A stretch of DNA of 35,844 nt. Source: Gemmatimonadota bacterium. GTDB lineage: Bacteria > Gemmatimonadota > Gemmatimonadetes > Gemmatimonadales > Gemmatimonadaceae. Shown in pieces: positions 1-35,844 of the stretch (positions within the stretch are counted from its first letter, which is position 1; the number at the start of each line of letters is the position of its first letter). Below the pieces are notes generated by a model. The model did no database searches. It had not been told where the DNA came from and saw nothing but the letters and a program-made list of their open reading frames with translations. A program made the translations under genes and the position numbers. The stretch is taken from positions 1 to 35,844 of the forward strand of contig JAGWRI010000058.1 of the NCBI GenBank assembly GCA_028876525.1, read 5' to 3'.

Positions 1-1098
1 ATCGATCGTATGAGCAGAGGCTGGAGCGACAATTGGCCCAGAACTGGTCGCGCTCTTTAGAGCTTCGCGTGTCAACTGAAGATCAATGGCCCTGTGCTTG
101 AGCGAGGCATAAGCCAGGATCTTGATGATGGAGCCTTCAAGCTCTCTGACGCTCGATTGCACGACCTCGGCAATGTATTGGATCACCTCATGGGGGAAAG
201 TAACCTCGAGATGGTCGAGTTCAGTCTTATGCTGAAGGATTGCGATTCTATGCTCGGTATCGGGAAGTTCGATGTCGGCGACCATCCCCCACTGAAACCG
301 ACTGACCAGACGAGCCTCCAAGCCTCCAATCTCACTTGGGGGACGATCGCTTGTTAGAACGATCTGGCGTCCAGCCTCATACAGGGCATTGAAGGTGTGG
401 AAAAACTCTTCCTGGGTGCCTTCCTTGCCCTTTAGAAAGTGAATGTCATCGACGAGCAGAAGATCGGTTTCCCTGAAGCGGCGGCGAAACTCGGCAGTCC
501 GACGATTCTGAATAGAGGCTACCAGGTCGTTTGTGAATTGCTCGGTGCTAAGGTAGGTAACACGCAGGGCCGGCTTAGTCGCAAGTAGTTCGTGGGCAAT
601 GGCTTGCATTAAATGGGTCTTGCCAAGACCAGTGCGCCCATAAATGAATAGTGGATTGTAGACGCGCCCCGGAGCTTGGGCTACAGCATGAGCTGCTGCT
701 GCAGCAAGTTCGTTCGACTTTCCCACGACAAAATGATCAAACGTGTACCGTTCATTCAGAGAGGGTGCTATAGTGTTGCCTTGTTGCTGCTCTGCTGTCT
801 CTGGTTTGTTCTTAGAGAACAGATCCATTTGGGGCCGTTGCTGCCGGTCTGGATCGACATAAAAACTCAGCGCAACTGGATGACCAACAGCAATAGGAGC
901 TAGTGACGACAGGAGATCGGCATACTTACTCTCCATCCACTCCTGTGAAAACTGGTCCGGTACGGTCAGACGAAGAGTCGGGTCTTCCCATGCAGTGGCT
1001 CGGATGGGCTCAAGCCAGGTTCGGAAGACATCTTCGCCAACCGTGGCGCGAGCGTGGGTAATGAGTCGAGACCAGATTTCAGGAGCGTTCGATTGCAT
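1..1098 (-). CDS. dnaA: Chromosomal replication initiator DnaA (3'-truncated by window edge)
   Basis: DnaA is the AAA+ ATPase that binds DnaA boxes and melts oriC. The frame is open from ATG at 1098 to base 1, giving 366 residues. Domain I is at about 1-80, followed by a short linker. The AAA+ domain starts near YTFDHFVVG (118-126), with P-loop GRTGLGKT (154-161) and Walker B LLLVDDIHFL about 50 residues further on. The stretch SDRPPSEI and the segment ending ELEGSIIKI are typical of domain III. The frame leaves the window at SAHTID, just where the DNA-binding domain IV should begin, so about 90-100 residues are missing by truncation and not by mutation. GC is about 52-53% in two hand-counted 60-base lines, far below the rest of the window. 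It is divergent from rpmH, the ancestral bacterial arrangement. The family call is very secure. Confidence 0.97.
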   Translation of the reverse strand, partial: MQSNAPEIWSRLITHARATVGEDVFRTWLEPIRATAWEDPTLRLTVPDQFSQEWMESKYADLLSSLAPIAVGHPVALSFYVDPDRQQRPQMDLFSKNKPETAEQQQGNTIAPSLNERYTFDHFVVGKSNELAAAAAHAVAQAPGRVYNPLFIYGRTGLGKTHLMQAIAHELLATKPALRVTYLSTEQFTNDLVASIQNRRTAEFRRRFRETDLLLVDDIHFLKGKEGTQEEFFHTFNALYEAGRQIVLTSDRPPSEIGGLEARLVSRFQWGMVADIELPDTEHRIAILQHKTELDHLEVTFPHEVIQYIAEVVQSSVRELEGSIIKILAYASLKHRAIDLQLTREALKSATSSGPIVAPASAHTID

Positions 1099-1103
1099 GG
1101 CAG

Positions 1104-1112
1104 TGTGGAAAA
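1104..1112 (-). promoter_or_regulatory. Single DnaA-box-like site upstream of dnaA
   Basis: The minus strand reads TTTTCCACA, one mismatch from the consensus TTATCCACA, six bases upstream of the dnaA start. It could serve dnaA autoregulation. I see no second box in the 184-base dnaA/rpmH spacer, so this spacer is unlikely to be a full origin. Confidence 0.35.
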
Positions 1113-1189
1113 CTTGAAGGGTGGCCAAGGTAAGCAGATGCCAGGGGCGGAGCAACTCTTAGGAAACGAGCCCTCGAACGAGATGGTCC

Positions 1190-1216
1190 TTGACCGTCCG
1201 GCCCTTGATCTATCTT
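1190..1216 (+). promoter_or_regulatory. Possible promoter of the rpmH operon
   Basis: TTGACC (1190-1195) lies 15 bases before TATCTT (1211-1216). The spacer is short, but the -10 box resembles those found upstream of several other genes here. Transcription would begin near 1223, about 60 bases before rpmH. Confidence 0.3.
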
Positions 1217-1282
1217 CAAGCGCTGACTAAGCTTAGGGTTCTTGGGTAGAAGTGATATCAGCCGAATACGTGGAGCCAATTC

Positions 1283-1447
1283 ATGGGCAAGCCGACTTAT
1301 CGTCCGCGGAACAAGCGCCGGGTCAAGACGCACGGGTTCCGGACGAGGATGGAAACGAAGTGGGGACGGAAGGTTCTGAGCCAGCGAAGAAAGAAGGGAC
1401 GGAAGCGTCTGACAGTAAAGCTTCCAAGCAAGTACGCCGGCGTATAA
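1283..1447 (+). CDS. rpmH: 50S ribosomal protein L34
   Basis: L34 is a small, very basic component of the large ribosomal subunit. The 54-residue product is full length and carries the family core: [19 protein letters not shown] at residues 5-23, then [18 protein letters not shown]. The ATG at 1283 is preceded by TGGAG (1271-1275) at a good spacing. The gene starts the plus-strand side of the origin cluster and abuts rnpA directly, with its TAA ending at 1447 and the rnpA ATG beginning at 1448. The two are probably co-transcribed, as in most bacteria. Confidence 0.97.
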
Positions 1448-1813
1448 ATGAGCCAGGAGTATCCGCGGATTCGGCGGATCACTCATCGTTCCGAGTTCCA
1501 GAGGTTGCTCAGTAAGGGGACGCGAGTTCGTACGTCGGACCTGGACGTGCGAGAGCTGGCGTCCCCTCTTGGATATGTACGGGTCGGGCTCGTCGTACCG
1601 AAGATCGGACAGACGGCCGTTGCGCGAAATACGCTGAAGCGACGGCTTCGGGAACTTGTTCGTCTTCACCTGCTCCCGTTGCCAGCCTCGTGCGACGTGG
1701 CGATCCGTTGCCAGAAGAGCGCCTATCGCCGGAACTTCCAAACGTTGCAGGAGCAAGTTGCCCGGATTGGAGCCGGACTGGTAACCCAGTTCGGCAAGGC
1801 TGCTGAAGCATGA
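1448..1813 (+). CDS. rnpA: Ribonuclease P protein component
   Basis: RnpA is the protein cofactor that helps the RNase P RNA bind precursor tRNA 5' leaders. The 121-residue product has the expected size. The N-terminal substrate-binding part begins [17 protein letters not shown] (11-27). The diagnostic basic motif [12 protein letters not shown] (59-70) follows [12 protein letters not shown]. The ATG abuts the rpmH stop, and the last four bases (ATGA, 1810-1813) overlap the start of yidD, so translation of the three small genes is probably coupled. Confidence 0.96.
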
Positions 1814-2019
1814 AGACGCTGATTTTGTTCCTGGTCAAGGGATACCAACTCTGGATCGGGCCACTACTTCCTCCGTCATGCAGGTACTACCCGACGTGTT
1901 CGGCATACGCCGTGGAAGCGGTGGAGAAATACGGGGCGGGGAAAGGGAGTTGGCTGGCTACTCGACGCATCCTGCGATGCCACCCCTTCCACGCCGGTGG
2001 GTATGACCCTGTTCCCTAA
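1810..2019 (+). CDS. yidD: Membrane protein insertion efficiency factor YidD
   Basis: YidD is a small membrane-associated protein that assists YidC-dependent insertion. The 69-residue product contains the family signature: [20 protein letters not shown] (13-32), then a glycine-rich stretch and [16 protein letters not shown] at the C-terminus. The three conserved cysteines are present. It overlaps rnpA by four bases and lies 18 bases before yidC, its functional partner. Confidence 0.95.
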
Positions 2020-2037
2020 CCCTACTCACACCCGTTC

Positions 2038-3738
2038 ATGGACCGCCGCGTCTTTCTCGCCGTAATCCTGACGGCGATTGTCATTGTAGTTACCCCGCTG
2101 ATCTTTCCGGGAAGTCGGCCAACACCGATTCGGGACAGCCTGGCAGCTGACAGCATTACAGCGACCGTCCAGGAGAAACCCATCGCCGCGCAGGCGCCGA
2201 CAGCACATGCGGCGCAGAAAGGGCCCGATCGTGCTGCGACCGTCATGCCGGACACGACGGCTACCGACAGCAGCGAAGTCGCCAGCGGGCACATGACGGT
2301 GTGGTATGCTGATCGGCTCGGTGCCCCGTCGCGCGTGAAGCTCGATGACTATCAATCGCGCAACCCCGGTCGACGATCGGGACCAGTCGACCTGCGCCCG
2401 GACGAACACGGACCCCTGCTGTCCTATGCCCTTGCATTCGGGGACAGCACGGCATCGTTGGCGCAGGCCGGCCTGGTCCCCGTCGGGCAATCGCAGAACA
2501 AGACCAAGGGGATCACGTTTCAGGGAATGCTGGGCTCACGGGCGGTACGAATCGCCTATGCGGGCCCGGAGACCGATGCGGATCGATATCTCGTTCACGT
2601 CGTCGTGAACATCACAGATGCGCCGGGAGACGCCCGCCTCCTGATCGATCTTCCCAGGACCCTGGCCTCGGCCGAGTCGGATACGCTGGATGACTTCCGA
2701 CACCTCGCCTTCGGATACAAGCCCAAAGGCGACGGTGTCCAGAGCATTGCGTTCGGAAAGCTCGATTCCGGTCAGACGAAAATCGTGAACGGTCCGCTGG
2801 AATGGGTAGCTCTGCGGAACAAGTACTTTCTCGTCGCGGTGATCAGCCAGGACAGCGCGATTGCGGGGGCAAGCTTTACCGGCGGCCGTCGGGAAGCCAA
2901 GGTTGCGGTACAGGGTTCGAGCCAGGTCGTAATCCCGCTGAGGAACGGCCAGGCGAGCTTCGATCTGTATACCGGACCACAGGAATTCGAACGCCTCCAA
3001 GCACTGGGACACGATCTTGCGCACGTGAATCCGTACGCGGGGTGGCTGCATGGGGTCGTGCAGCCGTTTGCCAACATCGTGACGCGCGTGCTCCTCTGGA
3101 TGAAGCGGACGTCCGGGCTGAGCTATGGCTGGGTGATCATCATCTTCGGCGTGACCGTTCGATTGCTGCTCTGGCCGCTGAACCAGAGCGCCATGCGGAC
3201 AAGTATCCGGATGCAGCGCTTGCAGCCGGAGCTGGCGGAGGTTCAGCGGAAGTACAAGAATGACCCGGAGAAACAACGGGACGCTCTGGTGAAGCTGTAT
3301 CAAGCGCACGGCATGACGCCGTTCAGCCCGATGATGGGCTGCCTGCCGATGCTGATTCCCATGCCCATCCTGTTCGCGCTGTACTTCGTATTCCTGAACA
3401 CGATCGAATTCCGCGGCGTGCCGTTCCTCTGGATGCATGACATCTCGGCGGCGGATCCCTATTTCATCACCCCGCTGGTGATGGGACTCTCGATGTTCGC
3501 CCTGTCGTGGATCGGCATGCGCGGCACGCCGCCCACGCCGCAGACGCGGATGATGAGCTACATGATGCCGGTGGTGTTCACGTTCATGTTCCTGCGGTTT
3601 GCGGCCGGGCTGAATCTGTACTATGCGGTGCAGAACCTGGCGGCACTGCCGCAGCAGTGGCTCCTGGCGCGTGAGCGGGCGAGCGTGAACGCCTCGGGAA
3701 TCAGCGCCAAGCGGGACGACCGGCGCGACAAGACGTAG
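2038..3738 (+). CDS. yidC: Membrane protein insertase YidC
   Basis: YidC inserts and folds inner-membrane proteins, alone or with Sec. At 566 residues this is the long Gram-negative form. An N-terminal membrane anchor (about 5-24, FLAVILTAIVIVVTPLIF) is followed by a large periplasmic domain up to about residue 340. The conserved C-terminal insertase core of five membrane segments begins at GWVIIIFGVTVRLLLWPLN, which includes the hydrophilic-groove arginine. The cytoplasmic coiled region MQRLQPELAEVQRKYKND and the motif FSPMMGCLPMLIPMPILFAL follow. The long periplasmic domain supports a diderm cell envelope. mnmE follows 17 bases downstream. Confidence 0.96.
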   Translation: MDRRVFLAVILTAIVIVVTPLIFPGSRPTPIRDSLAADSITATVQEKPIAAQAPTAHAAQKGPDRAATVMPDTTATDSSEVASGHMTVWYADRLGAPSRVKLDDYQSRNPGRRSGPVDLRPDEHGPLLSYALAFGDSTASLAQAGLVPVGQSQNKTKGITFQGMLGSRAVRIAYAGPETDADRYLVHVVVNITDAPGDARLLIDLPRTLASAESDTLDDFRHLAFGYKPKGDGVQSIAFGKLDSGQTKIVNGPLEWVALRNKYFLVAVISQDSAIAGASFTGGRREAKVAVQGSSQVVIPLRNGQASFDLYTGPQEFERLQALGHDLAHVNPYAGWLHGVVQPFANIVTRVLLWMKRTSGLSYGWVIIIFGVTVRLLLWPLNQSAMRTSIRMQRLQPELAEVQRKYKNDPEKQRDALVKLYQAHGMTPFSPMMGCLPMLIPMPILFALYFVFLNTIEFRGVPFLWMHDISAADPYFITPLVMGLSMFALSWIGMRGTPPTPQTRMMSYMMPVVFTFMFLRFAAGLNLYYAVQNLAALPQQWLLARERASVNASGISAKRDDRRDKT

Positions 3739-3755
3739 GGACCGAGCGAGATAGA

Positions 3756-5126
3756 GTGGCGATGGAGACCGGCACGCCGGACGACACCATCGTGGCCGTG
3801 GCATCGGCCCCGGGCATGGGGGCACTGGCCGTGGTGCGGCTGTCGGGGCTGCGAGCGCACGATATCGCCGCATGCGTGGTGCGTGATGGCCTGGAGAAGG
3901 CCCGCCGGGCGGTACGCCGCAAGCTCGTGGATGCGTTCGACAGCCCCGTGGATGACGGCATCGTGATCCGGTATGACGCTCCGCGGTCATACACAGGCGA
4001 GGACAGCGTCGAAATCGTTTGCCATGGAGGCGCCGTGACGCCCGCGCGGGTCATGGCGGCCCTGGTGAGCGCCGGCGCGCGGCCGGCCGTCCCCGGCGAA
4101 TTCACGCGGCGCGCGGTCCTGAACGGGAAGCTGGACGTCCTTCAGGCCGAAGCGGTGAACGATCTGATCCGGGCCGAGTCGAGCGCGGGCGCGGCATTGG
4201 CGCTGGAGCAGCTGGATGGCGCACTGTCACGGCGGCTCGACGCACTCCGCCAGCAGATCCTGGACCTCGAAGCGTTGATCGCCTACGAAATCGACTTCCC
4301 GGAGGAAGACGACGGGCCAATGGACGCCGGGCGCGTGACGGCGGCGACAGACGCCGTGATTGGCGCGATCACGCGGCTCATCGAAACGGCGCCCCGGGGG
4401 GAGCTGGTCCGGACCGGCGCCCTGGTCGTGATCGCCGGCGCCCCCAACGTGGGCAAGTCGTCGCTCTTCAACGCGGTGCTGGGACGCCGGCGAGCCCTGG
4501 TGACCGACATCCCGGGCACGACACGCGACGCGCTGGAGGCCGTGGTCGACGCAACTCCGATTCCGCTGCGTCTGGTGGATACGGCAGGGCTGCGGGAGAC
4601 GATGGACGTGGTGGAGCAACTGGGCGTGGGGATGGCGCGGGAGTACCTCGAACGGGCGCAGCTGGTGCTGGCCTGCGGCGACTCGAGCGCCGCCGTGCGC
4701 CAGGCGATGGATGCAGTGGGGCGGCTATCGGAAGCGCCGGTCCTTGCCGTGCGGACCAAAGCCGATCTCGACGTCGTGCGCACCGACGCGGACGACGCGC
4801 CGGTGGGAACCCTGCGGGTGAGCGCGCAAACCGGGGAAGGCATCGACGCACTGATCCAGCGCGCAAGTCGGCTGGTATTGGATAGTACGGGACCGGCGAC
4901 CGAAGAGATGCCGGTGGTGGCTCACGCCCGGTACCGGAAGGCGCTGGAGGATGCCCGCTCCGAACTGAGGCATTTCACGGAGGCCCGCGCGGGCGGCGCC
5001 GTGCCGGCGCCGGTGTCCGCGGTGCACCTTCGGGAGAGTGCGCGCCACCTCGAAGGTCTCATCGGCGCGATCGACGTCGAAGACGTACTGGAACGACTGT
5101 TCAGTACGTTCTGCGTCGGGAAGTAG
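3756..5126 (+). CDS. mnmE: tRNA uridine-5-carboxymethylaminomethyl GTPase MnmE (TrmE)
   Basis: MnmE works with MnmG to modify the wobble uridine of certain tRNAs using a folate-derived carbon. The 456 residues match the family. An N-terminal tetrahydrofolate-binding domain occupies about 1-120. A helical domain surrounds a G domain with GAPNVGKSS (228-236), TTRD (255-258), DTAG (275-278) and TKAD (334-337). The C-terminal FCVGK holds the catalytic cysteine. The frame opens with GTG at 3756; ATG at 3762, two codons later, is an equally good start. MnmG is not in this window. Confidence 0.96.
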   Translation: MAMETGTPDDTIVAVASAPGMGALAVVRLSGLRAHDIAACVVRDGLEKARRAVRRKLVDAFDSPVDDGIVIRYDAPRSYTGEDSVEIVCHGGAVTPARVMAALVSAGARPAVPGEFTRRAVLNGKLDVLQAEAVNDLIRAESSAGAALALEQLDGALSRRLDALRQQILDLEALIAYEIDFPEEDDGPMDAGRVTAATDAVIGAITRLIETAPRGELVRTGALVVIAGAPNVGKSSLFNAVLGRRRALVTDIPGTTRDALEAVVDATPIPLRLVDTAGLRETMDVVEQLGVGMAREYLERAQLVLACGDSSAAVRQAMDAVGRLSEAPVLAVRTKADLDVVRTDADDAPVGTLRVSAQTGEGIDALIQRASRLVLDSTGPATEEMPVVAHARYRKALEDARSELRHFTEARAGGAVPAPVSAVHLRESARHLEGLIGAIDVEDVLERLFSTFCVGK

Positions 5127-5128
5127 CC

Positions 5129-5329
5129 TCAGGCAAGCGGCTCGCGGCGCGTAGCCGATTCCCAGATTTCCTCGGCCAGCCATTCCATGCGCTCGTGGGC
5201 GTAATCCAGCTCGACGGGCGACAGATCGGCAGCGCGGTTGGTGAGGTCACGGGCCAACGCGATCATCTCATCGAGAAGCTCCCGCAGCGTGCGGTTCTGA
5301 CGACGATCGGACGCGCCGGAAGCGGACAC
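5129..5329 (-). CDS. Small charged helical protein, function unknown
   Basis: I do not recognise this family. The 66-residue product is mostly helical and charged, with ELLDEMIALARDLTNRAADL and a second amphipathic segment ELDYAHERMEWLAEEIWESA. It has no membrane segment and no cysteine motif. I chose GTG at 5329 because GAGG stands six bases upstream on the minus strand; a TTG two codons earlier is less likely. Its end is two bases from the mnmE stop, so the genes converge tightly. It lies 18 bases downstream of the metalloprotein gene on the same strand, so it may be the last gene of that transcript. Confidence 0.6.
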   Translation of the reverse strand: MSASGASDRRQNRTLRELLDEMIALARDLTNRAADLSPVELDYAHERMEWLAEEIWESATRREPLA

Positions 5330-5347
5330 GGGCAACCTCGGAGTCGG

Positions 5348-6286
5348 TCAGGAAGCGGTAGCGGCGCCACCGTAAGGCTGCGAGATGAGCTCGGCGGTTG
5401 GCGCGCGCAATGCCCAGGGCAATCCGCGAGAGGCCACGGCGGCCTCCACCATTCGTGCGCCGAGGTAGTAGCCGCTGCGCTCGGGCAGTATGTGGTGGCC
5501 GGCCATGCGGGCATCGTCACTGACGCCGTCGGAAAGATAGCGCAAGCGCAAACCAAGCGCGGCCCGGTCGAGGTCTGGTTCGACGGCCTTCCAGAGGACG
5601 GGCTCCATTTCCCGGATTCTGGCATACTGCCGCCGGATGTACCCGAAGTACTCCCAGATGGCGTGTCCGGGGCTGACCAGCTGCGATGCGTGCACGGCGA
5701 GCCCTTCATTGACGAGCAGTTCGCGAAGCGGCGCCGTGCGACCGGCTTCCCAATACGAGTATTCGCCGGTCTCGCGCACGAGAGACCGGATGGCCGCACG
5801 GCTGGTCGGTGACGTGTAACGCACCACGTGCGCGACCTCGTGGGATAGCCAGAGAGGAATGAGCTCGGGGTCGAGGCCCAGGCCGAAGGTGTCCGGATTC
5901 GCGACACCCGTGAAGTGCTCGAGACAGACGAAGGCGACGCCGCGCTGGCCCACGACCAGCTCGCCGGCGTTGGCGGCGCCGACGCCGACCATGAGAACGA
6001 CGTCGAAGTCCACATCGGCCTCGAACGCGCGGGCGCACGATTCCTCGACCCGCCGAGCGAGTGTGACGACGTCGGTTCGTTCGAGCATGGAGCGGAGGTC
6101 CGCGCGGTCCGCGGCGACAGTGCCGCGAACGATGTCCAGGAAATGCGGGCCCTCGGGAGGAATGACGTAGTTCTCCCAGTAGCTGTGGAGAATTCGTCTA
6201 TGAGTGGCGAGATAGCGCTGGTAGGCGGCGGCGGGATCTGTGCTGTCGAGGACCGCGAAGAAGTCTGGCAGCAGGTTGATGAGCAT
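5348..6286 (-). CDS. Predicted zinc metallopeptidase, gluzincin-like (DUF2268-type)
   Basis: The 312-residue product carries HEVAH at 149-153 inside WLSHEVAHVVR, the classic HExxH zinc motif. About 40 residues later NEGLAVHAS (193-201) offers E194 as a third ligand, the gluzincin pattern. The resemblance is to DUF2268-type predicted Zn-dependent proteases. It lacks a signal peptide and membrane segments, so it is probably cytoplasmic. The substrate is unknown. ATG at 6286 is well placed behind a good promoter (6331-6359). The small gene downstream may be co-transcribed. The metalloprotein fold is fairly certain; proteolytic activity is inferred from the motif only. Confidence 0.72.
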   Translation of the reverse strand: MLINLLPDFFAVLDSTDPAAAYQRYLATHRRILHSYWENYVIPPEGPHFLDIVRGTVAADRADLRSMLERTDVVTLARRVEESCARAFEADVDFDVVLMVGVGAANAGELVVGQRGVAFVCLEHFTGVANPDTFGLGLDPELIPLWLSHEVAHVVRYTSPTSRAAIRSLVRETGEYSYWEAGRTAPLRELLVNEGLAVHASQLVSPGHAIWEYFGYIRRQYARIREMEPVLWKAVEPDLDRAALGLRLRYLSDGVSDDARMAGHHILPERSGYYLGARMVEAAVASRGLPWALRAPTAELISQPYGGAATAS

Positions 6287-6330
6287 TCAGCCGGTCTGGA
6301 GAGGGCAGCGGCGCGACTCGCGGACGCGGA

Positions 6331-6359
6331 ATCATACAAATCCGGTCGGAAGTCAACAA
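6331..6359 (-). promoter_or_regulatory. Sigma-70-type promoter of the metalloprotein gene
   Basis: On the minus strand TTGTTG (6354-6359) is separated by 17 bases from TATGAT (6331-6336), five of six matches to the -10 consensus. It predicts a leader of about 38 bases before ATG 6286. The AT-rich box stands out in its GC-rich surroundings. Confidence 0.55.
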
Positions 6360-6389
6360 GAGTCGACTTCGTCGAAGCGTCACCTCGAA

Positions 6390-7037
6390 CTACCGCGTGC
6401 CGAACAGACGGTCGCCGGCGTCGCCGAGTCCGGGGAGAATGTAGCCCGACCCGTTCAACTCGCGATCGAGGGCCGCGCACAGCACCACGACATCAGGGTG
6501 CGCTTTGGCCAGATGCTGGACACCCTCGGGCGCGGCGACGAGACAGAGAAAGCGAATGCGTTGCGCTCCGGCGCGCTTGAGCGACGTGACGGCGGCCACG
6601 GCGCTCCCGCCGGTGGCGAGCATCGGGTCGAGGACGAAGAAATCGCGCTCGGTGGCGTCGGCCGGCACTTTGAAGTAGTAGTCCACCGGACGGAGCGTCT
6701 CGTGATCGCGATAGAGACCGATGTGGCCGACGCGAGCCGACGGCACGAGGCGGCAGATTCCCTCGACCATCCCCAGCCCCGCCCGCAGGATGGGCACGAG
6801 CGTGAGCTTCTTGCCCATCACGCGCCGTCCCATGGTGCTCTCGAGTGGGGTCTCGACCGGCACCGGCTCGAGCGCGAGGTCGCCTGTCGCCTCGTAGGCC
6901 ATGAGGGTAGCGATCTCGTCGACGAGCTCCTTGAAGATCTTGGTCGGGGTGGTCCGATCGCGAAGGAGGGTCAGCTTGTGCTGGACCAGCGGATGGTCGA
7001 CGATGCGGAGAGTCGGGAATCCGGGGGTGGTGTGCAT
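6390..7037 (-). CDS. upp: Uracil phosphoribosyltransferase
   Basis: Upp salvages uracil by joining it to PRPP to form UMP. The 215-residue length matches the family. The N-terminus [12 protein letters not shown] (16-27) and the motif [10 protein letters not shown] (81-90) are typical. The PRPP loop is LDPMLATGG (136-144), and the uracil-binding end is [20 protein letters not shown] chose ATG at 7037 because the open frame further upstream runs over the divergent small gene and does not resemble the family. The promoter appears to lie in the 27-base divergent spacer and would give a nearly leaderless mRNA. Confidence 0.95.
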
Positions 7038-7044
7038 GGCGCGG

Positions 7045-7050
7045 AAGGTA
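7045..7050 (-). promoter_or_regulatory. -10-like box of upp (minus strand)
   Basis: The minus strand reads TACCTT, ending seven bases before the upp ATG at 7037, where a -10 box would place transcription start on or next to the start codon. No Shine-Dalgarno sequence fits between box and ATG. Confidence 0.4.
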
Positions 7051-7051
7051 C

Positions 7052-7057
7052 TATCTT
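7052..7057 (+). promoter_or_regulatory. -10-like box of the DUF4177-like gene
   Basis: TATCTT ends seven bases before ATG 7065 and would start transcription at the start codon. It sits one base from the opposing upp box, so the two promoters probably exclude each other. No convincing -35 is seen. Confidence 0.4.
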
Positions 7058-7064
7058 CGCCGGC

Positions 7065-7241
7065 ATGAAAGAATACCAGGCGGTGACCATACGTCTGACC
7101 CGACACGTGCGCGAAGACGAGGAGACACTCACGGATCTCCTGAACGAGCGCAGCCGGTCGGGATGGGAACCGGCCATGATGACACAGGACGGGGAGCGGT
7201 TGACGGTGGTGTTCCAGCGACCGAGCGAGCGAGAACCGTGA
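7065..7241 (+). CDS. Small DUF4177-like protein
   Basis: The 58-residue product, beginning [15 protein letters not shown], resembles the DUF4177 fold: a first beta strand (EYQAVTIRL), a helix ([13 protein letters not shown]) and two closing strands ([19 protein letters not shown]). Proteins of this kind have no established function. The ATG at 7065 leaves a 27-base spacer to the divergent upp. There is no Shine-Dalgarno sequence at the normal distance; a -10-like box stands there instead. The stop is one base from the GTG of the beta-CASP gene, so both are probably on one transcript. Longer frames starting upstream run antisense through upp and are not plausible. Confidence 0.68.
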
Positions 7242-7242
7242 T

Positions 7243-8625
7243 GTGAGAGTGTCATTCCGCGGGGCCGCGCGCGAAGTCACCGGATCGTGCCACCTGGTGA
7301 CCGTAGGCTCGCAGACGATCGCGCTCGACTGCGGACTCTTTCAGGGAAGACGAGCGGCCAGCCACGGGAAGAACCTGCAGCTACCGCTCCCGGTCGAGCA
7401 GCTCCACGCCGTGGTCTTGTCGCACGCCCACATCGATCATTCGGGGCGTCTCCCTTATCTGGTGCGGAAGGGGTTCGCGAGCACCATCTGGACCACCCCA
7501 GCCACGCGCGATCTGTGCACCCTGATGCTGGCGGATTCGGCGCACATCCAACATCAGGACGCGGCGCATCTCGCCAAACATCATAAGAGCTTTATCGAGC
7601 CACTATACAATCAGGACGACGTCAATCGGACCATTGACCTGATGGTGACGGTTCCGTACGACCGGCCGTTCGAAATTGCAGACGGCATCACCGGCAGGTT
7701 TGTCGACGCCGGGCACATCCTGGGCTCCGCGATCGTGGTGCTGGAATGTCGGGAGCGCCAGAACAAGAGCGACCTGGTCTACTCCGGGGACCTTGGACGG
7801 TACAACCAGCCGATCATCCGCGATCCTCAGGTTCCGAAGCGGGCCGACCACGTGATCCTCGAGTCGACCTACGGGAACCGCCAGCATCCCAGCAGTGCGA
7901 ATCTGCGGGAGCAGCTGGCGGAAGTGGTTCGCACGACGGCAGCCCGCGGAGGGCGGGTTCTGATTCCCGCGTTTGCCGTGGGCCGCACCCAGGAGATCAT
8001 CTACGACCTCCACGGGCTGTACAGGGCAGGGAAGATCCCCGAGATCCCGATCTACGTGGACAGCCCGCTGGCAATCGACGTGACGGGCGTGTTCGCCACC
8101 CATCCCGAGGCGTTCGACCAGCGAGAACCCCTGGTGCGCGAAGGCAGCGCCCTGTTCGACTTCCGGTTGGTTCGATACACCCGGGACGTCACGGAGTCGA
8201 GGGCCCTGAACGAGCGGCGGGGCCCGATGGTGATCATCGCAGCGTCCGGCATGGCGGAGTCGGGACGGATTCTGCATCATCTGGCGCACGGCGCGCCGGA
8301 TCCCCGCAATACGATTCTCATCGTGGGCTTCCAGGCGGAGCACACGTTGGGGCGACGGATCGTCGAACGGCAATCGATGCTGCGGATCTTCGACGAGCAG
8401 GTGCCGCTGCGCGCCGAGGTGCAGGTGCTCACGGGGTACAGCGCGCACGCCGACGAGGCGGAAATCGTCCTGTGGCTGGAAGCGATGGCGCAAACGGCAG
8501 GGCACCGGCCCCGGGTGAGCCTGGTCCACGGCGAAGCCGACGCGCAGGACGCGCTGCGCGCCCGGCTGACGGCTGCGGGCTACACCGTGGGAACGCCCGG
8601 GCCGGGCGACACGCTCGAACTGTGA
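7243..8625 (+). CDS. Beta-CASP metallo-beta-lactamase fold protein (predicted RNA nuclease)
   Basis: The 460-residue protein belongs to the beta-CASP branch of metallo-beta-lactamases, related to CPSF73/YsH-type RNA-processing nucleases. The zinc motif HAHIDH (61-66) is intact. It is followed by GHILGSA (158-164), SGDLG (181-185) and ESTYGNR (207-213), then an inserted beta-CASP domain with [13 protein letters not shown] and [14 protein letters not shown]. The late histidine is in SAHADEAEI and the C-terminal strand is [10 protein letters not shown]. It starts with GTG at 7243 right after the preceding stop. Its stop overlaps a possible GTG start of the TetR gene. Endo- and exonuclease activities both occur in the family and cannot be told apart here. 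Confidence 0.88.
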
Positions 8626-8636
8626 GCGATGGCGCC

Positions 8637-9212
8637 ATGACCGCCGCCGGCTCCAGCGGCGATGCGAGATCGCGAATCATCGCCTCGGCTCGCCGGGGAA
8701 TTCTCGAGTACGGAGAACGCGGCGCGAACTCGGCCCAGGTAGGCGCCGAAGCGGGGGTGAGCAAGGCGCTCGTGCACTATCACTTCGCCGACAAGCGAGC
8801 GTTGCTGCTGGCCGTCGTGGACGATTGCGGCCAGCGCATCGAGCGCCGGCTGCGGCTCGTCCCGGATGCGCTGCGCGGGACGAATGCGTTCGAGCGGTGC
8901 CGGAAATGGCTGGCCGAGGAGCTGGAGGCGGTCGACATCCACCTCCTGCTGCGACTGGCCGGAAGCGGTGACGAGGCGGTGAGAAACAGGGCGCGGTCCG
9001 GCATTCAAGTGTTCCGGAGTGCCGTTGAGGCTCAACTCGAAACCGCCCTGGAGTCTCTCGCCGTCGCTCCGACCATCCGGATGGATCTGATCGCAAGCCT
9101 GGCGTCGGCCACCGCGCTCGGACTGGCGGGGAGCGATGTGCGCGAGGCCAGCGGCGATCGCGAGGCCACGCTCGACACGCTCTGGCTCGCGATTCTCGGT
9201 CTGTCACGCTGA
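8637..9212 (+). CDS. TetR-family transcriptional regulator
   Basis: The 191-residue product has the N-terminal TetR DNA-binding domain. RIIASARRGILEYGERGAN is helix 1, and the helix-turn-helix SAQVGAEAGVSKALVHYHFA is followed by DKRALLLAVVDD. The C-terminal two thirds is a helical ligand-binding and dimerisation domain with no recognisable ligand signature. ATG at 8637 is used here. GTG at 8622, overlapping the upstream stop (GTGA), is in frame and would add five residues. As it is apparently co-transcribed with the beta-CASP nuclease, its target may be this operon, but no clear palindromic operator was seen next to it. Confidence 0.87.
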   Translation: MTAAGSSGDARSRIIASARRGILEYGERGANSAQVGAEAGVSKALVHYHFADKRALLLAVVDDCGQRIERRLRLVPDALRGTNAFERCRKWLAEELEAVDIHLLLRLAGSGDEAVRNRARSGIQVFRSAVEAQLETALESLAVAPTIRMDLIASLASATALGLAGSDVREASGDREATLDTLWLAILGLSR

Positions 9213-9248
9213 CCGCCGAGTCCCTTCCGGCGAAGACCCGCGACAGAC

Positions 9249-9254
9249 TAGGTT
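9249..9254 (+). promoter_or_regulatory. -10-like box of the DUF218 gene
   Basis: TAGGTT ends seven bases before ATG 9262 and there is no Shine-Dalgarno sequence, the same geometry as at 7052-7057. It predicts a leaderless mRNA. No -35 box was recognised. Confidence 0.3.
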
Positions 9255-9261
9255 GCGCCGA

Positions 9262-9870
9262 ATGCAGCGACCACAGCCCCCGGCCTGGAAGAGAGTGGTT
9301 CGTATCGGCGCCGCGGTGCTGTTCGCCGGGTGGCTGGTCTCGCTGGGCGCGGTGATCGTGTGGGGATGGCGGGACACGGCACGTCCCGCGGGCGCGATCG
9401 TGGTGCTGGGGGCGGCGCAGTACGCGGGGCGGCCCTCGCCGGTGCTGCGTGCCCGGCTGGACCACGCGATCGATCTCTGGAATCGCGGCCTGGCGACCCA
9501 GCTTGTTGTCACCGGCGGCACCGGCGCCGGCGACACGACGAGCGAAGCCGCCGTGGGGCGTCGGTACGCCATGCAGCACGGCGTGCCCGAAGCCGCGATC
9601 GTGCTCGAAGCGGAGGGCCGCACCACGGCCGAATCCATGCGCGCCATGGCGGCCATGATGCGCGCCGAAGGACGCGACAGCGTGATCCTGGTCAGCGATC
9701 CGTTCCACATGCTGCGCCTGACGATCCTGGCCCGCGCGTCGGGCCTGACGCCGCTGCTGTCGCCGACAAGGAACAGCCCGATCTCAGCGAGCTGGCGAGA
9801 GCAGTGGGCTTATTGGCTGAGCGAGTCGGTCAAGGCGCCGCTGGCGCTGGTCGGGAGCGGCGGCAATTAG
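9262..9870 (+). CDS. DUF218/YdcF-like membrane-anchored protein
   Basis: The 202-residue product has one N-terminal membrane segment (about 13-35, IGAAVLFAGWLVSLGAVIVW) followed by a DUF218 domain. Typical signs are AIVVLGAAQYAGRPSPVLRA, VVTGGTGAGDTTSEA and ILVSDPFHMLRL. Relatives include YdcF, SanA and ElyC, linked to envelope integrity or nucleotide binding; the biochemical role is unsettled. ATG 9262 is chosen because it lies directly before the basic residues and the membrane segment. The TAG stop falls inside an AT-rich palindrome shared with the convergent hydrolase gene. Confidence 0.85.
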   Translation: MQRPQPPAWKRVVRIGAAVLFAGWLVSLGAVIVWGWRDTARPAGAIVVLGAAQYAGRPSPVLRARLDHAIDLWNRGLATQLVVTGGTGAGDTTSEAAVGRRYAMQHGVPEAAIVLEAEGRTTAESMRAMAAMMRAEGRDSVILVSDPFHMLRLTILARASGLTPLLSPTRNSPISASWREQWAYWLSESVKAPLALVGSGGN

Positions 9871-9887
9871 TATCCAATAGATACTAA
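9867..9887. repeat. AT-rich inverted repeat at the junction of two convergent genes
   Basis: TTAGTATC (9867-9874) and GATACTAA (9880-9887) are perfect inverted copies around CAATA. One arm holds the TAG of the DUF218 gene (9868-9870). The other holds the TAG of the minus-strand hydrolase (9884-9886). An AT-rich stem without a GC core would be a weak terminator. Confidence 0.75.
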
Positions 9888-10741
9888 GTCTGTGCCCGGC
9901 GACCGTCGTCGGAGAGCACGGCGTGTACGAGCCATTGCCAGTAGCGGTCGGCGGCGACGTCCGGCACGTCGTTGTGGCCGGCGTCGGATACGAGCAGCAG
10001 CCGGCCGGGCTGCCTGGCCGCCGCGAACACGGCCTGCCCCATGGCGACGGGCACGACGCGGTCGCGCATGCCGTGCGCGACGTGCACGGGACAATCGAGG
10101 GCGGCGACGCGCCGCGGGGTGTCGTAGTGCACCCGCGACAGCCGGCTCCAGATGGGCAGGTACGTGGGAAAGAAGAGCCGGGAAGCCATGGCGCGGGCCG
10201 AGGTGAAGGGGGACTGAAGGGCGATCGCGGCCGGCGGGGCGCTCCAGGCGAGCTCGGCGGCGATGGCGCTGCCCAGGGAATGGCCGAAGAGCACCAGCCG
10301 GCGAGGCGGTCCACCCAGGAGGCCGTGGAGAAAGGCCAGCATGGCCAGGGCGTCGGCCTGTCCAGTGGCGTAGGTGGGCCGACCCGAGAGCATTCCGTAG
10401 CCCCGATATTCGGGAACGACGACGGCGGCCCCGGTCCGCGCATGCAGCTCGAGCGCCCACGGGACCATCCACTCGGCCAGATCGGCGTTCCCGTGGAAGG
10501 CGATGACGAGCGGGTCCTCGGCCGAAGGCGTTCCCACGACGTATGCCGCCAGTTTCTGCCGGTCCGCCGCCTCGTATGTCACGCGTCTGACGCGGCGGTC
10601 GAATGGTGGGGGCGCCACCGGCCGGGGAGGTTGGAAGACCAGGCGCTCCTGACCGCGCCAGACGAGGGCGATTGCGGCCAGGACGCCGCCGCCCACGAAA
10701 CCGACCGTGGCGAGCAGGCCGAGCAAGAGAGAATGCGTCAC
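9884..10741 (-). CDS. Membrane-anchored alpha/beta hydrolase (Bem46/ABHD13-like)
   Basis: The 285-residue product has an N-terminal membrane segment (about 4-28) followed by an alpha/beta hydrolase domain. The oxyanion region is AFHGNADLAE (81-90) and the strand VVPEYRGYGMLSG (109-121) is typical of the Bem46/ABHD13 type. The nucleophile elbow GHSLGS (153-158) provides S155, HGMRDRVVP provides D227 and AGHNDVP provides H256, so the catalytic triad is complete. I chose GTG at 10741 just before the hydrophobic segment. A TTG at 10783 would add 14 basic residues and nearly touch the divergent M16 gene. The start is therefore uncertain, and the substrate is unknown. Confidence 0.82.
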   Translation of the reverse strand: MTHSLLLGLLATVGFVGGGVLAAIALVWRGQERLVFQPPRPVAPPPFDRRVRRVTYEAADRQKLAAYVVGTPSAEDPLVIAFHGNADLAEWMVPWALELHARTGAAVVVPEYRGYGMLSGRPTYATGQADALAMLAFLHGLLGGPPRRLVLFGHSLGSAIAAELAWSAPPAAIALQSPFTSARAMASRLFFPTYLPIWSRLSRVHYDTPRRVAALDCPVHVAHGMRDRVVPVAMGQAVFAAARQPGRLLLVSDAGHNDVPDVAADRYWQWLVHAVLSDDGRRAQT

Positions 10742-10792
10742 GAACCGATGCCGAGGGTTCCTGTGGATCGAAGACCGGTGCAACTTAAGAGG

Positions 10793-12100
10793 ATGCGCAT
10801 TCCGATCGAGACATTCGAACTGGCCAACGGCCTGCGGGTCACGCTGTCAGAAGACCACACGGCGCCGATTGTCGGAGTAAATCTGTGGTATCACGTGGGG
10901 TCGGCCAACGAGCGGAAGGGGCGCACGGGATTCGCCCACCTGTTCGAGCACATGCTGTTTCAGGGCTCGGCGGACGTGGCGGCGAACGAGCACTTCGAGC
11001 TGATCCAGCGCGCCGGGGGAACGCTGAACGGGTCCACCTGGCTCGACCGGACGAACTACTTCGAGGTCGTGCCGTCGAACGAGTGCGAGTTGGTGCTATG
11101 GTTGGAAGCCAATCGCATGGGCCAGTTGCTGCCGGCCATGACGCAGCAAAAGCTCGATACGCAACGCGACGTGGTGAAGAACGAGCGCCGCTGGTCGGTG
11201 GACAACCAACCGTACGGCACGTGGTGGGAACGCCTGCCCGCGCTGTGCTTCCCGCCCAGCCATCCGTTTCACCACTCGCTGATCGGCTCGATGGAGGACC
11301 TGTCGCAAGCGAGCCTCGAAGACATCGCCCAGTTCTTCCGTGCCTACTATACCCCGGACAACGCGGTTCTCTCCATCACGGGCGACTTCGATCCACCACA
11401 GGCGCGCGGTTGGGTGGAGCGCTACTTCAGCGCCATTCCGCGAGGCACCGACGCCCGCAATCGCCCGCCAATGGACGTCGGCCCGGTATTCGGGCGAGCG
11501 CTCGAAGAGCGGGTCGCCGACGACGTCGCCCTGCCCCGGCTTTTCCTCGCGTTCCGCTCTCCGGTGTTCGGGAGCGAGGCCTACTACGCGGCGAGCGTCT
11601 GCGGCGCGGTGCTGGGGCAGCGCAGCGGGAGCCGGTTGTACCGGCGGCTGGTTCGGGAGCGGGAGATCGCGGCGGAGGCCACCGCATTCACGTTCGATCT
11701 TCCCAAGGGAAGCGACCTGCTCGTGACCGACGTGACGGCCCGGCCCGGGGTGAGCGCCGACGAATTGCACGACGCGGTGACGGCGGAGATCGATACGGTG
11801 CACCGGGAGGGGGTGACGGCGCACGAAGTATCCCGCGCGGCGGCGCTGATCGAGACCGACTTCGTGAACGCGCTGCAGTCGGCCGGGGAGCGGGCCGACC
11901 GGCTGTCGATGTTCGCCACGTACTTCGGGAACCCGCACCTGGTCAACGAGCAGCTGGATCGATATCAAGCGGTGACGGTGGACGAGGTGAACGCGTTCAT
12001 CAAGGCACGTCTGGGGCCCGACAACCGCGCCAGCCTGCTCTACGTGCCGCGCGAGACCGGCACTGCGACGGACACGGATTCCCAGGGAGCGGCCGCATGA
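10793..12100 (+). CDS. M16-family zinc peptidase, catalytic subunit
   Basis: The 435-residue protein is the active half of an M16B (pitrilysin/insulinase-type) peptidase pair. The inverted zinc motif HLFEH (49-53) and the distal ligand E131 in KNERR are present. The fold starts with FELANGLRVTLSEDHTAPIV. No signal peptide precedes the domain, so the enzyme is probably cytoplasmic unless the start lies upstream. ATG 10793 gives the usual family N-terminus. GTG 10763, with GAGGG five bases before it, would add ten residues. The stop overlaps the second subunit's start (ATGA, 12097-12100), consistent with a coupled heterodimer. Confidence 0.92.
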   Translation: MRIPIETFELANGLRVTLSEDHTAPIVGVNLWYHVGSANERKGRTGFAHLFEHMLFQGSADVAANEHFELIQRAGGTLNGSTWLDRTNYFEVVPSNECELVLWLEANRMGQLLPAMTQQKLDTQRDVVKNERRWSVDNQPYGTWWERLPALCFPPSHPFHHSLIGSMEDLSQASLEDIAQFFRAYYTPDNAVLSITGDFDPPQARGWVERYFSAIPRGTDARNRPPMDVGPVFGRALEERVADDVALPRLFLAFRSPVFGSEAYYAASVCGAVLGQRSGSRLYRRLVREREIAAEATAFTFDLPKGSDLLVTDVTARPGVSADELHDAVTAEIDTVHREGVTAHEVSRAAALIETDFVNALQSAGERADRLSMFATYFGNPHLVNEQLDRYQAVTVDEVNAFIKARLGPDNRASLLYVPRETGTATDTDSQGAAA

Positions 12101-13473
12101 CGACGCCCACGAGCCGCCGGCCGTCGCCTGGCGATGCACGGCCGTACCACTTTCCGCGGTTCCAGCGCCATCGGTTGAGCGGCGGGGTGCAGCTGATCAC
12201 GGTTGCGGCGCCCAAGCTGCCACTGGTGTCGGTGGCGGCCGTCGTGGACGCGGGAGCGGCGCGGGATCCGGAGGGAATGGACGGACTCGCCGTGCTGACG
12301 GCGAAGCTGCTCCTCGAAGGCACGGTCCAGCGGGAAGGCGCCGAGCTGGTGGACGCGTTCGAGCAGCTCGGGGCGAGCGTGGACATCACGGCCGACTGGG
12401 ACAGCGCGACGGTTCGGCTCACGGTCCTGTCGGCGCACGCAGAGGCCGCGATCGGACTGCTGCGCGAGGTCCTTCGCGAGCCGGCGTTCCGCGAGCGTGA
12501 CGTCACCCGATTGAAAGCGGAACGGCGCGCCGAGATCCTCCAGATGCGAGCCGACCCGCGCGAGCTGGCCGACGAATCGTTCGAGCGGCACCTGTACGCG
12601 GCAGGCGCACGCTATTCGCGTCCGGCCGCGGGCGGGATGGCCGCGACGGACCGGATCACGCGGCAGGCGGTGAAGGAATTCTACGATCGGCACTACGTGG
12701 CGTCGCGAGTCACGCTGATCGTGGCCGGTGACCTGTCCGACGCCCGCGCACGCGGCATCGCAGCGGCCGCATTCGGCGACTGGACGGGCACCGGGCCCGA
12801 GGTGGCGCGCGCCGTGGACGAAACGGCGAGCATGTCGCGGCGGATCCGCGTGGTCCGGAAGGCGGATGCCCCGCAGTCGGAGCTGCGAATCGGCCACGAG
12901 GGTGTTTCGCGCGGGCACCCGGACTATTTCCCGCTGGTCGTGATGAACGCCGTGCTGGGCGGCCTGTTCTCGTCGCGCATCAACCTCAATCTCCGGGAAG
13001 CGCATGCGTACACATACGGGGCGCACTCGGGATTCGACTGGCGGCGCAGCGCCGGCCCGTTCGCCATCTCGACGGCCGTGGAAAGCGGGGTTACGGCTGA
13101 CGCCGCGTCGGAGGTCTTGAAGGAAATCGAGCGCATTCGCGACGCAGCAGTTGCATCCGACGAGTTGAGCCTCGCCACGAGTTACCTCGCCGGAGTCTTC
13201 CCGATCCGGTACGAGACCACGTCGGCGATCGCGGCGGCGCTGGCTTCGCTGGTGACGTACGGATACCCGGACGACTACTTCGACAGCTACCGGGCGCGCA
13301 TCGAATCGATCACCGAGGACGACGTGCTGCGGGTCGCGCGCGCGCACCTGCATCCCGATCGGCTGCTGGTCGTGGCAGTGGGCGATCCCGCGGTGATCGA
13401 AGCGCCGCTGGCGGCGCTCAACCTCGGCCCGCTGTCGGTGAGTGCGGCGGGTGACGCAGAAGCCGGCGCCTGA
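12097..13473 (+). CDS. M16-family peptidase-like protein, non-catalytic subunit
   Basis: The 458-residue protein shares the M16 fold but has no HxxEH: the corresponding segment reads GLAVLTAKLLLEGT. It keeps the glycine-rich and arginine/tyrosine elements of the second subunit, LGGLFSSRINLNLREAHAYT and YGAHSGFDWRR. In M16B heterodimers this subunit supplies substrate-binding residues to the partner's active site. The four-base overlap with the catalytic gene supports fixed stoichiometry. It has an N-terminal extension of about 25 residues (PTSRRPSPGDARP) and no signal peptide. The Nudix gene follows 13 bases downstream. Confidence 0.9.
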   Translation: MTTPTSRRPSPGDARPYHFPRFQRHRLSGGVQLITVAAPKLPLVSVAAVVDAGAARDPEGMDGLAVLTAKLLLEGTVQREGAELVDAFEQLGASVDITADWDSATVRLTVLSAHAEAAIGLLREVLREPAFRERDVTRLKAERRAEILQMRADPRELADESFERHLYAAGARYSRPAAGGMAATDRITRQAVKEFYDRHYVASRVTLIVAGDLSDARARGIAAAAFGDWTGTGPEVARAVDETASMSRRIRVVRKADAPQSELRIGHEGVSRGHPDYFPLVVMNAVLGGLFSSRINLNLREAHAYTYGAHSGFDWRRSAGPFAISTAVESGVTADAASEVLKEIERIRDAAVASDELSLATSYLAGVFPIRYETTSAIAAALASLVTYGYPDDYFDSYRARIESITEDDVLRVARAHLHPDRLLVVAVGDPAVIEAPLAALNLGPLSVSAAGDAEAGA

Positions 13474-13486
13474 ATCGAGTGATTCC

Positions 13487-14041
13487 ATGAGCACATCGGG
13501 CGACCTTCCGGGAACGCGTCGCGTCTACACCGGCCGGGTGATCAACCTGGACGTCGATCGCGTCGTCCTTCCCAACGGCACGACGGCCGATCTGGAAATC
13601 ATCCGGCATCCGGGGGCGAGCGCGATCGTTCCTATCCTCAGTGACGCCGAGGCGTCCGATCCCACGCTGGTCCTGATCCGCCAGTACCGACATGCCGCCG
13701 CCGGCTACCTGTACGAAATTCCCGCCGGCCGGCTGAACGACGGCGAAGACCCGGCCCAGTGTGCGGTGCGCGAGCTGGCGGAGGAAACCGGCTACCGGGC
13801 GGGACGCGTGGAGCACCTGTTCAGCATGTTCACGACGCCAGGATTCACCGACGAACGCATCCACGTCTTTCTGGCCTCGGGGCTGTCGGAGGGTCCCACT
13901 GCGCACGAAGCGGACGAGATCCTGAAGGTGGAGCAGGTGCCCGTTTCTCGCGCGCTGGCCCTGATCGAGGGCGGTGAGATCCAGGATGCGAAGACGGCGC
14001 TCTCCATTCTCTACCTGGCTCGATACAGCAGGCACGAGTAA
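13487..14041 (+). CDS. Nudix hydrolase, ADP-ribose pyrophosphatase type
   Basis: The 184-residue protein contains a perfect Nudix box at residues 81-103 (GRLNDGE, seven residues, then RELAEETGY). The IRQYRHAAAGYLYEIPA stretch before it and the FTTPGFTDERIHVFLA stretch after it are typical of ADP-ribose/ADP-sugar pyrophosphatases, which hydrolyse ADP-ribose to AMP and ribose-5-phosphate. ATG 13487 is chosen over an upstream in-frame start at 13442 that would overlap the M16 gene. It closes the M16 gene series and is followed by a 284-base AT-rich spacer. Confidence 0.9.
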   Translation: MSTSGDLPGTRRVYTGRVINLDVDRVVLPNGTTADLEIIRHPGASAIVPILSDAEASDPTLVLIRQYRHAAAGYLYEIPAGRLNDGEDPAQCAVRELAEETGYRAGRVEHLFSMFTTPGFTDERIHVFLASGLSEGPTAHEADEILKVEQVPVSRALALIEGGEIQDAKTALSILYLARYSRHE

Positions 14042-14325
14042 CCATCAAACTACGATTGAAGGGTTTCTTCAGGCGGTCAGTTAACTGGCCACTGAAGGGG
14101 TCAATTATTCTGGTTGTGTCTCAAAATTCGGACATCGAACAATCGGTCAACGCGGGAGAATAGCGCTGCAACCTGCTGGTAATAATCGAGTTACTGTTTG
14201 TATGCGAATTTGATGTCCGTGGCATGGGACGTGCAACTGATGGTTCCCGACCAGGCAGAACCACGCGGCGACGCCGCGACGGAGCCAGCCTGGAAATGGT
14301 GTCGAGAACCTACCGGAGCACAGCC
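14042..14325 (+). promoter_or_regulatory. AT-rich regulatory spacer before the ECF sigma factor
   Basis: No gene was found in these 284 bases. The spacer holds a near-perfect palindrome at 14075-14090 (core CAGTTAACTG) flanked by two direct copies of TGAAGGG (14057-14063 and 14093-14099). A weak promoter candidate follows: TTAACT (14081-14086), a 19-base spacer and TATTCT (14106-14111). The palindrome overlaps this -35, so a bound protein could control access. No ECF-type GGAAC/CGTC autoregulatory promoter was recognised. Confidence 0.45.
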
Positions 14326-14961
14326 ATGGCCGAGCTCGCAACCAAGCAGATTGCCCCACAGAAGTCGCCCACCCGGGATGCGCTCCACGCGGCGTCCGAC
14401 ACGGGGCTGGTGAATACGTTCCTGACCGGGGACGAGCGGGCGTTCCAGGAGTTGGTGGAGCGGTATCAGGTGAGGCTCCTGAACTTCATCTTTCGCACGA
14501 TCGGCGACCGGGAGCGGGCGGAAGACCTGGTGCAGGAGGTCTTCATCCGGGTCTATCGGCACATTCACCGGTTCGACACGACGAAGAAGTTCTCGACGTG
14601 GATCTACACGATTGCGTCCAACCTGGCGAAGAACGAGCTGCGCAACCGGTCACGCAATCCCCTCGTGCTGTTCCAGGCCATCACGGGCACGCGCACCGAG
14701 GAGGAGCGGCCGCTGCAGTTCGAGGACTACACCAGCCGGCCAGACGATCTCTTCCAGAAGCGGCACCTCCGGTCGCTCGTCGAGGAGACCGTGGCCCAGC
14801 TCCCGGAGCACCACCGTGAGGTGTTCGTGCTGCGCGAGATCGAGGGAAAGTCGTACGAAGAGATCGCCGAGATCACGCACTGCAACCTCGGGACCGTGAA
14901 ATCGCGGCTGAACCGCGCCCGGACCGCGTTTGCGGCGATCATCGAGCCGTGGGTCGACTAA
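14326..14961 (+). CDS. ECF sigma factor, RpoE/SigW-like
   Basis: The 211-residue protein has sigma region 2 (about 40-108) with RAEDLVQEVFIRVYRHI and FSTWIYTIASNLAKNELR. Region 4 (about 152-204) includes LPEHHREVFVLREIEGKSYE and the recognition helix NLGTVKSRLNRAR. ATG 14326 has GGAG seven bases upstream and directly precedes a normal ECF N-terminus; an in-frame ATG at 14224 would add 34 unlikely arginine-rich residues. The next gene is a zinc-finger anti-sigma factor, so this is probably an envelope- or redox-stress sigma factor held inactive at the membrane. Confidence 0.93.
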   Translation: MAELATKQIAPQKSPTRDALHAASDTGLVNTFLTGDERAFQELVERYQVRLLNFIFRTIGDRERAEDLVQEVFIRVYRHIHRFDTTKKFSTWIYTIASNLAKNELRNRSRNPLVLFQAITGTRTEEERPLQFEDYTSRPDDLFQKRHLRSLVEETVAQLPEHHREVFVLREIEGKSYEEIAEITHCNLGTVKSRLNRARTAFAAIIEPWVD

Positions 14962-15005
14962 CCGGCTATCGACGCTGACGGCGGTCGGCAGACCGGAGGG
15001 CGACG

Positions 15006-15058
15006 GGGCGGGAACCGGGGGGGCGGCGGAGGGTATCGGGAGCAGCCCCCCACCGCCC
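15006..15058 (+). other. Long GC-rich hairpin between sigma and anti-sigma genes
   Basis: GGGCGG (15006-15011) pairs with CCGCCC (15053-15058), and GGGGGG (15017-15022) with CCCCCC (15046-15051). The strands are separated by small internal bulges and close a loop of 23-24 bases. The loop contains GGGAG, the only Shine-Dalgarno-like sequence near the anti-sigma start at 15070. The structure could lower anti-sigma translation relative to sigma. Confidence 0.5.
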
Positions 15059-15069
15059 AGCCGCATCTC

Positions 15070-15606
15070 ATGGACTGTCGCCACTTCCGGCAATCTCACA
15101 GCGAATTTCTGGACCATCAGATGACCGAGGTCCGGGTCGGTGAGATGTATGAGCATCTTCGGGCATGCGACCGTTGCGCGCGCTTCGATACCGCGATGCG
15201 ACGCGGGTTGCTCGTGGCCCGGAATCTGCCGGCGATCCGGCCGTCGCGGGACTTTCGCCCACGTCTCGAAGCCCGGCTCCGCGAACCGGTGCCCGCGGCG
15301 TCGGATCGAGGCTACCGCAGGGTGCTGACGGGGGTCGCCGCCGGGGCGGCGACCCTGGCGGCCATCTTGCTGGCGGCGGGGGCTCGGCGAAGCCAGGCGC
15401 TGGCGGTGCCGGCGGTGCCGGCGACGCCGGTCGCGACGGCATCCGCTCTCGTCCAGGAAGCGAGGCCAGCACCACGGCCGGCTTCGGCGCAGTTCATGGC
15501 GAGCCTCGCGTCCGGCATTCCGGTATGGCCGGGCGTCTCGGTGGCCGATCGCGCCGCCGCTCATCTGGAGCGGGTGGAGCTGCGGCAGACGAGCGCGTCG
15601 CCGTAG
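15070..15606 (+). CDS. Zinc-finger anti-sigma factor, membrane-anchored
   Basis: The 178-residue protein begins MDCRHFRQSHSEFLDHQM and carries HLRACDRC, the Hx3Cx2C motif of ZAS-type anti-sigma domains that bind ECF sigma factors. A membrane segment (about 85-105, LTGVAAGAATLAAILLAAGA) is followed by an alanine/proline-rich periplasmic tail without a recognisable domain. It lies 108 bases downstream of the sigma gene on the same strand, which makes it the cognate inhibitor. No ribosome-binding site is seen directly before ATG 15070. The regulatory cue cannot be inferred. Confidence 0.87.
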   Translation: MDCRHFRQSHSEFLDHQMTEVRVGEMYEHLRACDRCARFDTAMRRGLLVARNLPAIRPSRDFRPRLEARLREPVPAASDRGYRRVLTGVAAGAATLAAILLAAGARRSQALAVPAVPATPVATASALVQEARPAPRPASAQFMASLASGIPVWPGVSVADRAAAHLERVELRQTSASP

Positions 15607-15685
15607 CGACCGGCGCGAGACCCGGTTCGTCGCCCGTCGCCCGGCGGCCGCTGCTGTGCGGAGCCGCAACGCCGACCGGAGCGCG

Positions 15686-15691
15686 TATATT
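15686..15691 (+). promoter_or_regulatory. -10-like box of holA
   Basis: TATATT ends six bases before the holA ATG at 15698 and there is no Shine-Dalgarno sequence at the usual position, so a leaderless mRNA is predicted. No -35 box was recognised. Confidence 0.4.
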
Positions 15692-15697
15692 CTCCGC

Positions 15698-16747
15698 ATG
15701 ACGAAAGCGGCGGACCAGAAAGTCTTTCGCGAAGCGCTCAGATCCGGCCATTTCGATCCGGTCTACTACATCCACGGCGACGAAGAACAGCTGAAGGACG
15801 AGGCCGTCCGCCAGTTGCTGGGGGTGGCCGTGGACCCGGCGACCCAGGCGTTCAATCTCGATCAGCGAAAGGGCGGCGACCTCGACGCCGAAGCGTTGGG
15901 CACGATGCTCGCGACTCCGCCGATGATGGCTGACCGTCGAGTGGTGGTGGTTCGCGACGTGGAGTCGCTGCGCAAGGACGCCCGCGGACTGCTGGACCGC
16001 TATCTGCGGCACCCCTCGCCGGACATGGTCCTGGTGCTCGTGGCCGGACCGGGCGCAAAGCCCGACCGGGCGCTCACCGGGGCGACGACCGCCGTGGAGT
16101 ACGCTCCACTCACCGGGAGCCAGCTGCCGAAATGGATCGTGCAGCGAGCGGAGCGCGCCGGGAGTACGATCGGCGCGCAGGCGGCCTCGCTGCTCGAAGA
16201 GATCGCGGGAGGCGAGCTGGCGCCGCTCGCGCTCGAGATCGAGAAGCTGGCGAGCTACGTCCACGGCGGCGAGATCACCGAGGAAGCGGTGAGCGCCGTG
16301 GTCGGCGTCCGGCGCGAGGAGACGATGGGCCATTTGCTGGATGCCGTGGGGGCGCGGGACGCCACGGCGGCGCTGGCCGCGCTGCCGCACGTGCTGCAGC
16401 AGCCGAAGAGTTCGGCGGTCACGATCGTCATGGCGCTGGCGGTGCAGACGCTGGCCATGGCGTGGGGTCAGGCGAGCGGCCTGCCGCCGGGACGGCTGGC
16501 CAAGGAGTACTATGCGTTGCTCAAGGAAAGCGGGTCGGCGTACACCGGGCGCGCGTGGGGGGAGGCCGTGGCGTCGTGGACCAAAGCCGCGCCGGCGTGG
16601 TCGGCGCGGGAGCTGGACGACGCCCTGGCCGCGCTGGCGAGCACCGACGCCGCGCTCAAGGAATCGCGGGTGTCGAGCGACGAGCAGATCATGGCGACGC
16701 TGATCCTCACGATGTGCCGCGGCTCGACGTCGCGGAGGGCTGCATGA
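15698..16747 (+). CDS. holA: DNA polymerase III, delta subunit
   Basis: HolA is the clamp-loader subunit that opens the sliding clamp. The 349-residue product has the family layout. The N-terminus FDPVYYIHGDEEQLKDEAV leads into a degenerate AAA+ domain with DRRVVVVRDVESLRK and MVLVLVAGPG. A linker VEYAPLTGSQLPKWIVQRA follows, then LEEIAGGELAPLALEIEKLA and the C-terminal helical collar domain with AVQTLAMAWGQ. ATG 15698 fits the family N-terminus better than an in-frame start 14 codons upstream. The stop overlaps the next gene (ATGA, 16744-16747). Confidence 0.92.
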   Translation: MTKAADQKVFREALRSGHFDPVYYIHGDEEQLKDEAVRQLLGVAVDPATQAFNLDQRKGGDLDAEALGTMLATPPMMADRRVVVVRDVESLRKDARGLLDRYLRHPSPDMVLVLVAGPGAKPDRALTGATTAVEYAPLTGSQLPKWIVQRAERAGSTIGAQAASLLEEIAGGELAPLALEIEKLASYVHGGEITEEAVSAVVGVRREETMGHLLDAVGARDATAALAALPHVLQQPKSSAVTIVMALAVQTLAMAWGQASGLPPGRLAKEYYALLKESGSAYTGRAWGEAVASWTKAAPAWSARELDDALAALASTDAALKESRVSSDEQIMATLILTMCRGSTSRRAA

Positions 16748-17712
16748 AGCACGGACGGATGCTGCTCGCGGCCGGCTTGGCGGCGGCCCTGAGCGCAGTC
16801 GGCGCGCGCGTCGCGCGGGCGCAGGGGGACACCACCGCGGCCGGGTCGCGGGCACGCATGGATTCGGCATTCGCGCGGGCGCGGCAGCTGGTCATGGCCG
16901 GGCAGACGGCCGCCGGCCGGCAGATCGGCGATTCGATCCTTGCCGCCACGCCGCCGGGAACGCCGGCGTACGGCAACGCGCTGTACGGCGCGGCGATGCT
17001 GGCGCCGACCGCCGCCGCGGCGCAACTGGCCTATCAGCGAATCATCGTCGAGTACCCGCTCTCGGCGCACGCCGGCGACGCGTTGCTGCAGCTGGCGCAG
17101 ATGGAGCGCTCGGAGGGCGACCGCGCGGGCGCGGCGGAGCATCTGCAGCGGTTCCTGCGGGAGAATCCGGCGAGCCGTGACCGCGGGCGGGCGGGGCTCT
17201 GGCTGGCGCGCCTGCTGTTCGAGCAGAACGACGACCTGCGCGCCTGCGGCGTGCTGGACACCGCGCGGGCGGCCACGTCGGCTGGCGACATCGAGCTGCT
17301 GAACCAGATGAACTTCTATTCCGGGCGCTGCGCGGCGGCCGCGGCGACGGCGGCCGCGGACTCCACGGCCCGGGCGGACAGCATCAAGGCGGCAGCCGCG
17401 GCGCGCCGCGAACCGGCCAGCCGCGGCCGGGAGCGGGCCCCGGCTCGCGAGCGCCCGAGGCCGGAACCGACGACGGCTCGGGCAGAGGGGCGGTACGCGG
17501 TGCAGCTGGCGGCGTACGACACCCGCGCCCAGGCGGACCGGCTCGTCCGGGCCCTCCACGCCAGGGGCGTCGAGGCGCGCATCGAGGGCGAGCGCAAGCC
17601 GTTCCGCGTGCGCGCCGGGCACTACAACACGCGCGCCGCCGCCGAACGGGCCCTGGCGGATTTCAAGAAGATGGGATACCGGGGCTTCATCACGACGGCC
17701 GACGGGCGCTGA
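16744..17712 (+). CDS. Secreted TPR/SPOR-domain protein
   Basis: The 322-residue protein has a signal peptide ending ARVARAQ (about residue 27). It then has TPR-like helices with AYQRIIVEYPLSAHAGDALL and DRAGAAEHLQRFLRENPASR, as in Tol-Pal-associated YbgF-type proteins. A low-complexity alanine/arginine/proline linker (about 205-245) leads to a C-terminal SPOR domain (about 248-320; YAVQLAAYDTRAQADRLVRA, then FRVRAGHYNTRAAAERAL). SPOR domains bind denuded septal peptidoglycan, so a role at the division site or in cell-wall maintenance is likely. It overlaps holA by four bases and ends five bases before mutS. Confidence 0.85.
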   Translation: MKHGRMLLAAGLAAALSAVGARVARAQGDTTAAGSRARMDSAFARARQLVMAGQTAAGRQIGDSILAATPPGTPAYGNALYGAAMLAPTAAAAQLAYQRIIVEYPLSAHAGDALLQLAQMERSEGDRAGAAEHLQRFLRENPASRDRGRAGLWLARLLFEQNDDLRACGVLDTARAATSAGDIELLNQMNFYSGRCAAAAATAAADSTARADSIKAAAAARREPASRGRERAPARERPRPEPTTARAEGRYAVQLAAYDTRAQADRLVRALHARGVEARIEGERKPFRVRAGHYNTRAAAERALADFKKMGYRGFITTADGR

Positions 17713-17717
17713 CGGCG

Positions 17718-20321
17718 ATGGCGCAGACCCCCCTGATGCAGCAGTACCGGGACGTCAAGGCTCGCCACGAAAGTGCCATCGTGTTCTTCCGGATGGGCGA
17801 GTTTTACGAAATGTTTTATGACGACGCCGAGCTGGCGTCGCGATTGCTCGGCCTGACGCTGACGTCGCGGAACAACGGCGGGGCGGCCGACGTGCCGCTG
17901 GCCGGGGTGCCGGTGAAGGCGGCCGGCGAGTACGTGCGCCGCCTGGTCGAGCGCGGGTACCGGGTGGCGATCTGCGAGCAGGTCGAGGATCCGAAGCTCG
18001 CCAAGGGCGTGGTGCGCCGGGAGGTGGTCGAGACGATCTCGCCGGGCGCGGCGCTGGCCGACGATCTGCTGCAGGGCGGGCGGAACAACTTCGTGTGCGC
18101 GACGTACCGGGACGGCGCGATGACGGGCATCGCGGCGGCCGACATCTCGACGGGCGAGTTGCGGCTGCACCTCTGCGCGCCGGGAGACGCCGCGGCCGTG
18201 CTGGGGCGGCTGGCGCCGCGGGAGTTGCTGGTGATGCGGGCCGCCGGCGACGGCACCGCGGCGCCGTCGCCGGGGCCCGAAGGCGAGAACGCGCTGGTGA
18301 CGGAGCGCGAGCCCTGGGAGTTCGACGAAGCAATGGCGCGCGACGCGCTGGCCGAGCAGTTCGGCGTGCTGTCGCTGGATGGGCTGGGGGTGGGTCCGGC
18401 CGACGGGCCGGCCATCTGCGCGGCGGGAGCGCTGCTGCGGTATCTCCGCGAGTTGCAGCCGGGCGGCGTGCGGCTGGCCCACCCGGTGGTGGAGCGCCCG
18501 GGCGGGGTGATGCCGCTGGACGAGATGACGCGGCGGAATCTCGAACTGGTGGACTCGCTGCGCGGCGGGGACACCGACGGAACGCTGGCCAGCGTGCTCG
18601 ACCAGACGAAAACGCCAATGGGGACGCGGCTGCTGCGCCAGTGGCTGCTGGCGCCGCTCACCGACCGGGCGGCGATCGAGGCGCGCCTCGACGCGGTGGA
18701 GGCGCTCGCGGCGAACGCACTGGCTCGGGACGCGTTGATCGCGGCGCTGGACGGGGTGCGCGACGTCGAGCGGTTGGCGACGAAGGCCGCGCTGGGACGG
18801 AGCACGCCACGCGACCTCGGGGCGCTGGGGCAGTCGCTGGCCCAGCTGCCGGCGGTGCACGAGGCGACCGCGCGGGTGGGGACGGCGGGCGTGCTGGCCG
18901 ACGTGCTGGCGCGCTGGGATTCCTGCAATGCGCTGGCGGCGAGGATTACGAGCACGCTCGTCGAGCGGCCGCCGGTGGCGATTGGCGACGAAGCGACCAT
19001 CGCGCCAGGCGCCGACGGGGAGCTGGACGAGCTGCGGGAGCTGCGGGACGGGGGCCGCGACGCCATCGCGCGGATCGAGTCCGAGGAACGCGCGCGCACG
19101 GGGATCGGGTCGCTCAAGGTCGGCTTCAACCGGGTGTTCGGCTACTACATCGAGGTGACGCGGGCCAACCTCCACCTGGTGCCCGACGACTATCAGCGCC
19201 GGCAGACGCTGACCAACGGGGAGCGGTTCGTGACGCCCGCCCTCAAGACGTACGAAGAGCGCGTGCTGAGCGCGGCCGAGCAGATCGAGAAGCGGGAGCG
19301 GGCGCTGTTCGAAGCGCTGCGCGGCGCGGCGGGGGCCGAGGCCACGCGGCTGCTCCGCACGGCGCAGGCGGTGGCGATGCTGGACGTCCTGGGCGGGTTG
19401 GCCGAGACCGCGGTGCGCGAGAACTACGTGCGCCCGCACGTGCACGACGGGTTCGGTCTGTCGATCACGGCAGGCCGGCATCCGGTGGTGGAGCGCATGA
19501 TGCCGCGGGACAAGTTCATTCCCAACGACGTCGTGCTCACCGAGGACGCGCGGGTCGTGATCCTGACGGGCCCGAACATGGCGGGCAAGTCCACGATCCT
19601 GCGCCAGGTGGGGCTGATCGTGCTGATGGCGCAGATGGGCAGCTTCGTGCCGGCGCGGGCGGCGGCGGTCGGGATCGCGGACCGGGTGTTCACGCGCGTG
19701 GGGGCAAGCGACAACCTGGTGCGCGGACAGTCGACGTTCATGGTGGAAATGGCGGAGACGAGCGCGATCCTGCACGGCGCAACGGCGCGGAGCCTGGTGC
19801 TGCTCGACGAGATCGGGCGCGGGACGTCGACCTACGACGGCGTGTCGATTGCCTGGGCGGTGACCGAGCACCTGCACAACGCGGTGCGATGCAAGACGAT
19901 CTTCGCGACCCACTACCACGAGCTGACGCAGCTGGCCGATGAATTAGTAGCACTTCGCAACTATAATGTGGGCGTGCGGGAGGCGGGGGACCAGGTGCTG
20001 TTCCTGCACCGGCTGCAGCCAGGGGGAGCGGACCGGTCGTACGGGATCGAGGTCGGCCGACTGGCCGGGCTGCCGGAACCGGTGCTCGCGCGGGCGCGGG
20101 CGGTGCTGAAGCTGCTGGAGGGGGAGCAGCTGGTGCCGGGGCTTCGAGGAACGCCGCCGGCTGCGCCGGCGCGCCGGGAACCAGCGGGACAACTGGGGCT
20201 GTTCGCGGCGGAGCCGCACCCCGTGGTGGCGCGACTGCGCGCGGTGGAGGCCGACACGCTGACGCCGCTCCAGGCCCTGTCGCTGCTGAGCGAATTGTCG
20301 CGCGACGCGCGGGGGGAATGA
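17718..20321 (+). CDS. mutS: DNA mismatch repair protein MutS
   Basis: MutS recognises mismatches and recruits MutL. The 867-residue product is full length. The mismatch-reading motif FYE is at residues 29-31 inside FFRMGEFYEMFYDD. The connector, lever and clamp domains follow, with GFNRVFGYYIEVTRANLHLV. The C-terminal ABC-type ATPase has Walker A GPNMAGKST (about 616-624), LLDEIGRGTSTYDG and ATHYHEL. A short AT-rich run of uncommon codons lies near residues 741-751 (19938-19970). MutL is not in this window. Confidence 0.97.
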   Translation: MAQTPLMQQYRDVKARHESAIVFFRMGEFYEMFYDDAELASRLLGLTLTSRNNGGAADVPLAGVPVKAAGEYVRRLVERGYRVAICEQVEDPKLAKGVVRREVVETISPGAALADDLLQGGRNNFVCATYRDGAMTGIAAADISTGELRLHLCAPGDAAAVLGRLAPRELLVMRAAGDGTAAPSPGPEGENALVTEREPWEFDEAMARDALAEQFGVLSLDGLGVGPADGPAICAAGALLRYLRELQPGGVRLAHPVVERPGGVMPLDEMTRRNLELVDSLRGGDTDGTLASVLDQTKTPMGTRLLRQWLLAPLTDRAAIEARLDAVEALAANALARDALIAALDGVRDVERLATKAALGRSTPRDLGALGQSLAQLPAVHEATARVGTAGVLADVLARWDSCNALAARITSTLVERPPVAIGDEATIAPGADGELDELRELRDGGRDAIARIESEERARTGIGSLKVGFNRVFGYYIEVTRANLHLVPDDYQRRQTLTNGERFVTPALKTYEERVLSAAEQIEKRERALFEALRGAAGAEATRLLRTAQAVAMLDVLGGLAETAVRENYVRPHVHDGFGLSITAGRHPVVERMMPRDKFIPNDVVLTEDARVVILTGPNMAGKSTILRQVGLIVLMAQMGSFVPARAAAVGIADRVFTRVGASDNLVRGQSTFMVEMAETSAILHGATARSLVLLDEIGRGTSTYDGVSIAWAVTEHLHNAVRCKTIFATHYHELTQLADELVALRNYNVGVREAGDQVLFLHRLQPGGADRSYGIEVGRLAGLPEPVLARARAVLKLLEGEQLVPGLRGTPPAAPARREPAGQLGLFAAEPHPVVARLRAVEADTLTPLQALSLLSELSRDARGE

Positions 20322-20355
20322 GCGCTACTCGGCTGGGGCAGGCGATCCGCCGCCG

Positions 20356-20364
20356 TGCTACCTT
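20356..20364 (+). promoter_or_regulatory. Extended -10 promoter of the cystathionine beta-synthase gene
   Basis: TGCTACCTT matches the extended -10 pattern TGnTAnnnT; the hexamer is TACCTT at 20359-20364. It predicts a leader of about 36 bases before ATG 20407. No -35 box is visible, as is common for extended -10 promoters. Confidence 0.45.
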
Positions 20365-20406
20365 ACAGTCGGCGCCGTTTCCATCTTCACCGGATCCCAA
20401 CTCGTC

Positions 20407-22851
<2,445 letters not shown>

Positions 22852-22852
<1 letters not shown>

Positions 22853-23502
22853 TGCAGATGCCAACGCCGAATGCCGCGCTGGCCGGGGTGCCGGCCGGAG
22901 TGCAAGCGAACGGACTCTGGATCGGTCGCCGCCAGCTGTTCGTGCGATTCGCCGCGGAAGCGGAGACCGCCACGATGTACACGCCGGACGCGCTGGCCAA
23001 CGAGCTCGAGCGCCTCGTCCGGCGGTCGGCGTACCATTCGATCAGCATATGCGGACGCGATCCGCTCTCGAATGCCGCCTTCCTCAAAGCGGCTCTGGAG
23101 TCGGCCAAGCCGGCGCTGCCGGTGATGCTGGACGTGGACGGACAGCGTCCGGAGTCGGTGGCCGATCTGATGTCGCTGGTGGCCCTGCTGCAGGTGACGC
23201 TGGAGGGAGCGCCCGAGGAGGCGGCGGTGGAGCGGGCCCTGAGCTCGCTGCAGGCGGCGGCGGGCGCCGACGTGCCGCATGCGCTGGTGCTGGCGCCCGA
23301 GGAATCGACCACGGATGGGCAGCTGTTGCGGGCCATTTCCCGGGCCCATTCGACCAGCGGGGCGGCCGCCGTGGTGATCCATCCGCCGGCGGAGAGCGTG
23401 GAACGGGACCGCCGGTGGCTGACGTTCATGGAGCAAGCGGTCGCGCTGCACGCCGATACGCGGCTCCTTCTGCGACTTCCCCGCCCGAGCGGGACGCGCT
23501 GA
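22852..23502 (+). CDS. QueE-like protein that has lost the radical-SAM cluster
   Basis: I match this 216-residue protein to 7-carboxy-7-deazaguanine synthase-like radical-SAM proteins by pattern. GVQANG (16-21) stands where QueE has xIQGEG, GRRQLFVRFA (25-34) where it has GxxxxFVRLAGC, SICGRDPL (65-72) where it has TGGEPL, and VMLDVDGQ (91-98) where it has LETNGT. The CxxxCxxC cluster motif is missing; the only cysteine is C67. The GGE SAM motif is changed to GRD. It should therefore not bind the 4Fe-4S cluster. The start has a strong ribosome-binding site (GGAGGGGAGGGG) and overlaps the ddl stop. A variant queF lies 1.1 kb downstream. The function is unknown; a binding or scaffold role is possible. 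Confidence 0.72.
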
Positions 23503-23596
23503 GCGAAATCCGGGACTGGCGCGGCAGGCCCTGAACGGTCATCCTCCATGGAAGAGGACGCCCCAGTCCGGCGCGTCACCGAGCCCGACCGAACCC

Positions 23597-24502
23597 ATGA
23601 CATTTTCGGCATCTCACGAACCCGACCATCCCCACGTCACGCCGGCGGTCCGCTGGATCGTGCTGCTCGCCGTGGGGGTAGCGCTGGTCCAGGCGACCGT
23701 CGTCACGCCGGCCGACATGGCCGGATGGCTGGGCTTTCGCCCGTCGGGGCTGAGCCATGCCTGGTGGTCGGTGTTCAGCTATGCCTTCGTGCAAACCGGA
23801 ACGTGGCCGCTCGTGGCGACGCTGTTCGCGCTGCTGGTCTTCGGTCCGCATGTCGAACAGGCCTGGGGGACGAAGACGTTCACCGTGTTCTTCCTGTGGA
23901 ACGTGGCCGGCGGCGCGGTGGTGCATGCGATGGTGTCTCGCGCCGGCATCCTGACCGGCGCAGCGGCCGGCGTGTTCGGCGTGATGCTGGCCTACGGATG
24001 GCTGTTCCCGAGAGACGAGATGTACGTCTTCGGCGTGCTGCCCATGCGCGCGTGGACGCTGATCGGGCTGCTGACGGGGCTGATCCTGGCTCTGGGATTT
24101 TCCGAGCCCGGTGCGGGCGGAATGGGGTATCTCGCCCATCTGGGCGGATTCGCGTTCGCCCTGCTGTATCTCAAGCGGCCGAATCCGGTGAACATCGACG
24201 ACCTGCGGCACCGCGTGGCGCCGGCGCCGGATCCCACCAACGACGCACCGCGGGCCATTCCGCGGACGCTGCCGCGCTCGCGGCGCAGCGAAGAGGTGGA
24301 CGAGATCGTGGCGCAGAGCAAGGCCGCGGTGGCCAAGCGGCCGGCGCGGACGAGCCGGGCCAGCGGCAGCCGCGACCAGAAGCGCGAAGCCCTGAACCGG
24401 GTGCTGGACAAGATCTCCCAGCAGGGGCTGGACAGTCTGAGTCCGGAGGAACGGGTGCTGCTGGAGGAGATTTCGCGCCGCCTGCGGGGGCGGGGCCGGT
24501 AG
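23597..24502 (+). CDS. Rhomboid-fold membrane protein lacking the catalytic serine
   Basis: The 301-residue protein has about six membrane segments of a rhomboid core (20-195) and a charged cytoplasmic tail. Active rhomboids carry GxSG in TM4; here the aligned stretch is GAAAG (121-125), with A123 at the serine position. The histidine of TM6 is kept (H181, LAHLGGFAFALL). It should therefore be a pseudoprotease. The tail ends in KREALNRVLDKISQQGLDSL and PEERVLLEEISRRLR, a short helical domain often attached to bacterial rhomboids. No Shine-Dalgarno sequence precedes ATG 23597. A hairpin follows the stop. Confidence 0.85.
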   Translation: MTFSASHEPDHPHVTPAVRWIVLLAVGVALVQATVVTPADMAGWLGFRPSGLSHAWWSVFSYAFVQTGTWPLVATLFALLVFGPHVEQAWGTKTFTVFFLWNVAGGAVVHAMVSRAGILTGAAAGVFGVMLAYGWLFPRDEMYVFGVLPMRAWTLIGLLTGLILALGFSEPGAGGMGYLAHLGGFAFALLYLKRPNPVNIDDLRHRVAPAPDPTNDAPRAIPRTLPRSRRSEEVDEIVAQSKAAVAKRPARTSRASGSRDQKREALNRVLDKISQQGLDSLSPEERVLLEEISRRLRGRGR

Positions 24503-24511
24503 CAAAAGAGA

Positions 24512-24534
24512 GCCCCCCGGACTTGCCGGGGGGC
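24512..24534 (-). terminator. Hairpin terminator-like element after the rhomboid gene
   Basis: A perfect 9-bp stem (GCCCCCCGG / CCGGGGGGC) closes on ACTTG. The T-rich tract (TCTCTTTT) is on the minus-strand side only, so as an intrinsic terminator it is oriented against antisense transcription. It may still end plus-strand rhomboid transcripts without a U-tract. Confidence 0.6.
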
Positions 24535-24538
24535 GATA

Positions 24539-24605
24539 CCGTCACGCCGTTCTCGCGACGGTGATGGCCGGCGGAGAGTTCGCCGGCTCGACGCCAACAT
24601 ACGGT
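24539..24605 (+). promoter_or_regulatory. Structured leader and possible promoter of queF
   Basis: Two hairpins lie before queF: CCGTC/GACGG (24539-24543 with 24557-24561) and a perfect 7-bp stem GCCGGCG/CGCCGGC (24567-24573 with 24581-24587). A -10-like TACGGT is at 24600-24605. If transcription starts there, the hairpins are outside the mRNA. No A-rich preQ1-I riboswitch tail is visible. Confidence 0.3.
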
Positions 24606-24633
24606 AAACCGGCGCCGTGCGCCAGAACCAATA

Positions 24634-25038
24634 ATGCCGAAGCCCGAGCTGCTGGAGACCTTCGCCAACCCCTATCCCGGGCGCGACTACGAGGTCCGGA
24701 TGGAGTGCGACGAGTTCACGTCGCTCTGCCCGATGGGCGGCATCGAGACGGACGCCGAGGAGCTGAAGCTGCTCGAAGGGGGCGCGCCGGACTTCGGAAC
24801 GATCACCATCACGTACGTGCCCGACGCCAAGTGCCTGGAGCTGAAGAGCCTGAAGCTGTACCTCTGGAGCTACCGGAACGACGGGATCTTCTACGAACGG
24901 GCGGTGAACCGGATCCTGGACGACCTGGCGGCCGCGTGCCAGCCCCGGAAGATCACGGTCGTGGGCGACTTCAACGTACGTGGCGGGATCAAGTCGGTCA
25001 TCACGGTGAGCCGGTCGAGCCACTCCGTATCTGCCTGA
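24634..25038 (+). CDS. queF: NADPH-dependent 7-cyano-7-deazaguanine reductase (preQ1 synthase), variant
   Basis: QueF reduces the nitrile preQ0 to the amine preQ1 in queuosine synthesis. The 134-residue unimodular protein has the catalytic cysteine C32 in EFTSLCP, the aspartate D53 in PDFGTI, the NADPH motif ELKSLKLY (69-76), E88 in FYE and FNVRGGI near the end. Two features are unusual. Residues 34-51 replace the usual four-residue CPxTGQPDF linker, an insertion of about 14 residues right after the catalytic cysteine. Y87 stands where the Bacillus subtilis enzyme has a histidine next to the glutamate. ATG 24634 lacks a clear ribosome-binding site. It converges with the TonB-dependent receptor gene. 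Confidence 0.9.
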   Translation: MPKPELLETFANPYPGRDYEVRMECDEFTSLCPMGGIETDAEELKLLEGGAPDFGTITITYVPDAKCLELKSLKLYLWSYRNDGIFYERAVNRILDDLAAACQPRKITVVGDFNVRGGIKSVITVSRSSHSVSA

Positions 25039-25082
25039 GCGGATAACGGCCGATTGGAGGGATGAGGGGCTGAGAGGGGGCG

Positions 25083-25123
25083 AAAAAAGCGGGGCAGCCA
25101 GTTCGGCTGCCCCGCTCTCTTTT
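25083..25123. terminator. Bidirectional intrinsic terminator
   Basis: An 11-bp perfect stem (25089-25099 with 25105-25115) closes on a 5-base loop. It has TCTCTTTT on the plus side and a run of six A on the other side, a T-tract for the minus strand. It can end both queF (plus) and the TonB-dependent receptor transcript (minus), which stops 18 bases away. Confidence 0.88.
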
Positions 25124-25140
25124 CCTACCGACCTACCGCC

Positions 25141-28100
25141 TCAGAACGCGTACTTGAGCTGAAGCTGGAGCTGGTAGTTGGAGGCCAGGTTGCTGGCGTT
25201 CCACGGCTGGAAGTTCGGGTCGAACGTGTACACGGCCTGGCCGGTCTGGAGATTGCCACCGGTGGTGGTCTTGTACCCGAGCAGCGTCTGGCCGCCGGCA
25301 AAGGCGACGGTCTGCTGCTGGCCCCACTTGTTGTTGAGCAGGTTGAGGAAGTTGAAGACCTGGAACTCGAGCGAGAAGTTCTGGAACTGGCCCGCGCCGA
25401 AGCTCTGCCGCAGGGCGATGTTCACGAGATTCGTCCACGGCGTGGTGCAGCTGTTGCGGCCCATGATCTGGCCGCGCTGGTCGTTCAGGCAGGAATTGTT
25501 CTTGATGAAGTTCTCGAACGCCTGCGCCTGCTGCTGCGCCGTGTACGTGACCCCGTTGAACGTGGCCGTGGCGAACTGCATCTCGGCCGGGTTGGTGGCG
25601 TCCTTCGGGACGTAGATCGGGTCGTTGAACGACACGCCGTCGCCGTTGACGTCGCCGTTGACCACGTAGTCAATCGGCTGTCCCGAGCCGCCCTGGTAGA
25701 TCAGGCTGACGTCGGTACGGGTCGGGAAGCTGTACGTGCCCTCGGCCACGATGTGGTGGGTCTGCTCGAACAGCGAGCGGGTGACCTGGGTGCTGGCCTG
25801 ATCGCCGCCCCAGTCACGGCCGTACCGGTACTGCGAGTACGCGGTGCTGGAGGTCGGATCCTGAACGGACATGACCTTCGAGTAGGTGTAGAAGAGCGAC
25901 CCCTCGAAGTGGTTGTAGAACCGGCGCTGCAAGCCACCGGTGAGGTTGTACGCGTAGTCCTTCGACTCGTTCTGCACGTCGAGGACCGTGTTGCGATCCT
26001 TGTGCTTGAGCACCGGGTTGAAGGGGGTGAAGCCGTAGAGCACGCGCCCGTGGGCATCGGTGCCCTGCGGGCCGGCGAGGGCGACGTTCTGGTACATGGG
26101 GTTGTTGAGGCCCATGGTGTACATCGCCTCGAGCGTTCCCACCCAGTTGTCGGCGAGCTGGCGATCGTAGCCGAGCGTCAGGCGTCCGTTCTGGGGGAAG
26201 TTCAGGTTGCTGCGCAGGAGGTCGATCTCACCGCCGGCGCTGGCCGTCAGGCCGTTGGCGCACGAGGTCGGCGGCGTCGTGACGGCCGCATTGGAGAAGT
26301 GCGGGGCGTTGGCGCCGTTGCACGTGAGCAGACCGACCCCCATGCCGCCCGAGTTCTGGAAGGCGTTGCTGAGCCACACGTACGCCGGCCGGCCGGTGAA
26401 GAGGCCGAAGCCGCCGCGGAGCTGGTTCTTCTGGTCGCCCGTCACGTCCCAGTTGAAGCCGACGCGCGGCGACCACTGGATGTTGCCCGACGGGATGTCC
26501 TGCGTGTTGCGACCCAGCGAATCCATGACCGACTGGTTGAACGGCGGCTTGTCGAAGAAGACCGGGTCGTCCAGGCGCAGGCCGTACGTCACCGACAGCT
26601 GGTTGGACACGGTCCACTCGTCCTCGACGTACGCGGCGTAGCTGCCGGCGCGGAAGCGCACGGAGCCGTCGCCCGAAAGCGGCACACCAACGACGTACTG
26701 GCGGGCGAGCCCCTGGTTGAGCGAATCGAGCGTGCCGAACGTCCACACGCCGTACGACGCCTGGGTGAACATGTTGCGGACCTTGTACCACTGTCCCGAC
26801 GCGCCGAAGGTGATGCGGTGCGCGCCCATGGGAACGGTGTAGTTGTCGGTCATCTCGATCAGGTCTTGATCGAGCTGATTGCCCTGTGAATAGCGCTCGG
26901 AGCCGTCGATGATCCCGTAGCCGCCGTTGTAGACGGTGACCTGCGGGGCGAGCACGCTGGGGTTCCGGCGGTCGCGGATGGTCTCGTAGTTGAGGAGCAG
27001 CTCGTTGAAGCTCCCGTTGTCGAACAGGGTGCGGAGCTGCGCGACCGCGGCGTTCTTCGTGGACTGGAAGTGGTAGCCGTTGTTGTCGAGCGAGTAGCTA
27101 AACGCCGAGCGGCTGAAGATGTCCTGAACCGCGCGGCCGTAATTGTCGCGGACCACGAGCTGCGTGTTGCCGGGCAGGTTGAAATCGAACCGCCCGAACA
27201 CGTTGGTCAGCGGGTTGCCGTTGTTGACCAGGTTGCCGTTGCCGGTGGGCATGCCGTAGGTGGCGAGGGCCTGGTTGACCTGATCGATCGTGGCCTGCGA
27301 CGGACCGGTGAGCGCGCTGCCGACGTATGGGCCCGAGGCCGGCGTCGTGCGCGCCTGCCACTCGGCGTCGAGGAAGAACAGCGCCTTGTCCTTGATGATC
27401 GGGCCGCCGATGTTGAAGCCGCCCTGGGTCTGGTTGTACTTGGTGATGTAGGGCTGGCTGCGGGTGAAGCTCTGATTGCGGGTCACGCTGTAGATCGACC
27501 CGTGGAGCTCGTTGGTGCCGCTCTTGGTCACCGCGTTGACGAGGAGGCCGGAGAAATTGCCCTGGCGCACGTCGTAGGGAGAGAGCAGGACCTGGTACTC
27601 CTTCACGGCGCCCAGACCGATGGCCTTGCCGTTGGCCTGACCGCCGGGCTGGCCGGTCGATCCGAGGCCGAACAGGTCGGCTTCGGTGGAGCCGTCGATC
27701 TGGATGTTGTTGAACCGGTTGTTCGTGCCGCCGCCGGAAAGGCCGGGGCCCACCGTGGAGACCTGCGGGGTGAGCGCGACGAAATCGGTGAAGTTGCCGT
27801 TGAGCGTGGGCAGGCGGCGCAGCGCCGAATCGGAAATCGTGACGGTGACGCCCGTGTGGGAGGGCGACATCACGGGATCCTGGTTGGCGACGACGCTGAC
27901 CGCCTCGAGCTGCGTGGCTTCAGTGAGCAGCTGAAAATCGACGCGGGTCACCTGGCTGAGGACGACGGTGACGTTCTCGCGGCTCATCGGACGGAACCCG
28001 AGGCGGCGGACGGTGACCGTGTAGTTGCTGCCGACCTCGAGGCCGGGCACGGTGAAGCGGCCATCGGCCTGGCTCACCACCTGGCTGGAGAAACCGGTAA

Positions 28101-28269
28101 GGCTGTTGGTCACGCGAACCTGTGCACCGGCAACGACCTGATGCTGATCGTTGGTCACAGTGCCGGCGATGGCGCCGGTGGTCACACCCTGCGCGGACAA
28201 TCTGGCCGGCGCGATGACAGCAAGCGCGACCGCCAGCAATCCGCCGAGCGTCCAACGGGAAATGCGCAT
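25141..28269 (-). CDS. Oar-like TonB-dependent outer-membrane receptor
   Basis: The 1042-residue protein has a signal peptide ending RLSAQ (about residue 27). A carboxypeptidase-regulatory-like domain follows (about 32-112; GAIAGTVTNDQHQVVAGAQV, then DGRFTVPGLEVGSNYTVTVR), then a plug domain (about 125-235) with IQIDGSTEADLFGLG and VKEYQVLLSPYDVRQGNFSG. A long beta-barrel ends in YQLQLQLKYAF, whose terminal phenylalanine is the usual assembly signal. This is the Oar/CarboxypepD_reg type of receptor, without an STN domain. The start ATG 28269 has AAGGA at good spacing; an in-frame ATG 27 codons upstream would spoil the signal peptide. The substrate is unknown and no adjacent transporter genes are present. 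Confidence 0.92.
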   Translation of the reverse strand: MRISRWTLGGLLAVALAVIAPARLSAQGVTTGAIAGTVTNDQHQVVAGAQVRVTNSLTGFSSQVVSQADGRFTVPGLEVGSNYTVTVRRLGFRPMSRENVTVVLSQVTRVDFQLLTEATQLEAVSVVANQDPVMSPSHTGVTVTISDSALRRLPTLNGNFTDFVALTPQVSTVGPGLSGGGTNNRFNNIQIDGSTEADLFGLGSTGQPGGQANGKAIGLGAVKEYQVLLSPYDVRQGNFSGLLVNAVTKSGTNELHGSIYSVTRNQSFTRSQPYITKYNQTQGGFNIGGPIIKDKALFFLDAEWQARTTPASGPYVGSALTGPSQATIDQVNQALATYGMPTGNGNLVNNGNPLTNVFGRFDFNLPGNTQLVVRDNYGRAVQDIFSRSAFSYSLDNNGYHFQSTKNAAVAQLRTLFDNGSFNELLLNYETIRDRRNPSVLAPQVTVYNGGYGIIDGSERYSQGNQLDQDLIEMTDNYTVPMGAHRITFGASGQWYKVRNMFTQASYGVWTFGTLDSLNQGLARQYVVGVPLSGDGSVRFRAGSYAAYVEDEWTVSNQLSVTYGLRLDDPVFFDKPPFNQSVMDSLGRNTQDIPSGNIQWSPRVGFNWDVTGDQKNQLRGGFGLFTGRPAYVWLSNAFQNSGGMGVGLLTCNGANAPHFSNAAVTTPPTSCANGLTASAGGEIDLLRSNLNFPQNGRLTLGYDRQLADNWVGTLEAMYTMGLNNPMYQNVALAGPQGTDAHGRVLYGFTPFNPVLKHKDRNTVLDVQNESKDYAYNLTGGLQRRFYNHFEGSLFYTYSKVMSVQDPTSSTAYSQYRYGRDWGGDQASTQVTRSLFEQTHHIVAEGTYSFPTRTDVSLIYQGGSGQPIDYVVNGDVNGDGVSFNDPIYVPKDATNPAEMQFATATFNGVTYTAQQQAQAFENFIKNNSCLNDQRGQIMGRNSCTTPWTNLVNIALRQSFGAGQFQNFSLEFQVFNFLNLLNNKWGQQQTVAFAGGQTLLGYKTTTGGNLQTGQAVYTFDPNFQPWNASNLASNYQLQLQLKYAF

Positions 28270-28676
28270 ATATGGGTCCTTGAAGTGAAGGAAGGGACTC
28301 ATGCCACCGCTGCAATGGTGGCCGTCATGGGGATGACGAAACCCGGGCACGGAATCTCATGCCGGACCGGAAAGAGGAAGAAGAGGGTGCCTGTAACAAC
28401 GCCGTAACCAGCAGCGCTCCCGAGCCGCATACCCATCCGAAGTGCGGTGCAATGTAAGAACGGAGCATCGCGAACGGGAGCGAGTGTTTCCGCATGGGGA
28501 CCCAGGCGCCCAGCCCGCCCGCACCGCCGCCGGGCACCACCGGAAACCATCCGCACACGCCGATAGCCGGTTCCTCATGCGCTGGGCCCCAATTTGGGTG
28601 CGAGGGCATGGCTTGACAACATCCGATTACCGGAACCCGGCGACCCCCGCCCACACGGTCGCAGCGACAGGCCCGG
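28270..28676. other. Gene-free stretch between the receptor gene and tRNA-Phe
   Basis: I find no convincing gene here: the open frames have no family resemblance and no ribosome-binding sites. The receptor ribosome-binding site lies at the left end. An inverted repeat GCCACC/GGTGGC (28303-28308 with 28317-28322) stands about 35 bases upstream of the receptor start and could be an operator. No good -35/-10 pair for the receptor was recognised. Confidence 0.5.
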
Positions 28677-28706
28677 TTGAAATGCGCTACCGGGGCCGGT
28701 TAGCTT
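28677..28706 (+). promoter_or_regulatory. Probable promoter of tRNA-Phe
   Basis: TTGAAA (28677-28682) and TAGCTT (28701-28706) are separated by 18 bases. Transcription would begin a few bases before the mature tRNA 5' end at 28717. Confidence 0.45.
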
Positions 28707-28716
28707 TCCGGGTCTT

Positions 28717-28789
<73 letters not shown>

Positions 28790-28836
28790 CTTCCGCAAGA
28801 TCCCGTTACAGCCTTGACAGACGCCCACTTGCGAGG

Positions 28837-28871
28837 GCCCCGGACGTGCAAACGTCCGGGGCTCTTTCCGT
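28837..28871 (+). terminator. Intrinsic terminator of tRNA-Phe
   Basis: A perfect 11-bp stem (28837-28847 with 28852-28862) closes on a GCAA tetraloop and is followed by TCTTTCCGTTT. It ends the tRNA transcript about 75 bases after the mature 3' end and insulates the sigma-factor operon downstream. Confidence 0.9.
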
Positions 28872-29000
28872 TTATGCCGCCCACGGACAAGTCCGTGCGG
28901 TGACGGAAGTTGCTCAGCCGCGGGTTAATGCTGTGAGACCCCCGCGTTCGCCCCGGTTCTTCCTTGGCTCCTCCGGCTCCCTCGGCCCCCCGACCCAGCC

Positions 29001-29642
29001 GTGCCGCCCCCCTTCCCGGCTCCTCGCCACGTCGTTGACCTCGACCTGGCCGCTCGGCACGACGAGCAACTGGCAGTGGAACGGGTCCGCGAGGGGGACG
29101 CCCTGGCGCTCGAGATGATCTTCGTCGCGTTCAGGAGCGAACTGCTGGTGCTTGCCGACCGGGTGACGGGATCACGTGCGATCGGGGAAGAAGTGCTGCA
29201 GGACGTCTTCCTCGCGATCTGGCGCGGGCGCCGCGGGTGGCATGTCGCAACCTCACTGCGCGCCTATCTCCGGCGGGCGGTGGAGCGCACGGGATCGCGG
29301 GCCCGCACGTCGCGAACGCGCGGCGCGACGAGCGGCGCGAGCCTCGACGCGGGCGACGGCTGGGCGATGGCCCAGGCGATTCCCGACGGCGCGCCCACGC
29401 CGGCCGACAACGCGGCGTACGAGGATCTGCGTCATGCGCTCGAAGCGGCCACGACCGCAATGCCGGGGCGGGTCCGGGACGTGTTCCTCCTGCGGCGGCG
29501 CGAGGAGTTGTCGAACGCCGAGATCGCGACCCGGCTGGGCGTGTCGGTGAAGACGGTGGAAACGCACATGGCCCGAGCCCTGCGCTTTCTGCGGGAGCGG
29601 CTGGCGCCGTGGCGGGACCGCGGCGGGCCGCCTCCGGGCTGA
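29001..29642 (+). CDS. ECF sigma factor of a FecI-type signalling unit
   Basis: The frame encodes up to 213 residues with sigma region 2 (about 30-95; FRSELLVLADRVTGSRAIGE, EVLQDVFLAIWRGRRGW) and region 4 (about 150-205; MPGRVRDVFLLRRREELSNA and the recognition helix VSVKTVETHMARALRFL). The start is unclear: GTG 29001 begins a proline-rich stretch, and later GTG codons before ERVREGDALAL are possible. The genes that follow are a FecR-type anti-sigma factor and an STN-containing receptor, so it is the output of a cell-surface signalling system. The recognised promoter sequence cannot be deduced. Confidence 0.88.
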   Translation: MPPPFPAPRHVVDLDLAARHDEQLAVERVREGDALALEMIFVAFRSELLVLADRVTGSRAIGEEVLQDVFLAIWRGRRGWHVATSLRAYLRRAVERTGSRARTSRTRGATSGASLDAGDGWAMAQAIPDGAPTPADNAAYEDLRHALEAATTAMPGRVRDVFLLRRREELSNAEIATRLGVSVKTVETHMARALRFLRERLAPWRDRGGPPPG

Positions 29643-29692
29643 CTGGGGTCCGGGTTCAGGGTAGGCGACCCTTCGGTGCCTCTCAGGGAGAC

Positions 29693-30838
29693 ATGGGCCG
29701 CCACCGCCGGCATGACGAGCGCGATCCGCGCCGCAGATTCCCGGGACTCGAGGGGATGGAGTTGACGGCGCTTCGCCGTTACGTCACCGGGGAGAGCGCG
29801 CGGGACGAGCGCCGGCGCATCGAACAGTGGGCAACGGCGTCGCCGGAGCGCCGCGAGTACCTGGCCGCGATGCGACGGCTGTGCGCCAGGGCCGCGCCCG
29901 GGGAGCGCGCCGAGGCCGACGGCGCATGGCGCTCGCTGCTAGGGCGCATGGAGCCGCCCGAGGCCGGCCAAGCGCCGGCGCCGGCCACCGTGTGGGAGCC
30001 GCCCGTGGTGGAGGTGAACGTCGGGAGCCAGCGGCGCGCGCGGGGGGTGCGCGTGCTGCACGGCGGATTCAGCCGGCCGCACTCGCCGTGGGCCGCGATG
30101 GCGTCGTTGGCGGCCACGATTCTCCTCGCCGCGGCCGGTGTGCGCGTGCTGGGCGGCGCGAAGGCGCCGACCGTGGCGCCGCCGCCCACGATGCGGTCCA
30201 TCGCGACCAGCCGCGGACAACGGGCGCAGATCCAGCTCGACGACGGCACGCAGGTCGTGCTGGGCGTCGACAGCCGGCTGCGGTTCGCGTCGGACTTCGG
30301 CGCCGAAGCGCGCAACGTGTACCTGGACGGGACGGCGTACTTCCACGTCGCGCACGACGACCGGAAGCCGTTCACCGTGCACACGGCCAACGCCGTGACG
30401 CGGGACGTGGGGACGCGGTTCGTGGTCCGGGCGTATCCCGCGGACGGGAGCACGGCGGTGGTGGTGACGGAGGGCTCCGTGGCGCTGGAGGCGCCCGACA
30501 CGGCGACGGCGCGTGCGGCGGTGCTGACGCGCGACGAGCTGGGCGTGCTGGCCGACGGCCAGTCGCGGGCGACCGTGTCGGCGGTGGATCCGGCGCGGTA
30601 CACGGCGTGGATGCGGGGCCGGCTGGTGTTCCGGGACACGCCGCTGGGCGACGTCGTGCGGGAGCTGGGGCGCTGGTACGACGTGGACGTCGAGCTGGGC
30701 GATCCGTCGCTGGCCGCGGTGCCGTTCAGCGCGTCGTTCGCGGTGGAGACGGTGCGGGAAGCCATTGCCACGATCACGACCGTGCTGCCGCTGCGCGCAG
30801 CGCGCCGGGGACCGGTGGTCACGCTGTTTCGTCGATAG
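29693..30838 (+). CDS. FecR-family anti-sigma regulator
   Basis: The protein has 381 residues from ATG 29693; ATG 29756 is an alternative. It begins with a sigma-binding domain (LRRYVTGESARDERRRIEQW). A membrane segment follows (about 122-145, MASLAATILLAAAGVRVLGG), then a periplasmic FecR domain (QRAQIQLDDGTQVVLGVDSR, VYLDGTAYFHVAHDDRKPF) and a C-terminal secretin/STN-like domain (GRLVFRDTPLGDVVRELGRW). FecR proteins carry the signal from the receptor's STN domain to the sigma factor. It sits between sigma and receptor genes with short spacers. Confidence 0.93.
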   Translation: MGRHRRHDERDPRRRFPGLEGMELTALRRYVTGESARDERRRIEQWATASPERREYLAAMRRLCARAAPGERAEADGAWRSLLGRMEPPEAGQAPAPATVWEPPVVEVNVGSQRRARGVRVLHGGFSRPHSPWAAMASLAATILLAAAGVRVLGGAKAPTVAPPPTMRSIATSRGQRAQIQLDDGTQVVLGVDSRLRFASDFGAEARNVYLDGTAYFHVAHDDRKPFTVHTANAVTRDVGTRFVVRAYPADGSTAVVVTEGSVALEAPDTATARAAVLTRDELGVLADGQSRATVSAVDPARYTAWMRGRLVFRDTPLGDVVRELGRWYDVDVELGDPSLAAVPFSASFAVETVREAIATITTVLPLRAARRGPVVTLFRR

Positions 30839-30895
30839 GCCGCCCGCGCAATCGCGCGCGGGCGTCACTGCAGGGGCATTCGCAAGGAGACAGCC

Positions 30896-33800
30896 ATGCG
30901 TCACTGGATGAAAACGCTGATCGGAATCGCGGTGCTGGCAGCCACCACGCCGCGGGCGTGGGCGAGCGGGCAGCCGTCGCAGAGTCCAGGGGGACCGTCG
31001 GCCAACCTGAGCGTTGCGGCGCCGCGGTTCCTGGTCGCGTCCGCCGCCGAGCGGGTGCCGGTGGACGTTGCCCGGACGCCGGTGCTGAACCAGCGGATCG
31101 CGCTCGACCTGCGCGACGTGACGCTGGCCGAGGCGCTGAAGGCGATCGGCGATTCGACCGGGCTGCGGTTCGCGTACAGCCGCTCGGAGGTGCCGGCGGG
31201 CCGCCGGGTGCGGTTGGAGGCGGAGGACATCACGGTGGCGGCGGCGCTGACCGAAGTGCTGCTGGGGACGTCGGTGGACGTCGTGCTCACCGACGCGGGG
31301 CAGGCGATGCTGGTGCGGCGGCCGCCGCCGGCGCCGGTGGCGCACGTGGCGGCGGGGGCGGTGACGGGTACGGTGACCGACTCGAGCACGGGCGAGCCGC
31401 TGCAAGGCGCGTCGGTGTCGCTGGTCGGGACGCGGATCGGGGCGCTGGCCGACGCGCAGGGGCACTACCGGTTCACGGCGCCGCCGGGGCGGTACGTGAT
31501 TCGGGCCCGGCTGCTGGGCTACGGGGTGCAGATGGACAGCATCGACGTGGCGGACGGGCAGACGGTGGTGCACAACTTCGCGTTGCCGCGGGCGGTGGGA
31601 ACGCTGAACGCGGTAGTGGTGACGGGCACGCGCGAACCGAACCGCACGGCGGTGGACGCGCCGGCGCCGGTGGACGTGTTCACGGCGGAGGAGATCCGCC
31701 AGAGCGGGCGGACGGAGACGAGCCAGATCATCGAGATGCTGGCGCCGTCGTTCAATTTCCCGCGGCCGTCGGTGACGGACGGGACCGACCATATCCGGCC
31801 GGCGACGCTGCGCGGGCTGAACTCCGACCAGCTGCTGGTGCTGATCAACGGGAAGCGGCGGCACAACAGCTCGCTGGTGAACATCAACGGCAGCGTGGGC
31901 CGCGGCTCGATGGCGGTGGACCTGAACGCGATCCCCCCGTCGGCCATCGACCACATCGAAATCCTGCGCGACGGCGCCGCGGCGCAGTACGGCTCCGACG
32001 CGATCGCGGGCGTGATCAACATCATTCTCAAGTCGGACGCCCCGTCGGAGCTGTCGGTGCAGACGGGGAAGACGAACCGCGGCGACGGGCAGACCGTGGT
32101 GGCCGACGGGAGCTACAGCTGGTCGCTGCCGAAGGGCGGGTATCTCAACCTGAGCGGGGAGATGCGGAACCGCGACAGCACCAACCGCACGGGGGCCGAC
32201 ACGCGGCCGCAGTACTTCACCGGCGATCCGCGGAACAACATCGCGGTGCTGAACAACCGCATCGACAGCTGGGTGGGCGATCCGAAGCAGTACGGCGGGG
32301 CGGGGTTCTACAACCTGGACGTGCCGCTGGACAATGGCATCGACTTCTATTCGTTCGGCGGCGTGAGCTTCTCGCGCGGACTGGCGGCGGGTTTCTTCCG
32401 CCGCGCGCTGGACGATCGCACGGTGCGGGCGTACTACCCGAACGGATACCTGCCGCTGATCGGGAGTCACATCTGGGACCTCTCGGGCGCCGCGGGGCTG
32501 AAAGGGGTGGCCGGCGGCTGGAACTGGGACTTCGGCAGCGTGCTGGGGCAGAACAGCTTCCGGTACGACGTGGACAACAGCGTGAACGTGTCGATGGGCA
32601 CGAACAGCCCGACGACGTTCAACGCCGGCACGATGCTGTTCGGCCAGTCGACGACCACGCTCGACCTGCAGCGGTCGTTCAACGTGGGGTGGGCGCAGCC
32701 GCTGAGCGTGGCGTGGGGCGGCGAGTTCCGCGTGGACCACTACCAGATCCAGGCGGGAGACGACGCGTCGTGGAAGAACGGCGGCGTGGCGATCCTGGAC
32801 GGGCCGAACGCCGGCAAGCCGGCGGCGGCGGGCGCTCAGGTGTTCCCGGGCTTCCGTCCGACCGACGCGCAGGACGTCCTGCGCAACAACGTGGCCGGGT
32901 ACGTGGATTTCGCGGGCAACCCGGTGCAGGAGCTGCTGATCGACGTGGCGGCCCGCGCCGAGCACTATTCGGACTTCGGCAACACGGCCACGGGCAAGGT
33001 CGCCCTGCGGTGGGAGCCGATCAAGCACTACGCGCTGCGCGGCTCGCTGAGCAACGGGTTCCGCGCGCCGTCGCTGGGGCAGGAATACTTCTCCACGACG
33101 TCCACGAACTTCATCGCGGTGAACGGCGTGGCGACGCCGTTCGACATCCGGACGTTCCCGGTAACGAGCCCCGAGGCGCAGGCGCTGGGGGCCAAGCCGC
33201 TGCAGCCCGAGAAGTCGGTGAACTATGGCCTCGGGCTCACGGCGCAGCCGACGCCGAACGTCACGTTCACGGCGGACTATTACACGATCGACATCTCGCA
33301 CCGCGTCGTGCTGTCGGGGAACTTCATCGGCAGCGCGATCCAGACCATGCTCACCAACGCGGGATTCCCCGGCGTCCAGGGCGGCCGGTTCTTCACCAAC
33401 GCCATCAACACGCGCACCGAGGGTCTGGATCTCGTGCTGCAGTCCGGGAAGGACCTGGGGTATGCCGGAATGCTGCGGTTCACGGGCGGGTACAACCACA
33501 ACTACACGCACGTGACCCACATCGACCCGACGCCGCCGCAACTCGCGGCCTTCCAGTCGGTGCTGTTCGACCGCACGCAGGTGGGGCTGACGACGGTGGC
33601 GCAGCCGCACGACAACCTGCGCCTGAACGCCGACTGGCAGTGGAAGAAACTCGACGCGAACCTGGGCGAGTCGTGGTACGGGGCGGTGACGAGCATCGCC
33701 TCGACGCCGGCCAACGATCAGACGTACGGCGCCCGGTGGATTACCGACCTGTCGCTGTCGTACCGGCTGGGGAGCCAGTTGACGGTGACCGCCGGGGCTG

Positions 33801-33934
33801 ACAATCTCTTCAACACCTACCCCGACCGTACGATTGCCGCGAACTCGAGCGGCGGCATCTTCCTCTACAGCGGGCTGTCGCCGTTCGGGTACGACGGGGC
33901 GTTCTATTACCTGAGATTCTCGGTGGGACAGTGA
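30896..33934 (+). CDS. TonB-dependent receptor/transducer with STN domain
   Basis: The 1012-residue protein has a signal peptide (about 1-24) and an STN signalling domain (about 66-142; ALDLRDVTLAEALKAIGDST, VRLEAEDITVAAALTEVLLG). A CarboxypepD_reg domain (about 155-232) and a TonB-box-like segment LNAVVVTGT (237-245) come before a plug with LRGLNSDQLLVLINGKRRHN and IEILRDGAAAQYGSDAIAGV. A beta-barrel completes it. The C-terminus is YYLRFSVGQ, without the usual terminal aromatic residue. AAGGAG stands seven bases before ATG 30896. The STN domain and the FecR gene upstream make it a transducer that senses its own substrate. The stop overlaps the GGT start. Confidence 0.93.
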   Translation: MRHWMKTLIGIAVLAATTPRAWASGQPSQSPGGPSANLSVAAPRFLVASAAERVPVDVARTPVLNQRIALDLRDVTLAEALKAIGDSTGLRFAYSRSEVPAGRRVRLEAEDITVAAALTEVLLGTSVDVVLTDAGQAMLVRRPPPAPVAHVAAGAVTGTVTDSSTGEPLQGASVSLVGTRIGALADAQGHYRFTAPPGRYVIRARLLGYGVQMDSIDVADGQTVVHNFALPRAVGTLNAVVVTGTREPNRTAVDAPAPVDVFTAEEIRQSGRTETSQIIEMLAPSFNFPRPSVTDGTDHIRPATLRGLNSDQLLVLINGKRRHNSSLVNINGSVGRGSMAVDLNAIPPSAIDHIEILRDGAAAQYGSDAIAGVINIILKSDAPSELSVQTGKTNRGDGQTVVADGSYSWSLPKGGYLNLSGEMRNRDSTNRTGADTRPQYFTGDPRNNIAVLNNRIDSWVGDPKQYGGAGFYNLDVPLDNGIDFYSFGGVSFSRGLAAGFFRRALDDRTVRAYYPNGYLPLIGSHIWDLSGAAGLKGVAGGWNWDFGSVLGQNSFRYDVDNSVNVSMGTNSPTTFNAGTMLFGQSTTTLDLQRSFNVGWAQPLSVAWGGEFRVDHYQIQAGDDASWKNGGVAILDGPNAGKPAAAGAQVFPGFRPTDAQDVLRNNVAGYVDFAGNPVQELLIDVAARAEHYSDFGNTATGKVALRWEPIKHYALRGSLSNGFRAPSLGQEYFSTTSTNFIAVNGVATPFDIRTFPVTSPEAQALGAKPLQPEKSVNYGLGLTAQPTPNVTFTADYYTIDISHRVVLSGNFIGSAIQTMLTNAGFPGVQGGRFFTNAINTRTEGLDLVLQSGKDLGYAGMLRFTGGYNHNYTHVTHIDPTPPQLAAFQSVLFDRTQVGLTTVAQPHDNLRLNADWQWKKLDANLGESWYGAVTSIASTPANDQTYGARWITDLSLSYRLGSQLTVTAGADNLFNTYPDRTIAANSSGGIFLYSGLSPFGYDGAFYYLRFSVGQ

Positions 33935-35652
33935 ACCGCACTCTTCTTGCCGTAACCCTGGGCGCAGCCGTCGCAGCGGGCTGCGCGAAGGGACCCCCGC
34001 CGGCCAAGCGGCCGGCGGGGTTTCCCGCCGACTGGACCGTGGGGCAGCACGACTCCGCGACGTCGGCGCGGCACGCCATGATCGCCAGCAACAGCGCGCT
34101 GGCGAGCCAGGCCGGCGTGGACATCCTCAAGCAGGGCGGGAACGCCGTGGACGCCGCGGTGGCGACCGGATTCGCCATGGCGGTGACGTACCCGCAGGCC
34201 GGCAACATCGGCGGCGGCGGGTTCATGGTGATCCACATGGCCGACGGGCGCTCGGCGGCGCTGGACTACCGCGAAGTGGCGCCGCTGGCGGCGACCCGGA
34301 ACATGTACCTGGACGCCAAGGGAAACCTCACCGACAAGAGCCGCATCGGCGCGCTGTCGGTGGGCGTGCCCGGGGCGGTGGCCGGACTGGCCGAAGCGCT
34401 CAAGAAATACGGCACGATGTCGCTGCACGACGTCATGCAGCCGGCGATCCACCTGGCCAGGGACGGGTTCATGGTGGACACCGCCCTGTCCCGCGCGATC
34501 CAGGCCGGCGCGAAACTGATCGGCCCGTACGAAGGCGACTCGCTGTTCCTGCCGAACGGGACGGCGGTACCGCCGGGCACGAAGCTGGTGCAGCCCCAAC
34601 TCGCGCGCACGCTCGAAGCGATTGCCGATTCGGGGCCGGCGATGTTCTACAAGGGCTGGATTGCCGACAGCCTGGTGGCCGAGATGCACCGCGACCACGG
34701 AATCATCACGAAGCAGGATCTGGCGAAGTACGCGCCGGAGTGGCGGGATCCGATTGCCGAGACGTACCGCGGATACACGGTCTACTCGATGCCGCCGTCG
34801 TCCAGCGGCGGGGTGATCGAGGCCGAGATCCTGAACATTCTCGAGACGTTCCCGACGCTGCCGCCCTACGGCAGCACGATGTACTTCCACGACGTGGCGG
34901 AGGCGTTCCGGCGCGCGTTCATCGACCGCAACACCGAGCTGGGCGACCCGGCGTTCGTGAAGAACCCGATCGACCGGCTGACGAGCAAGGCCTACGCGCG
35001 CACGCTGCGGGACTCGATCCTGCCCGACCGGGCGTCCAAGACCCCGACGTTCGCCGAGCTGACGCACGAGGGAACCAACACGACGCACTACTCCGTGGTG
35101 GATTCGGCGGGCGACGCCGTGTCCACGACGACGACGCTGAACAGCCTGTTCGGGTCGGGCAACTACGTGGGCGGCGCGGGGTTCTTCCTGAACAACGAGA
35201 TGGACGACTTCGCGTCGAAGCCGGGCTCGCCGAACCAGTTCGGGCTGGTGCAGGGCGAGGCGAACGCGATCGCGCCGGGCAAGCGGATGCTGAGCGCGAT
35301 GGCGCCGAGCATCGTGACCGACAGCGCGGGAAGGGTGCTGCTGGTGGCCGGCGCCGCGGGCGGCCCGACGATCATCACCGCGACGACGCAGATCATTCTC
35401 AACGTGATCGACAGCCACATGTCGCTGGCCGACGCGATGTCGGCGCCGCGCATCCACCAGCAGGCGTGGCCCGACAAGCTGATCTACGAGAAGGGCGGGC
35501 TGATGCCGGCGGTGGCCGATTCGCTCAGGGCGATGGGATACGACCTGTCGGAGGTCGGCCATCTGGCGAATGCGAATGCAGTCATGCGGGTGGCCGGCGG
35601 GTGGGAGGGAATGGTCGAGCCGCGGGCCACCGGAGGCGCGAGGGGGTACTGA
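33931..35652 (+). CDS. ggt: Gamma-glutamyltransferase, predicted lipoprotein
   Basis: GGT cleaves gamma-glutamyl bonds, for example of glutathione, and matures by self-cleavage. The 573-residue precursor starts with GTG 33931, overlapping the receptor stop (GTGA). Its lipobox AAGC puts the lipid-bearing cysteine at C18, so the enzyme is membrane-tethered outside the cytoplasm. The self-cleavage and nucleophile site is T384 in NTTHYSVVD, followed by NNEMDDFASKPG. The glutamate-binding stretch LSAMAPSIV has alanine where Escherichia coli GGT has the second serine of LSSMSP. The substrate may differ from glutathione; cephalosporin-type acylases share the fold. It is the last gene of the signalling operon. 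Confidence 0.93.
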   Translation: MNRTLLAVTLGAAVAAGCAKGPPPAKRPAGFPADWTVGQHDSATSARHAMIASNSALASQAGVDILKQGGNAVDAAVATGFAMAVTYPQAGNIGGGGFMVIHMADGRSAALDYREVAPLAATRNMYLDAKGNLTDKSRIGALSVGVPGAVAGLAEALKKYGTMSLHDVMQPAIHLARDGFMVDTALSRAIQAGAKLIGPYEGDSLFLPNGTAVPPGTKLVQPQLARTLEAIADSGPAMFYKGWIADSLVAEMHRDHGIITKQDLAKYAPEWRDPIAETYRGYTVYSMPPSSSGGVIEAEILNILETFPTLPPYGSTMYFHDVAEAFRRAFIDRNTELGDPAFVKNPIDRLTSKAYARTLRDSILPDRASKTPTFAELTHEGTNTTHYSVVDSAGDAVSTTTTLNSLFGSGNYVGGAGFFLNNEMDDFASKPGSPNQFGLVQGEANAIAPGKRMLSAMAPSIVTDSAGRVLLVAGAAGGPTIITATTQIILNVIDSHMSLADAMSAPRIHQQAWPDKLIYEKGGLMPAVADSLRAMGYDLSEVGHLANANAVMRVAGGWEGMVEPRATGGARGY

Positions 35653-35653
35653 A

Positions 35654-35687
35654 CCGGCACGCACGCACGTTCGTTCGTACGTGCCGG
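35654..35687. terminator. Hairpin between convergent genes
   Basis: CCGGCACG (35654-35661) and CGTGCCGG (35680-35687) form a perfect 8-bp stem; the 18-base loop is made of ACG/TTCG repeats that may pair further. It starts two bases after the GGT stop and lies before the stop of the minus-strand gene. No U-tract is visible. Confidence 0.55.
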
Positions 35688-35695
35688 CGCCATGC

Positions 35696-35844
35696 CTACG
35701 GCTGGGGCGGCGGGGCGTGCCGCGTCCGCGCCCTCGCGCGCAGCGCGAACGAGAGCATCACCAGCCCGAACACCAGCATCACCAGCCCCCACCACAGATT
35801 CACGTCAATGCCCAGCGACGCGCTGTAGTTCGCCGTCGGTGTCA
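35696..35844 (-). CDS. C-terminal end of a membrane protein (5' part outside window)
   Basis: The minus strand is open from the window edge to TAG at 35696-35698. It encodes 48 residues that include ANYSASLGIDVNLWWG, a hydrophobic segment LWWGLVMLVFGLVMLSFAL, then RARARTRHAPPPQP. This is a single membrane span with a basic cytoplasmic tail. The family cannot be recognised from this fragment. GC-rich codon use and convergence on the GGT hairpin support a real gene. Confidence 0.6.
   Translation of the reverse strand, partial: TPTANYSASLGIDVNLWWGLVMLVFGLVMLSFALRARARTRHAPPPQP

Follow-up and report, generated by a model that had tools for sequence, protein, structure and literature searches.

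Genes at the locus

The window (the whole stretch of DNA that was analysed, 35,844 nucleotides) contains, in this order: mutS, a cystathionine beta-synthase-like gene with CBS domains, ddl, a QueE-like gene, a gene for a rhomboid protease and queF. The ddl gene (21842..22852, forward strand) encodes D-alanine-D-alanine ligase and matches the Pfam domains PF07478 and PF01820; the rhomboid-family membrane protease (23597..24502, forward strand) was recognized by PF01694 and the type II preQ1 synthase QueF (24634..25038, forward strand) by PF14489 and, above cut-off, by TIGR03139. The gene under study lies between them (22852..23502, forward strand) and encodes a QueE-derived protein of 216 residues without iron-sulfur cysteines. 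Its frame, as read from the sequence, is intact from the ATG at 22852 to the stop at 23500-23502, just as an earlier note on this DNA had described. The TGATG overlap claimed in that note is also present, the last base of the ddl stop codon TGA (22850-22852) being the first of the ATG, and the reported ribosome-binding site corresponds to a purine-rich stretch, GGAGGGGAGGGGG, at about 22837-22849 of the forward strand, 5' of the ATG at 22852.

QueE is the 7-carboxy-7-deazaguanine (CDG) synthase, an iron-sulfur cluster enzyme that converts CPH4 to CDG and thereby helps to make a modified tRNA base. The four QueE-like segments that had been pointed out before were all recovered on the forward strand, and in the QueE order: GVQANG (residues 16-21; 22897..22914), the counterpart of IQGEG; GRRQLFVRFA (residues 25-34; 22924..22953), the counterpart of GRRQVFVRFAG; SICGRDPL (residues 65-72; 23044..23067), the counterpart of the SAM motif TGGEPL; and VMLDVDGQ (residues 91-98; 23122..23145), the counterpart of LETNG.

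The association with ddl extends over the family. ddl is found immediately upstream of the gene in all 56 loci with enough upstream sequence, and the start codon (picked by rule) overlaps the ddl stop in 45 of 55 loci (31 by 4 bases, 14 by 1), so that the coupling proposed for the window holds generally. The cbs-type gene that lies upstream of ddl has moved away or is absent in 11 of 55 loci, with the ddl pair unbroken. On the other side, the rhomboid gene comes next in 54 of 55 loci and queF lies downstream in 39 of 41; at L108:6001-7093 no rhomboid gene separates the QueE-like gene from queF, and ddl is still adjacent. In several relatives without the gene, ddl is followed directly by the rhomboid gene and often then by queF, and nearness to queF alone is therefore no evidence of a role in queuosine synthesis.

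Kinship with QueE

The kinship with QueE had been put forward from pattern recognition, and profile comparison bore it out. The family profile aligned (hhalign) with cysteine-bearing QueE proteins at 99.7% (E 6e-27) over 207 columns, against at most 2.3% for sixty column-shuffled controls and 1.9% for the reversed control. In a local hmmsearch with the same profile over 5889 ORFs the cysteine-bearing QueE proteins obtained 36-79 bits, and the Cx14CxxC QueE of these bacteria scored about 10 bits or less against it. Pfam Radical_SAM (PF04055) was matched by 9 of 16 members, weakly and below the curated cut-off (best E 1.7e-5). The NCBIfam QueE models gave no match to the window protein and, for the best member, an E of 0.07, below the curated cut-off; an hmmsearch of the family profile against the PDB sequences did not reach QueE. 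TALE-repeat matches from a PDB sequence search were discarded as sums of many few-bit stretches in repeat proteins.

The predicted structure points in the same direction. The AlphaFold2 model of the window protein (pLDDT 90.4, pTM 0.87) is a partial TIM barrel related to that of radical-SAM members; its best PDB match in Foldseek is the QueE of B. subtilis (E 6e-6, TM 0.62), with the homologous barrel aligned over the whole length. The model of a cysteine-bearing relative also found B. subtilis QueE first (E 6e-13), which calibrates the structure search, and the order of strands and helices is identical in the two models. Together, the profile alignments and the predicted structures show descent from a cysteine-bearing QueE-type radical-SAM protein, whose alternating strand-helix barrel has been kept.

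The genome has a QueE of its own (Cx14CxxC type, TIGR04508; G000:C114:10687-11310), which belongs to the same superfamily but, unlike the family protein, has all its cysteines and adjoins queC. Direct comparison with it was weak; the link between the family and QueE runs via a third QueE subfamily. As a parent, the genome's own QueE was rejected for being too distant in sequence. Judged by sequence, the closest QueE subgroup is the GRRQ type (Desulfuromonadales and others; L126, L128-L143), which aligns with the family over its full length, has the same strand and helix order, and has GRRQ-F-RF, HSIS, DG/NG and the substrate Gln and Arg in common with it. In the tree the family forms one clade with full support; placement inside any QueE subgroup was not obtained there, the neighbouring splits being weak and the stem long.

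Residues lost, kept and newly fixed

The joint alignment comprised 70 members of the family and 16 QueE proteins. The earlier note had the three cluster cysteines gone; their loss is confirmed, but they have not merely been substituted. The whole cluster-binding loop (CX3CX2C) of about 27 residues, including the second and third cysteines, is deleted in 70 of 70 members, which makes it a trait of the family and not of one genome, and the position of the first cysteine is taken by another residue. The site of the deletion carries AETA (22960..22971, forward strand), invariant in all 70. Neither the CX3CX2C nor the CX14CX2C cluster motif of QueE occurs in the family, and the three [4Fe-4S] cysteines that define the radical-SAM superfamily (PF04055) are likewise absent; there is no conserved cysteine at any other column, and 7 of 65 proteins contain no cysteine whatsoever. 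The SAM motif GGE is altered throughout, as had been seen in the window, to G-R/G-D, in which the first G is kept, the second is mostly R and the E has become an invariant D. The least altered members, L095 and four others, have GGD instead of GRD, some with Lys for Arg32, and may be useful for placing the parent lineage.

Two of the substrate-binding residues of E. coli QueE, Gln13 and Arg27 (PMC11142719), have been retained and Glu15 has been lost: Gln18 in GVQANG is kept in 67 of 70 members, the Glu of IQGEG has disappeared, and Arg32 in GRRQLFVRFA (E. coli Arg27) is an arginine in 65 of the 70 and a lysine in the other 5. The counterpart of the Mg-binding Thr40 falls inside the deleted loop and is thus absent. 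Strand 4 has lost its Asp and Lys, strand 5 its Lys and the C-terminus its QTH, and His177-Pro178 (23380..23385, forward strand; H in 69 of 70) stands in place of the QueE Gln-Pro. Apart from these replacements in strand 4, at the C-terminus and in Gln-Pro, the family differs from GRRQ-type QueE by the missing loop, by GRD for GGE and by a gene that is not part of a queC-queE pair.

About 38 positions are at least 95% conserved within the family. The new, family-specific near-invariants are W23, A37-E38-T39-A40, D70, D96, R99, Q114, D155, H177 and H200, with Asp96 in VMLDVDGQ invariant and Arg99, just after that segment, nearly so. The beta-to-alpha loops, which with the C-terminal strand ends form the active-site face of the barrel fold, are better conserved than the alpha-to-beta loops (entropy 1.28 vs 1.93, p 0.02) and than the helices.

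Distribution, selection and queuosine genes

We found at least 70 distinct family proteins, only in Gemmatimonadota and, where placed, in the Gemmatimonadaceae, a family of soil and water bacteria. Within the nearest-relatives sample the gene is present in 18 of 36 Gemmatimonadaceae genomes (own genome included) and absent from the two other families of the order, apart from one chance match (G046, L019; E 8e-4) that was rejected because it lies inside a MutS2-like frame; within the class-wide sample it is present in 19 of 198 genomes, all Gemmatimonadaceae. The scan of GTDB genome contigs yielded about 60 loci from Gemmatimonadota, many of them labelled Gemmatimonadaceae, and 17 distant relatives elsewhere (as the scan uses sequence patterns, more divergent members may be missed). 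All 17 are QueE-type proteins that bear the cysteines (CX3CX2C) and have both TGGEPL and a Q-G-E-G stretch; QueC is encoded in all 16 of their genomes that were searched, and, judging by the contig coordinates, queC is the direct neighbour of the gene at least at L137 and L143.

Presence of the gene on the ddl tree takes about five changes, and the simplest, albeit unproven, reading is that the gene was gained and then lost repeatedly. The absence in G001, G003 and G034 is uninformative, since neither ddl nor the close cbs-type gene was detected there, despite a stated completeness of 95-100%; queF was likewise undetected in G001 and G003, and the chromosomal region seems to be absent from the three assemblies. 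In those other relatives in which ddl and the rhomboid gene adjoin each other, the absence is real.

That the gene is maintained, as suggested earlier, is confirmed by the purifying selection found: the 25 closest pairs have dN/dS values (Nei-Gojobori) of 0.03-0.12, and nine locus pairs have 0.03-0.32, which is comparable to ddl (0.05-0.25). The gene is open in nearly all loci read. At L125:6001-6210 it matches in broken pieces (contig coverage about 0.15), through either a frameshift or an assembly error.

The genome of the window further encodes Tgt and, in addition to the QueF of the window, its genuine QueE, whose gene lies on another contig adjacent to queC. Two PTPS/QueD-family paralogues were also seen (G000:C17:1629-2021 and G000:C242:3800-4207). 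Given this separate QueE, the QueE-like protein is not the QueE of the pathway and is unneeded for queuosine. QueE was found above the curated cut-off in 17 of 18 carriers, the remaining genome being 77% complete and one in which QueC was likewise not found. In the queF of a same-genus genome we observed an in-frame TGA (G002:C138:9224-9460).

Possible function

The gene very probably encodes a QueE-derived pseudoenzyme, which has lost the cluster loop and the SAM motif, is under purifying selection and has its start overlapping the ddl stop. As cluster ligands are missing, radical chemistry should have been lost, and the family protein would be unable to make the 5'-deoxyadenosyl radical. The new invariants and the conserved loops of the active-site face are better explained by a pocket put to new use than by decay. 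Such a pocket (its residues assigned from strand ends only), with Gln18 and Arg32 retained and E38, D70, D96, R99 and H177 newly fixed, could bind a small carboxylate or a pterin/purine-like ligand; the binding of a nucleobase or of a partner, as proposed in the earlier note, would also be compatible with the data, two QueE substrate-binding residues being kept. The most likely form, which we put forward tentatively, is that of a ligand-binding accessory or regulatory partner of Ddl, which would be made in matched amounts and would tune the supply of D-Ala-D-Ala. The coupling to ddl could serve expression alone, since the ddl-rhomboid-queF order occurs without the gene, and any service to Ddl must be dispensable, since about half of the Gemmatimonadaceae genomes do without it. 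Stated more broadly, and with the same reserve, a radical-SAM barrel that shed its cluster loop might now serve the synthesis of cell-wall precursors in the Gemmatimonadaceae, either as a dedicated, co-translated partner of that pathway or as a new enzyme in it that works without radicals.

It seems that in these bacteria an old catalyst has taken on a new and undescribed job. No radical-SAM lineage known to us from the literature has had its whole cluster loop removed with the fold then kept under strong selection in many species; the open-access papers searched contained neither such a lineage nor a description of this family. Beyond the earlier note, the analysis shows that the loop is deleted, that some residues are invariant across the family, that its distribution is restricted and that a genuine QueE exists separately, and it names the closest QueE subgroup. 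The family lets a radical enzyme be compared with its naturally cluster-free descendant, and it is a case, open to testing, in which the fold of a tRNA-modification enzyme was recruited beside cell-wall synthesis.

Two other readings rank close to the Ddl partner. Somewhat unlikely, in our view, is a new enzyme instead of a pseudoenzyme, in which E38, D70, D96, R99 and H177 would perform acid-base or metal-dependent chemistry and only the mRNA would be common with Ddl. The charged residues that have become fixed lie at the C-terminal strand ends, the catalytic face of the fold, and the superior conservation of the beta-to-alpha loops agrees with this; however, a ligand sensor would equally show conservation on that face, and the family has none of the metal or cofactor motifs of known families. 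We consider it improbable that the protein regulates the queuosine pathway, by sensing or sequestering a 7-deazaguanine intermediate, and was selected for its place beside queF. Its QueE ancestry, the retained Gln18 and Arg32, which correspond to substrate-binding residues in E. coli (PMC11142719), and the frequent presence of queF downstream would suit such a role, but that presence need not matter, as the same gene order is found without the gene, and most Gemmatimonadaceae that lack the gene were found to have QueE, QueC and QueF, just as the carriers do.

Quite unlikely is a division regulator, hard-wired to cell-wall synthesis via ddl. There is a precedent in E. coli QueE, a protein of the same fold that moonlights in division and blocks septation when abundant, independently of queuosine synthesis (PMC11142719), and Ddl is a cell-wall enzyme. 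Yet the E. coli protein keeps its catalysis and requires C31, C35 and the E45-W67 region for its second role, the counterparts of which are absent in the family, and the QueE of B. subtilis and of P. aeruginosa has no such division role. Descent from another TIM barrel (such as the pterin-binding methyltransferase group, with MtrH and methionine synthase) and a chance likeness to QueE is hardly credible: one member matches MtrH at E 0.001, and the best PDB sequence match of the profile is a methyltetrahydrofolate-homocysteine methyltransferase of the methionine synthase group (E 0.14) with a GRD stretch, but against this stand the 207-column QueE alignment and a Foldseek TM that falls to 0.35 for methionine synthase. 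The dN/dS values and the intact frames refute a decaying pseudogene, for which the lost catalytic residues might speak; the kept start overlap and the new invariants also stand against it, and its probability is negligible.
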